Origin: Candidatus Limnocylindria bacterium
Lineage (GTDB): Bacteria > Chloroflexota > Limnocylindria > P2-11E
DNA: 54,964 nucleotides
Reading direction: 5' to 3'
NCBI GenBank assembly: GCA_036523395.1
Contig: DATDEH010000090.1
Coordinates: 1 to 54,964, forward strand
The translations under genes and the position numbers were made by a program. The notes beneath the pieces were generated by a model. That model had not been told where the DNA came from, did not search any database, and worked only from the letters and a program-made list of their open reading frames with translations. Below are positions 1 to 54,964 of the stretch, piece by piece (within the stretch, counting starts at the first letter, position 1; each line of letters starts with the position of its first letter).

Positions 1-236
1 TCGACGCCGACGGGAACGACGCCGAGGCACATGAGCACCGCGGGGAACGGCCCGCGGCCAGGCGGCCGGTAGAGCTCCGCCTGGGCCATCCCGTCCCGCG
101 TGTTGTAACTGACGTTCTCGATCACGGGTGCTCGAGTCAACGCGTCGAGGGGCGTCGAAGGAAGCATCGGAAGCAGCCTCAACACGAATCCGAGCGCGCG
201 GCCGTGTGCGCGCGCGGCAAGGCGTAGTTCAGCCAA
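1..236 (-). CDS. Alpha/beta hydrolase (dienelactone-hydrolase-like), N-terminal part, cut by window edge
   Basis: Only the first ~78 codons lie in the window. The reading frame gives LAELRLAARAHGRALG at the start and later SYNTRDGMAQAELYRPPG and PFPAVLMCLGVVPVG, the usual opening of an alpha/beta hydrolase: a beta-hairpin, then a hydrophobic strand before the oxyanion loop. The chosen start is TTG at 236, 7 nt after GGGAG. Its TTGGCTGA overlaps the stop of the upstream membrane protein by 8 nt, implying translational coupling. Catalytic residues lie outside the window, so the substrate cannot be judged. An in-frame ATG at residue ~24 is an alternative start. Confidence 0.55.
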   Translation of the reverse strand, partial: MAELRLAARAHGRALGFVLRLLPMLPSTPLDALTRAPVIENVSYNTRDGMAQAELYRPPGRGPFPAVLMCLGVVPVGV

Positions 237-834
237 GAAAGAACTCCCACAAGGACGCGACGAGGAACAGCGGAGTGATGACGAGGTACGCGACCGCGAC
301 ATCGCGCGGGCGATCCTTCGGCAGGCCCAGCCACGTGTCACCTTGTGCCTTTCGGACAGCCCGCCATGCGCCGACGCCGAGATACACGCCCATACCGCCC
401 ACGATGGAATACGGGATGAGCTGGAGCAGCAACGTAACGAGGTAGTACGCCGCGCTGCCGGGATCATCGAGACGGCTCTGATGGCGCGCGTCCACCGAAA
501 CGATGCCTCCGACCCACCCGCGGTAAGCGACGATCGGGTACGAGCCAACTACCGTGATCCCGGTCACCGTGCCGGTGCCGCCGCCGAGAACGAGATTCGA
601 CGCGAAGTCCAGCAGAGCCGCCCGCAGGTGGTCGCCGCCGCGGTGCGCCACGAGGATCTCGCTTGTCTGCGCGGCACCGACGATCGCGTCGCGGCGCTCG
701 AGCGCAAAGCTGTTCCCCGTGCTCACCATCACGATGCCCGCAACGAGCGACAACAGGTATGTCGCGGCGACCGTGAGGATGGCCACCCGGCCACGACGGA
801 TCGCGGCGAGGGAGGCGCTGAGCAGTGAGCGCAT
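229..834 (-). CDS. Multi-pass membrane protein, SpoIIM (DUF95)-like
   Basis: The 201-residue protein has a basic N-terminus, then membrane segments at about residues 18-40, 85-105 and 125-155 and a last one ending in WEFFLG. The order of segments and the LLLQLIPYSIVGGMGVYLG stretch resemble the stage II sporulation protein M / DUF95 membrane family, in which this position usually carries a PHG motif. Here PYS replaces it, so the assignment is tentative. In many non-spore-formers such proteins are of unknown function and sit beside transporter or protease genes. The gene follows the 144-residue membrane protein by 15 nt and overlaps the hydrolase start, so the three probably form one transcript. 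Confidence 0.5.
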   Translation of the reverse strand: MRSLLSASLAAIRRGRVAILTVAATYLLSLVAGIVMVSTGNSFALERRDAIVGAAQTSEILVAHRGGDHLRAALLDFASNLVLGGGTGTVTGITVVGSYPIVAYRGWVGGIVSVDARHQSRLDDPGSAAYYLVTLLLQLIPYSIVGGMGVYLGVGAWRAVRKAQGDTWLGLPKDRPRDVAVAYLVITPLFLVASLWEFFLG

Positions 835-849
835 CCCTCCGCTCGCGAC

Positions 850-1284
850 TTAAGAGCGCACCACGGCCTCCGCGGGCCAGCGCAGCAACAGCAGGCTGAC
901 GAGCACCGTAGCGTTCACCACGAGAGCGGCCAGTGTGTTGAAGGGCGGCCACGTCCCGAAGAACAGCGTGATGCCGACCAGCGAGACGACCGCTGCGGCG
1001 ATCGCGAGCGGCCGCCAGGCCTCTCCGGGCAGAACGATGCCCCAGAACGACAGCGCCGCGGCGACAAAGCCGACCATCGAAATGACCCAGAACCCGCTCG
1101 CGACGGCCGTGCTGGTGGCGATCGGCAGCGCTGGCATCAGCCACGACCGAGCCGCCTGCCATCCTCCCGTCGGATCGCTGGGCCGCAGCGCGATCCACGC
1201 GAGCGCGCCGAGCGCGCCGCCGTGGCCAAGCCCATGGATCATGAGCGCGCCAAAGATCAAGCCTCGCGCGGTGTCAGCAGACAT
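850..1284 (-). CDS. Small four-helix membrane protein of unknown function
   Basis: The protein has 144 residues with four hydrophobic segments (about 8-30, 50-75, 90-110 and 118-136). A His-Gly pair (MIHGLGHGG) lies inside the first helix and could be a metal or haem contact. I do not recognise the family. It is the first gene of a probable three-gene minus-strand unit with the SpoIIM-like protein and the hydrolase. A role beside membrane or lipid chemistry is a guess from this company only. Confidence 0.5.
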   Translation of the reverse strand: MSADTARGLIFGALMIHGLGHGGALGALAWIALRPSDPTGGWQAARSWLMPALPIATSTAVASGFWVISMVGFVAAALSFWGIVLPGEAWRPLAIAAAVVSLVGITLFFGTWPPFNTLAALVVNATVLVSLLLLRWPAEAVVRS

Positions 1285-1496
1285 CTAGCCCACCTCGTTC
1301 CAACACTTTGTTCCATCAGGAGCGTGGGCTCTCACCGCGTGCCCTCGATAGGGTCGGCCAGATCGTCCTTCTGTCAGGTATGGCCTTACGCGCGCGTGGC
1401 GCCCAGCCCCTGCCGAAGAAGGTCCGATCAACCCTAGTGCGGATCGCCGTCGCAGTGGACTCTTCTGGAGCGAACGACATGCAGGAGGCATGAGTG

Positions 1497-2288
1497 ATGA
1501 CCACGGTCGTCGCGGCTGCCGCGGTCCGCGCCAAAGACATACCCACCGCGCCGACGCGCGACCAGAGTGACGAGTCCGCGTGGAGGACCCTCTATCGGGT
1601 CGGCGGACTCGCTGCGCTCGGTGTCGTCGCCCTCGTGCCGATACAAATGATGGTCTTCGTCGTGTGGCCTCCGCCGACGACCGTTCTGGGATGGTTCAGC
1701 CGGTTCCAGGACAACGGCCTCATCGGCCTCCTCGACATGGATCTCCTGATGCTCGCGGACTACATCTTGTTCGCGCTGTTGTTCCTCGCGCTATTCGTGA
1801 CGCTCCGGCGCACAAGTGCATCGATCGCGGCCATCTCCGTGGCGCTCGAGCTCGTCGCGATCGCGACCTATTTCGCTTCGACCACCGCGTTCGAGATGCT
1901 CTCGGCGAGCGGCCAGTACGCTGCTGCGAGCACTGACACCGAGAGAACGATCGCGCTCGCGGTAGGACAGGTGCTGCTTCTGACCTGGCAGGGCACCGCG
2001 TTCAGCGCGAGCTACGTTATCGCCGGCATGGCGCAGCTTCTCATCGCGATCGCCATGCTCCGGGGTGGCCCATTCGGGAGGATCACCGCGTACGCGGGAA
2101 TCCTCGCGGGCGTACTGACGCTGGTGCCACCGACCATCGGCACGCCGGGACTCATCCTGTCACTCGTATCGCTGTTGCCGATGTGGGCCTTCCTGATCCT
2201 GGCCGGGCGCAGGCTCCTGCTGCTGTCGTCAGATGGCAAGGAGCGTGGCGCGGCCACAGAAGAATTGAAGTTAGGAGGTGATTCTTGA
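1497..2288 (+). CDS. DUF4386-like integral membrane protein
   Basis: About 263 residues with a ~35-residue cytoplasmic N-terminus followed by six to seven hydrophobic helices (for example ILFALLFLALFVTL and LLIAIAMLRGGPFG). The arrangement and the conserved-looking TFEML/GQYAAA loop resemble DUF4386 proteins, whose function is unknown. The ATG at 1497 is preferred over the GTG at 1494 because GGAGG lies 8 nt upstream. The stop overlaps the start of the SHOCT protein, so the two are co-translated. The 212 nt upstream (1285-1496) is shared with a divergent gene and holds no other gene I can see. Confidence 0.55.
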   Translation: MTTVVAAAAVRAKDIPTAPTRDQSDESAWRTLYRVGGLAALGVVALVPIQMMVFVVWPPPTTVLGWFSRFQDNGLIGLLDMDLLMLADYILFALLFLALFVTLRRTSASIAAISVALELVAIATYFASTTAFEMLSASGQYAAASTDTERTIALAVGQVLLLTWQGTAFSASYVIAGMAQLLIAIAMLRGGPFGRITAYAGILAGVLTLVPPTIGTPGLILSLVSLLPMWAFLILAGRRLLLLSSDGKERGAATEELKLGGDS

Positions 2289-2512
2289 TGATGTTCCCCG
2301 GTACCGTCGACTACGGATACATGGCCTGGATGATGTTCGGCTCAGTCGTCCTGTGGGTCGCCCTGATCGCTTTTGTGGCGTTCGTCTTCGTCAAGCTCAT
2401 GGCGGGTCGTGAAGGCGACGACGCCGTCGAGATGCTGAAGCAGCGACTCGCACGCGGCGAGATCAACGCAGAGGAATTCCAGTCGCGTCGCGCCCTTCTT
2501 ATCGGTCGCTAG
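2288..2512 (+). CDS. SHOCT-domain small membrane protein
   Basis: A 74-residue protein with one transmembrane helix (about residues 12-36) and a C-terminal SHOCT motif: LKQRLARGEINAEEF followed by RRALL. SHOCT domains are short C-terminal oligomerisation modules found on many small membrane proteins. The ATG at 2288 overlaps the TGA of the preceding gene and follows a near-perfect anti-SD match (AGGAGGTGA, 2273-2281). Its partner is probably the DUF4386-like protein; the molecular role is unknown. Confidence 0.75.
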   Translation: MMFPGTVDYGYMAWMMFGSVVLWVALIAFVAFVFVKLMAGREGDDAVEMLKQRLARGEINAEEFQSRRALLIGR

Positions 2513-2566
2513 TCACGCCGCCGGGCCGCATCACGCTGCCTGCACCTGGCCTTAGACCGGCGACGC

Positions 2567-3676
2567 TCAGCGCGCCGCCGTAAGGGCGCGCAGCTCCCGC
2601 GCGATGACCGCATCCTCGCGAGCGAAGACGACAAGCACGGCGACCGGTCCGACGACGAGCGCACGATCCGCCCGCACCGACAGCTCATCGACCGGCGGCA
2701 CGCCGATCGCCGCGAGGCGGCGCACGATGCCGGCGCGCACGCTGGCCGCGTTCTCGCCGATGCCGCCGGTGAACACGACCGCGTCGAGGCGGGGGAGCGC
2801 GGTCGCGGCGGCGGCGATGGCTCCAGCGGCCGACCGCTCGAACACCGCGATCGCGAGAGCCGCACGTTCGTCGGTCGGCGCGAGTGTGAGGAGCTCGCGC
2901 ATGTCTGCCGTCCGGCCGGAGAGCGCGAGCAGACCGGAGCGATGCTCTAGCGCGTCCTCGAGCGCTTGGGGATCGAGCCCGTGGTCCCGCTGCGCGGCGA
3001 GCAGCACGCCCGGGTCGACCGATCCCGCGCGCGTCCCCATCACGAGTCCCTCGAGCGGCGTCATGCCCATCGAGGTGCTCACCGCGCGCCCGCGCCACAC
3101 CGCGCTCACGGAGCAGCCCGCACCGAGGTGCGCGACGACGACGCCGACGTCCTCGCGTCCGAGCAGCACGCCCGCACGCTCGACGGACCATGTGACGGAA
3201 AGGCCGTGGAATCCATAACGGCGGTATCCCCAGTCCGCGTACCACTCATAGGGGAGGGCATATACGTATGCCTCGGCGGGTAAGGTCGCGTGGAAAGCTG
3301 AGTCGAACGCAGCGCCGTGCGGCACGCCTGGCAGCGCGGCGCGGGCCGCGGCGATGACCTCGGCGGCGACGGGGTTGTGGAGTGGCGCGAGCCACGCAAG
3401 CTCCCGGATGCGCTGGAGCACGGCGTCGTCGACCAACGTCGTTCGGGTGAAAAGCGATCCACCGTGCACCACGCGATGCCCGACGGCGCCGATCGCGGAC
3501 AGGTCGATCCCTGCGGCCACGATCGACTGCGATGCGCGACGGAGCGCGTCTGGGGCATCGCCAACGTTTCGCATCGGGACGGTGGTGCTCGCCTCCGCGT
3601 CGTCTGAGCCGGCAGCGAGCACACTTGCCTTGAGCGTCGACGATCCGGCATTCAGCACGAGCACGCGTTCGCGCAC
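2567..3676 (-). CDS. ackA: Acetate kinase
   Basis: Catalyses acetyl phosphate + ADP to acetate + ATP. Family signatures are present in order: [14 protein letters not shown] at the N-terminus, GHRVVHGG, the [10 protein letters not shown] segment, [31 protein letters not shown] and the adenine-site [10 protein letters not shown]. At 369 residues it is slightly shorter than the usual ~400. The start is GTG at 3676. It is divergent from phosphoketolase across ~56 bp; the two enzymes form the classical bifid-shunt end, in which acetyl phosphate from phosphoketolase is converted to acetate with ATP gain. Confidence 0.95.
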
Positions 3677-3732
3677 CCGGCGAGCCTAGGCCGCGACGCC
3701 CTGAGATGCAGCGCATGACCAGGAGGCAAGAG

Positions 3733-6120
3733 GTGGCAACGAGGACAAAGTCGGTCGCGGCGGGCCCGCTCTCCGCGGACGAACTCCGTCGCATCGACGC
3801 GTACTGGCGCGCCGCGAATTACCTCGCTGTCGGGCAGATCTATCTTCTCGACAATCCGCTCCTGCGCGAGCCACTCCGGCCGGAGCACGTCAAGCCGCGC
3901 CTTCTCGGCCACTGGGGCACGACCCCGGGTCTGAACTTCATCTACGCGCATATGAATCGCGCGATCCGGACGTGGGACATCGAGGCGATCTTCATCACGG
4001 GCCCTGGACATGGCGGACCGGCTGTTCTGGCGAATGTGTACCTCGAGGGCACCTACAGCGAGACCTATCCCGATGTTTCGCGCGATACCGCGGGCCTGAC
4101 GAAGCTGTTCCGGCAGTTCTCGTTCCCCGGTGGTGTGCCGAGCCACGTGTCGGCTGAGATCCCCGGGTCGATCCACGAGGGTGGCGAGCTTGGATACTCG
4201 CTCGCGCACGCATACGGCGCCGCGCTGGACGATCCGTCGCTGCTCGTGTGCTGCGTGATCGGCGATGGCGAGGCGGAGACAGGGGCCCTCGCGGCATCGT
4301 GGCACTCGAACAAGTTCCTCGATCCGGTCCACGACGGCGCCGTGCTGTCGATCCTCCACCTGAACGGCTACAAGATCGCCAACCCGACCGTCCTCGCGCG
4401 CATGCCCGAGCGCGAGCTGCGCGCGCTTCTCGAGGGATACGGGCACGTCCCGATCTTCGTTGAGGGCGATGACCCGAAGGCGATGCATCAGCAGATGGCC
4501 GCGGCGCTCGATCGCGCCGTGAAGGACATCCGTCGGATCAAGGACGACGCCCGCGCGGCCAGACACGCGCGCCGGCAGCCATCGCCGATGATCGTGCTCC
4601 GCACGCCGAAGGGCTGGACCGGGCCGAAGACGGTCGACGGCAAGCCGGTCGAGGGCACGTGGCGTTCGCACCAGGTGCCGGTCGACGCGGCTCGGACGAA
4701 TGGTGAACACCGGGCCATCCTCGAGCGATGGATGCGCTCGTACCGTCCCGAACAACTCTTTGACGAGAACGGCCGACTCGCGGCCGAGCTCGCAGCGCTG
4801 CCGCCGTCGGGCGAGCGACGGATGAGCGCGAACCCGCGCGCGAACGGCGGTGTGCGACTGCGGGATCTGGATCTGCCGGATTTCCGGAACTACGCGGTCG
4901 CCGTGCCCGCGCCAGGGGCGACGTCCGCGGAGCCCACGCGTGTCCTCGGAACGTTCCTGCGCGACGTGATCGTGCGCAACCAGGATCGCTTTCGGCTCCT
5001 CGGTCCCGACGAGACCACATCGAATCGCCTCGGTGCGGTCTTCGAGGTGACCGAGCGCGTCTTCAGGGATGAGATCCTTCCGACGGACGAGCACATCGCA
5101 CCGCATGGGCGCGTCATGGAGGTGCTGTCGGAGCAGATGATCGAAGGCTGGCTCGAGGGCTATCTCCTCACCGGCCGCCACGGTCTCTTCAACTGCTACG
5201 AGGCTTTCATCCACATCGTCGACTCGATGTTCAACCAGCACGCGAAGTGGCTGAAGGTCACGCGCGCGCTGCCGTGGCGCCGGCCGATCGCTTCGCTGAA
5301 CTACCTTCTCTCGTCGCACGTGTGGCGACAGGACCACAACGGCTTCTCGCACCAGGACCCTGGCTTCATCGACCACGTGGTCAACAAGAAGGCCGAGGTC
5401 ATCCGCGTGTACCTGCCGCCCGACGCCAACACCCTCCTATCAGTGACCGATCACTGCCTGCGGAGCCGCAATTACGTCAATGTGATCGTGGCGGGGAAGC
5501 AGCTGGAGCAGAACTGGCTGTCGATGGACGACGCGGTGGAGCACTGCGCGCGAGGCATCGGCATCTGGGACTGGGCGAGCAGCGAAGACGGCGGCGAGCC
5601 GGACGTGGTGCTCGCGTGCTGCGGCGACGTGCCGACGCTCGAGACGCTCGCGGCCGCCGATCTGCTCCGGCAACACCTCCCCGACCTGCGCGTGCGCGTC
5701 GTGAACGTCGTCGACCTCATGCGCCTGCAGCAGGACACCGAGCATCCACACGGTCTACCCGACGTCGAGTTCGACGCGATGTTCACGACGGACAAGCCGG
5801 TGATCTTCGCGTATCACGGGTACCCATGGCTCATCCATCGTCTCGCGTACCGTCGGAGGAACCATCCGAACCTGCACGTGCGCGGGTATAAGGAGGAAGG
5901 CACGACGACGACGCCATTCGACATGGTCATGCTCAACGATCTTGACCGCTTCCACCTTGTCATGGACGTCATCGATCGCGTGTCGGGTCTCCGCGAGCGC
6001 TTCGAGGCCGTGCGTCAGCTGATGCAGGAGAGGCGGGTCGCATGCCGCGCGTACACGCGCGAGCACGGCGAGGATGCGCCGGAGATCACACAGTGGGCGT
6101 GGCCGACGAAGAGCAAGTGA
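3733..6120 (+). CDS. xfp: Xylulose-5-phosphate/fructose-6-phosphate phosphoketolase
   Basis: A ThDP-dependent enzyme that cleaves xylulose-5-P (and often fructose-6-P) with phosphate to acetyl phosphate plus an aldose phosphate. Motifs seen: [34 protein letters not shown] (ThDP/Mg site), [32 protein letters not shown] and [11 protein letters not shown] at 3733 is preferred because AGGAGG (3721-3726) ends 6 nt before it; an in-frame ATG at 3706 lacks such a site. That gives 795 residues, the normal family length. It ends just before a strong hairpin that separates it from the convergent cupredoxin gene. Confidence 0.95.
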
Positions 6121-6145
6121 GCTGGTGATCGACCCGTGACGCATG

Positions 6146-6180
6146 ACCGCGCGCGAGTCCTTCCGGGCTCGCGCGCGGGT
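6146..6180. terminator. GC-rich hairpin between convergent genes
   Basis: GCGCGCGAG(T)CC and its complement GGGCTCGCGCGC surround a TTCC loop between the phosphoketolase stop (6120) and the cupredoxin stop (6199). There is no long T-run. Position and stem strength suggest a bidirectional terminator. Confidence 0.55.
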
Positions 6181-6198
6181 GGTCTGAGAGAACCCGAT

Positions 6199-7167
6199 TT
6201 AGTAGCGGAGCCCGCCGCCCGCGCTGACCGCGCGTGGGAGGATCCCTGCTTCGATCGCGTCGCGGTCGGCATCCGTCACCAGGATGCCGGGAGCGGTGAG
6301 GAGGGCCTTGACGTTGACCAATGCATCCCTGGCCTCGAGGTCCCCGACGCCGTGGGCGGCCAGCGCGGCGTCGATCGCGGCGGCGACCGCCCTCGGCAGC
6401 GTCGGCAAGACCGTGAATGAGACGTGCATGCCCGCGGCGTAGTGGCCCGGCTGGTTGCAGATGAGGACGTACTTCCCGGGATCGAGCGTGGCCGTGAACG
6501 TCTTTGTCGTGCCCGGTTCGATATCCTCGGCCTCCCCGACGTTCTCGGTCTCCTGGGCCTTGCTCGGATCGTCGGCACGCGCCGGGATCGCGCCCTCGGC
6601 GAGATCCGTCTTGAGCACGGCGAGCTCGTGCAGCGCCGTGCCGGCATTCGTCACGGTGAACGTGACCGGTCCAGCGATGGCGAACTTCTGAGTAAGCCCG
6701 ATCGACATCTCCTTCTCGGTCACGCCGACCGATCCGCTGACGGTCAGGGCGGCGTGCATGCCCGCGCCGTGGTGGCCAGGCTTGTTGCAGACGAGAAGGT
6801 ATTTGCCGGGACCGAGGGTCAACGACAGACTAAGCTTCGCTCCGGGCGGCACGGGATCGATCTCTCCGGCGTTCCCGACCTCGGCGGCCTTGCCGGCCTC
6901 TTCCTCGTTATCCGGGAGTGCGCCTTCGGCGATGTCCGTCTTCAGGACGACGAGCTCGTGCTCGGCCGCGCCGGTGTTCGTGATGTCGAAGATCACCGGG
7001 CCCGCCGGGATGGTCGCCACGCTGAGAGTGATCGACATCTCTTTGAGCGTGACGCTCACGTGGGTTGCGGTGGCCGCGCTGGTCTCTGCGGCCGCCGGTG
7101 ACGCGGTCCACGCAGCCCCAGCAAGCGCGAGGGTCGCCGCGGTCGCGAAGGTCAAGAAGCGTTTCAT
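6199..7167 (-). CDS. Secreted protein with two tandem cupredoxin domains
   Basis: A 322-residue protein with a Sec signal peptide (KRFLTFATAATLALAGAAW, cleavage near PAAA-ET). Cupredoxin domain 1 spans about residues 35-142 and domain 2 about 150-255. Each has the type-1 copper set: a His in EHELVVLKTD or LHELAVLKTD, then a Cys-His-Met cluster (VCNKPGHHGAGM, ICNQPGHYAAGM). The last ~65 residues form an alanine-rich helical tail. A likely role is extracytoplasmic electron transfer or copper handling. GAGGAGGAG precedes the ATG. It lies 13 nt downstream of the cupredoxin lipoprotein and probably shares its transcript. Confidence 0.8.
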   Translation of the reverse strand: MKRFLTFATAATLALAGAAWTASPAAAETSAATATHVSVTLKEMSITLSVATIPAGPVIFDITNTGAAEHELVVLKTDIAEGALPDNEEEAGKAAEVGNAGEIDPVPPGAKLSLSLTLGPGKYLLVCNKPGHHGAGMHAALTVSGSVGVTEKEMSIGLTQKFAIAGPVTFTVTNAGTALHELAVLKTDLAEGAIPARADDPSKAQETENVGEAEDIEPGTTKTFTATLDPGKYVLICNQPGHYAAGMHVSFTVLPTLPRAVAAAIDAALAAHGVGDLEARDALVNVKALLTAPGILVTDADRDAIEAGILPRAVSAGGGLRY

Positions 7168-7180
7168 CGCAGGCTCCTCC

Positions 7181-7870
7181 TCAATTGATCGTGAATCCGA
7201 CGTGCATGCCGATGAGGTAGTGCGCTACCTGGTTGCAGAGCAGGACGTATTTGCCGGCCCCCAGAGTCAACGTGAGCGTCGCGGTCCCGCCCGGATTGAT
7301 GACCTGGGTCTGCGTGACAAATCCCGGCTGTGCGACCATTCCCGGCTTCGACGGGTCCGCCGGTATCTGGTTCTGTGGGACGTCGGTCTTGAGCACCACG
7401 AGCTGGTGGATCACCGTTCCAACGTTCTTGACCGCGAACGTCACGGTGCCCGCCTGCGCGGATGAGCGATCGAGCTTGATGGCGATGTCGCTGAGCGCCA
7501 CGGCGACCGGTCCGGACTGTGGCTGCGACGTCGGAGCGAGCGTGACGACCGGCGGCGCCGTGGGCGCCGAGGTGGCCGACGCCGGGGTGGCCGACACGAC
7601 AGCGACCTCGGTCGCCGTCGGTGACGCCGCGTGGTCGTGGGTCGGAGTGGCGATCGAGGTGGGGGCGGAGCTGGCGGTGGCAAGCGGGCTGGCCTCTGCC
7701 GGTGGTGCTGGTGCGGTGGCGTTGGTCACCACCGCGGCTGTGGGTGCGTTGTTGGCTGACGAGGTCGTTGTCTTTGCGGCTGCGCCGCCGGAGCAGGCCG
7801 CGACGAGCAGCCCGAAAAGGGCTGCCACGATGCCTGCGTTCATCGGTGTGCGGGTCTTCTTGATCATCAT
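7181..7870 (-). CDS. Cupredoxin lipoprotein
   Basis: The 229-residue protein has a lipoprotein signal (LFGLLVAAC with the lipobox Cys near residue 26). A long Ala/Thr/Ser/Pro-rich linker follows (about 30-125), then one cupredoxin domain with HQLVVLKTDV and VLLCNQVAHYLIGM carrying the His, Cys, His and Met copper ligands. The domain is a clear relative of the two in the neighbouring gene. It is probably anchored to the outer face of the membrane and presents a blue copper centre. It is the first gene of the unit, and the ~280 nt upstream holds two copies of a TGAC-type operator, so expression is probably controlled by a response regulator. Confidence 0.8.
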   Translation of the reverse strand: MMIKKTRTPMNAGIVAALFGLLVAACSGGAAAKTTTSSANNAPTAAVVTNATAPAPPAEASPLATASSAPTSIATPTHDHAASPTATEVAVVSATPASATSAPTAPPVVTLAPTSQPQSGPVAVALSDIAIKLDRSSAQAGTVTFAVKNVGTVIHQLVVLKTDVPQNQIPADPSKPGMVAQPGFVTQTQVINPGGTATLTLTLGAGKYVLLCNQVAHYLIGMHVGFTIN

Positions 7871-7940
7871 TTCTCTCAGACCTCCGCTTGAGACGCTACC
7901 GACGCCGTCTGACGAACCCCTGTTCCCGCCCGCACGAAAT

Positions 7941-7962
7941 CTGACGATCGTCTGACAGATCA
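7941..7962. promoter_or_regulatory. Direct-repeat operator, copy 1 (cupredoxin promoter)
   Basis: CTGAC at 7941 and again at 7952 make an 11-bp direct repeat, the half-site spacing typical of OmpR/PhoB-family regulators. The core TGAC-N4-GTC-N-GAC matches the copies at 8117, 12799 and 19644. It lies ~70 nt upstream of the cupredoxin lipoprotein start. Regulator assignment is inferred. Confidence 0.55.
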
Positions 7963-8008
7963 GCCGCCGCAGCTCGCCCTGGAAACGGTCTTATTCCGGC
8001 GGATACGG

Positions 8009-8038
8009 GCGAGGCGCCGACTCGCGTCGGCGCCTCGC
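8009..8038. terminator. Perfect 13-bp hairpin downstream of the response regulator
   Basis: GCGAGGCGCCGAC (8009-8021) pairs exactly with 8026-8038 around a TCGC loop. It lies ~115 nt beyond the response-regulator stop and ~140 nt before the cupredoxin start, between the two operator copies. It probably terminates the kinase/regulator transcript; no T-run follows on the minus strand. Confidence 0.55.
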
Positions 8039-8115
8039 GCACGCCCCGAGTACGAGCATCGGAAATCGCGGCGAACGGGAGGGACCGGCGGCCGGCTGAC
8101 CCGCGAGGACGGAAC

Positions 8116-8137
8116 CTGACAGTCGTCTGACGGAATC
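8116..8137. promoter_or_regulatory. Direct-repeat operator, copy 2 (cupredoxin promoter)
   Basis: CTGAC at 8116 and 8127 (11-bp period) with the same TGAC-N4-GTC-N-GAC core as the copy at 7941. It sits just beyond the response-regulator stop, 246 nt upstream of the cupredoxin lipoprotein start. Confidence 0.5.
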
Positions 8138-8154
8138 GGAGCGGGCTGGGGTGA

Positions 8155-8928
8155 TCAGGGCTTCGCGAACAAGTACCCCACACCACGCTTTGTCAGGATG
8201 TACCGCGGCGAGGCCGGGTCGTTCTCGATCTTGCGCCGAAGCCGGCGGATCGCTGTCTGCAGCAGCTCCGTCGCTCCGGAGTAACCGGGCCCCCAAACGT
8301 GTCGCAGCAGCTCATCCTGGACGATGACGCGACCTGCGTTCGCCACGAGCTGCTCGAGTAGGCGGTACTCCCCCGGGCTGAGCTCGACCTCTCGCCCGAG
8401 CAGCGTGACCCTGTGCTGATCGAGGTCGATGTGAAGATCCCCTGCGTCGAATGTCGGACTGAGACTCGCGCCGGGAGCGGCCTCCGTGCGGCGGAGGACG
8501 GCCTCGACGCGGGCGAGGAGCTCGTTCGCGCTGAACGGCTTGGTGATGTAGTCGTCGGCCCCGAGCTTCAGGCCACGGACCTTCTGTTCCTCCTCGGCGC
8601 GAGCGGTCAGCATGATGATGGGCACCGTCGACTGCTCGCGGATGCGCCGACACACTTCATACCCGTCCATGTCGGGCAGCTTCAGGTCCAGTACGACGAG
8701 GTCCAGCTCCTCGCGCTCCACCGCGTTCAGAGCGCTCAGGCCGTCGACGGCCTGAAGCACGCGGTAGCCGCGGCGCGAGAGGTTCATCTCCAGCAGCTCG
8801 CGGTACCTCCGCTCGTCATCGACGACCAGCACCGTCGTCGTTTTCAGTTCGATGCCCCGACCGTCTGGGCCATGGCGACCGGTACGGTGAAGCGGATCGC
8901 GGTCCCCGGCTGGCGACCCAGACGCCAT
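8155..8928 (-). CDS. OmpR/PhoB-family response regulator
   Basis: The receiver domain has VLVVDDE acidic residues, the phospho-acceptor Asp in VVLDLKLPDMDG, and Lys in DDYITKPFS. It is followed by a winged-helix DNA-binding domain ending ILTKRGVGYLF. All phosphotransfer residues are intact, so it should accept phosphate from the kinase just upstream. The start is uncertain: ATG 8928 overlaps the kinase by 85 nt. The receiver proper begins at TTTVLVVDDE, and a GTG at 8832 or a CTG at 8847 beside the kinase stop is possible. It is a candidate binder of the 11-bp direct repeats found downstream and before the benzoyl-CoA genes. Confidence 0.9.
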   Translation of the reverse strand: MASGSPAGDRDPLHRTGRHGPDGRGIELKTTTVLVVDDERRYRELLEMNLSRRGYRVLQAVDGLSALNAVEREELDLVVLDLKLPDMDGYEVCRRIREQSTVPIIMLTARAEEEQKVRGLKLGADDYITKPFSANELLARVEAVLRRTEAAPGASLSPTFDAGDLHIDLDQHRVTLLGREVELSPGEYRLLEQLVANAGRVIVQDELLRHVWGPGYSGATELLQTAIRRLRRKIENDPASPRYILTKRGVGYLFAKP

Positions 8929-11123
8929 TCCACCGGCGGGCTCTCCGCCCAGATCCGGCCTCCATGAGCCTGCACGATGCCTCTGCAGATCGCGAGGCCG
9001 ATCCCAGTGCCGGCGATGCCTCGAGCTCGTGCGACCTGTCCACGATGGAACCGCTCGAAAACACTTTCCAGCTCCTCGGCCTTGATCCCGAGGCCCTCGT
9101 CGAGCACGCTCACGACGATCTCTTTTCCGTGGGCCGTGGCACGCACGGCGATATTGCCGCCCTCCGGCGAGTACTTGATCGCGTTGTCCAGCAGGTTGTA
9201 CAAGACCTGCTCGACGCGACGAGCGTCCGCCCAGATGGGAGGCAGCGTCGAAGGCACGGCCACCACGAAGCGATGGTCCGTCCCGCGTAGCTGGATGCGC
9301 TCGACCGCGGCATGCACGAGCGGTCCCAGCCGGATCGGGACCGGAGACACGCTGAGCGAGCCCGCGCCGATCTTCGTCATGTCCAGCAAGTTGTCGACGA
9401 GCTCCTTGAGCTCGTTGCTCGCGTCGGCGATCACCTCGATGCAGTGCCGCATGGCGACAGTGTCCTTCGGAGCATCGGGCAGCAGGAGGGTCGTGGCGTA
9501 GCCCATGATGAAACCCAGCGGCGTGCGCAGCTCATGCGAGACGGTGGACAGGAACTCTTCCTTGAGGCGGTCCACCTCCGCCTCTGCGGAGATGTCGCGC
9601 AGCACGTGGACGATGCCGGCGACCCGGCCCGTCTGATCGCGGATGGCCGAGCGCGTGATGGCCACGTTCGCCTCGCCGCCGCCCTGCCGGCGCAGGATGG
9701 TCTTGCTCACGCCCAGATCGGGCTGCGCAGACAGCAGCGGACAATCGCGCCGGCAATCGTCGAGCGCCGCGTCGTTCGGGCAGATCACCTCACAACACGG
9801 TCGGCCGAGGACGTCCTCGACGTTCCAGCCGGTCAGTGCCGAGGCCGACGGATTGAACGCGGTGATCCGCAGATCCGGGTCGGTCGTTACGACAGCGTCG
9901 GCCATGGATGACACGATGCCTTCGTATCGGCTCTTCTCCAGAGCCAGGTCCGACAGCGCGCCCTGGAGCTCGCGACGCATGTCGTCGAAGGCCTCGGCCA
10001 GCACGCGCACCTCGCCCTCCCCGTCGCGCGGGACCGGCGTCGAGAGGTCGCCGGCGGCGATCTGGCGGCTGGCGGCCGCGAGCGCAAGGATCGGGCGGGC
10101 AACGCTCCGCGTCGTGAGCCAAACGAGGACCAGCGCCAACCCGAGCGACAGCGTTCCGAAGAGGATGATCTGCTGTTGCCAGCGGCTCGCGTCCGCCGAC
10201 AGCTCCGCGTCCGACCCGCCGATCGCGAGCCCCCACGGGACGCTCCGCAGTGGCACGAAGGCCATGTCGTGGCGCTGGCCCTGGTCCGCGGGATCGACCG
10301 GTCCCACGGGCGCGGTCAATCCAACAGCACTCGCGTGCCCGGCGAGAAGTGGTTCGTAGAAGTCGGGATGCTCGCCCGGGCCCAGTGCGTGCCCGGCCTC
10401 CGACGACGCGACCACGCGATCGTATTGATCGATGAGCTCGGCGTGTCCGGTGTGGGCGAGACCACGCGCGCTCGCCACGAGATCGTGGATCGGGCCTTGA
10501 TCGGGCCGCATCACCAGACCGAGGACTCCGATCGCCTGGCCATCGATCCCAATGACAGGCACGGCAAGAAATGCCGCGACCCGATGCTCGAGAGTGTGGA
10601 CCCCCGATGCGTACCGCGTCCGCGTGGCCAGCGGCGCGAGCAGCGACGGCTGAGAACCGACGTAGTCGGCCCGCAGGCCCGGATCCATGGCCGTAGACCA
10701 GGTGATGGCCCCGTTCCCACCAAGGAAAACGACCCCGCCGACACGTGAGTCTTCTAGGCCGAACGCATCGTCCAGTACCTGCCTTTGCCGCGTCGGGTCC
10801 CCGGACGCTTGGCCGACCAGCATCGCAACGCGCTCGAGTCGACCGAACCGCAGCTCGATGTCGGAGTCGATGAAGCTCGCGGTGGACGTTGCCACGCTGA
10901 GCCACTGCCCGATGGTGCGCTGCTTGCCATCGTCGGCGATCGCGGACCCAAGCATGCCGAACAACGAGAAGATGCCGATGAGGCCGAGGACGACGAATGT
11001 GCCGATCTGCCAGCGCAGGGGAAGGCCGGAGGCGCGTTGACCCAAGGCTCTGATCGCTCGTCCTGCACGTCCGAGGCGGGCCCGTTTGTCGACGCCCCAC
11101 ACCCGGGCTTGAAGACCGTTCAT
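8844..11123 (-). CDS. Membrane sensor histidine kinase (Cache-like sensor, HAMP, PAS, HisKA, HATPase)
   Basis: A 759-residue protein. A first membrane helix lies at about 40-62, then an extracytoplasmic Cache-like sensor (~65-310), a second helix (~313-337), HAMP, and a PAS domain (~400-510). HisKA with SHELRTPLG follows at ~528, then an HATPase with DNAIKYSPEGG and GTGIGLAIC. The PAS domain carries an unusual cysteine cluster (LGRPCCEVICPNDA, then DDCRRDCPLL). Similar Cys-rich PAS insertions are known in other sensors and could bind metal or sense redox state; that is inferred. It is cotranscribed with the downstream regulator, and two small genes precede it. Confidence 0.92.
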   Translation of the reverse strand: MNGLQARVWGVDKRARLGRAGRAIRALGQRASGLPLRWQIGTFVVLGLIGIFSLFGMLGSAIADDGKQRTIGQWLSVATSTASFIDSDIELRFGRLERVAMLVGQASGDPTRQRQVLDDAFGLEDSRVGGVVFLGGNGAITWSTAMDPGLRADYVGSQPSLLAPLATRTRYASGVHTLEHRVAAFLAVPVIGIDGQAIGVLGLVMRPDQGPIHDLVASARGLAHTGHAELIDQYDRVVASSEAGHALGPGEHPDFYEPLLAGHASAVGLTAPVGPVDPADQGQRHDMAFVPLRSVPWGLAIGGSDAELSADASRWQQQIILFGTLSLGLALVLVWLTTRSVARPILALAAASRQIAAGDLSTPVPRDGEGEVRVLAEAFDDMRRELQGALSDLALEKSRYEGIVSSMADAVVTTDPDLRITAFNPSASALTGWNVEDVLGRPCCEVICPNDAALDDCRRDCPLLSAQPDLGVSKTILRRQGGGEANVAITRSAIRDQTGRVAGIVHVLRDISAEAEVDRLKEEFLSTVSHELRTPLGFIMGYATTLLLPDAPKDTVAMRHCIEVIADASNELKELVDNLLDMTKIGAGSLSVSPVPIRLGPLVHAAVERIQLRGTDHRFVVAVPSTLPPIWADARRVEQVLYNLLDNAIKYSPEGGNIAVRATAHGKEIVVSVLDEGLGIKAEELESVFERFHRGQVARARGIAGTGIGLAICRGIVQAHGGRIWAESPPVEWRLGRQPGTAIRFTVPVAMAQTVGASN

Positions 11124-11244
11124 CTGATCTGCCTCACGCTGTTGTGCTCTGTTTGCCCCTCACGCGCATGGGCCGTTCGGCTCAACTGACCCTTGAAACC
11201 CGCCCGCGCGATCGAGCCGTTCGTCACATTGGAGCCTCGGCGCC

Positions 11245-11478
11245 TTAGACCGCCCGCATCCTCCGGTGGTGCTGGTACAACCACTCCAGGTAACTCCGGT
11301 CCACGTCGCGAATCCCCGCAGGCTCGATGCGCTCGCACACGATGTACGGTGGCGAGACCCTGTCGTTCAGCTCTTTCAGCGATGGGCAGCCGAAGCATTC
11401 GTCGATGTCGAGGTCGGCGCGGCGCATCGTGCAGTACACGTGGCCCCCCGCCAAGTAGGAGCGGTGGGTGTCAGTCAC
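11245..11478 (-). CDS. Small four-cysteine protein (paralogue of 30945-31130)
   Basis: A 77-residue protein with Cys in HVYCTMRR, IDECFGCPS and YIVCER. The spacing is C-x13-C-x2-C-P-x17-C, close to the small protein at 30945-31130, so a zinc- or iron-binding knuckle is likely. The GTG start at 11478 overlaps the TGA of the upstream 43-residue membrane protein (GTGACTGA), which supports this start over a TTG at 11529. I know no named family. Both copies sit in two-component operons, suggesting an accessory signalling role. Confidence 0.6.
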   Translation of the reverse strand: MTDTHRSYLAGGHVYCTMRRADLDIDECFGCPSLKELNDRVSPPYIVCERIEPAGIRDVDRSYLEWLYQHHRRMRAV

Positions 11479-11602
11479 CGGATCGCGGTTCGGCGCGGTG
11501 CCGCGGCAGGCGTGGCGTGAGGACCGCAAGGAGATAGACGGCCGCTACGAGCGCAACGAGCGTCACGACGGCCCAGACGCCGAGTGCGACCTCGAAGGTC
11601 AT
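11471..11602 (-). CDS. Single-helix membrane small protein (43 aa)
   Basis: The frame encodes MTFEVALGVWAVV, a continuous hydrophobic helix through YLLAVL, and a basic, proline-rich tail (TPRLPRHRAEPRSGD). Its stop overlaps the start of the four-cysteine protein by 8 nt. It heads the minus-strand unit that continues to the kinase. Composition and coupling argue it is real. It could modulate the membrane kinase, but no function can be read from the sequence. Confidence 0.5.
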   Translation of the reverse strand: MTFEVALGVWAVVTLVALVAAVYLLAVLTPRLPRHRAEPRSGD

Positions 11603-11638
11603 CCGGCGATGCTGGTGCGGGCGAGATCGCTCCGTGAA

Positions 11639-11674
11639 GAGCCGAACGGACCACCGGGATGGGCCGGTCCGGCC
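11639..11674. promoter_or_regulatory. Pair of DosR-like dyads between divergent units
   Basis: GAGCCGAACGGACC (11639) and GGGCCGGTCCGGCC (11661) start 22 bp apart, 36-71 nt before the response regulator at 11710 and 37-72 nt before the membrane small protein at 11602. They match the dyad seen at many stress promoters in this window. Confidence 0.4.
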
Positions 11675-11709
11675 CTATTCCGAAGTGTGTCAAAGCTGAG
11701 TCTGGACGC

Positions 11710-12801
11710 ATGCTCGCTGAACCGCCCTTCGTCGTCGTCGCCAGCGACGACCTCGTCGCGCTCACTTCCCAACGGGACGCGCTGCGGGTCGCGGGCGCTC
11801 AGGTCGCTGCCTGTAAACAGGTGAGAGTGGCGCTGGATGCGATCACGTTCCACGTCCCCACGGTCGTCGTGGCCGATGTGGGCATGGACGACGGCCGGGG
11901 TTGGGACGTCGTGCACGCCGCTCGGGCCGCGGGCCGGCTCTCGACCATCGTCCTCGACCGCCGCGGCGACGCGGGCACGCGGCGCGCGGCCTTCTCCGCC
12001 GGCGCCGACGACGTCATCCGCATTCCGTGCGACCTCGATGAGCTCACGACGCGGGTGCTCACGCTGGCCAGCCGCGCTGATCGCGGCGCCGCTGCGACCG
12101 TCCATCGGCTGCACGGACTCACCGTCGACGTTTCGGCGCACGCGGTCCGTCTTCACGGCCGGCCGGTCGTCCTCACGGCACAGCAGTTCGCGATCCTGGC
12201 GGCGCTGTTCGAGGCGAACGGCGTGGCTCTTCCGCGAGAACGACTCCTTGCGCGCATCGAGGCTCTCGATGACGAGCCCCCGTCGGAGCGCGCGATCGAC
12301 CTCCACGTGACTCGTCTGCGTCGCCGTCTCGGCGATGACGCGAAGCAGCCTCGCTACATCGAAGCCGTTTATGGCGTGGGCTACCGTCTGGCGACCGACG
12401 CTCCCGGACCGGCGCAGCTCGGCGACAGCGCGGAGGACGTCCTCGCCGCGCTGCCCGACGCGCTTCTCGTGATCGACGCGCGCCGCATGATCCGCTTCGC
12501 GAACGACGCGGCCGTGCGCCTGTTCGCGCGTCCCCGCACCGAGCTTCTGGGACGGACCTGCGGCGAGCTGCTGCAGTGCACGGACTGCGCGGGCACGTCG
12601 CTCGACGGCCCGCGCTGTTTCGTCCGTGCGCTGCGGCCGGGCACCACCGCACTTCGCGACATGCCCGCGCGGATCCAGGCAGGCGAGGAGCGCGTCCCGG
12701 TATCGCTCACCTACGGACAGGTCCAGGCCGACGGGCTCGTCACGCTACAGCTCCGACCGCGCGCGGAAGAAGATCCGAAGGGGTCGGCCCGCCCAGCCTG
12801 A
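11710..12801 (+). CDS. Response regulator with degenerate receiver, winged helix and C-terminal Cys-rich PAS
   Basis: A 363-residue protein. Residues ~1-115 form a receiver with the acceptor Asp kept (VVVADVGMDD), but the acidic pair is ASDD and the conserved Lys is Arg (VIRIPCD). An OmpR-type winged helix follows (~130-225, ending YIEAVYGVGYRL), then a PAS domain (~235-345) with Cys in LGRTCGELLQCTDC and GPRCFV. DNA-binding domain before PAS is an uncommon order; the PAS may sense ligand or redox state directly. ATG 11710 is chosen because the receiver begins there. It lies immediately before the benzoyl-CoA operon and is its most likely local regulator. Confidence 0.85.
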   Translation: MLAEPPFVVVASDDLVALTSQRDALRVAGAQVAACKQVRVALDAITFHVPTVVVADVGMDDGRGWDVVHAARAAGRLSTIVLDRRGDAGTRRAAFSAGADDVIRIPCDLDELTTRVLTLASRADRGAAATVHRLHGLTVDVSAHAVRLHGRPVVLTAQQFAILAALFEANGVALPRERLLARIEALDDEPPSERAIDLHVTRLRRRLGDDAKQPRYIEAVYGVGYRLATDAPGPAQLGDSAEDVLAALPDALLVIDARRMIRFANDAAVRLFARPRTELLGRTCGELLQCTDCAGTSLDGPRCFVRALRPGTTALRDMPARIQAGEERVPVSLTYGQVQADGLVTLQLRPRAEEDPKGSARPA

Positions 12802-12829
12802 CATCGGTCGGACACGATCGAGCCATAGC
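12799..12829 (+). promoter_or_regulatory. Operator/promoter of the bcr unit
   Basis: TGACA at 12799 and GGACA at 12810 form an 11-bp direct repeat with the core TGAC-N4-GTC-N-GAC, ending in GATC. A TAGC begins exactly 27 nt after the first T. The same layout with identical spacing precedes the second benzoyl-CoA unit at 19644. The GNAT gene starts 10 nt after the TAGC element, so the transcript may be nearly leaderless. Confidence 0.55.
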
Positions 12830-12838
12830 CTCGCCGGC

Positions 12839-13270
12839 ATGCGGACGGTCGCGACCGCCCCTCTCGTCGTCACCCTCGACAGGCCGGATCTCGTGCGCCT
12901 GGGAGAGCTTTCGGCGCGTCTGGGCGCCGACAGCGCGCGGGACTGGTCGGGCCGTCTCGGGCGTTCCGGGACCGTTGCGCTGGGCGCGGAGTCGGATGGC
13001 AGGCTCGTCGCGTACGCGGCCGCCGAGGTGCGCCGATCCTTCGGACGCGCCACGCCAGCCGCGTGGATCGACGCATTCGGCGTCGATCTCGCGTACCGCG
13101 GGCATGGCATCGGACGAACGCTCCTCGCGGAGCTGTTGTCGCGTCTGCGCTCGGAGGGCGCCGATCACGTGTTCACGCTCGTTCCGCTGCATGACCGGAC
13201 GATGGCGCCGTTCTTCCGCGAGCTGGGCTTCCGCGACGAGCCGATCACGCCGCTGGGGAGAGAGCTGTGA
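12839..13270 (+). CDS. GNAT-family N-acetyltransferase
   Basis: A 143-residue single-domain acetyltransferase. The acetyl-CoA pyrophosphate loop is YRGHGIGRTLL (about residue 85), preceded by the strand DAFGVDLAY and followed by HVFTLVPLHD and FFRELGF, the standard GNAT ending. It is the first gene of the benzoyl-CoA unit, and its stop overlaps the bcrC start (GTGA). Lysine acetylation controls acyl-CoA enzymes in other benzoate degraders such as Rhodopseudomonas palustris; a role in modifying pathway enzymes is inferred from position only. Confidence 0.85.
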   Translation: MRTVATAPLVVTLDRPDLVRLGELSARLGADSARDWSGRLGRSGTVALGAESDGRLVAYAAAEVRRSFGRATPAAWIDAFGVDLAYRGHGIGRTLLAELLSRLRSEGADHVFTLVPLHDRTMAPFFRELGFRDEPITPLGREL

Positions 13271-14433
13271 CGCTGGCGACGGCCGCGCCGATCGAGGCCG
13301 TTGAGCGCTACCGCGAGTCCGTCGAAGATCGTGCTTTCCCCACGGTCCGCGAATGGCGCGCTCGCACCGGACGCATGGTCACCGGATGCTTCCCGGTCTA
13401 CGCGCCGGTGGAGCTCGCGTACGCGGCGGGGATGCTGCCTGTCGGTCTCTTCGGCGCGGGTAACCAGATCGAGATGGCGCACGCCGACTCGCGGTTCCAG
13501 TCTTTCATCTGCTCGATCGTGAAGAGCACGCTCGAGCTCGCGTTCGTCGATCGCCTGGCTCCGTTCGACGCGCTCATGTTCGAGTCGATCTGCGACCCCG
13601 CGCGGAATCTCGCGAGCGTGATGGCACGGAACTTCCCGGACCGGCACGTCACCTACGTGCACCTGCCACAGAACATGACTTCGCCCGCGACCGTCGACTA
13701 TCTCGCCGGCGAGTACCGGCGCGCGGCGGACGAGCTTGGCACGGTGAGCGGGCACGTCGTGGGCACGGAGGATCTTCGCTCGGCGATCGGCGCATTCAAC
13801 GGTCTTCGTGCGCGCCTGCGCGAGATCTACCAGCTGCGCGCGTCGTCGCCCGAAAAGATCTCGACCGCCGAGCTCTACACCCTCGCGCGGCTCGCGACGC
13901 TCACCGATCCGGCCGACAGCGAGCCGCTGATCGCCGAAAGCATCGCGACCGCGCGTGCCCGCGAGTCGCGACCGAAGGATCGCGTCCGGGTGGTGCTGGT
14001 CGGCTCGTTCTGCGAGCAGCCGCCGCTCGAGCTCATCACGGCGATCGAGGAGTCCGGCTGCTACATCCTCGACGACGACTTCCTGCTCGGGTGGCGACTC
14101 TTCAAGCGCGACATCGCCGTCGACGGCGATCCGTTCCGTGCGCTCGCGCTCGCGTATCTCGATGGGAGCGTCCACCTCAGCACGAAGCACGACCTGCGCC
14201 AGCCGCGCGCCGCCGCGCTCATCGCGAGCGCGCGAGCTCACCGCGCCGACGCGGTCATCTTCCTCGGCGCGAAGTTCTGCGAGCCGGGGCTCTTCGATTA
14301 CGCCCTCTACCGGAAGGCACTGGAGCAAGAGGCCATCCCGCATCTCTTCCTCGAGTTCGAAGAGAAGATGTGGATGTACGACAAGATCCGAACGGAGGTC
14401 GAGACCTTCGTGGAATCGATGCTGTTCACATGA
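13267..14433 (+). CDS. bcrC: Benzoyl-CoA reductase subunit C (2-hydroxyacyl-CoA dehydratase family)
   Basis: A 388-residue member of the HgdB/BcrB-BcrC family, which carries the [4Fe-4S] clusters and aromatic substrate of the ATP-dependent reductase. Cysteines at family-typical places are visible: MVTGCFPVYAPVE, QSFICSIV, FESICDPARN, VGSFCEQPP and AKFCEPGLFD. The length fits BcrC (~385) and the gene order C-B-A-D matches Thauera and Rhodopseudomonas. The complex reduces benzoyl-CoA to cyclohexa-1,5-diene-1-carbonyl-CoA with two electrons from ferredoxin and two ATP. It is coupled to both neighbours by 4-nt overlaps. A related 2-hydroxyacyl-CoA dehydratase is the alternative, made unlikely by the neighbouring had, dch and hydrolase. 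Confidence 0.88.
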   Translation: MTLATAAPIEAVERYRESVEDRAFPTVREWRARTGRMVTGCFPVYAPVELAYAAGMLPVGLFGAGNQIEMAHADSRFQSFICSIVKSTLELAFVDRLAPFDALMFESICDPARNLASVMARNFPDRHVTYVHLPQNMTSPATVDYLAGEYRRAADELGTVSGHVVGTEDLRSAIGAFNGLRARLREIYQLRASSPEKISTAELYTLARLATLTDPADSEPLIAESIATARARESRPKDRVRVVLVGSFCEQPPLELITAIEESGCYILDDDFLLGWRLFKRDIAVDGDPFRALALAYLDGSVHLSTKHDLRQPRAAALIASARAHRADAVIFLGAKFCEPGLFDYALYRKALEQEAIPHLFLEFEEKMWMYDKIRTEVETFVESMLFT

Positions 14434-15734
14434 CCGAGACAAAGGAGATCCGTTACCAGGGCCACCTGCACGAGCTGCAGAAACAGCTCATGGGCGACTA
14501 CTACGCGCAGCTCACGGCGATCGCTACCGGAAGGTCCGACACCAAGAACGCGCACCTGCTCATCGCCGGCAACCCGGTCGAGCTCGTCCGCGCGTTCGGC
14601 ATGATCCCGGTGTTCCCCGAGGTGAACGTCCTTCAGCTCGCGGTGCGCAAACAGTCGCTGCCGCTCATCCAGAAGGCCGAGGAGCTGGGCTACGCCGTCG
14701 ACAATTGCGCTTACGTGAAGGCCGACGTCGGCCTCTATCTCTCCGGTTATCAGGCGCCGTACGGCACGATCCCGAAGGCCGACCTCCTCCTCTGCAACTA
14801 CGTCGGCTGCAACGTGTACCTCAACTGGTTCGAGCACCTCGCGGAGCTCACCGGCGCGCCCGCGGTGAACATCGACATCCCATTCGTCCGCTCCGCTGAC
14901 GGCGAGCCGTCGCCGGGCGACGTCGACTACGTCGTGAAACAGCTGGAAGAGCTCATCGTCCAGCTCGAGAACATCACCGGCACCTCGCTCGATATGCCCA
15001 GGCTCCGCCGGACCGTGGAGAATTCGGCGCTCGTCGGCGAGATGTGGGCCGAGATCAAGGACCTGACGAAGCGGCGGCCGGCGCCTTATGACGCGTACTT
15101 CGACTCGGTCACGATGATGGCGGTCCTCTACTGCCTTCGCGGCACCGACGAGGCGGTGACCTTCTTCGAGGCCGCGCGCGAGGAGCTCTCGCGGCGCGCG
15201 GCGAAGGGGGAGGGGCCGCTGCCCGAGGAGCGTTTCCGCGTCGTCATCGAAGGCCCGCCGCCGTGGCCGTTCCTGCGCGTGTTCCGTGACATGTTCTCGC
15301 GCTGGGGCGCGGTCGCGGTCGCATCGACCTATTCGACGGTCGGCGGGATCTGGGAGTTCGGTTTCCGTCACGATCCGCAGCGGCCGATCGAGTCGATCGC
15401 GCGACACATGCTGCAGTACAACCTCTGCAACCGGACCTTCCTGCAGCGCTACGACCAGATGGCCCGCTACGTGGACGAGTGGTCCGCCGACGCGGTCGTG
15501 ATCCACTCCGTGAAGAGCTGCCGGCTCTTCTCGGCGGGGCAGGGCGACATGCGCGAGTACTTCGTGCGCGAGCGCGAGGTCCCGACTCTCCTGATCGAGT
15601 CGGACCTCGAGGATCCGCGCTACTTCTCGCAGGCGCAGCTACGCAACCGTATCGACGCGTTCTTCGAGGCGCTCTCGCAGAGGCGCCTCACCGCCGCGTC
15701 CGATGCGCAGCTCGCGGCCGGGGGTGCGCGGTGA
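14430..15734 (+). CDS. bcrB: Benzoyl-CoA reductase subunit B (2-hydroxyacyl-CoA dehydratase family)
   Basis: A 434-residue protein starting [20 protein letters not shown] 14430 overlaps the bcrC stop (ATGA). Family features include [43 protein letters not shown] and a late [20 protein letters not shown], whose cysteines would ligate [4Fe-4S] clusters. With BcrC it forms the catalytic half of the class I benzoyl-CoA reductase. Its length agrees with BcrB/BadE/BzdO. The rest of the enzyme (two ATPase subunits) follows directly. Confidence 0.88.
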
Positions 15735-16531
15735 GGTACTGCGTCGGCGTCGACGTCGGCTCCACCCAGACGAAGGCCGTGCTGCTCGATGAGGATCGCC
15801 GCATCGTCGCGCGCTCGCTCGTCGATACGGGCGCTTATCTGGTGCGCGCTGCCGAGCGCGCGTACGACAAGGCCCTCGCGGAAGCCGGTGTCGTCCGGGG
15901 CGATGTCGGCTACGTGATCGGCACCGGGTATGGACGCTTCAAGGTCGCGTTCGGCGACGACCAGGTCACGGAGATCTCCTGCCACGCCAAAGGGGCGTGG
16001 GCCCTCTACCCGAACACGCGCACCGTCATCGACATCGGCGGGCAGGATACGAAGGCGATCAAGGTGAGCGACCGCGGCGAGGTGCTCGACTTCGCGATGA
16101 ACGACAAGTGCGCGGCGGGCAGCGGGCGGTTCCTCACGAATTCGGCCGAGGCCCTGGGCATGGACGTGAGTGCCATCGGCGCGAAGTCACTCGAGTCGCG
16201 CAACCCGGTCCGGCTCTCGACGGTGTGCACGATCTTCGTCGAGACGGACATCCTCTCGTACCTGGCTTCGGGTAAGAAAGTCGAGGACATCCTCGCCGGC
16301 GTGCACGGCGCCATCGGCTCGCGCACCGTTGCGCTGGTCCGCCGCGTGGGCGCCGAGTCCGAGGTCACGTTCACCGGCGGCGTGGCTCGCAACGTCGGCA
16401 TGATCCGGGCGATCGAGGAGAAGGTCGGCCTCCCCATCAACGTGAGCGCCGACTCGCACTACACCGGCGCGCTCGGTGCGGCGATCTTCGCCGTCGAACG
16501 GATGCTCGCGAGCGCGGAGGTGATGGCATGA
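15731..16531 (+). CDS. bcrA: Benzoyl-CoA reductase ATPase subunit A (BadF/BadG/BcrA/BcrD family)
   Basis: A 266-residue ATPase of the acetate-kinase/HSP70 fold: [35 protein letters not shown], and TFTGGVARN near the C-terminus. Cys in [11 protein letters not shown] and STVCTIFVE are the expected ligands of the [4Fe-4S] cluster bridging the two ATPase subunits. The protein couples ATP hydrolysis to electron transfer into BcrBC. GTG 15731 overlaps the bcrB stop. From memory, Thauera BcrA is much larger (~48 kDa); this length is nearer the Azoarcus BzdP/BzdQ size, so the A/D naming rests on gene order. Confidence 0.85.
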
Positions 16532-17334
16532 CGCCATCGCTCGTCGCCGGTATCGACATGGGCTCCCGGACCGCCAAGGCCGTCCTGCTCGATCCGAGCG
16601 GCGCGATGCTTGGCTCGGGCATCGCCCGCATGCGGCCGGACTTCGCCGGCCTCGCGCGCGACGCCCTCGACCAAGCGATCGCGGTGGCTCACGCGTCGCC
16701 GGAAGACGTCGCATATGTCGCGACGACCGGGATGGGCCGCTACAACGTGCCCTTCCGCGACGTCCAGGTGACCGACATCACGGCGGTCGCGCGCGGCGCA
16801 GCCGAGCTCTTCCCACTCACGCGTTCGATCCTCGACATCGGCGCGCAGAGCACGCGGGCGATGCGCGTGCTGGACGGCGGCCGCGTGAAGGAGTTCCGGA
16901 CGAACGACAAGTGCGCAGCCGGCGCGGGCGGCTTCGCCGAGCGCGCCGCGCGCTATCTCGAGATCAAGCTCGAGGACCTGGGCGCTCTCTCGAACAAGGC
17001 CGACAGCCCGCAGGTCATCTCGTCGGTGTGCGCGGTGTTCGCCGAGTCCGAGATCATCAACCTTGTCACCGCGGGCCAGAGCGTCGAGAACATCGTGCGT
17101 GGAATCCACGACTCGCTCGCGCAGCGGGGGTTCCAGCTGCTCAAGCGGGTCGGTCTCGAGGCCGAGATCACCTTCGTCGGCGGCATGGCGCTACAGGACG
17201 GAATGGTGCGCGCACTCGAGGCCGCGCTCGGCCACGCGGTGAACGTGGCTAGGCAGCCGGAGCTCTGCGCCGCGCTCGGCGCTGCGCTGCTCGCGCGCCA
17301 GCGGCTCGCACGACAGGAAGGGGTGGCAGCATGA
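16528..17334 (+). CDS. bcrD: Benzoyl-CoA reductase ATPase subunit D (BadF/BadG/BcrA/BcrD family)
   Basis: The second ATPase subunit, 268 residues: [60 protein letters not shown] and SSVCAVFAE hold the two Cys expected for its half of the bridging [4Fe-4S] cluster. It forms a heterodimer with BcrA. ATGA overlap links it to bcrA, and its own stop overlaps the hydrolase start. DIGAQST differs from the DIGGQDT loop of the partner; this asymmetry between the two ATPases may matter for nucleotide chemistry. Confidence 0.85.
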
Positions 17335-18317
17335 GTGAGATAAGTGGACGTGACCCGGCGGCGTTCGGCTTCGAGGACATCCGCTACGAGAAGAAGGACT
17401 GGATCGCGACGGTCACGATCAACAGGCCGGACGCGTACAACTCGTATACGACCCGCACGCTGCGCGAGCTGACGGAGGCCTTCACCGACGCGGGCCGCGA
17501 CGACGCCATCGCCGTTCTCGTCGTGACCGGCGCCGGGCTCGACGCGTTCTGCACCGGCGGCGACGTGAAGGAATACGCGCGCGACTACACCCGGAAGCCG
17601 CGCGATTACTGGAAATACATGGGGCACTTCGCGGGCGCGATCGAGGCGCTCAAGAACCTCGGCAAGCCGTCGATCGCGCGCATCAACGGCATGGCGGTCG
17701 GCGGGGGCAACGAGATCAACCTCGCCTGCGACCTCGCCATCGCCGCCGACACCGCGCGGTTCCGCCAGGTCGGCGTGCAGGTGGGCAGCGTCGCCGCGGG
17801 TGGCGCGACGCAGTGGCTCCCGCTGGTCATCGGCGATCGGCGCGCCCGCCAGATGCTCATGACCTGCGAGTGGGTCGACGCGAAGACCGCGCTCGCCTGG
17901 GGACTCGTGAACGAGGTCGTGCCGGTGCCGGAGCTCGACGCTGCCGTCGCGCGCCTCGCGGCGAAGCTCCTCGACACGTTCCCGGAGTGCATGCGCTACA
18001 CGAAGCAGCAGACGAACTTCTGGAAGGACCTCTCGTGGAGCATGACCATCGGGCACGCGCGCGACTGGCTCGCGCTCCACTTCGCGTCGCTGGAGCCATA
18101 CGAGGGCATGACCGCGTTCGCCGAGAAGCGCCGCGCAGACCGTCTCGGCATCCGCGCCCGAGCGCGCGACGGCGGCTCGTCGGAGACGCTCTGGGGACCG
18201 AACGCGCGCGCCTGCCCGTCGTGCGGCGCGAAAGGACTGCCGGACTCGTTCACGTTCTGCGGTGTGTGCGGGTCGTCCCTCGTCGCCAGTCCGGGTGCGG
18301 TCCTTGCCGCGCGCTGA
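17331..18317 (+). CDS. oah: Ring-cleaving 6-oxocyclohex-1-ene-1-carbonyl-CoA hydrolase-like crotonase with C-terminal zinc ribbon
   Basis: Crotonase superfamily, 328 residues. NRPDAYNSYTTRTLREL, DAFCTGGDVKEYARDY, GKPSIARINGMAVGGGNE and FRQVGVQVGSVAAGG resemble the Oah/BamA/BzdY ring hydrolases; some segments also recall BadI. Oah is favoured because Had and Dch, the two preceding enzymes, are encoded nearby. It would hydrolyse the ring to 3-hydroxypimelyl-CoA. Unusually, the C-terminus (about 290-315) adds a zinc ribbon (CPSCG, 11 residues, CGVCG), and the whole is shorter than typical Oah (~377). ATGA overlap with bcrD. Confidence 0.8.
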   Translation: MSEISGRDPAAFGFEDIRYEKKDWIATVTINRPDAYNSYTTRTLRELTEAFTDAGRDDAIAVLVVTGAGLDAFCTGGDVKEYARDYTRKPRDYWKYMGHFAGAIEALKNLGKPSIARINGMAVGGGNEINLACDLAIAADTARFRQVGVQVGSVAAGGATQWLPLVIGDRRARQMLMTCEWVDAKTALAWGLVNEVVPVPELDAAVARLAAKLLDTFPECMRYTKQQTNFWKDLSWSMTIGHARDWLALHFASLEPYEGMTAFAEKRRADRLGIRARARDGGSSETLWGPNARACPSCGAKGLPDSFTFCGVCGSSLVASPGAVLAAR

Positions 18318-19065
18318 GGCCGGCGAACTCACAGGCCGCGTCGCCCTCGTCACGGGTGGATCGCGTGGCATCGGTCGCGCGATCGCGACCGACCTCGCGC
18401 GCGCCGGCGCGGATGTCGTGTTCACCTTCCGCAGCGATAGCGATGGCGCCGCGCTCACGATGCGGGTCATCGAAGCCCGGGGCCGCTGCGCGATCGCGCT
18501 CCGCGCCGACGGCACCGACCGCACCGCGGCCGGGCGCGCGGTCATGGACACCGTCGCGCGCTTCGGCCGCCTGGACATCCTCGTGAACAACGCGGGCATC
18601 AACCGCGACGCGGTCGTGTGGAAGATGGATGACTACGCCTGGGACGACGTCCTCGACGCGGACCTCGGCGCGGCCTTCCGCTTCACGCGCGCCGCGGTGC
18701 CGGCGATGCGCGACAGCGGCGGCGGCCGCATCGTGAACATCGCCTCGATCAACGGACTCCGCGGCAAGTTCGGGCAGTCGAACTACGCGGCCGCGAAGGG
18801 CGGGCTCATCGCGTTCACGAAGTCTGTCGCCCGCGAGGTCGCCGCGTTCGGCATCACCGCGAACGCGGTCGCACCCGGCCTCATCGAGACCGACATGGTC
18901 GCCGCAATGCCCGAGAAGGCGCGTGCCGCCTCGGTGGCGGAGACGGTCGTCGGCCACCTGGGGATACCGGAGGACGTCGCCGCCGCGGTGACGTTCCTCG
19001 CATCGGACCGCGCCCGGCACATCACGGGGACGGTGCTCCAGGTCGACGGAGGGCAGCGGCTCTAG
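18295..19065 (+). CDS. Short-chain dehydrogenase (FabG-like, probable 3-hydroxyacyl-CoA step)
   Basis: Classical SDR of ~256 residues: GGSRGIGRAIA nucleotide loop, DILVNNAGINRD, active-site Ser in NIASINGLRG and the NYAAAKGG Tyr/Lys pair. The C-terminal TGTVLQVDGGQRL is typical of FabG. The start is ambiguous: GTG 18295 or TTG 18304, both overlapping the oah end. Being last in the bcr unit, it could oxidise 3-hydroxypimelyl-CoA in the modified beta-oxidation. It could also be a general acyl reductase; the sequence does not decide. Confidence 0.8.
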   Translation: MRSLPRAEAGELTGRVALVTGGSRGIGRAIATDLARAGADVVFTFRSDSDGAALTMRVIEARGRCAIALRADGTDRTAAGRAVMDTVARFGRLDILVNNAGINRDAVVWKMDDYAWDDVLDADLGAAFRFTRAAVPAMRDSGGGRIVNIASINGLRGKFGQSNYAAAKGGLIAFTKSVAREVAAFGITANAVAPGLIETDMVAAMPEKARAASVAETVVGHLGIPEDVAAAVTFLASDRARHITGTVLQVDGGQRL

Positions 19066-19514
19066 CCGGGCTTCACCACCATCAGCGCCACGATGGTGAT
19101 CACCATCGTGGTCGTCACGGCGCCGAGCGTGCGCGCGCGGGCGCGCAGACGGACGTAGTCCGGGTCACCGGTGCCACCGCGCTCGAGCGCTGCCAGCTCT
19201 CCGCGCACGACCGGGCCGAAGACGAAGTACCCCAGCGCCGCCGCCGCGAGGTAGATGGCGAGCGCGAGCGCGAGCCAGGCCGCCGTGAGCGGGATCCCGC
19301 TCGCGAGCACCATCGCCAGGCCCGTCACGAGGAGGAGCGCGTACGCGGGGTTCGCGATACGGCGATCGATCGCGCGAATACTTCGGATCGTATATGCGAG
19401 GTGCTCCGGGTCGCTCTCGCCGAGACGCAGCCACAGCGCGTACGTGAGATTGGCGCCGATCGCGATGAACGCAAGGAGCACGTGCGCGAGCTTCAACAGC
19501 GAGTAGGCGGACAC
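19062..19514 (-). CDS. DUF2269-like membrane protein
   Basis: A 150-residue protein with four helices: residues 1-28 (LLKLAHVLLAFIAIGANLTYALW), ~55-75, ~78-100 and ~128-148. The pattern LAHVLLAFIAIGAN near the N-terminus and the PVVRGE loop fit the DUF2269 family, whose role is unknown. Its stop overlaps that of the convergent SDR by 3-4 nt. Nothing ties it to benzoate metabolism except location between the two pathway units. Confidence 0.65.
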   Translation of the reverse strand: MSAYSLLKLAHVLLAFIAIGANLTYALWLRLGESDPEHLAYTIRSIRAIDRRIANPAYALLLVTGLAMVLASGIPLTAAWLALALAIYLAAAALGYFVFGPVVRGELAALERGGTGDPDYVRLRARARTLGAVTTTMVITIVALMVVKPG

Positions 19515-19592
19515 TGCGCAACTCTATCCAAGGCGGCGTGACGAACACGCTGTTGACACGATCGGGCGCTAGGGTCGGGAGCGCGAACCCGC

Positions 19593-19629
19593 GAACGCCG
19601 GTGCTGGCGCGCCGGCGTTCTCCCTTTTC
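19593..19629 (+). terminator. Intrinsic terminator before the had unit
   Basis: GAACGCCGG (19593-19601) pairs with CCGGCGTTC (19612-19620) and is followed by TCCCTTTT, the clearest hairpin plus T-run in the window. It would stop read-through from the bcr unit before the second benzoyl-CoA promoter. Confidence 0.6.
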
Positions 19630-19643
19630 AGCGCGGATCCAGC

Positions 19644-19674
19644 TGACACGGGTCCGACATGATCCGGTCGTAGC
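19644..19674 (+). promoter_or_regulatory. Operator/promoter of the hemerythrin-had-dch unit
   Basis: TGACA at 19644 and CGACA at 19655 (11-bp repeat) with the core TGAC-N4-GTC-N-GAC and a following GATC. TAGC starts 27 nt after the first T, exactly as at 12799. The hemerythrin ATG lies 40 nt downstream of the TAGC element, and a GGAGG occurs in between. Confidence 0.55.
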
Positions 19675-19713
19675 GTCGCTTTCGACCGGACGACGCCGGG
19701 TCGGAGGCCTGAA

Positions 19714-20160
19714 ATGCGGATCCTCGACCGCTTCTCCAGCGAGCACGACGTGTTCGTCACGCAACTCGGCGTGATCGAGACGCTCACGCGCACCGGAGCG
19801 GAGGTCGCGAGCGTCGTGGCGGCGATCCGCACCCTCGCCGCACCGCTCCTGGTCCATGCGCAGAACGAGGAGCGCGCGCTGTTCCCGGCTCTCGCATCGT
19901 CGCTCGGCGGCGAGGGCGGTCCGCTCGCGGTCCTAACGGAGGAGCATCGGGTGCTTCACGGTCAGCTCGATCGCCTCACCGGCGATCCGCCGCGCTGGGA
20001 GCTGGTGCAGGTGCTTGACGAATTCGTTCGCCTGCTGCGCGGGCACATCGAGAAGGAAGAGGGCATCCTCTTCCCGGCCGCGTCCCAGCTCATCGATGAC
20101 CCGCGTCTCGAGCGTCTGGACCGTGAGCTGCGCTCGGCGGTCGCGGCGGTCGGCGGATGA
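19714..20160 (+). CDS. Hemerythrin-like (HHE) protein
   Basis: A 148-residue four-helix protein with the diiron ligand pattern of hemerythrin-like HHE proteins: His in SSEHDVF, HAQNEERALFP, EEHRVLHGQ and GHIEKEEGILFP. Such proteins bind O2, NO or iron. It is first in the unit with had and dch; its stop overlaps the had start (ATGA). An O2/NO-scavenging or sensing role would suit oxygen-sensitive benzoyl-CoA reductase, but this is inferred from position. Confidence 0.85.
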   Translation: MRILDRFSSEHDVFVTQLGVIETLTRTGAEVASVVAAIRTLAAPLLVHAQNEERALFPALASSLGGEGGPLAVLTEEHRVLHGQLDRLTGDPPRWELVQVLDEFVRLLRGHIEKEEGILFPAASQLIDDPRLERLDRELRSAVAAVGG

Positions 20161-21233
20161 GCGGGCGCGCGCCGGTTTGGGACCCTGTGGCGGACGAGCT
20201 CGCGACGACGATGCGCGCCGCCGTCTTCAGTGGGCCCGGTCGCGCGCTCGACATGGCGACGATCGCGCGTCCGGAACCCGCGCCCGGCGAGGTGCTCGTG
20301 CGCGTGAGCGCGTGCGGACTCTGCCATAGCGACCTCCATTACCTCGACCATGGCGTGCCGACGTTCAAGACGCCGCCGCTCGTCCTGGGCCATGAGATCT
20401 CCGGCACCGTGGTGCGCGCAGGCTCCGGCGTCGACCCCGCGAAGGTCGGCGCGAGCGTGCTCCTCGCGCCGGTGACGACGTGCGGCGGCTGCGTGCCCTG
20501 CCGGACCGGACGCGAGAACGTCTGCACGGCCCAGCGCATGCTCGGAAATTCCGTCGACGGCGGGTTCGCCGAGTTCGTCACAGCGCCGGCGCGGGACGCG
20601 TTCGGGGTCCCGCCGGAAGTGCCGCTCGAGGAGGCCTGCGTCATCGCGGACGCGATGACGACGGCGTTCCACGCGGTGACGCGCCGCGCGCGCATCAAGG
20701 CCGGCGAGTCGGTGGTCGTCTACGGCTGCGGCGGTCTCGGGCTCTGCGTCGTTCAGGTCTGCGTGCTCGTCGGCGCGCGCGTCATCGCGGTCGACATCGA
20801 TCCGCGCAAGCTCGCGCTCGCGACCGAGCTTGGCGCGTCGGTCGCGATCGACGCGCGTGACGGCGACCCCGCGAAGCGGGTGCGGCGCGAGACCGACGGC
20901 GGCGCGGACGCCGCCATCGAGGCGATCGGCCTGCCGAAGACGCAGGAGCAGGCGCTCGCGTCGTTGCGCACGGGAGGCCGCCTCGTGCTCCTCGGATACT
21001 CGGCCGAGCCGATGGCGCTGCCGGGTGGCCGCGTCACGTATCGCGAGCTCACGGTCATCGGGACGCTGGGCTGCCGTCCGGTGGATTTCCCGGCGGTCCT
21101 CGACCTCGTCCGTCGCGGCAAGCTCCTCCTCGGCCCGCTCGTCACACATCGCTACCCGCTCGACCGGATCAACGAGGGTCTGGACGCGCTGCGTCGCGGA
21201 GAAGGCGTCCGCCACATCGTCGTGTTCCCGTGA
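20157..21233 (+). CDS. had: 6-hydroxycyclohex-1-ene-1-carbonyl-CoA dehydrogenase (zinc MDR family)
   Basis: A 358-residue medium-chain dehydrogenase. Catalytic zinc ligands are Cys in ACGLCHSD and His in LGHEISG; the structural zinc site is CGGCVPCRTGRENVC. The cofactor loop is YGCGGLGLCVVQ, followed by an NAD-type acidic residue (AVDIDPRK). It oxidises the alcohol made by Dch, giving the 6-oxo compound for the ring hydrolase. A generic alcohol dehydrogenase would look similar; the call depends on the direct overlap with dch (GTGA) and the upstream bcr genes. Confidence 0.8.
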   Translation: MSGRAPVWDPVADELATTMRAAVFSGPGRALDMATIARPEPAPGEVLVRVSACGLCHSDLHYLDHGVPTFKTPPLVLGHEISGTVVRAGSGVDPAKVGASVLLAPVTTCGGCVPCRTGRENVCTAQRMLGNSVDGGFAEFVTAPARDAFGVPPEVPLEEACVIADAMTTAFHAVTRRARIKAGESVVVYGCGGLGLCVVQVCVLVGARVIAVDIDPRKLALATELGASVAIDARDGDPAKRVRRETDGGADAAIEAIGLPKTQEQALASLRTGGRLVLLGYSAEPMALPGGRVTYRELTVIGTLGCRPVDFPAVLDLVRRGKLLLGPLVTHRYPLDRINEGLDALRRGEGVRHIVVFP

Positions 21234-22006
21234 GCACGACGCTGCTCACCGGCGTCCGCGTCGAGGTCGACGCAGGCGTGGCTACCCTCACGCTCGACCG
21301 TGCGCCGCTCAATGTCCTCAACATCGCGCTGCTGAGCGAGTTGGAGGTCGCCGTCCGCGATCTGCAGGGCGATCGTGACCTGCGGCTCATCGTCATCCGT
21401 GGCGCGGGACGCGCTTTCTCTGCCGGCGTCGAGGTCGCCGAGCATCTCGGTGGGTATCTGGAGCCCATGCTCGATGCGTTCGATCGCGCGGCGCGCGCGA
21501 TCGTCGAGAGCGAGATCCCCGTGCTCGCCGTCGTGCACGGTCCGGCACTCGGCGGCGCCTGCGAGCTCGTGGCGCTGTGCGACCTCGCGATCGCGGCCGA
21601 GGACGCGAAGCTTGGGACACCCGAGATCACGCTCGGTGTCGTCCCGCCGGTCGGCGCCGTGGTCTTCCCGTCGCTCGTCGGTCGGCAGCGGGCGCGCGCG
21701 CTCGTTCTCACCGGTGAGCTCATCACCGGCGGGCAGGCCGCGGCGTGGGGCCTCATCTGGCGCGCGGTGCCGCCGGAGCGACTCGAGGAGGATGCGAGGG
21801 TCGTGATCGAGGCGTTCCGCGGGCGAAGCGCGGCGAGCCTTCGCCTCGCGAAGCGGACGCTCGCACTGGCGGCGACGCCGCAGCTCCTCGCGGCGATCTC
21901 CGCCGCGGATGCGGAGCAGCGCAGGTGCCTACCCGGACTGGCGGATGCCGACGAGGGGCTGCGCGCTTTCCTGGGGAAGCGTCCTCCGCGCTGGACGCAC
22001 CGCTAG
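21230..22006 (+). CDS. dch: Cyclohexa-1,5-diene-1-carbonyl-CoA hydratase
   Basis: A 258-residue crotonase. The stretch GRAFSAGVEVAEHLGGY with the following MLDAFDRAARAI is the pattern I associate with Dch, distinct from ordinary enoyl-CoA hydratases. The oxyanion-hole segments are AFSAGVEV and ALGGACELVALCD. It hydrates the diene product of benzoyl-CoA reductase. GTG 21230 overlaps the had stop. It ends the second benzoyl-CoA unit; a small minus-strand membrane protein follows convergently. Confidence 0.82.
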   Translation: MSTTLLTGVRVEVDAGVATLTLDRAPLNVLNIALLSELEVAVRDLQGDRDLRLIVIRGAGRAFSAGVEVAEHLGGYLEPMLDAFDRAARAIVESEIPVLAVVHGPALGGACELVALCDLAIAAEDAKLGTPEITLGVVPPVGAVVFPSLVGRQRARALVLTGELITGGQAAAWGLIWRAVPPERLEEDARVVIEAFRGRSAASLRLAKRTLALAATPQLLAAISAADAEQRRCLPGLADADEGLRAFLGKRPPRWTHR

Positions 22007-22022
22007 CGCGCGTGCCGTCCGG

Positions 22023-22247
22023 CTAGAGGAGCGACCGGATCAGGACGACCAGGATCGCGACGACCGCTGCGACGGATGCCGAGACGATCGCGGTCCGTCG
22101 CATGCTCGGGTAGAGCACAAATCCGATCAGCAAGAGGAGCGCCGCGACCGCGACCGCCACATAGCCGCTCATGAGCGACATCAATAGGAGCAAAGCGACG
22201 ACCGCCGCCAGGTAGAGCTGGTCCCGCAGCCGACTGCTCTCGATCAC
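22023..22247 (-). CDS. Small three-helix membrane protein
   Basis: A 74-residue, strongly hydrophobic protein: LYLAAVVALLLLMSLMSGY, VAVAVAALLLLIGFVLYP and AAVVAILVVLIRSLL. The start is GTG 22247 behind GGTGG. It lies between dch (convergent) and citrate synthase (33 nt upstream on the same strand), so it may be the tail of the gltA transcript. No family recognised. Confidence 0.5.
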   Translation of the reverse strand: MIESSRLRDQLYLAAVVALLLLMSLMSGYVAVAVAALLLLIGFVLYPSMRRTAIVSASVAAVVAILVVLIRSLL

Positions 22248-22280
22248 CGGAGCACCACCTTCCCTGTTGTCTTGTCGTTC

Positions 22281-23600
22281 CTACGCCTTCGTGAGATGCC
22301 GCTCGCGGGGCCCGACGTACAGCTGGCGCGGACGCGCGATCTTCTGGTCGGGGTCGAGCAGGCCCTCTTCCCACTGAGCCAGCCAGCCCGGTGTGCGTCC
22401 GATGGCGAAGAGCACCGGGAACATGTCGACTGGGAATCCCATGGCTTGGTAGATGAGGCCCGAGTAGAAGTCGACGTTCGGGTAGAGCTTGTGGCCGATG
22501 AAGTACTCGTCCTCGAGTGCGATCTTCTCGAGCTCGAGCGCGATGTCGAGCAGAGGGTTGCGGCCGGTGATGCTGAAGACCTGGTCGGCGATCTTCTTGA
22601 TCATCTTCGCGCGCGGGTCATAGCTCTTGTAGACGCGGTGGCCGAAGCCCATCAGGCGGAGGTCACCGCTCTTCACGCGCTCGATGTGCTCGGGCACGCG
22701 GTCGACCGAGCCGATGTCCTCGAGCATCCGGAGCACCTGCTCGTTGGCGCCGCCGTGGAGCGGACCGTAGAGCGCGCCGACGCCCGCGGCAACGGCCGAG
22801 TACGGGTCCGACTTGGCGCTGCCGACGACGCGCACGGTGCTCGTCGAGCAGTTCTGCTCGTGGTCCGCGTGGAGGATGAACAGGACCTCGAGCGCTCGCT
22901 CGAGTATCGGATCCGGCTTGTACTTCAGCTCCGTCGTCTTCCACATCATGCCCAGGAAGTTGCCGGCGTAGCTCAGGTCGTTGTCGGGGTACGAATACGG
23001 GAGTCCGACCGCGTGGCGATACGCGAACGCCGCGATGGTCGGCATCTTCGCGATGAGGCGGACGATCTGCTTGCGGCGTGTCGCCCTCTCCGTGAACTTC
23101 TTCGCTTCGGGGTAGAAAGTGGACAGCGCGGCGACGGTGCTCATGAGGATCCCCATCGGGTGCGCGTCGTGCCGGAAGCCGTCTATGAACTTCTTGATGT
23201 TCTCGTGGATGAACGTGTGGTGAACGATCTCGTCCTTCCAGGTCGCGAGCTCGCCGTCCGTCGGGAGCTCTCCCTCGAGTAGGAGCGACGCGACCTCCAG
23301 GAAGCCGAGCTTCTCCGCGACCTCGTCGATCGGGTAGCCGCGATAACGCAGGATGCCCGCGTCGCCGTCGATGTAAGTGATGGCGCTCTTCACGGCCGCG
23401 GTCGCCATGAAGCCCGGGTCGTAGGTGAGAAGGCCCGGGTCGTCCGCAGCGGTGCGGATCTTGTTGAACTCGGTCGCCCTGATGGCGCCGTCTTCGATCG
23501 GGATCACGTATGTCCTGCCGGTCCGGTCGTCACGTACGGTGAGCGAATCGGCGCGGTCGGCAGGCCGCGGGAGCGTGACGGGTGCGGTTTCGATCGCCAT
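22281..23600 (-). CDS. gltA: Citrate synthase
   Basis: A 439-residue type II-like citrate synthase condensing acetyl-CoA with oxaloacetate. Catalytic and binding segments seen: GDAGILRYRGYPI, the PLHGGANEQVL His, LMGFGHRVYKSYDPR with the second His, and NVDFYSGLIYQAMG with the Asp. TAGGAGGG precedes the ATG by ~11 nt. It would draw acetyl-CoA from aromatic breakdown into the TCA cycle. Two DosR-like dyads lie 60-95 nt upstream of the start, suggesting control by the nearby two-component system. Confidence 0.95.
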   Translation of the reverse strand: MAIETAPVTLPRPADRADSLTVRDDRTGRTYVIPIEDGAIRATEFNKIRTAADDPGLLTYDPGFMATAAVKSAITYIDGDAGILRYRGYPIDEVAEKLGFLEVASLLLEGELPTDGELATWKDEIVHHTFIHENIKKFIDGFRHDAHPMGILMSTVAALSTFYPEAKKFTERATRRKQIVRLIAKMPTIAAFAYRHAVGLPYSYPDNDLSYAGNFLGMMWKTTELKYKPDPILERALEVLFILHADHEQNCSTSTVRVVGSAKSDPYSAVAAGVGALYGPLHGGANEQVLRMLEDIGSVDRVPEHIERVKSGDLRLMGFGHRVYKSYDPRAKMIKKIADQVFSITGRNPLLDIALELEKIALEDEYFIGHKLYPNVDFYSGLIYQAMGFPVDMFPVLFAIGRTPGWLAQWEEGLLDPDQKIARPRQLYVGPRERHLTKA

Positions 23601-23659
23601 GGTGGCAGCCCTCCTATCGAGTCGACCTGAATGCTCGTCCCCAGTTCGGGTCGGGCGAA

Positions 23660-23695
23660 GGGCCGAAGGTCACCCCGCGAGGGCCGAAGCGGCCC
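23660..23695. promoter_or_regulatory. Pair of DosR-like dyads upstream of gltA
   Basis: GGGCCGAAGGTCAC (23660) and GGCCGAAGCGGCCC (23682) start 22 bp apart. They occupy the short gap between the ferritin/VIT gene and gltA, both minus strand. The second is an almost perfect 15-bp palindrome if begun at 23681. Confidence 0.45.
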
Positions 23696-23712
23696 AACTT
23701 CTTCTCGCCGGG

Positions 23713-24831
23713 TCAGGCCAGCGCGACCCCGAGGAGCTTCCCGACGGCGAAAGTGATACCCGCGGCCGCCGCGCCGATGGCCAGCTGCCGCAGGCCCGCG
23801 CGGAGCGCGGGCTGGCCCGTGATGAGCGTGATGAGCGCCCCGATACCGAATAAGGCTGCACCGCTCAGCATCGCCGAAGCGACAACGGCAGTCGTGCCCG
23901 ACAAGAGGGCGAACGGGATCAGCGGTACGACCGCACCGCTGGCGAACATCGCGAAGGACGTTGCGGCCGCGACGTGGGCCGAACCACCGAGCTCGTCTGG
24001 ATCGATGCCCAGCTCCTCGCGCGCGAGTGTCTCCAGCGCGCGGTCGCCGCTGACGATCTGCCGCGCGAGGGCGCGCGCCTGCGCCGCGTTCGCGCCCTTG
24101 GCCTGATAGATGAGCGCGAGCTCCGCCTCTTCCTCCTCCGGAGCGGCCGCGAGCTCCTCGCGCTCGATGCCGATCTGCCGGCTGTACAGCTCGCGTGCGC
24201 TCTGGACCGACAGCCATTCCCCGAGGGCCATCGAGAGCGAGCCGGCAAGAAGCCCGGCGAGGCCGGCGACAGCGATCGCGCGACCGTCGCCGCTCGCGCC
24301 CGCGACCCCCATGACGAGGCTGAAGTTCGATACGAGCCCGTCGTCGATGCCGAGCACCGCCGCCCGGAGCGCGTTCCCCGCCGTGGCGCGATGGCGTCCT
24401 TCGAGGCGCGCGATCGCGGGCCCGGTCATCCCACCGCCGGCGATCTCCTGGAGCACTCGGGCATGCGATCGCTCATCGCGCGGCAGCGACGTGCCGGCCG
24501 CCTCAGGCTGGTCGTCGTAGCCGGTCTGGTCCTTCGCCTCGCGTCCGGCCACGGTCGCAGCCACCCAGCCCGCGCCGAAGCGTCGCGCGACGAACGCGAG
24601 CACACGCGCGCGCCATGACGGGCGTGGCGCGGTGGCCCAGACGCCTGCGTCGCGAAGTCTTGTCTCCCAGAGAGCCGAATGACGCACCTCCGCCTCTGCG
24701 AGCCTCCGGTACACCGATGCAAGCGTCGGCTGCGGTTCGGCGTCTGCCATCGCGCGGTAGATCGCGATGCCATCGGTCTCGCCTTGCAGGTTCGCGCGCC
24801 AGCGCGCGACATCGCTCGTCCGTGTCGTCAT
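23713..24831 (-). CDS. MbfA-like membrane ferritin: ferritin-like domain fused to VIT1/CCC1 transporter
   Basis: A 372-residue protein. The N-terminal ~150 residues form a ferritin/rubrerythrin-type helical domain (EAEVRHSALWE, LPRDERSHARVLQEI) with Glu/His pairs suited to a diiron site. The rest is a VIT1/CCC1 membrane domain beginning LRAAVLGIDDGLVSNFSLVMG with the glutamate-rich cytosolic loop (APEEEEAEL) and final helices. Related MbfA proteins export iron and limit oxidative damage. AGGAGGT lies before the ATG. It is downstream of the multicopper oxidase, and the pair suggests coupled copper/iron oxidation control. Confidence 0.85.
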   Translation of the reverse strand: MTTRTSDVARWRANLQGETDGIAIYRAMADAEPQPTLASVYRRLAEAEVRHSALWETRLRDAGVWATAPRPSWRARVLAFVARRFGAGWVAATVAGREAKDQTGYDDQPEAAGTSLPRDERSHARVLQEIAGGGMTGPAIARLEGRHRATAGNALRAAVLGIDDGLVSNFSLVMGVAGASGDGRAIAVAGLAGLLAGSLSMALGEWLSVQSARELYSRQIGIEREELAAAPEEEEAELALIYQAKGANAAQARALARQIVSGDRALETLAREELGIDPDELGGSAHVAAATSFAMFASGAVVPLIPFALLSGTTAVVASAMLSGAALFGIGALITLITGQPALRAGLRQLAIGAAAAGITFAVGKLLGVALA

Positions 24832-24847
24832 CGAGGGAGACCTCCTG

Positions 24848-25909
24848 TCAGTCGACGATCAGCGCGGTCACCATCCCGAACATGCCGGTCGGGCCTTCGG
24901 CGTGATTGAGGATGTGACAGTGGAATGCCCAAACCCCGGGCTCGTCGGCTACGACGATCGCGTCCCAGCGCTCACCGGGCGCGACGTTCAGCGTGTCGCA
25001 CTTGAAGGGCTGAGGCAGGGGATACCCGTCACGCGCGAAGACCTCGAGTGTCAGGCCGTGAAGGTGTGCGGGATGGATCATCACACCCTCGTTCATGAAC
25101 CGGAAGCGGATGCGCTGACCGAGCTTCGCGGTGTAGGGGAACGTCGCCGGGAATCCCTTGCCGTTCACCGTCAGACCGCCGAGCTGATCGTTGAAGATGA
25201 AGAGCTCGTCCTTGTCATACCGGGGATCCGTCGACGCGTCTTTTGGCATGACCAGGAGCGGCCCAAGCATGCCTCGGCCGACCTGCTCCGTCGCATTGTG
25301 GTGTGAGTGGTACATGTGGCTGCCGAACGGCTTCGCGATGAACTCGTACACGAACGTCTCGCCGGGCTTGATGGTCGGCTGCGTGATGAACGGGACGCCG
25401 TCCATCTTGTTGACGACGCGCTGCCCGTGCCAGTGCACGCTGGTCGTCTGGTCGGTCTTATTGGTCACTTTCACGCGGACTCGCTCGCCCTCCGTCGCGC
25501 GGATGATCGGACCCGGTATCTGGCCGTTGTACGACAGGGCATCGACAACGACGCCGGGCGTGACTTCCCAGCGAAGCTTGTCGCACACGAGCTCGAACTC
25601 GCGCGAACCGTCGACCACGCGTGAGGCCAGCTCCTGCAGTCCGGTGCCCTGCGTCTTCGCCGGAAAGGCTTTCACCAGCGCTTCGGCGTGGGCGTCGTGA
25701 TCGACCGTCGGCGCCGCGGTTGCCGGCGCCGTCGTGCGGACCGCGGTCGCGGTGGCCGTGGACGTCGCGGTCGCGATGCGAGCTGGGGCGGCCCCGCGAC
25801 CGGTGAGGCCGAGCGCGCCCGCCGCGATGCCGCCGAGGCTGGCGAACCCGATCGCGCCGATCAGCGTCCGTCGCGCGATCGTGCCGCCCGCGTCCTCGGT
25901 CTCTGTCAT
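24848..25909 (-). CDS. Tat-exported multicopper oxidase (two-domain laccase type)
   Basis: A 353-residue protein with a twin-arginine signal (ARRTLIGAIGFASLGG) and an Ala/Thr linker. All four copper motifs are present: SVHWHGQ, HMYHSHHN, MIHPAHLHGL and WAFHCHILNHAEGP followed by TGMFG. The length suits a two-domain enzyme that trimerises to build its trinuclear site. Likely roles are cuprous/ferrous oxidation or phenol oxidation; substrate unknown. Three DosR-like dyads lie upstream. It precedes the MbfA-like gene on the same strand with a 16-nt gap. Confidence 0.88.
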   Translation of the reverse strand: MTETEDAGGTIARRTLIGAIGFASLGGIAAGALGLTGRGAAPARIATATSTATATAVRTTAPATAAPTVDHDAHAEALVKAFPAKTQGTGLQELASRVVDGSREFELVCDKLRWEVTPGVVVDALSYNGQIPGPIIRATEGERVRVKVTNKTDQTTSVHWHGQRVVNKMDGVPFITQPTIKPGETFVYEFIAKPFGSHMYHSHHNATEQVGRGMLGPLLVMPKDASTDPRYDKDELFIFNDQLGGLTVNGKGFPATFPYTAKLGQRIRFRFMNEGVMIHPAHLHGLTLEVFARDGYPLPQPFKCDTLNVAPGERWDAIVVADEPGVWAFHCHILNHAEGPTGMFGMVTALIVD

Positions 25910-25944
25910 GCGAACACCCTACGGACGCGTCAGCCGAGGCTCTA

Positions 25945-26063
25945 TGGGCGAGCGGCCCCTCTTCTGGGGACGTTCGGCACTCACAGACGTTCGACGGGCG
26001 CGAGGTCCGTTGTATCGCCGAGCCGGCGTTGCGGGGTCCGCGCGGCCAGGGGCCGAAAGTCCT
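25945..26063. promoter_or_regulatory. DosR-like dyads upstream of the multicopper oxidase
   Basis: TGGGCGAGCGGCCC (25945) and GGGACGTTCGGCAC (25967) start 22 bp apart. A third copy, GGGCCGAAAGTCCT (26050), is the one closest to the mycobacterial DosR half-site AGTCCC. All lie in the 176-nt gap between the DosR-like regulator stop and the oxidase start. Confidence 0.5.
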
Positions 26064-26085
26064 CTTCTCTTGTGGAGACCGGGGA

Positions 26086-26736
26086 TCAGAAGCGCGGCCG
26101 GCGTTTGGCCACGTACGCGGCAGCCTCGGCCCGGCGTGCCAGGCCGAGCTTGTCGAGGATGCGGCTCACGTAGTTCTTGACGGTCTTCTCGGACAGGAAG
26201 AGCAACTCGCCGATCTCGCGGTTCGTCTTTCCCTCCGCCAGCTGCTCCAGCACCTTGCGCTCCTGGTCTGTCAGCGACGCGAACGCCGGATCCTCATCGC
26301 CGCGGCCGCGGCGCACGCGCTCGAGCACCTTGCCCGTGACATCCGGATCCAGGAGCGAGCGTCCCTGTGCGACGGCGGTGATCGCGTCGATCACCGCCTG
26401 GCCGCGCGTCTGTTTGAGGAGGTACCCGGCGGCCCCCGCCACGATGGAGGCGAAGAGGGCTTCGTCGTCGGCGTACGAGGTGAGCATGACGACCTTCGTC
26501 TCGGGTCGCGCCTCGCGGATCGTCCGGCACGCTTCCACACCGCTTCCGTCGGGGAGGCGAACGTCCATGATGATGACGTCGGGCTTGGCCTTCGCCGCCA
26601 TCGCGATCGCCTCGGCGGTCGTGCCGGCCTCGGCAACGACGAGCATCTCCTTGTGGCGTCCGATCAGCGTGCGGAGGCCTTCGCGCACCACCTCGTGATC
26701 GTCGACGAGCATGACCCGAACCTGCGCATCGCTCAT
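26086..26736 (-). CDS. DosR/DevR-like NarL-family response regulator
   Basis: A 216-residue protein. The receiver has MLVDDHEVVREGL, acceptor Asp in IIMDVRLPDGSG, and Lys in GYLLKQTRG. The C-terminal LuxR-type helix-turn-helix is very close to mycobacterial DosR as I recall it: GRSLLDPDVT, LTDQERKVLEQLAEG and the recognition helix SEKTVKNYVSR. The near-identical recognition helix predicts a related DNA site. Its start overlaps the kinase stop by 4 nt. It is the proposed binder of the 14-bp dyads described throughout the window. Confidence 0.9.
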   Translation of the reverse strand: MSDAQVRVMLVDDHEVVREGLRTLIGRHKEMLVVAEAGTTAEAIAMAAKAKPDVIIMDVRLPDGSGVEACRTIREARPETKVVMLTSYADDEALFASIVAGAAGYLLKQTRGQAVIDAITAVAQGRSLLDPDVTGKVLERVRRGRGDEDPAFASLTDQERKVLEQLAEGKTNREIGELLFLSEKTVKNYVSRILDKLGLARRAEAAAYVAKRRPRF

Positions 26737-28148
26737 TCCGTCTCCCTCTCCGTCGCCGGCAGCTCAAAGCGTACTCGCGCACCGCGTCCGGGCTGGCTCT
26801 CCACCCGAAGGGTGCCACCGACCGCGAACGCTCGCTCACGCATGTTGTGCAGCCCGTGGCCGCTCGTGCTGGCCGCGAAGTCGAACCCCACGCCATCATC
26901 CGCGATCTGCAGCACGACACCACCGTTCTCGTCGAACAGGCGCACCGACGCGTGACGCGCGCGCGCGTGGCGCGCGATGTTCCCGAGCGCATCCGCGGCG
27001 ATGTAATACGCGGCCTCCTGGCGCGGCTGGTCCAAGCGCCCAGCGGCCCCAGCCGAGATCTGCACGTCCACGTCGATGAGCGCGTTCGAACGCGCCTGCT
27101 CCGCAAGGAGCGGCAACGATTCCGTCAGTGGCTGGTCGCTCGCCTGCACCTGCCGCAGGCCCAGCACGTACCCACGGAGATCCGCGATCGCTGCGTTCAG
27201 TCGATCGACCGAACGCCTGAGCTCATCCTTCGCCTTCACAGGCTCGGTGTCCACGCGTTCGGCGATGTCTTCGAGGAGCAGGCCGACGCCGTACAGGGAC
27301 TGCATCACGCCGTCGTGGAGGTCCATACGGATGCGCTGGCGCTCCTCGAGTACGGATATGCGCTCCGCCTGCTCGTAGAGACGGGCGTTCTCGATCGCGA
27401 TCGCTGCCTGCGCGGCGAGCGTCTCGAGGGCTTCGGCGTCGTCGACGGTGAATTCCTCCGCGCCCTGCTTCTCGGTGAGATAGAGGTTGCCGAGCGGCTC
27501 TCCACGAAGGACGATCGGCGTTCCCAGGAAGCTACGCATCGGAGGGTGGTTCTTCGGAAAGCCGATCGATGCGGGGTGCTCGTGGAGGTCGCGGAGGAGA
27601 AGTGGCTTTCGCTCCTGTTGCAGGTGTCCGATGAGGCCCAGGCCCCGGGGCAAAGGCCCGATGCGCGCACGCTCTTCCTGCGAGATGCCCGACGTCGTGA
27701 ACGTCTCGACGGTCCCCTCATCGTTGAAGACACCCAGCGCGGCGTACTTCGCATTCGCGACCGCGCGAGCTTGGTCCGCGACGCGCTGTAGCACTTCGTT
27801 GCGGTCGAGCTCCGACGTGAGTGCGAGGCCGGCGGCGTTCACGGCCTGCAGCTGAAGGCGCCTCTGCTCGAGCGCGTCGGCCAGCTGGCGCAGCCGGTCC
27901 GTGTTCGCGCGATCGCGTCCCTGAAGGCTCGCGAGCTGCCCGAAGATCACCGCCGAGAAGGCAAGGACGCCGGCGACGCCGACGATCGTCGTCACCAGGT
28001 GCGAGATGCCCCTGGGGAAAAGCCGCTCGGCGAGGAAGTAGTCGAGCGCCATGAGCGCCGCGATGAGGAGCGAGGGAAGGACGACCGCCGCGATCCGGAG
28101 CCGCCGTGAGTACGTGGCGTTGGTGGCGCGGGCTCGTGACTTGCTCAC
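26733..28148 (-). CDS. DosS/DevS-like GAF histidine kinase
   Basis: A 471-residue protein. Two N-terminal membrane helices (~20-70) are followed by a GAF domain (~110-265) with the DosS-type string EHPASIGFPKNHPPMRSFLG and GNLYLTEKQGAEEFT. A HisKA_3 domain follows with the phospho-His in IRMDLHDGVMQSLYG, then an HATPase. In mycobacteria the homologous GAF binds haem and senses O2/NO/CO. The haem ligand cannot be assigned here from sequence alone, and only one GAF is present instead of two. It overlaps the DosR-like gene and follows a pseudo-receiver gene by 8 nt. Confidence 0.88.
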   Translation of the reverse strand: MSKSRARATNATYSRRLRIAAVVLPSLLIAALMALDYFLAERLFPRGISHLVTTIVGVAGVLAFSAVIFGQLASLQGRDRANTDRLRQLADALEQRRLQLQAVNAAGLALTSELDRNEVLQRVADQARAVANAKYAALGVFNDEGTVETFTTSGISQEERARIGPLPRGLGLIGHLQQERKPLLLRDLHEHPASIGFPKNHPPMRSFLGTPIVLRGEPLGNLYLTEKQGAEEFTVDDAEALETLAAQAAIAIENARLYEQAERISVLEERQRIRMDLHDGVMQSLYGVGLLLEDIAERVDTEPVKAKDELRRSVDRLNAAIADLRGYVLGLRQVQASDQPLTESLPLLAEQARSNALIDVDVQISAGAAGRLDQPRQEAAYYIAADALGNIARHARARHASVRLFDENGGVVLQIADDGVGFDFAASTSGHGLHNMRERAFAVGGTLRVESQPGRGARVRFELPATERETE

Positions 28149-28156
28149 GCCGCCGA

Positions 28157-28564
28157 TTATCGGCTGCGGGGGCGCGTTCCCTTGCCGCGAGCGTCGAGCA
28201 GCTGCACCGGGATCGGCTCGTGGCCACCTTCAGGCGTGCTGCGATCGCGAGCGAGCGTGATGGGGAGCGTCCGCGGGAGCGTGAGGAGCTGCACAGCGAG
28301 CGCGGCTGTGACGCTGTCCTGGTCGTAGAAGGCGACGTCCGCGTCGTCGTGCAGCGGGCAGCGCGCGCTCTTCTCGAGTGCGCACGAGGTGTTCTCCGGT
28401 CCGGCGCAGCGCATGGCTCTCATGCCGAGGGCTTCGAACGTTCGCGCCCAACCCTCGCGCACCAGCGGGTCCTTGCTCATGACGAGGACCGTGGTGGGAG
28501 CTGACGCGCGGGAAGAGCGGATCGCTCCGCTCTTCCCTGCGGCGATTGCTTTCTGTGTGGTCAC
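28157..28564 (-). CDS. Cysteine-bearing pseudo-receiver protein
   Basis: A 135-residue protein. TVLVMSKDPLVREGWARTF looks like the first strand and helix of a receiver, but the acidic pair is SKD. The expected acceptor strand reads DDADVAFYDQDSV. Between them is a cysteine stretch (MRCAGPENTSCALEKSARC followed by Pro), absent from normal receivers and suited to metal or redox sensing. No conserved Lys is evident. GTG start overlaps the DoxX stop (GTGA), and the DosS-like kinase starts 8 nt later, so it belongs to the same operon. An accessory of the kinase is the simplest idea; no named family is known to me. Confidence 0.6.
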   Translation of the reverse strand: MTTQKAIAAGKSGAIRSSRASAPTTVLVMSKDPLVREGWARTFEALGMRAMRCAGPENTSCALEKSARCPLHDDADVAFYDQDSVTAALAVQLLTLPRTLPITLARDRSTPEGGHEPIPVQLLDARGKGTRPRSR

Positions 28565-29166
28565 GCGATGACAGGGGTCCGAGCGGCGGCCTTCGCCTCG
28601 ATCTTCGGGGCCTTCCAGGGCGTACCGAGGAGCGGCAGGAGGAACCGGTCGAGTCCGATGTATCCCGCGGTCTTCCAGGCGAGGACCAGGAGGAAGCCCA
28701 GCAGGAGCATGACGGGGTTGGTGCTGGAGCTGCCGGCGAGCATGAAGTTGAGGTTCATGAACGCTCCGCTGACCGCGGCGATGCCGACGAACGCACCGAA
28801 GATGAGTCCGAGGCCGACCGCGGTCTCACCGAACGCGATCACCTTGCCCATGAACACCTGCGCGTGGCTGTCGATGAGGAACTGGATGAAGCCGCGGTAC
28901 CAGTCGTAGGTGATGACCGGCTTGGCCGGCGCGGCGGGGATCGCCGCGATGCGGTTCCAGAACGCCAGGATGCCGGCACCGTCGATGATGTAGTTCGACG
29001 TCGCACCGACGTCCTGGACCTTGTGCCATCCGGCCTCGAGCCAGGCCCAGCCAATATAGATGCGGAGAAGCAGCCAGACGGGGGCCATGCGCGTGTCCGA
29101 GAACAGGAAACGAGCGAGCGGTGGGTCCGCGACGACCGTGTTCTTTGCGATTCGAGTAGTTGACAT
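28561..29166 (-). CDS. DoxX/DoxD-like membrane protein
   Basis: A 201-residue protein starting MSTTRIAKNTVVADPP. Helices are at ~28-50, 95-135, 140-160 and 165-180. LLLRIYIGWAWLEAGWHKV at the N-terminus and IAFGETAVGLGLIFGAF are typical of the DoxX family of quinone-linked or redox-associated membrane proteins. Its first in-operon partner is the pseudo-receiver gene (4-nt overlap), followed by the DosS/DosR-like pair. Three 14-bp dyads in its promoter suggest autoregulation of the whole operon by the DosR-like protein. ATG 29166 is chosen because the family begins there; upstream codons are not protein-like. Confidence 0.8.
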   Translation of the reverse strand: MSTTRIAKNTVVADPPLARFLFSDTRMAPVWLLLRIYIGWAWLEAGWHKVQDVGATSNYIIDGAGILAFWNRIAAIPAAPAKPVITYDWYRGFIQFLIDSHAQVFMGKVIAFGETAVGLGLIFGAFVGIAAVSGAFMNLNFMLAGSSSTNPVMLLLGFLLVLAWKTAGYIGLDRFLLPLLGTPWKAPKIEAKAAARTPVIA

Positions 29167-29225
29167 TTCTTTTGAAGACCTCCTCGTATGGGTGGAACAC
29201 TGCGGTCCGGCGAGGCCACCAAACA

Positions 29226-29284
29226 GGGCCGCGCGACCCAAAGACTGCGTCCGTCCGGTCCTGCCCGACAAGGACCTCCGGGCC
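29226..29284. promoter_or_regulatory. Three DosR-like dyads in the doxX-dosRS-like promoter
   Basis: GGGCCGCGCGACCC (29226), CGTCCGTCCGGTCC (29248) and AGGACCTCCGGGCC (29271) are spaced 22 and 23 bp, 60-118 nt upstream of the DoxX start. This is the longest run of the motif in the window. The rest of 29167-29434 holds no gene I can support. Confidence 0.55.
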
Positions 29285-29434
29285 ACCTCTCGCGGAGCCC
29301 GGCTAGGGCAGGGGGGTCGGCGTGCCTGGGCCGGCGGATGACCAGCGGGTATCGATCGCGGCACGCATCTCGCGCAGGCTCTGGCCCTGCGCTGACATCG
29401 CCATCACGTCACGCGTGATCCCGACGCAGACGCC

Positions 29435-29815
29435 TCAGCCGAAGCCGTGCGTGTCCAGGATCACCCGGCCGCCGCCGAGCGCCGACCGCACGTAACAGGA
29501 GTAGTTGCTGGTATGGCCATCAGCGCCGCATCCGCAGTAGCACGGGATGAAGCGCAGGGTCTGCTCTTGTGCCACCGCCCAGCTGTAGGCCTCGCGCACG
29601 TTCGCCGGCGCGCGCAGGTACTGGATCGGCCATATGCCGTTCTTCGGATCAGCCTCCAGCGCCGGCAACGCGGGAGCGCTGATGGCCGCAGGGCGTGACG
29701 CGGCAGGTGCGCAAGCGGAAGCGAGGAACAGTCCGGCGCCGGCCAGGAAACGTCGCCGGCCCAGCGTATTGGTGACCTTTGGCCCTACCTCCGCTGGGGG
29801 CTCGCCATCGACCAT
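29435..29815 (-). CDS. PCYCGC-motif lipoprotein of unknown function
   Basis: A 126-residue protein from ATG 29815. It carries a twin-arginine-like GRRRFLAGAGLFLASAC with a lipobox Cys, then a short linker. The mature domain has YLRAPANVREAYSWAV and the hallmark FIPCYCGCGADGHTSNYSC. This matches the PCYCGC family, known from the motif but without an established function; the clustered Cys plus His suggest metal or haem binding. It precedes the doxX operon on the same strand by ~270 nt. A 14-bp dyad (29772-29785) falls inside its first codons. Confidence 0.75.
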   Translation of the reverse strand: MVDGEPPAEVGPKVTNTLGRRRFLAGAGLFLASACAPAASRPAAISAPALPALEADPKNGIWPIQYLRAPANVREAYSWAVAQEQTLRFIPCYCGCGADGHTSNYSCYVRSALGGGRVILDTHGFG

Positions 29816-29824
29816 CGTCCCAAC

Positions 29825-29986
29825 GTGCAGATCGATCTGCTCACCATCGTCCTCGTGACCGCCGGCATCCTGCTGGCCGTTGCTGCCGCGATCGTCGCCG
29901 GAGCGCTGACCGCGCGCCTGCTCTTCCACGCGAGCCGCGGTGAGGCCGAGGACGCCATCGATCGCACTCATGAGGTCAGCCGCTAG
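29825..29986 (+). CDS. Candidate single-helix membrane small protein (53 aa)
   Basis: GTG 29825 opens a frame encoding VQIDLLTIVLVTAG, a continuous hydrophobic helix to about residue 32, then an amphipathic, charged tail (ASRGEAEDAIDRTHEVSR). Composition is protein-like, unlike the opposite-strand frames. Against it: no clear ribosome-binding site, and it is head-to-head with the PCYCGC gene with only 9 nt between starts. The stop overlaps the convergent GerMN lipoprotein stop. Confidence 0.4.
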   Translation: MQIDLLTIVLVTAGILLAVAAAIVAGALTARLLFHASRGEAEDAIDRTHEVSR

Positions 29987-30945
29987 CCCCCGAGCAGACC
30001 GAGGCGTGTCTGCGCTCGATCGATCACGAGACCCTCGCCGCCGATGACCGCCTGACGGCCTCCGTTCTGCGTGATGAGCACGCGAACGATCCCGGGCTCC
30101 TCGCTCGCGGTGAACACCAACTGCTGGACCAGAGCGCGTAGCGACGCGCTCCCGTTCACGCCCCAATCGTCGGCGGGGACGCGAAAGTCGATCGTCACGA
30201 GATCGTCCGCGATCGTGACCTGCTGCAGGTGCGCCTTCATCGGCGCGACGACGTTGAACGCATCAGCTCCGGCGTGTGCCGGTCCGTTCTCGAGCGCCAC
30301 GAGCCGGGAGGAGATGCGCTCTTCAGCGGTCGTGCCAGCCCCGGCACCCGGAAGGAACATTGCGACCGGACCGCCCTGGTCGCGCGCGTAATACGCGACG
30401 GTGTGGTCCTGTCGTGCGTACGGCGCGACCATCTCGCGCGTGAGCGTTGTGCGGTAGCTGATGATCGCGTCACTCGTCACGATCACCGCGTCGTTGCCCC
30501 CGTCCTGCGTGAGCCGCACCTCGGAGACGGACTTCTCGTCGGTCGCGCTGAAGACGACCTGCTGCGTGAACGCGCGAAGCGCAGTCCGACCGGGGAGACC
30601 CCAATCGCCCTCGGGGGCCGCGAAATCGAGCGCCGCGACAGCACCAGTTACCGAGACGCCGGCGATCCGCGCGGCGTCGCGCAGCACGTTGAACGAGCCC
30701 TGGGGTCCCAGCCAGGGCGCGGTCGACAGCCCCACCAGTCGCGCACGTATGCGCTGATCGACGTTCATGCCGGCCGGGATCTCGAGCGCGGTGGCGACCG
30801 GCACCTCGTCAGCACGGGCGTAGAAGATCTGCACGCGCTCGGTGGCCCGGGTCGGCGGTGAGGTGGGTGTCGTTATCGGGGTGGCGTCGCCGCACGCCGC
30901 GAGCGCGACGCCCGCGGTCGCGATCGACGCGATGAGCCGGCGCAT
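29983..30945 (-). CDS. Lipoprotein with two GerMN domains
   Basis: A 320-residue protein: signal RRLIASIATAGVALAACGD with lipobox Cys, a Thr/Pro linker, then two GerMN repeats (about 45-175 and 185-315). Repeat-level motifs recur: RIRARLVGL / RISSRLVAL, DWGLPGRTALRAFTQQVVF / DWGVNGSASLRALVQQLVF, and VRLTQDGG / VLITQNGG. GerMN domains occur on spore-germination and cell-envelope proteins, where they may bind glycans or lipids. ATG 30945 shares a base with the TGA of the four-cysteine gene (TGATG), placing it in the two-component operon. Confidence 0.85.
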   Translation of the reverse strand: MRRLIASIATAGVALAACGDATPITTPTSPPTRATERVQIFYARADEVPVATALEIPAGMNVDQRIRARLVGLSTAPWLGPQGSFNVLRDAARIAGVSVTGAVAALDFAAPEGDWGLPGRTALRAFTQQVVFSATDEKSVSEVRLTQDGGNDAVIVTSDAIISYRTTLTREMVAPYARQDHTVAYYARDQGGPVAMFLPGAGAGTTAEERISSRLVALENGPAHAGADAFNVVAPMKAHLQQVTIADDLVTIDFRVPADDWGVNGSASLRALVQQLVFTASEEPGIVRVLITQNGGRQAVIGGEGLVIDRAQTRLGLLGG

Positions 30946-31130
30946 CAGACCGCTGCGAGGAGCCGGTCTTCGACCTCTGCCGGGAGCTGGCAGACCACCT
31001 TGGGGTGACGCGAATCGAGGTCGATGTCGCGCAGCAGCGGGCAGACCAGGCAACGCTCGAAGTCGACGTAGCGGCCGTCACGCCGGCAGAAGACGCGTCC
31101 ATCGCCGATGAGGTGCACCTGTTTCGTCAT
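30945..31130 (-). CDS. Small four-cysteine protein (paralogue of 11245-11478)
   Basis: A 61-residue protein: MTKQVHLIGDGRVFCRRDG, then FERCLVCPLLRDI and KVVCQLPAEVEDR. The cysteines are spaced C-x11-C-x2-C-P-x16-C, a likely zinc or iron knuckle, very similar to the protein at 11245-11478. The gene sits 7 nt after the NarL-type regulator and overlaps the GerMN lipoprotein. No named family; both copies are in two-component operons. Confidence 0.65.
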   Translation of the reverse strand: MTKQVHLIGDGRVFCRRDGRYVDFERCLVCPLLRDIDLDSRHPKVVCQLPAEVEDRLLAAV

Positions 31131-31137
31131 GCCGAGG

Positions 31138-31764
31138 TCACTCGAGAAGCCCATGCCCGAGCGCGTACTCGACGAGCTCCGAGCGGCGGTGCAGGTCGAG
31201 CTTCGCCATGATCCGCGAGCGGTAGGTGTCCACCGTTTTCGGGCTGACGAACAGGCGCTCGGCGATCTCGAGGTTCGAGAAGCCGCGGGCGGTGAAGCGC
31301 AGCACCTCACGCTCTCGCGGCGACAGGGCGGGCTCGGAGCGGCCGTTCTCGTTCTGTTGAGTGGCGAGAAGGAGCCGAACAGCAGCGGGCGTGAGATAGG
31401 CATCTCCGGCCGCAACGGCGCGTATCGCGTCGATGAGCTCCTTGTCCGCGGCGCGCTTCAGAACATACCCGGCCGCACCGAGCCGAACCGCCTCCATGAC
31501 GTACCGGTCCTCTGCGTACATGGTCAGGATCACGATCTTGGTCGGCAGCTCCATCTCGCGGACGCGCCGCGCGACCTCGAGCCCGCCGCCGGGCATCGAG
31601 ATGTCGAGCACGAGCACGTCCGGGCGATGACTGCGAGCGGCCTCGATCGCCGATGTCGCATCGGTGGCCGTCGCGACCACCTCCATGTCACCCTTTGACT
31701 CGATGAGTCGTTTGAGTCCGGCCAGCAGGATCTGGTGGTCGTCAGCGAGCACGATGCGGATCAT
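31138..31764 (-). CDS. NarL/LuxR-family response regulator
   Basis: A 208-residue protein with receiver residues VLADDHQILLAGL, acceptor Asp in LVLDISMPGGG, and Lys in GYVLKRAADK. The LuxR-type helix-turn-helix is LSPREREVLRFTARG ... VSPKTVDTYRSR. The recognition helix differs from that of the DosR-like protein (PKTVDTYRSR versus EKTVKNYVSR), so a different site is expected. It overlaps its cognate kinase by 4 nt and is followed by the four-cysteine and GerMN genes. Confidence 0.9.
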   Translation of the reverse strand: MIRIVLADDHQILLAGLKRLIESKGDMEVVATATDATSAIEAARSHRPDVLVLDISMPGGGLEVARRVREMELPTKIVILTMYAEDRYVMEAVRLGAAGYVLKRAADKELIDAIRAVAAGDAYLTPAAVRLLLATQQNENGRSEPALSPREREVLRFTARGFSNLEIAERLFVSPKTVDTYRSRIMAKLDLHRRSELVEYALGHGLLE

Positions 31765-32534
31765 GTGAACGCCTCCTCGCGAAGCGGGACCGAGGCGCGA
31801 ACGCGCGTACCACTGTCCGGATCGGAGTCGATCTCGAGGCTGCCGCCAACGAGGGCGATGCGCTCGGCCATTCCGAAGAGACCGATGCTGGCCGAGGGCC
31901 GCTGCTGCGCCTGCGCGACGGCGAAACCCCTTCCGTCATCGGCGACGGACAGCTCGAGCGAGCCGCCATCCATCTTGAGGTTGACCTCGACGCGCGTCGC
32001 GCGTGCGTGACGCACGACGTTCGTGAGCGCCTCCTGGGCGACGCGGAAGATCGCGACTGCCACCACGGGAGACGCGTGCCCGGACTCGCAGTCCAGCCGC
32101 ACGTCCACAGCGAGACCGGTCTCGGCCCGGACACGGTCGGTCAGCCATTCGAGCGCGGAGCACAGCCCGAGGTCGTCGAGCACGCTCGGGCCGAGCTGCA
32201 CCGCAAGACGGCGCACGCCGTCGAGCGTCTCCCCGACGAGCTCGCGCAGCTCAGCGAGCTCCCGGCGGATCTCGGTCTCGGACGACATGTTCTCGACGAG
32301 CTGCAACCGCACCAGGAGCAGCGTCAGCGCCTGGCCAGTGTCGTCGTGGAGCTCACGCGACACTCGCAGACGCTCCGCCTCTTGCGCGTCGAGGATGCGC
32401 GCGGCGAGCGCGCGAGCGCCGACGCGATAGGCCTCGAGCTCGGCCACCTGCTGCGTCACGGTTGCGACCGTAGGCCCGTCGTTTCCCGCGGAAACCGGCC
32501 GCTCGGCCCGTTTTGCCACGCCGTTGGTCCCCAT
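31761..32534 (-). CDS. Soluble NarX-type histidine kinase
   Basis: A 257-residue protein with no membrane helix and no recognisable sensor domain. A short helical N-terminus (~25-55) leads to HisKA_3 with the phospho-His in VSRELHDDTGQALT and an HATPase with EALTNVVRHARA and GLFGMAERIALVGG. The regulator it should phosphorylate follows with an ATGA overlap. Input must come from a partner; the EVE-like gene 12 nt upstream and the four-cysteine protein downstream are the obvious candidates. Confidence 0.85.
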   Translation of the reverse strand: MGTNGVAKRAERPVSAGNDGPTVATVTQQVAELEAYRVGARALAARILDAQEAERLRVSRELHDDTGQALTLLLVRLQLVENMSSETEIRRELAELRELVGETLDGVRRLAVQLGPSVLDDLGLCSALEWLTDRVRAETGLAVDVRLDCESGHASPVVAVAIFRVAQEALTNVVRHARATRVEVNLKMDGGSLELSVADDGRGFAVAQAQQRPSASIGLFGMAERIALVGGSLEIDSDPDSGTRVRASVPLREEAFT

Positions 32535-32545
32535 CGGACGGCCGG

Positions 32546-33049
32546 CTACGGGCGGCGCCCGACCGCGGCGCGGCCGGCCATGAGCGCGCGACGACCGGGT
32601 GTGCGTGGGCGGTGATGTGCCGGGCGCCTTGCGCGCGGCCCGTGTGCCCGTGCCACGGCCAGCAGCGCTGCTTCGATCCGTCCCGCGTCGCGGGCGGTGC
32701 AGCGGACCATCCCGCCGCGAAGCACCCCCAGCCTGGCATGGGTCCAGCCGGCCGACACGCGGAGCGAGGGAAGTGTCCGCAGCGGAACGGGGTACGCGGG
32801 CGGGGTCAGCACGCGGTGCCGGAGCCTCAACACTGCGCCGTCATTCCCGATGACGTCCGCCGTCCCAACGAACGCCGCGTCGCTGAGGAAGAGCGGCCCG
32901 CGCACCGACAGCAGCGCCACTCGATCGCCACTCTCTGGTCGGACCATCGCCTCCGCGTCCGACGCCAATCGTCGTAGACCCGCCTCGCAGACAGCGGTGG
33001 CGCGGTCGCGATCGAGGATCGCCACAAACGTCCCGGACGCCCTTGCCAT
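32546..33049 (-). CDS. EVE/PUA-like domain protein
   Basis: A 167-residue protein. TFVAILDRDRATAVCEAG is followed by GDRVALLSVRGPLFLSDAAFVGTADVIGND, which resembles the beta-barrel of EVE/PUA-like domains, and by a YPVPLRTLPSLRVSAGW segment. The last ~30 residues are Arg/Pro-rich and possibly disordered. EVE domains bind modified nucleobases; here the match is by eye and weak. It is probably the first gene of the kinase/regulator operon and is divergent from a UspA gene across ~100 bp. Confidence 0.45.
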   Translation of the reverse strand: MARASGTFVAILDRDRATAVCEAGLRRLASDAEAMVRPESGDRVALLSVRGPLFLSDAAFVGTADVIGNDGAVLRLRHRVLTPPAYPVPLRTLPSLRVSAGWTHARLGVLRGGMVRCTARDAGRIEAALLAVARAHGPRARRPAHHRPRTPGRRALMAGRAAVGRRP

Positions 33050-33063
33050 ACGGCCCGACGCTA

Positions 33064-33094
33064 TGGCCGACCGGCGCCGATGGCCGTCCGGTGC
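33064..33094. promoter_or_regulatory. Direct repeat of a GGCCG dyad between EVE-like and UspA genes
   Basis: ATGGCCGACCGGCGC (33063) and ATGGCCGTCCGGTGC (33080) differ at two bases and lie 17 bp apart in the divergent promoter region. They are weaker relatives of the 14-bp dyad elsewhere. Confidence 0.35.
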
Positions 33095-33148
33095 GCCACC
33101 CTCCCGCGAGAGGGCGATGCCCGACAGACGCAGGACCGGACGACCCTG

Positions 33149-34033
33149 ATGCTCGACGCGATGCGCCTCCTGTTCGCGACCGATGGTTCCCGCGGAGCGG
33201 ACATCGCGCTCGATTTCGTCAGCGCGCTCCCGCTCGCGTGCGCCGACCACGTCACGGTGCTGACCGTTCCGACGTACTCCTTCATCGGTACGCCGGTGCT
33301 CGAACGCGGGCAGGGCGATCTGCTCGCCGACCGCGGAGACGCGTCCGCGCGCGCGATCGCCGGGCGCGCACTCGAGCGTCTCAGCGCTCGTGACGTTGCT
33401 GGGACCATCGACGTTCGGTCGGGGCCCGTCACGGAGGCGATCGAGATCGCGGCGCTCGAGTACGCGGTCGACGTCATCGTGATCGGGTCACGCGGCCTCG
33501 GCGCGTTCGCCGGCTCGATCCTCGGGAGTGTCGCGCGGGCGCTCGCTCGCCACGCATCGGTCCCGGTGCTCGTGGTGCGGGAATGCCGTACCGCGCCCCG
33601 GCGCATCCTCGTCGCGGTCGATGGCTCGGACGACGCGCGTGCCGCGATCGCTCTGCTCGCGCGCATGCCCCTGCCTGGGGAAGCCGAGATCACGCTCGTG
33701 CACGTGCTCGAGCACGGCGCAGACGAGGCGCGCGCCGAGATCGTGCTGGCCCAGGCCGCCCGGATGCTCTCCCCGCACGTGGTGGATCAGACGGTCGTCG
33801 AGCGTGGCCACGTCGCCGAGCAGCTCCTCGCGCGCGCCGCGCTGACGAAGACCGATCTCATCGTCCTCGGTTCACGTGGCCAGACTCAGGCCGCGGGACT
33901 CCTACAAGGCAGCGTCGCGGATCACGTGCTGAGCCAGGCCCACTGCGCCGTGCTCGTCGCCAAAGCCGCGCTGAAGCCGAGGGTCGTGGCGGAGCCATGG
34001 CTGGCCATGCCGCGCACGGCGGTCGCACTCTAA
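33149..34033 (+). CDS. Tandem universal stress protein (UspA)
   Basis: A protein of about 294 residues with two Usp domains. Domain 1 begins MRLLFATDGSRGAD and ends with the ATP-binding loop GSRGLGAFAGSILGS. Domain 2 begins RRILVAVDGSDDARAA and ends GSRGQTQAAGLLQGS followed by VADHVLSQAHCAVLV. Both have the G-2x-G-9x-G(S/T) loop, so ATP binding is likely. Starts ATG 33149 and ATG 33161 are both possible. Tandem UspA proteins of this type are markers of dormancy/anoxia regulons in actinobacteria. Dodecin follows after 3 nt, so they are cotranscribed. Confidence 0.92.
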   Translation: MLDAMRLLFATDGSRGADIALDFVSALPLACADHVTVLTVPTYSFIGTPVLERGQGDLLADRGDASARAIAGRALERLSARDVAGTIDVRSGPVTEAIEIAALEYAVDVIVIGSRGLGAFAGSILGSVARALARHASVPVLVVRECRTAPRRILVAVDGSDDARAAIALLARMPLPGEAEITLVHVLEHGADEARAEIVLAQAARMLSPHVVDQTVVERGHVAEQLLARAALTKTDLIVLGSRGQTQAAGLLQGSVADHVLSQAHCAVLVAKAALKPRVVAEPWLAMPRTAVAL

Positions 34034-34036
34034 GAG

Positions 34037-34300
34037 ATGAAAGTGATCGAGGACCTCCTCGATGATGGCGTCGATGCGGCGCCTGTGGTGAAGGTCATCG
34101 AGCTTGTCGCGACGTCGAGCACGAGCTTCGAGGACGCCATCGCCAAGGGCATCGCGACCGCGACGCACAGACTGCGCAACATCAGCGGGGCCGACGTCAA
34201 GCACATGACCGTCGCGGTGCGAAACGGCAAGATCACGGAGTACCGCGTCGACCTCAAGATCGCATTCGCGCTCGACGTGGACGAGGAAGACGGGGACTAA
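34037..34300 (+). CDS. Dodecin
   Basis: An 87-residue protein. VVKVIELVATSSTSFEDAI, the RLRNISGADVKHMTVAV segment and EYRVDLKIAFALD are the dodecin signature; dodecins are dodecameric flavin or CoA-binding storage/buffering proteins. The N-terminus is ~18 residues longer than the shortest homologues. It is coupled to the UspA gene upstream. The next 265 nt hold a regulatory element and possibly a very short gene. Confidence 0.92.
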   Translation: MKVIEDLLDDGVDAAPVVKVIELVATSSTSFEDAIAKGIATATHRLRNISGADVKHMTVAVRNGKITEYRVDLKIAFALDVDEEDGD

Positions 34301-34322
34301 GCACCGGGGTCCACCGCGGTTG

Positions 34323-34379
34323 GTGTCGAACGGCACCACGAAGCGGCGTAACGGCACTCGTCACGGGGCCTTCCAGACC
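34323..34379. promoter_or_regulatory. Repeated element, copy 1: three DosR-like dyads
   Basis: GTGTCGAACGGCAC (34323), CGGCGTAACGGCAC (34344) and GGGCCTTCCAGACC (34366) are spaced 21 and 22 bp. The first two, with flanks, are repeated almost exactly at 42222-42260 before the TusA-like gene (shared GGTGTCGAA and AAGCGGCGTAACGGC). They probably drive the YHS gene region. Confidence 0.5.
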
Positions 34380-34491
34380 TGACGCTCATGTCGGTGCGAC
34401 ACCTGGTCGCGCGACGGAGGTCAGTGACGATGGACGTGATGGGGTCGAAGCGCGAGGACCTGTCGAGGGGATCGGAGAGCCGGCCGGCGCG

Positions 34492-34569
34492 ATGAGCGCC
34501 ATCGAGGACATGAAAGACGCGGTGACGTTGTTCATCCGATGCACGGAAGACGAGAGGGGGGACGTATGA
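34492..34569 (+). CDS. Possible 25-residue leader peptide before the YHS gene
   Basis: The frame MSAIEDMKDAVTLFIRCTE ends with a TGA that overlaps the YHS ATG (ATGA), and its ATG overlaps the stop of another short frame. The peptide is amphipathic, but there is no strong ribosome-binding site. Listed only because of the stop-start coupling; 34380-34491 holds nothing better. Confidence 0.2.
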   Translation: MSAIEDMKDAVTLFIRCTEDERGDV

Positions 34570-34775
34570 CCATCCTGACCGAAGCCCAAACGCGTGAGCT
34601 CAGGCATGACATCGACCCGGTCTGCGGCATGAGCGTCGATCGCGCGCAGGCGCTCGAGCACGAACTCGCGATCACCTTCGCCGAGCGCGAGTACCTGTTC
34701 TGTGCACCGGGCTGCAAGGCGACGTTCGTTCACGACCCCAAGTCGTTCGCCGTCGCCGGCCGCGACGCGCCGTAG
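34566..34775 (+). CDS. YHS-domain protein
   Basis: A 69-residue protein. DIDPVCGMSVDRAQ, then FAEREYLFCAPGCKATF and HDPKSF give the YHS pattern with three Cys, thought to bind metal ions. YHS domains accompany copper/heavy-metal ATPases and monooxygenases. Here the company is copper proteins (nitrite reductase downstream), so copper or iron handling is plausible. ATG 34566 follows GAGGGGG; an upstream ATG at 34539 has no protein-like extension. Confidence 0.85.
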   Translation: MTILTEAQTRELRHDIDPVCGMSVDRAQALEHELAITFAEREYLFCAPGCKATFVHDPKSFAVAGRDAP

Positions 34776-34880
34776 AGGGACACGCGTCGCGGCTCCGCTC
34801 CGCGGGCGGGGGATGACTGGTTCGTCATGACGGCGCGCGACCGAAGCCGGACGATGCCGTTTGGCCCGTGCTGTCCGGCG

Positions 34881-34916
34881 GTTCCGTTGGTCCTGTCGAC
34901 TCGGGACCTTCGGCAC
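34881..34916. promoter_or_regulatory. Pair of DosR-like dyads upstream of nirK
   Basis: GTTCCGTTGGTCCT (34881) and GGGACCTTCGGCAC (34903) start 22 bp apart, 80-115 nt before the nitrite reductase start. Their inner halves form an exact GGTCC-N10-GGACC dyad (34889-34908), also found at 29257 and 37644. Confidence 0.55.
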
Positions 34917-34995
34917 CTTCCATCGAGCGCCGCGTCCGTCAACGTTTCCGCATGAGGCCGGTGACCGAACATGGCAGCGGCCCGGGAGGCATCAA

Positions 34996-36168
34996 GTGAC
35001 TGCTCACGCACATGAAGCGAGATCCGAGAGCTTCGCCAACGCTGCTATGGGTGCGGTCCTTGGTGCGGTCGGCATGGCGATGGCCGCGGCCTTGGTCGTC
35101 GCCGTCGCCGGAGCGACCGGCAACATCCGCTCGGTGACGGTCGCGGCCCCGGCCGCCAGCGTGCCGGCGAACGTGGTGACGCCCACCGCGCAAGCCGGGA
35201 ACCCGGCGCGGGCATCGCTCGCGCCGGCGAAGGCGTTCACGGCCAGAACGATCTCGCGACCGGCGACCGCCGTGGCCGCACCGCTCGGCCGGGCAGCACC
35301 TGCGACGGTGCGCGTCGACCTCGAGACAATGGAGGTCGTCGCCGAGATCGAGAAAGGTGAGACGTTCACCTACTGGACCTTCGGCGGCACCGTTCCGGGT
35401 CCGATGATCCGGGTACGTGTCGGCGACACCGTCGAGCTACACCTCAAGAACTCCGCGAGCAGCGTGCTCGTGCATTCGATAGACCTCCACGCCGTGAACG
35501 GACCGGGTGGTGGCGCGACCGCGACCCAGACCGGCCCCGGCAAGGAGTCGGTCGTCACGTTCAAGGCGCTCAACCCTGGTCTGTACGTCTACCACTGCGC
35601 GACGGCGCCGATCCCGATGCACATCGCCAACGGCATGTACGGACTGATCCTGGTCGAGCCGGAGGGTGGCCTCCCGCCGGTCGACCGCGAGTTCTACGTC
35701 ATGCAGGCCGAGCTCTACACGACCGGAGTCCTCGGGACCCCGGGCCACCACGACGTCGACATGATCAAGATGGGCAACGAGGAGCCTGACTACATCGTCT
35801 TCAACGGCAAGGTCGGGTCACTCACCGGGGACAACGCGCTGACCGCGAAGGTCGGCGAGACGGTGCGCATCTTCTTCGGTGTCGGCGGCTTCCTGCCCTC
35901 ATCGCTGCATCTCATCGGCGAGATCTTCGACCGCGTCTACCCGGAAGGCGCGATGGGCAGCGCGGTGAATACCAACGTCCAGACCACGCTGGTGCCGGCG
36001 GGCGGGGCGACGATCGTCGAGTTCAAGGTCCAGGTGCCAGGGTCATACACGCTCGTTGATCACGCGCTTGGACGCGCCCTGGCCAAAGGCACAGCCGCAC
36101 AGCTCAATGTGACCGGGGACCACGACACGTCGATCTACAGCGGACCACTTGGAGGCGCAGGGCACTAG
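34996..36168 (+). CDS. nirK: Copper-containing nitrite reductase (NirK type), membrane anchored
   Basis: A 390-residue two-domain cupredoxin enzyme reducing nitrite to NO. Type 1 and type 2 copper ligands and catalytic residues are all visible. They are [10 protein letters not shown] (His, catalytic Asp, His), [18 protein letters not shown] (His, Cys, His, Met), [11 protein letters not shown] (catalytic His) and [10 protein letters not shown] (His). The N-terminus has a hydrophobic helix (~20-50) and an Ala/Pro linker, so the enzyme is probably tethered to the outer face of the membrane. GTG 34996 is set by GGGAGG 6 nt upstream. NO made here could act on the DosS-like kinase and hemerythrin. 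Confidence 0.88.
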
Positions 36169-36890
36169 GGGCCGACGGCCAGCGGCAGCGCGAGGCAGAA
36201 CGTGCTTCCGGCCTCCGTGCTGGTCTCCAGCCAGAGGCGCCCGCCATGCTCCTCGGCGATGCGCCGGCTGATGTGGAGACCGAGCCCCGTCCCGGGAACC
36301 TCCCGGGTGCGCGAGCTGCGGAAGTACGGCGTGAACAGTCGTTCCTGCGCATCGGCGGGGATGCCGACGCCGTGATCCTCCACACGTATCTGGGCCCCTG
36401 TTCCGACGACGCGGACCGAGACATCGATCGGCGTGCCCGCCTGGCTGTACTTGGCCGCGTTGTCCAGCAGGTTGTCCAGGATGCGCCCGATCCGCTCGGG
36501 ATCGCCGCGTATTTCGATGCTCTCGTCGCCCAGCTGGCTTGCGACCCGCGTGGCGTCACCGCTCTCGTGCCGGGCGATCGCGTCGGTGACCACGACGCGA
36601 ACGTCGAACACGACCTGTTCCGTCGCGGCCGCCCTTGACGTGACGCGCGATAGGTCGACGAGCTCGTCGAGCAGCCGATCCATGCGCGCCACCTGCGCCA
36701 ACGCAAGGCTGAGGGCCTCGCGCTCACGCGCGGAGTCCTTGTCGATGAACCGGCGTGCCAGCTGCACCTGGCCGCTGATGCTGGTGAGCGGTGACCTCAG
36801 GTCGTGGACCGTCGTCGCGAAGAAGTCCATCTCCGCTGGTGAGGAGATCGGCTGAGTTGGGTCCGCTGGAGTCGTGATTGTCACTGCCAT
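36165..36890 (-). CDS. Orphan soluble histidine kinase
   Basis: A 241-residue protein from ATG 36890 (GAGGGAAGAG upstream). HisKA has the phospho-His in [12 protein letters not shown]; HATPase motifs are [23 protein letters not shown] and [11 protein letters not shown]. There is no sensor or receiver domain and no adjacent regulator, so the partner is unknown. The stop overlaps that of the convergent nitrite reductase by 4 nt. Confidence 0.85.
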
Positions 36891-37096
36891 GTGCTCTTCC
36901 CTCGATTCGCGTTCCACACTCCCGCTCAGGCGCAGCACGAGCGTGAGGCCAAGGGCTCGCACGGACCGGCTGAATGTCATCCACGCGTCGGGCGCAGGCC
37001 CATCGGGTAATGCCCCACGCTGATGCGGACCTCGACCGCTGGGGATGGTGCCTTGTGCCTGTCGTATTCCAGCGGGACCCGCCGTAGCGTCGTCTC

Positions 37097-37219
37097 ATGG
37101 ACATCTCGCCCCTGCAAAGCGACGCCGGCATCCTCTTGGCTGCCACCGCCGGGCTCATCGCCACGCTCATCGCGATCCTCAGGGACACGCAGCGCCGACT
37201 GCACTCGCCGGGCTTCTAG
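37097..37219 (+). CDS. Single-helix membrane small protein (40 aa)
   Basis: MDISPLQSDAG leads into a helix LLAATAGLIATLIAIL, then a basic tail RDTQRRLHSPGF and a TAG. The hydrophobic core and tail are membrane-protein-like. It lies in the 340-bp gap between the orphan kinase and the DksA-like gene (convergent). No Shine-Dalgarno is obvious. Function unknown. Confidence 0.4.
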   Translation: MDISPLQSDAGILLAATAGLIATLIAILRDTQRRLHSPGF

Positions 37220-37229
37220 CGAACGTCGG

Positions 37230-37598
37230 TCATTTCGCCGACGCGGAACGCTCCTCACGACGCTGGCAATCGATGCACCTGGCGGCCTGCGGACGCGCCG
37301 CCAGGCGCTCGGCATCGATCGCGCGGCCACACTCGACGCAGATGCCGTAGGTCCCGTGCGCGATGCGCGCGAGCGCATCGTCGACCTGGGCAACCGCCTC
37401 CCTGAGCGTGAGCTCGGTCAACACGGCGAACTCGCGATAGGAGAGGTCCGAGGCAACATCGGCCGGATGCTGGGACGCGGTGAGGTCTTCGCCCTTGTCA
37501 TCCAGCGGCGTCGCGAGCTCGGTCTCCTCGCGTGCGATGGTCGCGAGCAGACCGCTGCGCTCGACCTCGAGCCGTGAGCGAGCGTCCATGGGGCTCAT
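37230..37598 (-). CDS. DksA/TraR-family zinc-finger protein
   Basis: A 122-residue protein: an N-terminal helical coiled region with ASQHPADVASDLSYREF, then the zinc finger YGICVECGRAIDAERLAARP followed by AARCIDC (C-x2-C...C-x2-C). DksA/TraR proteins act in the RNA polymerase secondary channel with ppGpp; short versions such as this are common in stress clusters. ATG 37598 or 37589 are both possible. Two dyads lie 38-73 nt upstream, shared with the divergent DUF4342 gene. Confidence 0.85.
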   Translation of the reverse strand: MSPMDARSRLEVERSGLLATIAREETELATPLDDKGEDLTASQHPADVASDLSYREFAVLTELTLREAVAQVDDALARIAHGTYGICVECGRAIDAERLAARPQAARCIDCQRREERSASAK

Positions 37599-37635
37599 CG
37601 GTCCGCAGCATGCACGCCGCGGCTGAGCGTGCGTA

Positions 37636-37671
37636 GGGCCGCTGGTCCCGGCAGTCGGGGACCTGCGGCTC
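37636..37671. promoter_or_regulatory. Pair of DosR-like dyads between dksA-like and DUF4342 genes
   Basis: GGGCCGCTGGTCCC (37636) and GGGACCTGCGGCTC (37658) start 22 bp apart; the inner halves form GGTCC-N10-GGACC (37644-37663). They lie in the 154-bp divergent promoter region. Confidence 0.55.
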
Positions 37672-37752
37672 TCCCCGACGTGGTGCAGTGAGCCTACCGT
37701 GGCAGCGGCGTAGGCGTTTGCTGCGCACACGCGACAGAGGAGGACCCCAGGG

Positions 37753-38031
37753 ATGGCAACACAGATCAAAGACACGATCATCGAGACATTCAAACTCGAC
37801 CGCGAGAACGTGGACAGGGTCATCGCCAAGATCGAAGAGCTGATCCACGAAGGCAACGTGCGCCGGGTCATCGTGAAGGATGCGCGCGGCGTCACGCTCA
37901 TCGAGGTCCCACTGACGCTGAGCCTCGTCGGAGCCGCGCTCGTGCCGGTGTGGGCCGCGATCGCTGCGATCGCGGCGATCGCTGCGGACTTCACGATCCA
38001 GCTCGAGCGCAAGGACCCCGCGGCGTCGTAA
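37753..38031 (+). CDS. DUF4342 protein
   Basis: A 92-residue protein. IETFKLDRENVDRVIAKIEEL, IHEGNVRRVIVKD and LIEVPLTLSLVG match DUF4342. A hydrophobic stretch (LVPVWAAIAAIAAIAADF) and a charged tail follow. The N-terminal half is related to UBA-like helices; function is unknown, and homologues are often stress-induced. GAGGAGG precedes the ATG. Confidence 0.8.
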   Translation: MATQIKDTIIETFKLDRENVDRVIAKIEELIHEGNVRRVIVKDARGVTLIEVPLTLSLVGAALVPVWAAIAAIAAIAADFTIQLERKDPAAS

Positions 38032-39128
38032 GAGCGCTCTGGGCGCGCGCGCCGCTCCTCGCGTGCGGCGCGCTCGCTCTGATCACGGCCGGGTGGGCCG
38101 GCCTCGGACGCATGGGCGTGCTACCCGCCGCCGACGTCGGCAGCGCCGCACGCGAGCACGGCGCGCTCATGGTCTCGGGCTTCGTTGGCACGCTCATCTG
38201 TCTCGAGCGCGCCCTCGTCGCGCGCCGCGGGTGGGCACTCCTCGCTCCGCTCTGCTCTGGGCTCGGCGCGATCGGTGTGATCCTCGGCACGCCGCAGCCA
38301 CTGCCCGCCCTGGCGATCGCCGTCGCAGCGGTGGCGCTCGTCGCGATCACGCTGTTCGGGGTGACGCCCGGTCCGACCATCGTGATGGCGGTGATGGCCG
38401 CCGGGGCGGCGTCCTGGGCCGTCGGAGCCCTGCTATGGGCGGTCGGTGCGGAGCCGTTCCGCGCCGTGCCATGGTGGGCGGCGTTCCTGGTACTCACGGT
38501 GGCGGCCGAGCGCATGGATCTCTCTCGCGCGCTGCGACCATCGTCCGGCGCCCTTGCGGTCTTCATCGTCGTGACCGTCCTGCTCGTGCTCGGCGTCACC
38601 GTCACGCTCGTGGACTTCGGGCTCGGCATCCGCGTATCAGGGTGGGCCCTCCTCGTGCTCGCCCTGTGGCTGGCGGTGCGCGACCACCCGCCCGCCGCGT
38701 CGCGCTCGCTCCCGATGCCGCGCTACATCGGGACGGCGATCGCGATCTCGTACGCCTGGCTCGCCGTGGGCGCGCTGCTCATGCTCACGTACGACGGCGT
38801 GCCCGCCGGCTGGCGCTATGACGCCCTGGTGCACTCCGTGTTCATCGGATTCGTGATGACGATGATCCTTGCGCATGGTCCGATCATCCTTCCGGCGATC
38901 GCTGGAGTGGCCGTGGCATACAGTCCGTTGCTTTACATCCCGCTCGTGCTGCTGCAGTCGTCGATGGTCCTTCGTGTTGCCGGCGACATCATGGAGCGTG
39001 TTGATTGGCGTGACTCGGGAGCCACCCTGAACGCGATCGCGGTGTTGACCTTCGCCGCCACCATGGCGATCGCCGTACGGCGGAGGCGCCCGGGATCGCG
39101 CGGGGCGCTCGCGGCCGCGCGTCGCTAG
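37950..39128 (+). CDS. Multi-helix membrane protein, possibly NnrS-like
   Basis: About 350-370 residues, ten or more helices. His-containing helix ends such as AAREHGALMVSGF, ALVHSVFIGFVMTMILAHGP and VLRVAGDIMER recall NnrS-type haem membrane proteins of denitrifiers. The match is weak, and any NO-related role is inferred from the nearby nirK. The start is a problem: the frame opens at GTG 37950, 82 nt inside the DUF4342 gene. The first real helix (LLACGALALITAG) begins near 38060, and the next start codon (ATG 38112) would cut that helix. A non-standard start near 38030 or a sequence error is possible. Confidence 0.55.
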   Translation: MGRDRCDRGDRCGLHDPARAQGPRGVVRALWARAPLLACGALALITAGWAGLGRMGVLPAADVGSAAREHGALMVSGFVGTLICLERALVARRGWALLAPLCSGLGAIGVILGTPQPLPALAIAVAAVALVAITLFGVTPGPTIVMAVMAAGAASWAVGALLWAVGAEPFRAVPWWAAFLVLTVAAERMDLSRALRPSSGALAVFIVVTVLLVLGVTVTLVDFGLGIRVSGWALLVLALWLAVRDHPPAASRSLPMPRYIGTAIAISYAWLAVGALLMLTYDGVPAGWRYDALVHSVFIGFVMTMILAHGPIILPAIAGVAVAYSPLLYIPLVLLQSSMVLRVAGDIMERVDWRDSGATLNAIAVLTFAATMAIAVRRRRPGSRGALAAARR

Positions 39129-39394
39129 TCGGCTGTCTCCGGCGCGCCGACGTAAACGTCCTCACGCGCGTACTCGTCCTCGCGCTCCTCGTCTGCTCTT
39201 GCGTGGGTCTGATGGGGTCTCGTCCGACCGCGCTGTGAGCGATCGCGCAGCTCGATGAGCAGCCGTGCCGCACAACGCGGGCAGCGCGGCACTCCGTGCG
39301 CGTCCCACGCGGGCGCGGCCGTGTCGTGCCCGCAGTACAGGCACGAGAGCTCGTCGCCTACGCATGAGGCTGGTCGCTTCCGCTTGATGCTCAT
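39125..39394 (-). CDS. Small zinc-ribbon protein with acidic tail
   Basis: An 89-residue protein: SIKRKRPASCVGDELSCLYC, then GVPRCPRCAARLLIEL, giving a C-x2-C / C-x2-C zinc ribbon in the first half and a charged, disordered tail (EEREDEYAREDVY). GGGAGGAC precedes ATG 39394. Its stop overlaps that of the convergent membrane protein. Possibly a nucleic-acid or protein-binding adaptor; family not recognised. Confidence 0.6.
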   Translation of the reverse strand: MSIKRKRPASCVGDELSCLYCGHDTAAPAWDAHGVPRCPRCAARLLIELRDRSQRGRTRPHQTHARADEEREDEYAREDVYVGAPETAD

Positions 39395-39420
39395 CCGTCC
39401 TCCCACGTCGATGTGCGCCT

Positions 39421-39451
39421 GACCGCCGGCGCGTTCGTCGCGCCGGCGGTC
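39421..39451. terminator. Perfect 13-bp hairpin
   Basis: GACCGCCGGCGCG (39421-39433) pairs with 39439-39451 around TTCGT, 25 nt past the stop of the minus-strand membrane protein at 39476. Probably a terminator for the BON/membrane-protein transcript; no T-run. Confidence 0.55.
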
Positions 39452-39475
39452 GTCAACGGACCGGTGTGTTCTTTA

Positions 39476-39778
39476 TCAGGCCGGCTGGAGGCTTTCGCTC
39501 GTGCGCGTGCCGAAGTACGCGACGGTGGCGAGAAGCACGCCGCCGACGACTGCCGGGATCACGAACATCCCGTCAAGGTTCGGACCCCAGTCCTTGATGG
39601 CGTCGAGCACCGGGACCGTTGCGCCCGGGACGTTCTCGCTCGCGAAGTACGCGCCGAATGCTCCGGACATCGCGATGATCAGCCACTCATACGGAAGTGA
39701 CCTCTTCTCGTACATCTGCACGGCGAAACCGGCGATGACGGCGATGATGACGATGCCTGCGAAGGGGATGAAGCCCAT
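39476..39778 (-). CDS. Small three-helix membrane protein
   Basis: A 100-residue protein: FIPFAGIVIIAVIAGFAVQM, then LPYEWLIIAMSGAFGAYFAS and FVIPAVVGGVLLATVAYFG. The layout resembles YeaQ/GlsB-type small stress membrane proteins, but no signature fixes it. GAGAGGAAAG lies before the ATG. It follows the BON gene by 18 nt and likely shares its transcript, ending at the hairpin at 39421. Confidence 0.55.
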   Translation of the reverse strand: MGFIPFAGIVIIAVIAGFAVQMYEKRSLPYEWLIIAMSGAFGAYFASENVPGATVPVLDAIKDWGPNLDGMFVIPAVVGGVLLATVAYFGTRTSESLQPA

Positions 39779-39796
39779 TTCTTTCCTCTCTTTCTC

Positions 39797-40468
39797 TCAC
39801 CAGGCGGCGACAAGCTTGTTGATGACGGCCCGGACGCCTTCGGTCATCCACGCGGCCTTCTCAGCGAGCGCGCGATCGCCGGAGAACTCGACGTTGCCCG
39901 AGAGCGTGACGAGACCGTCCATCACGCCAACGGTGATGTGGCGAGCGGCGAGCGGGATCCGACGCTCGATCGCTCTTTCGACGCTGGTCCGGATGGCGTG
40001 GGCCGGGATCGACGGGGGGACGACGGTGATGTGATTGTTGATCGCGGACACCCCTTTCAGCGCGGCCACACGGTCGCCCGCTGCCCGCTTCTGATACCAG
40101 TAATCCACCGACCCTTTGAGCGTGACAGCGCCCCTGCGCACGATCACCTCGATCTTCTCCTCGGGCATGTCGACGTCCCACTTCAGCGCGGTGCGCACCG
40201 CGCTGGCGAGCTCGGTGTCGTTCGGGCCCGTGAGGCCCGGACTGCGGACTACGAGCTCGTTCGCGACGCCCTGCGTACCCGCGATCTCGGCTGCGATATC
40301 GGCGGCGGCCATGAGCTTGGGGTAGCTCGAGACCGTGCCGGTGAGCGTGACGACGCCCCGATCGACCGCAACGCCGAGCTCGGCCGCCTTGAACCGCCAA
40401 TCCCGCTCGATCTCGTCGATGACATCTTGGCGGAGCTGCGCGTCCGTCTTGACGACGGTCGTCTTCAT
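39797..40468 (-). CDS. Protein with three BON domains
   Basis: A 223-residue protein with three BON repeats (about 10-75, 83-150 and 155-222). Each carries the glycine-centred pattern: GVVTLTGTVSSYPKL, GAVTLKGSVDYWYQK and GLVTLSGNVEFSGDR. No signal peptide or membrane anchor, so it is cytoplasmic. BON domains bind phospholipid or other hydrophobic ligands, and such triple-BON proteins accompany UspA genes in stress regulons. It is divergent from a UspA gene with shared dyads between. Confidence 0.88.
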   Translation of the reverse strand: MKTTVVKTDAQLRQDVIDEIERDWRFKAAELGVAVDRGVVTLTGTVSSYPKLMAAADIAAEIAGTQGVANELVVRSPGLTGPNDTELASAVRTALKWDVDMPEEKIEVIVRRGAVTLKGSVDYWYQKRAAGDRVAALKGVSAINNHITVVPPSIPAHAIRTSVERAIERRIPLAARHITVGVMDGLVTLSGNVEFSGDRALAEKAAWMTEGVRAVINKLVAAW

Positions 40469-40567
40469 CGGAGACCTCCGTTTCCACCGGGCAGGCTAGG
40501 CAGGCCGCGGAGCGCTCGCAGTCAGGCTGTACCCGTTGCGGCGTGGGTCGGTGCCCGACGCGGTTTG

Positions 40568-40615
40568 GGGCCGTTCGCGTGCCGTTCGGACCTGCCGGGG
40601 GGAGTCGTTCGCCTC
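40568..40615. promoter_or_regulatory. DosR-like dyads between BON and UspA genes
   Basis: GTGCCGTTCGGACC (40579) and the weaker GAGTCGTTCGCCTC (40602) start 23 bp apart. A half-matching GGGCCGTTCGCGTG overlaps at 40568 with an 11-bp offset. All are 58-105 nt before the UspA start. Confidence 0.45.
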
Positions 40616-40672
40616 ACGCGCATCTCGCACCTCGGCGCGACCCTTGTCGGAGACCTGCGCCGGAGGTGCGTC

Positions 40673-41605
40673 ATGCGCGTCCTCATCGCGACCGACTTCT
40701 CACCGCACGCCAACGATGCCGTGACGATCGTCAAGAGACTTCCACTCCCGTCGGGCTCGACGATCCGGATACTCCACGTCATCGAGCCCTTTCCGGAGAT
40801 CACCGCGTTCGCACCCGCGGCGATCGTCGAGATCGGCAAAGCCGCGGAGCTGCAGCTCCAGGCCGAGCTGGACACGGCGGCCGCCACGCTCCGCGCAGCC
40901 GGACGCGACGTCGGGACAGCCCTCGTCATCGGCCGGACCGCGGACGTCATCGTCGAAGAGGCGGAGCGAACGAAAGCCGACATCATCGTGATGGGGAGCC
41001 GCGGTCGTCGCGCGATCGCGTCGGGGCTGCTGGGTTCCGTCTCCGCTGAGGTCGTCGATCGCGCACCGTGCCCGGTGCTCGTCGCGCGCGGTCCCGCGCT
41101 CCGGCGGGTGATCCTCGCGGAGGACGGTTCGGAGACCGCGGCCGCGGGCGCCCGCGTACTGGCAACGGCGCCGGCGCTGAGCGATCTCGAGGTCCGTGTC
41201 GTCAGCGTGGTAGATGCTCCGTTCCCTTCGACCCTGGCCGCGGGCGATGCGCCGATGGCGACGTACGGGGCCGTGCAGGCCTACTACGACTCGCTCCCCG
41301 CGCTTCGTGAGGCGATCGGCAAGATCGCGCACGAGCGCGCCGCAGCGCTCGGGGCTGCGGGGCTGAACGCGACCTCGAAGGTCCGCGAGGGTGATGCGGC
41401 TGAGCAGCTCATCGCCGCGGCGGTCGAGGAGCACGCCGACTGCATAGTCATCGGAAGCCACGGCCGCACCGGCGTGACCCGGATCTTCCTGGGTAGCGTC
41501 GCGCGTGCGGTGCTCTTCAACGCCCCGTGCTCTGTGTTGATCGTCCGCGCGACGAAGGTCGCAGCCGCCGGCGCACGCGAGAAGGTCCTCGCCGCTGCTA
41601 ACTAG
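40673..41605 (+). CDS. Tandem universal stress protein (UspA)
   Basis: A 310-residue protein with two Usp domains. MRVLIATDFSPHANDAV and MGSRGRRAIASGLLGSVSA form domain 1. RRVILAEDGSETAAAG and IGSHGRTGVTRIFLGSVAR form domain 2. Both ATP-binding loops are intact. ATG 40673 follows CGGAGGTG. It is the second tandem UspA in the window, divergent from the BON gene and convergent with a small membrane protein (stops overlap 4 nt). Confidence 0.92.
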   Translation: MRVLIATDFSPHANDAVTIVKRLPLPSGSTIRILHVIEPFPEITAFAPAAIVEIGKAAELQLQAELDTAAATLRAAGRDVGTALVIGRTADVIVEEAERTKADIIVMGSRGRRAIASGLLGSVSAEVVDRAPCPVLVARGPALRRVILAEDGSETAAAGARVLATAPALSDLEVRVVSVVDAPFPSTLAAGDAPMATYGAVQAYYDSLPALREAIGKIAHERAAALGAAGLNATSKVREGDAAEQLIAAAVEEHADCIVIGSHGRTGVTRIFLGSVARAVLFNAPCSVLIVRATKVAAAGAREKVLAAAN

Positions 41606-41871
41606 CCGGGCGCACCGGCCGCTCGAGGATCGCGGAGCGTGACCGCCGCCAGATGCGCGATCGAGGCGATGCCGAGCACGGCGGTGCCGACCGCGACGAA
41701 CTCGGTGACGAGCTCGACCGGACTATCCGGACGCAACACGAGGGCGAGTGCGAACCCGAACACGATGGCCAGACGCTCCTCGCCCGCGGTCGCGATCCCG
41801 CACGCGCGAAGGTAGGCGTACGCGGCGAAGCCGGCCAGCGCGATGATGATGAGCGCGAGGATGATCACCAT
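41602..41871 (-). CDS. Small three-helix membrane protein
   Basis: An 89-residue protein: MVIILALIIIALAGFAAYAYL, RLAIVFGFALALVLRP and FVAVGTAVLGIASIAHLAA. Starts at ATG 41871, where hydrophobic coding begins; upstream in-frame codons are not protein-like. Two dyads lie 82-117 nt upstream. No family recognised. Confidence 0.5.
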   Translation of the reverse strand: MVIILALIIIALAGFAAYAYLRACGIATAGEERLAIVFGFALALVLRPDSPVELVTEFVAVGTAVLGIASIAHLAAVTLRDPRAAGAPG

Positions 41872-41952
41872 CGGCCCCACGCTACCGGCCACGGGGCAAG
41901 GCGAAAGTCGGCGCCGCCAAGAACAGGTGTAAGTCCCGACCCGACGCGGTCC

Positions 41953-41988
41953 GCGACCTCTGGCCCGCAACGGTGCGACGATCGGCCC
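41953..41988. promoter_or_regulatory. Pair of DosR-like dyads upstream of small membrane protein
   Basis: GCGACCTCTGGCCC (41953) and GCGACGATCGGCCC (41975) start 22 bp apart, both with a clean right half (GGCCC). Confidence 0.4.
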
Positions 41989-42222
41989 TGCCACGTCGCG
42001 AAAAGCGTGCGAACATCCAAGACGTCCCGAGGGGCCTGCCGAGGGAATCGCGGGTCAGAGATCCCATCAACGACCGCGAAACTGGGAGCGGCATCAAACA
42101 CGATCACGATCCAAGGAAGATCGTGGATCGGCTCCTTCGACCGAAGAAGACGAGTCATGACAAGACTTCGGCGAACGGCAGGTCGCTCGGGTTTCACGTC
42201 CCCCGAGCATCCCAGTTCTCAG
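41989..42222. other. Intergenic region, lower GC, no gene supported
   Basis: Between the dyad pairs at 41953 and 42223 lies ~235 nt that is visibly less GC-rich than its surroundings (runs such as GCGAAAAGCG and AAGAAGACGAG). Open frames cross it, but none is protein-like. It could be a decayed gene or a long untranslated leader. Confidence 0.35.
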
Positions 42223-42258
42223 GTGTCGAATGGCCGCGATTAAGCGGCGTAACGGCTC
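42223..42258. promoter_or_regulatory. Repeated element, copy 2: DosR-like dyad pair before the TusA-like gene
   Basis: GTGTCGAATGGCCG (42223) and CGGCGTAACGGCTC (42245) start 22 bp apart, 30-65 nt before ATG 42288. The block GGTGTCGAA ... AAGCGGCGTAACGGC ... CTCG is shared with 34322-34360 apart from a 1-nt indel and a few substitutions. Confidence 0.5.
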
Positions 42259-42287
42259 TCGCCCGCGTGCGTGTCCTGGCGGACCCT

Positions 42288-42527
42288 ATGGGCATGGCGA
42301 TGTTGATCCACCGACGGCTCGATCTCCAGGGTGTCCCTTGGCAGCTCACGCTCAGTCGTGTGTCGAACACCATGAGCGAGCTCTCCCACGGCGAGCTGGT
42401 CGAGGTCCTCTCCACGGACCCCGGGTCGGTGCGCGCGCTCGACACCTGGTCCCGCGCCACCGGCAACGCCCTTCTCGAGTCCAGTCAGTTCGGGAACGTG
42501 CTCCGCTTCGTCGTCCGCAAGCTGTAG
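42288..42527 (+). CDS. TusA-like protein lacking the catalytic cysteine
   Basis: A 79-residue protein: LIHRRLDLQGVPWQLTLSRV, then GELVEVLSTDPGSVRALDTW and LRFVVRKL follow the TusA/SirA fold line by line. In TusA the loop after the first strand is CPxP with the sulfur-carrying Cys; here it is VPWQ, and no other Cys is in the domain, so sulfur transfer is not possible by the known mechanism. A regulatory or binding role is more likely. Three in-frame ATGs lie close together; 42288 is first. Confidence 0.75.
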   Translation: MGMAMLIHRRLDLQGVPWQLTLSRVSNTMSELSHGELVEVLSTDPGSVRALDTWSRATGNALLESSQFGNVLRFVVRKL

Positions 42528-42581
42528 CAAGCGCAGCGGCCGCGCTGTCTGCCAGCCGTCTCCGTCAGGTAATCGCTGTAG

Positions 42582-42617
42582 AGGACGGTCGGCCACTCCG
42601 GTTGGGCCGTTCGGCCG
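42582..42617. promoter_or_regulatory. Pair of DosR-like dyads upstream of the 2-oxoacid:ferredoxin oxidoreductase
   Basis: AGGACGGTCGGCCA (42582) and GGGCCGTTCGGCCG (42604) start 22 bp apart, 36-71 nt before ATG 42653. The second is the best palindrome of the set. Confidence 0.55.
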
Positions 42618-42652
42618 TGTCGAGGTGCGATCCGTCCGCTCAGGCTCCTCTC

Positions 42653-44593
42653 ATGACGGCCCCGCGCTACCCCGGCATCCCCGTCGTGGCCGATGGCTCC
42701 GAGGCCATCGCGCATGTCGAAACGCGGATATCGGAAGGCTCCTGCGCGTACCCGATCACCCCCTCCACGACCATGGCCGCCCTGTACCAGGCAGCGGTCG
42801 CGGACGGCGCGGCGAATCTCTGGGGCACGCCGCTGCGGTTCATCGAGCCGGAGTCGGAGCATTCCTCGGCCTCGGCCGCCGAGGGCTTCGCGCTCGCCGG
42901 CGGACGCGTGACGAATTTCACCGCCGGCCAGGGGCTCATCCTCATGAAAGAAGTCCTCTACGTCATCGCAGGCAAGCGCCTGCCCGCCGTGTTCCATGTC
43001 GGTGCGCGCGCGCTCACGAGCCAGGCGCTGAACATCCACGCCGGACACGACGACGTGATGGGCGTCGCCGACACGGGCTGGGGGATCCTCTTCGCGCGCA
43101 ACGTGCAGGAGGCCGCCGACCTCACCGCGATCGCGCGGCGCGCGGCCGAGGCAACGGAGACCCCGTTCCTTGTCGTGCAGGACGGCTTCCTCACGACGCA
43201 CACGTTCGAGAACGTGCTGCTTCCGGAGGACGCGCTCCTGCGAGAGTTCGTCGGCGACCCACGCGAGCACGTGCGCTCCTACTTCGACCCGAAGGAGTCG
43301 CTGATGACCGGCGTCGTGCAGAACCAGGACGCCTACATGAAGGGGAGGATCGGGCAGCGTGTGTTCTACCACCGGCTCGCCGAGGAAGTCCGCCTTGCGA
43401 TGCACGTGTGGACGGACCTCACCGGCCGGCCATACAACCTGGTCGATGCGTACCGCTGCGAAGACGCCGAAACGATCGTCGTCGCGATGGGCACGATCGC
43501 CGACACGGCGATCGCCGTCGTCGACGAGCTGCGTCGCGCGGGCCGTCGGGTCGGCTGCGTTGGGGTCACGAGCTTCCGTCCATTCCCGGCGGCGCGGATC
43601 GCCGCCGCGCTCAAGCACGCCCGTGCCGTCGCGGTCATCGAGCGCACCGATGAACCCGCGGCAGCCGACAACCCTCTCACGCGCGAGGTGAAGGCCGCGC
43701 TCGCGGACGTCGCAGGGAGCGGGGCACACATCCCGCTCGTCGCGTCGGTCTCGGCCGGCCTCGGCTCGCGGGACGTGGCGGCCGGCGACATCGCCGCCGT
43801 CTTCCGCTGGCTCCAGGAGCCACTGAGCAGCGAGCGCCGCTTCGCCGTTCTGGGCATCCGTCATCCGCTCGCGCTCGAACGCATGGAGCTCGATGTCCGA
43901 CCCAAGGGCGCGTACAGCATGCGCGGGCACTCGATCGGCGGGTTCGGCTCGGTGACGACGAACAAGCTGCTCGCGGCGCTCGTCGGCGATCTCTTCGGCC
44001 TTCGTGTTCAGGCCTACCCGCGCTACGGCTCCGAGAAGAAGGGTCTGCCGACCGCGTACTTCCTGACGATCGCGGAGGGACCTATCCGCACGCACGCCGA
44101 GCTCGAACGCGTTGACTTCGTGCCGCTCCACGATGTCGCCGCGTTCTCTCAGGGTGCGCCGCTCCACGGTCTGGTCGATGGCGGCACGGTCTTCGTTCAG
44201 TCGCCGCTCACCGACCCCGAGCGGATCTGGGCATCGTTGCCGGTCCGCGCACGCACCGAGATCCTCGCGCGGCGCGTTCGCGTCGTGGCGCAGGACACCG
44301 CCGCGCTGGCGCGCACCCACTCCCCACGGCCCGACCTTCTCGTGCGCATGCAGGGCGTCGCGCTCGTCGGTGTATTCCTCCGCGTCGCGCCTTTCGCGCA
44401 GCGTGCCGGACTGAGCGAGGACCAGCTCATGGCCGCGGTGCGCGATCGCTTGACGCGCTTCTTCGGAAAGCGCGGCGGGGCGGTCGTCGACGCGAACATG
44501 GCCGTGGTCCGCGCTGCGTACGACGGTGTGATCGACGTGACCGAGGCGATCATCGGCGCCGCCGCGACCCCCCACCTTCAGGAGGTGACGTGA
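42653..44593 (+). CDS. 2-oxoacid (pyruvate-type):ferredoxin oxidoreductase, fused alpha and gamma domains
   Basis: A 646-residue protein. The alpha part (~1-400) has GSEAIAHVETRISEGSCAYP, the ESEHSSASAAEGFALAGG segment, FTAGQGLILMKEVLYVIAG and HVGARALTSQ, as in PorA/NifJ. The gamma part (~415-630) has IRGHSIGGFGSVTTNKLLA-like and YPRYGSEKKGLPTAYFL segments (GHSIGGFGSVTTNK seen). It makes the ThDP/CoA-dependent oxidation of a 2-oxoacid with the beta subunit encoded after the CBS gene. Substrate is probably pyruvate by similarity to NifJ, not proven. It could supply low-potential ferredoxin to benzoyl-CoA reductase. Confidence 0.85.
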   Translation: MTAPRYPGIPVVADGSEAIAHVETRISEGSCAYPITPSTTMAALYQAAVADGAANLWGTPLRFIEPESEHSSASAAEGFALAGGRVTNFTAGQGLILMKEVLYVIAGKRLPAVFHVGARALTSQALNIHAGHDDVMGVADTGWGILFARNVQEAADLTAIARRAAEATETPFLVVQDGFLTTHTFENVLLPEDALLREFVGDPREHVRSYFDPKESLMTGVVQNQDAYMKGRIGQRVFYHRLAEEVRLAMHVWTDLTGRPYNLVDAYRCEDAETIVVAMGTIADTAIAVVDELRRAGRRVGCVGVTSFRPFPAARIAAALKHARAVAVIERTDEPAAADNPLTREVKAALADVAGSGAHIPLVASVSAGLGSRDVAAGDIAAVFRWLQEPLSSERRFAVLGIRHPLALERMELDVRPKGAYSMRGHSIGGFGSVTTNKLLAALVGDLFGLRVQAYPRYGSEKKGLPTAYFLTIAEGPIRTHAELERVDFVPLHDVAAFSQGAPLHGLVDGGTVFVQSPLTDPERIWASLPVRARTEILARRVRVVAQDTAALARTHSPRPDLLVRMQGVALVGVFLRVAPFAQRAGLSEDQLMAAVRDRLTRFFGKRGGAVVDANMAVVRAAYDGVIDVTEAIIGAAATPHLQEVT

Positions 44594-44991
44594 TGACCAG
44601 ACGCATCGTGCGCGATGTCATGACGAAGGCCAGCATCAACGTCCGGGCGGATGCCCCGCTCAGCGAGGCCGCCGGCCTGCTTGACACGTACCACATCAGC
44701 GGCATGCCGGTCGTCGATCGAGATGGGCACCTCGTCGGCGTGATCTCCCAGACCGATCTCCTGCGCGCGCGGGTCATCGATCACCTCTGGAGAGCGCTGC
44801 CCGGCCTGGCCGTACGCCACCTCATGACCGCACCCGCCGTTACCGCGAGCGAGGGCATGGCGCTCGACGACGCCGCGGCTCTGATGGAGAAGGAACAGAT
44901 CCATCGGCTCGTGGTCGTTGCCGAGGATGGACGCACGCCGGTCGGCGTGCTGTCCGTCTCCGACGTCATTCACGAAATGGCGCACAGATGA
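44593..44991 (+). CDS. Two-CBS-domain protein
   Basis: A 132-residue protein: CBS1 from VRDVMTKASINVRADAPLSE to GVISQTDLLRAR, CBS2 from VRHLMTAPAVTASEGM to GVLSVSDVIHEM. CBS pairs bind adenine nucleotides or other ligands and regulate partner enzymes. AGGAGGTGA sits 6 nt before ATG 44593; the stop overlaps the next subunit (ATGA). Lying between the two oxidoreductase subunit genes, it probably regulates that enzyme, an arrangement I do not recall as standard. Similar to the hypoxic-response CBS protein of mycobacteria in size. Confidence 0.9.
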   Translation: MTRRIVRDVMTKASINVRADAPLSEAAGLLDTYHISGMPVVDRDGHLVGVISQTDLLRARVIDHLWRALPGLAVRHLMTAPAVTASEGMALDDAAALMEKEQIHRLVVVAEDGRTPVGVLSVSDVIHEMAHR

Positions 44992-46703
44992 CGCTCACGA
45001 AGCAGCCCGGCGCTCCGATGGAGACACACGCGGTCGCCGACGCTCAGCATCTCTTTGACGTGCACGCGTACGTCGACGATTTCAATCGCGCCGTCATGGA
45101 CGCATATCGCGCGAACGCCGCGGATGTCGAGCTTCCGGCCGACCGGGGGGTCGCCCGGAGCATCATCCCGCCGGGCACTGCCGCGACACGCGACTTCAGT
45201 CACCTAGCGCCGCGCATCCCGGAGTTCATCGCCGACCGCTGCGTCGGCTGCATGAGCTGCGTGAACACCTGTCCCGACACGGCGATCCTCGGCATCGCGC
45301 TCCAGAAGTCCGCCGTCGAAGAGCGGACCGCGGCGTTCGCGAAGACCGAGCCGAACGCGGCGCGGGCGGCCGAGACGGCGCGCTCGCACTTCGTCGAAAC
45401 GCGTAAGTACGGCGAGGTGCCGGCAAAGCGTGGGCTCGAACCTGCGCTCTTCGGCATCTTCGTCGATCCGGTGCACTGCAAGGGCTGCGCGGAGTGCGTC
45501 GAGGTGTGCGTCGCGCTCGGCTACGACGCGCTGGCGATGGTCGACAAGGCGCCGGAGGGCCCCAGCGCCGAGGCGACGCTGGATCGCTATGCGCGCGACA
45601 TGCGCTTCTTCCGATCACTTCCGCCGACGCCGCGGGAGTATCGCAATGAGAAGGCCCTCGCGGACCTCATGCTCGGCGAGCACGCGATGGGGTACGTCGG
45701 GGGCGCGGGCTCGTGCTCCGGCTGCGGCGAGGCCACCGCGATCCGGATGCTGGTCGCTGCGACGCGACAGACCTACGGCAGCGAAGGGATGGGCATCGTC
45801 GCGTCCACCGGGTGCAACACGGTGTTCGGCAGCACCTACCCATACAACCCGTACCTCGTTCCGTGGACGAACTCGCTCTTCGAGAACGGTCCGGCAGATG
45901 CCCTCGGGATCCGTGCGCGCTGGGATCAGGAAGGCAAGTCCGAGCGTCGCATCTGGGTGATCGGAGGCGACGGCGCGATGTACGACATCGGCTTCCAGTC
46001 GCTGTCGCGGATGGTCGCAGCGGGCGCCGACATCAAGGTGCTCGTGCTGGATACGCAGGTGTACTCGAACACTGGTGGCCAGGCATCGACCGCGTCGTTC
46101 GGCGGACAGGTCACGAAGCTGTCCGCGTACGGCAAGTCGCTGCACGGACGTCCCGAGCGCCGCAAGGAGCTCGGCCGCATCCTCATGGCGCACGGTGACG
46201 TGTTCGTCGCGCAGACGACGCCGGCGCACGTGAACCACTTCTACAAGGCGATCCTCGACGCGAACAGCTATCCCGGACCCGCCGTCGTGATCTCTTACGC
46301 GCCGTGCCAGCCCGAGCATGGGATCTCCGACGACGCATCGAATCGCCAGTCGCGGCTCGCGGTCGACTCACGCGCTTTCCCGCTCTTCACGTATGACCCG
46401 CGGAAGGGGGCGACCCTGAAGGAGCGACTCTCACTGCAAGGGAACCCACAACTCGCGGCTGACTGGTCCACGCTCCCCGACGGAACGGTCGTGGACTTTC
46501 TCACGTTCGCGCGCACCGAGGGCCGCTTCGCGCCGCATTTCAGCGACGACGGCACGTCGAGCGCTGAGATACGCGCGACACAGGAGGATCGTCTTCAGAA
46601 CTGGCGAACGCTTCAGGAGCTCGCCGGGACCCGCGGCACACCCACCACCACTGCGATTTCCGGTCCGTCAAACCCCGTGTCGGCGCCGCTCGTCGCCCCG
46701 TAG
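44988..46703 (+). CDS. 2-oxoacid (pyruvate-type):ferredoxin oxidoreductase, ferredoxin domain plus ThDP-binding beta domain
   Basis: A 571-residue protein. The N-terminal ferredoxin-like domain has two cluster motifs, DRCVGCMSCVNTCPD (~87) and HCKGCAECVEVCV (~165). The beta domain has the proximal-cluster SCSGCGEAT, the ThDP motif GGDGAMYDIGFQS and LDTQVYSNTGGQAS, as in NifJ. Together with the alpha-gamma subunit it reconstitutes a NifJ-like enzyme split in two. Electrons would leave through the built-in clusters to ferredoxin. No free ferredoxin gene is seen in the window. Confidence 0.88.
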   Translation: MTLTKQPGAPMETHAVADAQHLFDVHAYVDDFNRAVMDAYRANAADVELPADRGVARSIIPPGTAATRDFSHLAPRIPEFIADRCVGCMSCVNTCPDTAILGIALQKSAVEERTAAFAKTEPNAARAAETARSHFVETRKYGEVPAKRGLEPALFGIFVDPVHCKGCAECVEVCVALGYDALAMVDKAPEGPSAEATLDRYARDMRFFRSLPPTPREYRNEKALADLMLGEHAMGYVGGAGSCSGCGEATAIRMLVAATRQTYGSEGMGIVASTGCNTVFGSTYPYNPYLVPWTNSLFENGPADALGIRARWDQEGKSERRIWVIGGDGAMYDIGFQSLSRMVAAGADIKVLVLDTQVYSNTGGQASTASFGGQVTKLSAYGKSLHGRPERRKELGRILMAHGDVFVAQTTPAHVNHFYKAILDANSYPGPAVVISYAPCQPEHGISDDASNRQSRLAVDSRAFPLFTYDPRKGATLKERLSLQGNPQLAADWSTLPDGTVVDFLTFARTEGRFAPHFSDDGTSSAEIRATQEDRLQNWRTLQELAGTRGTPTTTAISGPSNPVSAPLVAP

Positions 46704-46716
46704 GGTCGTTCTGCCC
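46703..46716. promoter_or_regulatory. Single DosR-like dyad
   Basis: GGGTCGTTCTGCCC begins on the last base of the oxidoreductase stop codon, 33-46 nt before the small membrane protein start at 46749. No second copy at 22 bp. Confidence 0.3.
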
Positions 46717-46748
46717 CACAGCGCCGGTGCCCCTCGGCGAGGCTCGCC

Positions 46749-46886
46749 GTGCCGGCCCGCCGCGACGTCCCGGATCACCGGTACGCGTTCACACTGGCGA
46801 TGACCGTTCTGGCCGCCTCAGGCGTCGCGTTACTCGCGGCGCTGTGGATCTTCGCGCAGGTGTTCTCCGCGGGCCAGGCAGGCTAA
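46749..46886 (+). CDS. Single-helix membrane small protein (45 aa)
   Basis: GTG 46749 opens VPARRDVPDHRYAFTLAMTV, continuing LAASGVALLAALWIFAQVF and a short tail ending in TAA. GAGG lies ~9 nt upstream. Basic N-terminus and one helix are typical of small membrane subunits. It follows the oxidoreductase and is convergent with the P-type ATPase. Function unknown. Confidence 0.5.
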   Translation: MPARRDVPDHRYAFTLAMTVLAASGVALLAALWIFAQVFSAGQAG

Positions 46887-46960
46887 GCGGGCGATAGTGC
46901 GCTGTGGGTGGCGAGCTCTCTCGACCTTCTCGCCGACCGGCTGCGCGAGATGTTCCGCCC

Positions 46961-49462
46961 TTAGTTCCCTACCATCTGTTGGGGTCGTTGCGCCGCATAC
47001 GTTTCTGTTATCCCGAGCGCTCGCTCCAACAGCCGTTGCCGCCACGTCCAGCGGAGTGCCACTGCCCAGAGCGAGCACGCGGCCACCGCGACGGCGAGAT
47101 CTACGCCCTGGAGCGTGCCGAGGTCGAAGAACGCACGCAACTCCGGAGCAGTGATGGCCCACGCGAACGCGCCGAGCAGTGGAACGATCAGCGCGACTGT
47201 CGGCCAACCGGCGACGCTGTTCTCACCACCGGTCCAGCGGCGCGTCGGCGGCGCGGCGTAGACGACGAGCATCAGGCCGCACAGGATCGAGAACGTCGTG
47301 AGCGTGCTCCGTGCACGCTCGAGCGAGTCTCCGAACGCGGTGTACGCGACGAACAACAGCAGCGCGACGAGCGCCAGCGACCACGCGGCCGGCACCACGA
47401 AATGGATGAGCGAGCGGACCAGCCGCTCGCGAACGCGTGGCGTCGGGCGCGCGGTGGCGGCCAGCGCGATGGCCGGGATCCCCACGGTGAGGAGCGTGAG
47501 AAGCGCGGTCTGCTTCGGCGTGTAAGGGAAGCCCGCGTCCACCAGCGCGGCGGCAGCGATGAGCAGCGCCATGAAGGTGATACGCGTGAGGAAAAGGCGC
47601 AGCACGTCCTGCATGCCCTGGAGGATCCGCTGGCCCTCACGGAATGCGACGGGCAGCGCCGCGAAGGAGTCGTCGAGCAACACGAGGTCCGCGACGGCGC
47701 GAGCCGCCTGCGTGCCGCCGTGCAGCGCGATCGACAGGTCGGCCCTCTTGAGCGAGGGCACATCGTTCACGCCGTCGCCCACCATGGCCACGTACCGTCC
47801 GTCCTCGCGCATGGCCTGAACGAGTCGTTCCTTCTGGTGCGGAGCGACGCGCGCGAAGATCGCATGCTCCGCCGCGAATTGCCGCAGCCCGTCACCCTCG
47901 ATCCGTTCGATGTCCGCGCCGGTCACGATGCCGCCGACGGGCTCGATGCCGGCGCTCGTGGCGATCGCACCGACGGTCTTCGGGTGATCGCCCGAGATCA
48001 CCTTGATCGCCACACCGACCTGCGCGAAACGCGAGAGCGTCTCGCGCACCTCGGGGCGCAGCTCGTCCCGTAGCGCGACGACGGCGATCGGCGAGAGGTG
48101 AGGCGGAAGGACCGGACGCCCTCCTGCGTCGCGGAGGGCCGCGGGCTCCTGTGCGCGGGCCAGCAGGACCACGCGCAGGCCGCGTTCGGCGAGCTGTGAG
48201 GACACACGATCGACATCAGCGGCGTCCCCCACCGTCAGACGCGTGCGGAGCGCCTCCGGGGCCCCGAGCAAGAGCGGCGACCCGTCCTCATCGGAGAATG
48301 CCAGCGCGCTCCAGCGCAGCTCGGATGTGAACGAGACCTCATCGGCCAGCGGACGGCGTCGACCCTCGCACGACCGCGCGACCGCAGTGGTCGTGCGATC
48401 GAGTGTGCTGAGGCTCGCGACCACGTCGCCGAGGACCCCCCGCGCCGCGGACTCGTCAACGTGGAACGGCCGCAGCGCCTCGAGCACGAGTCGACCCGAT
48501 GTCAGCGTCCCAGTCTTGTCGAGGCACAGGACGTCGACGTTGCTGAGTGACTCGACGGCGTTCGTCTGCTGCACCAGCGCGCCCTTACTGGCCATGCGCA
48601 CCGCGCCCATCGCGTAGGCCGCGGCGATCGCTACGAACAGCCCATTGGGCACGAGCCCGAGAACGACGACGGCGAGTCTGACCACCTCGACCGCGGGCTG
48701 GCCCTCGATGATCGCGGATGCGACGAGGATGATCCCGAATGACACCGCGACGAACAGGATCACGCGCACGACGAGATCGACCTGCCGCTGTAATGGCGTC
48801 AACGCACGGCGCGGCGCCCGCGCTCCGACCGTGATGCGATTCGCGTAGCTTGCCTCGCCCACGCGGACGGCCTCGTATGCGGCGGCCCCCGCGATGCAGA
48901 AGCTGCCCGAGAGCACTTCGTCATCGCGGCCTTTCGCGACGGGCTCCGACTCCCCGCTGATCAACGATTCATCGAGGTCCATCTGCCCGGTGCCGGAGAT
49001 CCTTCCATCGACGACGATCTGATCGCCCGGGCGCGCCACAAGCACGTCGCCGAGCACGACCTCCGCCGGATCGATCTCGCGCTCCGCTCCGTCGCGGATC
49101 ACCCGTGCTCGCGGACGCGTCAGCAACGCGATCCGGTCGAGTACGCGTTTGGCCCTCACCTCCTGCGCAAGTCCGACGACCACGTTGATCGTGACGACCC
49201 CGACAGAGACGAGAGCGTCGCTCCACTGACCGAGGGCGACAAGCGCGAGCCCCATGACGAAGATCACGCCGTTCACGAACGTGAAGACGTTGTCGCGGAG
49301 GATCTCGCGATAGGTCCTTCCCGTGGCGGGCGGCTGCGGATTACCCAGGCCGCGCGAGCGCCGCTCCGCAGCCTCACGGTCGGACAGGCCGATCGGTGTG
49401 GGCTCGATCACGCAGACACCGTACGGGCAGGCGTCCGCGAGCAGTAGTGCCGCCCGGTCCAT
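46961..49462 (-). CDS. P-type cation-transporting ATPase (CtpE-like)
   Basis: An 833-residue P-type ATPase: actuator motif LDESLISGESEPV, phosphorylation site CLDKTGTLTSG (~residue 315), nucleotide domain, hinge MVGDGVNDVPSLKRADL (~562), and six C-terminal helices. The membrane segment LGLVPNGLFVAIAAAYAMG replaces the PEGL of many Ca/Mg pumps with PNGL, most like the mycobacterial CtpE group; Ca2+ or Mg2+ is the likely ion. No N-terminal metal-binding domain. Mycobacterial DosR regulons also include a P-type ATPase (CtpF). A GTG at 49411 is an alternative start. Confidence 0.9.
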   Translation of the reverse strand: MDRAALLLADACPYGVCVIEPTPIGLSDREAAERRSRGLGNPQPPATGRTYREILRDNVFTFVNGVIFVMGLALVALGQWSDALVSVGVVTINVVVGLAQEVRAKRVLDRIALLTRPRARVIRDGAEREIDPAEVVLGDVLVARPGDQIVVDGRISGTGQMDLDESLISGESEPVAKGRDDEVLSGSFCIAGAAAYEAVRVGEASYANRITVGARAPRRALTPLQRQVDLVVRVILFVAVSFGIILVASAIIEGQPAVEVVRLAVVVLGLVPNGLFVAIAAAYAMGAVRMASKGALVQQTNAVESLSNVDVLCLDKTGTLTSGRLVLEALRPFHVDESAARGVLGDVVASLSTLDRTTTAVARSCEGRRRPLADEVSFTSELRWSALAFSDEDGSPLLLGAPEALRTRLTVGDAADVDRVSSQLAERGLRVVLLARAQEPAALRDAGGRPVLPPHLSPIAVVALRDELRPEVRETLSRFAQVGVAIKVISGDHPKTVGAIATSAGIEPVGGIVTGADIERIEGDGLRQFAAEHAIFARVAPHQKERLVQAMREDGRYVAMVGDGVNDVPSLKRADLSIALHGGTQAARAVADLVLLDDSFAALPVAFREGQRILQGMQDVLRLFLTRITFMALLIAAAALVDAGFPYTPKQTALLTLLTVGIPAIALAATARPTPRVRERLVRSLIHFVVPAAWSLALVALLLFVAYTAFGDSLERARSTLTTFSILCGLMLVVYAAPPTRRWTGGENSVAGWPTVALIVPLLGAFAWAITAPELRAFFDLGTLQGVDLAVAVAACSLWAVALRWTWRQRLLERALGITETYAAQRPQQMVGN

Positions 49463-49768
49463 CGCGGCGTGCGGTCTGGCCGTATGTCGGAGTGGTCGCC
49501 GGCCCTACAGGCGGGCCGGTTCCGCGCCGGTAGCCTGCGGAGGACACAACCCGCGACGGAGGCCGGCGATGGTCATCGGTGGGTCGCTCTGCGCTGAGCG
49601 CAGCGACGGCCCAACAGGAGCGAGACGCGCTGAGGCTCGGCGAGACTGTTCAGGCAATCACCTACGTGAGAATGGGCGGCGAGCATCGGTCGATGCGACC
49701 TGTGGCCCTCGAAGTCGCATCCGGAACGCACGACGATCCCCGCCACGCCGCTTCGTACTGTCGCCTAC
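49463..49768. other. Intergenic region with dyads, no gene supported
   Basis: 306 nt between the divergent P-type ATPase and BON genes. Apart from the dyads near 49492-49526, I find no protein-like frame; a frame from GTG 49579 (VGRSALSAATAQQERDAL...) is not convincing. Confidence 0.35.
49492..49526. promoter_or_regulatory. DosR-like dyads upstream of the P-type ATPase
   Basis: GTGGTCGCCGGCCC (49492) and the half-matching GGGCCGGTTCCGCG (49513) start 21 bp apart, 30-64 nt before the ATPase start. Confidence 0.4.
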
Positions 49769-50002
49769 GTGAGCGTGAAACGCGCGGACGAGGTCATCGC
49801 GAAAGCGATCCGCCGCGAGCTACGCGAGGACCCGTCGACCGCCGCACTGCACGTACACGTCGAGGTGCGCGATGGGGTCGCCATCCTCCGCGGTCGCGCC
49901 GATGATCTGAAGGACGCGGACAACGCGGCGGAGGTCGCCCTGCGCGTACGCGGCGTGCGGCGCGTGGCCGAGCAGCTGACGCTCCGCGAGCCCGTGGCAT
50001 GA
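49769..50002 (+). CDS. Single BON-domain protein
   Basis: A 77-residue protein: DEVIAKAIRRELREDPSTA, VEVRDGVAILRGRADDL and AEVALRVRGVRRVAEQL form one complete BON domain without signal or anchor. GTG 49769. It is a short relative of the triple-BON protein at 39797. Its downstream neighbour is convergent. Confidence 0.8.
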   Translation: MSVKRADEVIAKAIRRELREDPSTAALHVHVEVRDGVAILRGRADDLKDADNAAEVALRVRGVRRVAEQLTLREPVA

Positions 50003-50028
50003 CCGACTTGGTGGCAATGCGTCGACCA

Positions 50029-50502
50029 TCACTTCGCCCTGAGGTGCCGCTGTGGGGGCGACGCCCAGCGTGACGGGTCGCTCTGCTCCAACGTGTCGCG
50101 GAAACGCCCGAATGCACGCCGTGCGTTGAAGGCAAGCAGCACGCGGGCAAGCGGACCGAGGGCACGCCAGACGCCTTGCGGCTCCCATTGCATCCGCCCA
50201 ATCATGTCAGTGCCGTCGCCTGAGGGCGCGAAGTCACCGACCCAGCGGTAAGGCGACCCGCCTACCTCGCCCTCGATGACGACATGACGCGGAGCCTCGA
50301 ACTCTCGCAGGTGCCACGTGACTCGGCCAAAGCCGACGTGCTCCCCTTCGAAGGACGTGCCGGGGCCGATGGGACCTGACGACGTTTTGGTGATCCTCCG
50401 GACCTGAGCGTTGTAAGCAGGCTCGTTGCGCAGATCCACGAAGAACGCGAACGTATCCTCCGGGTTTCGGGCGATGTGAATCCGTACTCTGGCCTCGATC
50501 AC
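50029..50502 (-). CDS. SRPBCC (START/polyketide-cyclase-like) protein
   Basis: A 157-residue protein. IEARVRIHIARNPEDTFAFF, DLRNEPAYNAQVRRI and GFGRVTWHLREFEAPRHV, with a long C-terminal helix (LARVLLAFNARRAFGRF), describe the helix-grip fold that binds hydrophobic ligands. Start GTG 50502 follows AAGGAGG. The ligand is unknown. Confidence 0.8.
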   Translation of the reverse strand: MIEARVRIHIARNPEDTFAFFVDLRNEPAYNAQVRRITKTSSGPIGPGTSFEGEHVGFGRVTWHLREFEAPRHVVIEGEVGGSPYRWVGDFAPSGDGTDMIGRMQWEPQGVWRALGPLARVLLAFNARRAFGRFRDTLEQSDPSRWASPPQRHLRAK

Positions 50503-50595
50503 GTGCCCCTCCTTAGAGTCGTCCTCTCGTACTCGACCGGATCTCTTCCTGTCGCACCAGGCTGGCCTCCGAAAGTGCGCTCTCGATCGCGGTCG

Positions 50596-50748
50596 TCAGC
50601 ACAGGCCGAGCGTCGCCTGGGCCCGCGCGACGCACTCGTCGAGCGGCGTGCGTGGCATGGTCGAATCCGCGGCGAACGCGGTCTGGCGGGCATTCGCAGC
50701 GTCCGACGACGGGCGCTGCCGGACACGCTCCTCGAGCGGATCTGCCAC
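50596..50748 (-). CDS. Doubtful 50-residue frame
   Basis: GTG 50748 opens VADPLEERVRQRPSSDAANA and ends ECVARAQATLGLC. Composition is protein-like, but there is no ribosome-binding site, no homologue I recognise, and it overlaps nothing useful. Recorded because nothing else explains this stretch. Confidence 0.2.
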   Translation of the reverse strand: MADPLEERVRQRPSSDAANARQTAFAADSTMPRTPLDECVARAQATLGLC

Positions 50749-50751
50749 GAC

Positions 50752-50799
50752 GGGCCATGTCGTCCTGCCACGTCGAGCCTTTTGACCCTATGGGGGTCA
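50752..50799. promoter_or_regulatory. Dyads upstream of the acyl-CoA synthetase
   Basis: A weak GGGCCATGTCGTCC (50752) and a TGACCC-N5-GGGTCA inverted repeat (50783-50799), 136-183 nt before the start codon. The two are unlike each other; only the first resembles the window-wide dyad. Confidence 0.3.
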
Positions 50800-50934
50800 C
50801 CGTGAACGCATCTACCGTCAAAACGTGCGGGATCCGTGGAGACGACACGATCAGCTCGCTCCGGGACCTGCACGAAGTGGACCGGAAGGTACGCGCCAGG
50901 CGGCTGGCTCCACCCTGAGGGGACAATCCCTCCT

Positions 50935-53592
50935 GTGATCGAACAGGGCGTCGTCCTGCGCGACGGCACGACGGTGCGCGTCCGTCCCGTCCTCGCCGCC
51001 GACCGGCCCGCGCTCGAGTCGTTCCTTCGCTCGCTGTCGCGGGACGCTCGGTACATGCGCTTCAACTCCCTCGCGATCGATCTGGGCGCCGCGGCCGCTC
51101 GTTGGGCGGAAGTCGGACCGGACACTTACGGACTCGTCGCCGTCGAAGGACCCGAGGCTCGCCTCATCGCCCACGCCGAATACGTGCGGATCGACGGAAG
51201 AAGGGCCGAAGTGAGCTTCGCGACGGCCGACGATCATCGCGGTCTGGGTCTTGCCACGCTGCTCCTCGCTGACCTCGCCGCGCATGCCCGCGCGCGAGGT
51301 ATCCAGACGTTCGAGGCGTTCGTGCTTCCCGACAACCGACGGATGGCCGAGGTCCTGCGCGAGAGCGGGTTCACCGCGACGTCGGCGCCTCGCGACGGCT
51401 TCCAGTGCTGGCAGCTCTCCACCGATCTGACGGACGCCGCGCTCGACCGTTATGACGTACGCGAGGCGGTCGCACTCCGCACCTCGCTGCAGCGCCTGTT
51501 GTCGCCGCGCAGTGTCGCGGTCGTCGGTGCCTCGCGGACGCGAGGCACGATCGGGGCGGAGATCTTCCATAACCTCCTCGCGACGACGTTCAACGGCCCG
51601 GTCTATCCGGTGAACCGGTCGGCCGAGGTGGTTCAGTCGGTCCGCGCCTACCCGAGCGTGACCGAGATCCCCGGGCCCGTGGACCTCGCGGTGGTCGTCG
51701 TCCCGGCAGCGCAGGTCCTCGCGGTCGTGAAGGAGTGCGCATCCAAGAGCGTCGCCGCGCTGGTCGTGATCTCGGCGGGATTCGCAGAAGCCGGGCCGGA
51801 GGGAGTCGCGCGCCAGCGCGAGCTCGTCCGGATCTGTCGCGAGTCCGGGGTGCGGCTTGTCGGTCCGAACTGCATGGGTGTCATCAACACCGATCCCGAG
51901 GTGCGGCTCAATGCCACGTTCGCACCGTCGTATCCACCGCCGGGCCGCGTCGGATTCCTGTCGCAGAGCGGCGCGCTCGGGCTCGCTGTGATCGAGCATG
52001 CCGTCCAGCGTGGGATCGGCCTCTCGACCTTCGTGTCCGTCGGCAACAAGGTAGACGTATCCGGCAACGACCTGCTCTCGTACTGGGAGAGCGATCCGCG
52101 GACCGACGTGGCGCTGCTCTATCTCGAGTCCTTCGGCAATCCGCGGAAGTTCGCTCGCATCGCACGCCGCGTGGGCGCGAAGAAGCCGATCGTCGCGGTG
52201 AAGAGCGGTCGCTCGGTGGCAGGCGCCCGCGCGACCTCATCGCACACCGGCGCGATCGTCGCCGCCTCCGACGTGACCACCGACGCGCTCTTCCGTCAGA
52301 CCGGCGTGATCCGCACCGGGACCCTCGCCGAGCTCTTCGACGTCGCTGCGCTTCTCGCCAACCAGCCCCTGCCCGCCGGCGGTCGCGTCGCGATCCTGAC
52401 CAACGCGGGCGGGCCGGCGATCCTGGCGACCGACGCGTGTGAGGCGGCGGGTCTGGAGATCGCGCCGCTCTCGGACGACACCACCGCGAAGCTGCGCGCC
52501 TTTCTGCCGGCTGAAGCCTCGACCGCGAACCCCATCGACATGATCGCCTCCGCGGGAGCCGATGAATACGCGAGGTCGATCGCCGTGCTGGCTTCGGATC
52601 CAGCGATCGACGCCGTGATCGTCATGTTCACCCCGCCACTCGTCACGCGGGCGTCCGATGTCGCGCGCGCGATCCGCGCCGCGGTGAGCGAGCTTCCGCG
52701 CGCGTTACCGGTCCTCGCGGTGTTCCTGTCGTTCTCGGGTGTGCCGCCGGAGCTCTCCGACGAACGCGTGCGGATCCCGTCTTTCGCGTATCCCGAAGAC
52801 GCAGCGCGCGCGCTCGCCCACGTGGTGCGGTATGCGCGCTGGCGCGCGCGGCCGTCCGGCACCATTCCTCGCTTTCCCGTGCGCGCTGAAGACGCGGATG
52901 AGCTGCTCGAGGGCGCGGTCGCGCGCGGTGGCGGATGGCTCACCCCAGCTGAGGTCGCGACGCTGTTCGCGTGCTACGGGCTGCCCCTCATCGCTTCGCG
53001 CACCGCGCCGACGCCGGAAGCCGCCGCGGCCGCGGCGGCCGAGCTCGGCGGGCCCGTCGCGCTGAAGGTGATCGCGCCGACGCTCGTTCACAAGACCGAG
53101 GTCGGGGCCGTCCGCCTCGGCGTAGCGGCGTCGGAGGTGGGACCGGAGGCGCGTCGTCTCGCGGAGGTGGTGCGCGCGCACGGCCACGAGCCGACGGGAT
53201 TCCTCGTACAGCCAATGGCGCCGGCGGGCGTGGAGCTCCTGCTGGGTGTCGTTCAGGACCCGACGTTCGGGCCGGTCGTGGCCTGTGGCGCGGGTGGAGT
53301 GACCGCTGAGCTCCTGAAGGACGTCACGGTCGGTGTCACGCCGCTCACCGATCACGACGCTCATGACATGGTGCGATCGCTGCGCACTTTCCCGCTGCTC
53401 GATGGGTTCAGGGGCGCAGCGAAGTGCGACGTCGCCGCGGTAGAGGAGGCGCTCCTGCGGCTGTCCGCGATGGTCGAACGTCATCCGCAGATCGCGGAGC
53501 TCGACGCGAATCCCCTCGTCGCGCATCCGACGGGCGCTCTCATCGTGGACGCGCGCGTGCGCGTGGAGCGAAAGGCGCAGCGGGGCTCCTGA
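50935..53592 (+). CDS. GNAT acetyltransferase fused to ADP-forming acyl-CoA synthetase
   Basis: An 885-residue protein. An N-terminal GNAT domain (~1-155; VIEQGVVLRDGTTVRVRPV, HRGLGLATLLLADLA) is fused to the full NDP-forming synthetase. The CoA-binding domain (~185-315) begins LLSPRSVAVVGASRTRG, the ligase domain has TSSHTGAIVAAS with the His of the phospho-transfer loop (~437), and the ATP-grasp domain is ~670-880 (VALKVIAPTLVHKTEVGAV). With that His kept, ATP-linked acyl-CoA/acid interconversion is possible, as is protein acetylation. GTG 50935 is chosen; an upstream frame from 50836 is not protein-like. Confidence 0.9.
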   Translation: MIEQGVVLRDGTTVRVRPVLAADRPALESFLRSLSRDARYMRFNSLAIDLGAAAARWAEVGPDTYGLVAVEGPEARLIAHAEYVRIDGRRAEVSFATADDHRGLGLATLLLADLAAHARARGIQTFEAFVLPDNRRMAEVLRESGFTATSAPRDGFQCWQLSTDLTDAALDRYDVREAVALRTSLQRLLSPRSVAVVGASRTRGTIGAEIFHNLLATTFNGPVYPVNRSAEVVQSVRAYPSVTEIPGPVDLAVVVVPAAQVLAVVKECASKSVAALVVISAGFAEAGPEGVARQRELVRICRESGVRLVGPNCMGVINTDPEVRLNATFAPSYPPPGRVGFLSQSGALGLAVIEHAVQRGIGLSTFVSVGNKVDVSGNDLLSYWESDPRTDVALLYLESFGNPRKFARIARRVGAKKPIVAVKSGRSVAGARATSSHTGAIVAASDVTTDALFRQTGVIRTGTLAELFDVAALLANQPLPAGGRVAILTNAGGPAILATDACEAAGLEIAPLSDDTTAKLRAFLPAEASTANPIDMIASAGADEYARSIAVLASDPAIDAVIVMFTPPLVTRASDVARAIRAAVSELPRALPVLAVFLSFSGVPPELSDERVRIPSFAYPEDAARALAHVVRYARWRARPSGTIPRFPVRAEDADELLEGAVARGGGWLTPAEVATLFACYGLPLIASRTAPTPEAAAAAAAELGGPVALKVIAPTLVHKTEVGAVRLGVAASEVGPEARRLAEVVRAHGHEPTGFLVQPMAPAGVELLLGVVQDPTFGPVVACGAGGVTAELLKDVTVGVTPLTDHDAHDMVRSLRTFPLLDGFRGAAKCDVAAVEEALLRLSAMVERHPQIAELDANPLVAHPTGALIVDARVRVERKAQRGS

Positions 53593-53707
53593 CCCTGGCT
53601 TCCCGACGGTATGGTCCGGACGGCGTCGGCCGAACGTCGTTCGACTCTATTGGTACTCCTCCGGTCCTCCAACACTCGACAAAAAGGCGTGCGTTGGAGG
53701 CATCGAC

Positions 53708-54457
53708 ATGACAGAGCTTGAGGGCAAGGTCGCCATCGTGACGGGTGGTGCGCGCGGCATCGGGGCGGCGACAGTGGAGGCGCTCTGTGACGAGGGCGCG
53801 TTCGTCTTCGTCGCCGACGTGCTGGACGAGGGCGAGGCGCTCGCCAAGCGGCTCGCTGGTCAGGGGAAGTGTGTCCGCTACGCGCACCTCGATGTCACCG
53901 ATGAGGCGCAGTGGAAACAGCTCGTGGACGACATCGTGCGCGAGTTCGGCCACGTGGACATCCTCGTGAACAACGCGGGGATCGGGACGTTCGAGGACGT
54001 CGAGCAGGAGACACGCGCGGGCTGGGACAAGGTGATCGCCGTCAATCAGATGGGGGTCTGGTTCGGTATGAAGTACGCGATCCCCGCGATGAAGGCCAAC
54101 GGAGGCGGGAGCGTCGTCAACGTGTCATCGATCTTCGGTGCCGTCGGTGGCTTCGGCGGCTCGGTCGCGTACCACGCCTCGAAAGGCGCCGTGCGGCTCA
54201 TGACGAAGAACGCCGCCATCCGCTATGCGAAAGAGCGCGTCCGAGTGAACTCGATCCACCCCGGCTTCATCGACACGCCGATGGTCGCCCCGGTCCGCGG
54301 CACGCCGATGGAGAAGACGATCGAAGAGTCGACGCCGATGGGCCGCCTCGGTACTTCGAAGGAGATCGGTGATGTCATCGCCTTCATGTGCGGACCGAAG
54401 GCCTCGTACATGACCGGCTCCGAGGTCTATGTCGACGGCGGCTGGACCGCTGTGTAG
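53708..54457 (+). CDS. Short-chain dehydrogenase/reductase
   Basis: A 249-residue classical SDR: GGARGIGAATVEAL, Asp in VFVADVLDE (NAD preference), DILVNNAGIGTF, Ser in NVSSIFGAVGG, and YHASKGAVRLM. The C-terminus TGSEVYVDGGWTAV is typical. Closest in feel to cyclopentanol/hydroxysteroid dehydrogenases; substrate not predictable. GTTGGAGG precedes the ATG by ~7 nt. It stands alone between the synthetase fusion and the phosphoribosyltransferase. Confidence 0.88.
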   Translation: MTELEGKVAIVTGGARGIGAATVEALCDEGAFVFVADVLDEGEALAKRLAGQGKCVRYAHLDVTDEAQWKQLVDDIVREFGHVDILVNNAGIGTFEDVEQETRAGWDKVIAVNQMGVWFGMKYAIPAMKANGGGSVVNVSSIFGAVGGFGGSVAYHASKGAVRLMTKNAAIRYAKERVRVNSIHPGFIDTPMVAPVRGTPMEKTIEESTPMGRLGTSKEIGDVIAFMCGPKASYMTGSEVYVDGGWTAV

Positions 54458-54581
54458 CAAACGAAGAGCGCTGACGTTGTAGTACTGCGCCGCACGGCGC
54501 TCGTGCGGTCGGCGACGCCCCGGTATGGGGTGGCCCAGCTCGGTAGGAGGATCTGGCGCCCGATCCGAGCGATGTCGGCCG

Positions 54582-54964
54582 TCACCGCGACACCGTCGCT
54601 GGACGCCGGGCCGCCTCGAGCAGCGAGACGACCTCCTCGTCGCGTACGGGCTCGAAGTCATCGAAGTAGAGGCCGACCGCGGCCATGTCGGACGGCTCGA
54701 GCACGCAAACGAGATCATCGACCTCGCGGCGCAGCTCGATCGCGGTCCCAGCGGCGCACACCCCGACCGCGAGAACGATGCGGCGTGCTCCGAGTTTTCG
54801 CAGCGACGCGATGGCGGCGCGTGCCGTTACGCCCGTCGCGACGCCGTCATCGACAAGGATCACCGTGCGCCCGCGTACGTCGAGCGGCGCGCGTCCTGAG
54901 CGATACCGACGCTCGCGCCGCAGGAGCTCGGCGCTTTCGCGCTCGATGACGAGCTCGAGGTCCG
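54582..54964 (-). CDS. Phosphoribosyltransferase-domain protein, C-terminal part, cut by window edge
   Basis: The frame runs off the right edge, so the start is missing; 126 residues are visible. TVILVDDGVATGVTARAAI is the PRPP-binding loop of type I phosphoribosyltransferases, preceded by an ELLRRERRYRSGR segment and followed by RRIVLAVGVCA. The ending VGLYFDDFEPVRDEEVVSLL is typical of the stand-alone predicted phosphoribosyltransferases found in dormancy regulons. Substrate unknown; it may carry a further N-terminal domain outside the window. Confidence 0.85.
   Translation of the reverse strand, partial: DLELVIERESAELLRRERRYRSGRAPLDVRGRTVILVDDGVATGVTARAAIASLRKLGARRIVLAVGVCAAGTAIELRREVDDLVCVLEPSDMAAVGLYFDDFEPVRDEEVVSLLEAARRPATVSR

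Follow-up and report, generated by a model that had tools for sequence, protein, structure and literature searches.

Atypical response regulators, or pseudo-receivers, are those that lack one or more of the five residues normally conserved in receivers, and the review that defines them calls their switching mechanisms a mystery (PMC12632262). RitR of Streptococcus is an atypical member of the OmpR family in which phospho-switching has been lost and cysteine chemistry has been proposed instead (PMC5965902). In Azoarcus, three cysteines of AccS place an anaerobic benzoate-degradation promoter under redox control; these cysteines sit in the core of a histidine kinase, which acts by phosphorylating AccR (PMC6456745). 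Finally, OsdR is the Streptomyces counterpart of mycobacterial DevR and binds the published palindrome AGGGCCGATCGGCCCT (PMC5069765), and DevR targets carry one, two or more boxes, cooperative binding being needed (PMC3029386).

The regulator described here resembles RitR in its mode and AccS in its role but is a member of neither. RitR has an aspartate-less receiver, a single redox cysteine (Cys128) and no PAS domain, whereas this protein carries three conserved cysteines in a C-terminal PAS sensor, and AccS, as a kinase, differs in the way it acts. Likewise, the extra C-terminal PAS sets it apart from the pseudo-receivers of the review, in which a word search returned no PAS example (PMC12632262). 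In the window, that is the whole stretch of 54,964 nucleotides that was analysed, the gene and its domains are placed as follows.

11710..12801, plus strand: gene of the pseudo-receiver / OmpR-type winged helix / Cys-PAS regulator, 363 aa
11731..12057, plus strand: receiver domain, residues 8-116 (Pfam; alignments)
12157..12390, plus strand: Trans_reg_C winged helix, residues 150-227 (Pfam; PDB matches)
12427..12765, plus strand: PAS domain, residues 240-352 (Pfam, AlphaFold2, fold search)

By searching the product against Pfam, we found, from the N- to the C-terminus, Response_reg (40 bits for a cut-off of 30.2), Trans_reg_C (68.8 bits for a cut-off of 26.2) and PAS_4, PAS and PAS_8 (32.1, 27.1 and 26.3 bits, each above its cut-off), which is the order that a sequence-only reading of this open reading frame had proposed and had suggested looking up in domain databases. 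With its Trans_reg_C winged helix behind the receiver, also recovered by PDB matches, the protein has the OmpR/PhoB layout, and the RitR structures 5u8m and 5vfa are among its fold matches. The same domain order was found in six relatives, receiver and PAS being weaker in some of them, and in the homologue of genome G188 these two matches fall below the Pfam cut-off. In the open-access literature we found no description of the receiver-winged helix-PAS architecture, absence there being weak evidence.

The AlphaFold2 model of the protein shows a receiver and a winged helix, with a PAS topology spanning residues ~241-350. The PAS topology also appears in a second model, of the PAS alone, which reached a pLDDT of 82 and a pTM of 0.75; the placement of the PAS relative to the rest of the protein is unreliable (pTM 0.42). 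The best PDB fold matches of the PAS model are the PAS domains of NtrB, PpsR, EcDOS, NifL and MmoS, so that sequence signature and fold are both present. The sequence-only reading had staked itself on a PAS fold at residues ~235-345, and the models and PDB matches did place one there. A longer reading of the frame begins at 11659. Since the closest relative starts, in the alignment, beside residue 1 and since both promoter boxes described below lie in or just before this extension, 11710 is the likely start.

To characterize the receiver, we compared it with KdpE, PrrA and eight homologues, the nine-protein set (query included) coming from Chloroflexota MAGs. The active site reads S12, D13, D56, D83 at the Thr/Ser position, V102 at the Tyr position and I105 at the Lys position. 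The phospho-acceptor Asp56, which the sequence-only reading had passed over, is present, which rules out an aspartate-less receiver (ALR) here, and the two acidic residues, Asp, Thr/Ser and Lys that make a functional phospho-active site are not all there. The same is true of the whole set: no receiver out of nine has the full five-residue site. Lys is missing from every one, Thr/Ser from eight and part of the acidic pair from four. Asp itself is kept in six and replaced in three, the closest relative (63% identity) having Arg there and two distant homologues Asn. The published definition (PMC12632262) fits this receiver, which is thus a pseudo-receiver; it is probably unable to do normal phospho-switching and would serve as a dimerisation module. 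The claim that Lys and the acidic pair had gone was therefore right for Lys (Ile105) and half right for the pair, Ser12 marking the loss and Asp13 being kept.

Could the protein nevertheless be controlled by phosphorylation, through the kinase encoded at 8844-11123 (minus strand) or another one, with a PAS that merely modulates? Asp56 and Asp13 are retained here, and Asp56 in six of the nine proteins, so that acyl-phosphate or a kinase could act on it; moreover, the gene of that kinase, which has a cysteine-rich PAS, lies 0.6 kb away. However, the losses of Lys and Thr/Ser and the Arg and Asn substitutions just described argue against such control, the kinase has a canonical regulator of its own at 8155-8832, and the histidine kinase/response regulator pair (8155-11123, minus strand) is not adjacent to the regulator in relatives. 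We consider this explanation quite unlikely. Action without phosphorylation, as first proposed, is likely given nine pseudo-receivers out of nine and the three Asp replacements.

The PAS domain holds a cysteine cluster.

12559..12618, plus strand: cysteine cluster C284-x5-C290-(x2-C293)-x9-C303 (nine-sequence alignment)

Cys284, Cys290 and Cys303 are invariant in all nine homologues, whose PAS identity to the regulator goes from 56% down to 23%. From residue 240 on, only eight positions out of 124 are invariant, namely these three and V254, D256, N265, A268 and R349. The three cysteines are spaced C-x5-C-x(9-12)-C across homologues. In contrast, C293 occurs in two of the nine sequences (the regulator and one relative), and the receiver cysteines C35 and C107 are not conserved. 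Thus, the cluster noticed at first does consist of four cysteines in this PAS (284, 290, 293 and 303) but is not conserved as a set of four. The alignment shows strong constraint on the cysteines of the PAS.

Several known sensor types were considered for this domain. First, LOV photoreceptors have the signature GxNCRFLQ around the reactive cysteine; the motif is absent from the regulator, which reads GRTCGELLQC, and this type was rejected. Second, residues 240-363 are devoid of His, which makes a His-ligated heme unlikely, and the FixL/DOS type was rejected for want of a proximal histidine. Third, the [4Fe-4S] PAS of NreB has four cysteines, C-x2-C-x11-C-x2-C, whereas the regulator has three invariant ones with another spacing, so that it does not qualify as an NreB-type PAS. 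The regulator shares the PAS fold with NifL, MmoS (both among its fold matches) and NreB, but to our knowledge PAS domains of these types belong to kinase sensors or anti-activators, none being fused behind a winged helix. With one conserved cysteine fewer than a classical four-Cys site, the domain could act as a thiol switch or hold either zinc or, given a fourth ligand, an Fe-S cluster. The PAS of the neighbouring histidine kinase (8844-11123, minus strand) has its own cysteine cluster, GRPCCEVICPNDAALDDCRRDCPL; a kinship between the two PAS domains was discarded, their similarity being weak (E 0.0017).

Adjacency to a benzoyl-CoA unit was also part of the sequence-only reading. The regulator gene is in fact the first of the operon, and this linkage is conserved in relatives. 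The genes that follow are listed here.

12839..13270, plus strand: GNAT acetyltransferase, always the next gene, between regulator and bcrC
13267..14433, plus strand: benzoyl-CoA reductase subunit C-like (HGD-D)
14430..15734, plus strand: benzoyl-CoA reductase subunit B-like (HGD-D)
15731..16531, plus strand: activase subunit (BcrA/D-like)
16528..17334, plus strand: activase subunit (BcrD-like)
17331..18317, plus strand: 6-oxocyclohex-1-ene-1-carbonyl-CoA hydrolase-like crotonase
18295..19065, plus strand: SDR dehydrogenase
20187..21233, plus strand: 6-hydroxycyclohex-1-ene-1-carbonyl-CoA dehydrogenase-like
21230..22006, plus strand: enoyl/dienoyl-CoA hydratase-like

Bcr C and Bcr B were the best-matching models, with 303 and 309 bits, below the curated equivalog cut-offs of 421 and 487. 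By these matches the class I Bcr models come nearest to the enzymes, which stay below equivalog level, and the later Had-/Oah-like genes fit ring degradation. The operon also includes a hemerythrin-domain protein (19714-20160, plus strand), which several relatives keep.

Eight of 101 related genomes have bcrB, and a close homologue of the regulator was found in six of these eight but in no genome of the remaining 93; a class-wide search for homologues returned the same six only. In all six family orthologues, the regulator gene immediately precedes, in the same orientation, GNAT-bcrC-bcrB-bcrA/bcrD-oah-like crotonase-SDR, one of the six contigs stopping before the last operon genes. As for the two exceptions, the contig of G009 ends before the position of the regulator gene, and G012 has a bcr operon without the regulator, a glutamyl-tRNA-reductase-like gene lying upstream instead. 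The distant genome G188, which lies outside the class, repeats the arrangement: its bcr operon (BcrB 67% identical) begins with a regulator of this kind, in which Asn replaces Asp.

This strict linkage could mean that the PAS binds an aromatic effector such as benzoate, benzoyl-CoA or a ring-reduction intermediate, the cysteines being structural, for instance in a zinc knuckle, and the protein a substrate-responsive activator or repressor. Substrate-responsive regulators of this pathway are known, an example being MbdR with 3-methylbenzoyl-CoA (PMC4424350). However, the five invariant PAS residues other than cysteines amount to no pathway-specific pocket conservation, and a PAS of ~110 residues would be small for a CoA thioester. 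Moreover, a homologue occurs in G326, where bcrB was not found (the genome is 74% complete), so that the regulator family does not seem exclusively tied to benzoyl-CoA. Nothing specific favours binding of an aromatic ligand, and we regard this alternative as unlikely. Redox/oxygen or metal sensing by the PAS would fit the cysteines and the neighbouring genes, and it is this sensing that we infer.

G326 has two regulator homologues, one of them beside an SDR fusion similar to the one that directly follows the Cys-PAS regulator gene in G188. In these fusions a receiver-winged helix is joined in frame to a short-chain dehydrogenase (L064, 13591-15096, minus strand; L110, 8397-9989, plus strand), that is an enzyme joined to a transcription factor, and each adjoins a receiver-winged helix-CysPAS gene. 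The fusion has 502 codons in G188 and is incomplete at the contig end in G326. The second G326 homologue has a hemerythrin-like gene on one side and, on the other, a response regulator with a Crp/Fnr-type gene after it; this cluster (L111, 1-3792) suggests that oxygen or redox is a theme of the regulator family.

We then searched for a conserved motif upstream of the regulator. In five sequences, a motif scored 70.2, compared to 58.0 ± 2.0 in shuffled controls (0 out of 40 as high), with its strongest self-repeat at 22 bp. An operator of the regulator's own, of the direct-repeat OmpR type, was considered and rejected: the motif is a palindrome and agrees with the OsdR/DevR consensus from the literature, the OsdR palindrome given above, and it was therefore reassigned to DevR. 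The boxes and the genes that would act through them, which the sequence-only reading did not mention, are the following.

11638..11653, no strand: DevR/OsdR-type box AGAGCCGAACGGACCA, 9.1 bits with the OsdR matrix
11661..11676, no strand: DevR/OsdR-type box GGGCCGGTCCGGCCCT, 9.7 bits, ~22-23 bp downstream of the first
26086..26736, minus strand: orthologue of DevR (DosR) that may bind the boxes (M. tuberculosis DevR is its best PDB match, E 3e-58)
26733..28148, minus strand: DevS-type GAF histidine kinase (GAF against the DevS heme GAF, E 6e-38)

The matrix was built from the ten OsdR sequences quoted in PMC5069765, none of which comes from these genomes. It found 16 sites of at least 9 bits in the window, 10 of them within 200 bp upstream of genes, although such regions make up 8% of the sequence (binomial P ~6e-8); column-permuted matrices gave at most 4 promoter sites. 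These sites precede genes for a multicopper oxidase, a universal stress protein, a pyruvate:ferredoxin oxidoreductase-like protein and citrate synthase, and the bcr operon has two, as expected for a DevR regulon member. At the same place in relatives, the best sites score 20.0 bits in G001, 13.8 in G017, 11.6 in G006 and 9.1 in G015; the box of G011 is weak (5.2 bits), and the matrix scan found no good site upstream in G188 or G012. The DevS-type kinase keeps the His of its HPPMR motif. A paired-motif pattern search of eight genomes gave matches mostly near control levels, and no regulon was defined from it. The locus thus shares with the DevR/DosR and OsdR regulons a 16-bp palindrome, several boxes per promoter and orthologues of both DevR and DevS (PMC5069765, PMC3029386). 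In the literature searched, we did not find a benzoyl-CoA operon under DevR/OsdR boxes in Chloroflexota. Beyond this promoter, the window carries at 22281-53592 a putative DevR/DosR-type dormancy regulon of a Chloroflexota MAG, comprising the DevR and DevS orthologues, a second HisKA_3/LuxR pair at 31138-32534 (minus strand) and the matrix sites before the multicopper oxidase, universal stress protein, pyruvate:ferredoxin oxidoreductase-like and citrate synthase genes.

With DevR/OsdR boxes in the promoter and DevSR encoded on the same contig, oxygen could control the operon without acting through the PAS. A further alternative is that receiver and PAS have decayed, leaving a constitutive DNA-binding protein and an oxygen control that is wholly DevSR. 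The degenerate receiver, the conserved boxes and the operon without regulator gene in G012 are all compatible with such decay, but very diverged proteins, with PAS identities of 23-56%, still have the PAS fold and all three cysteines, something that decay does not permit, and we hold it to be improbable.

Taking these observations together, our main reading, with a probability of roughly 0.55, is that the protein is an atypical, phosphorylation-independent OmpR/PhoB-family transcription factor with a cysteine PAS, which acts locally on a class-I-type benzoyl-CoA reductase operon and is in turn subject to hypoxia control of the DevSR type. Hypoxia would activate DevSR, and DevR would bind the two boxes and switch on the enzyme genes along with the regulator gene, which comes first in the operon and would so be co-expressed with them. 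The three-cysteine PAS would take the place of the kinase input and, by means of a thiol switch or a cysteine-held metal or Fe-S centre, let redox state or oxygen tune how the winged helix binds DNA. Depending on this signal, the PAS would hold the regulator in or out of its DNA-binding form; the protein may regulate its own operon and provide a second check on redox state or oxygen in the cell before or during synthesis of an oxygen-sensitive reductase. More tentatively, it might belong to a new family of one-component-like oxygen/redox sensors, in which an Fe-S or metal-bearing three-Cys PAS gates the bcr operon on top of DevSR.

The regulator's own PAS is here a likely answer to the open question of what switches pseudo-receiver regulators; as this likely switch is built into the same protein, it is directly testable. 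More broadly, these data suggest that in an uncultured lineage of Chloroflexota the anaerobic breakdown of aromatic compounds is coupled to a dormancy regulon of the mycobacterial type.
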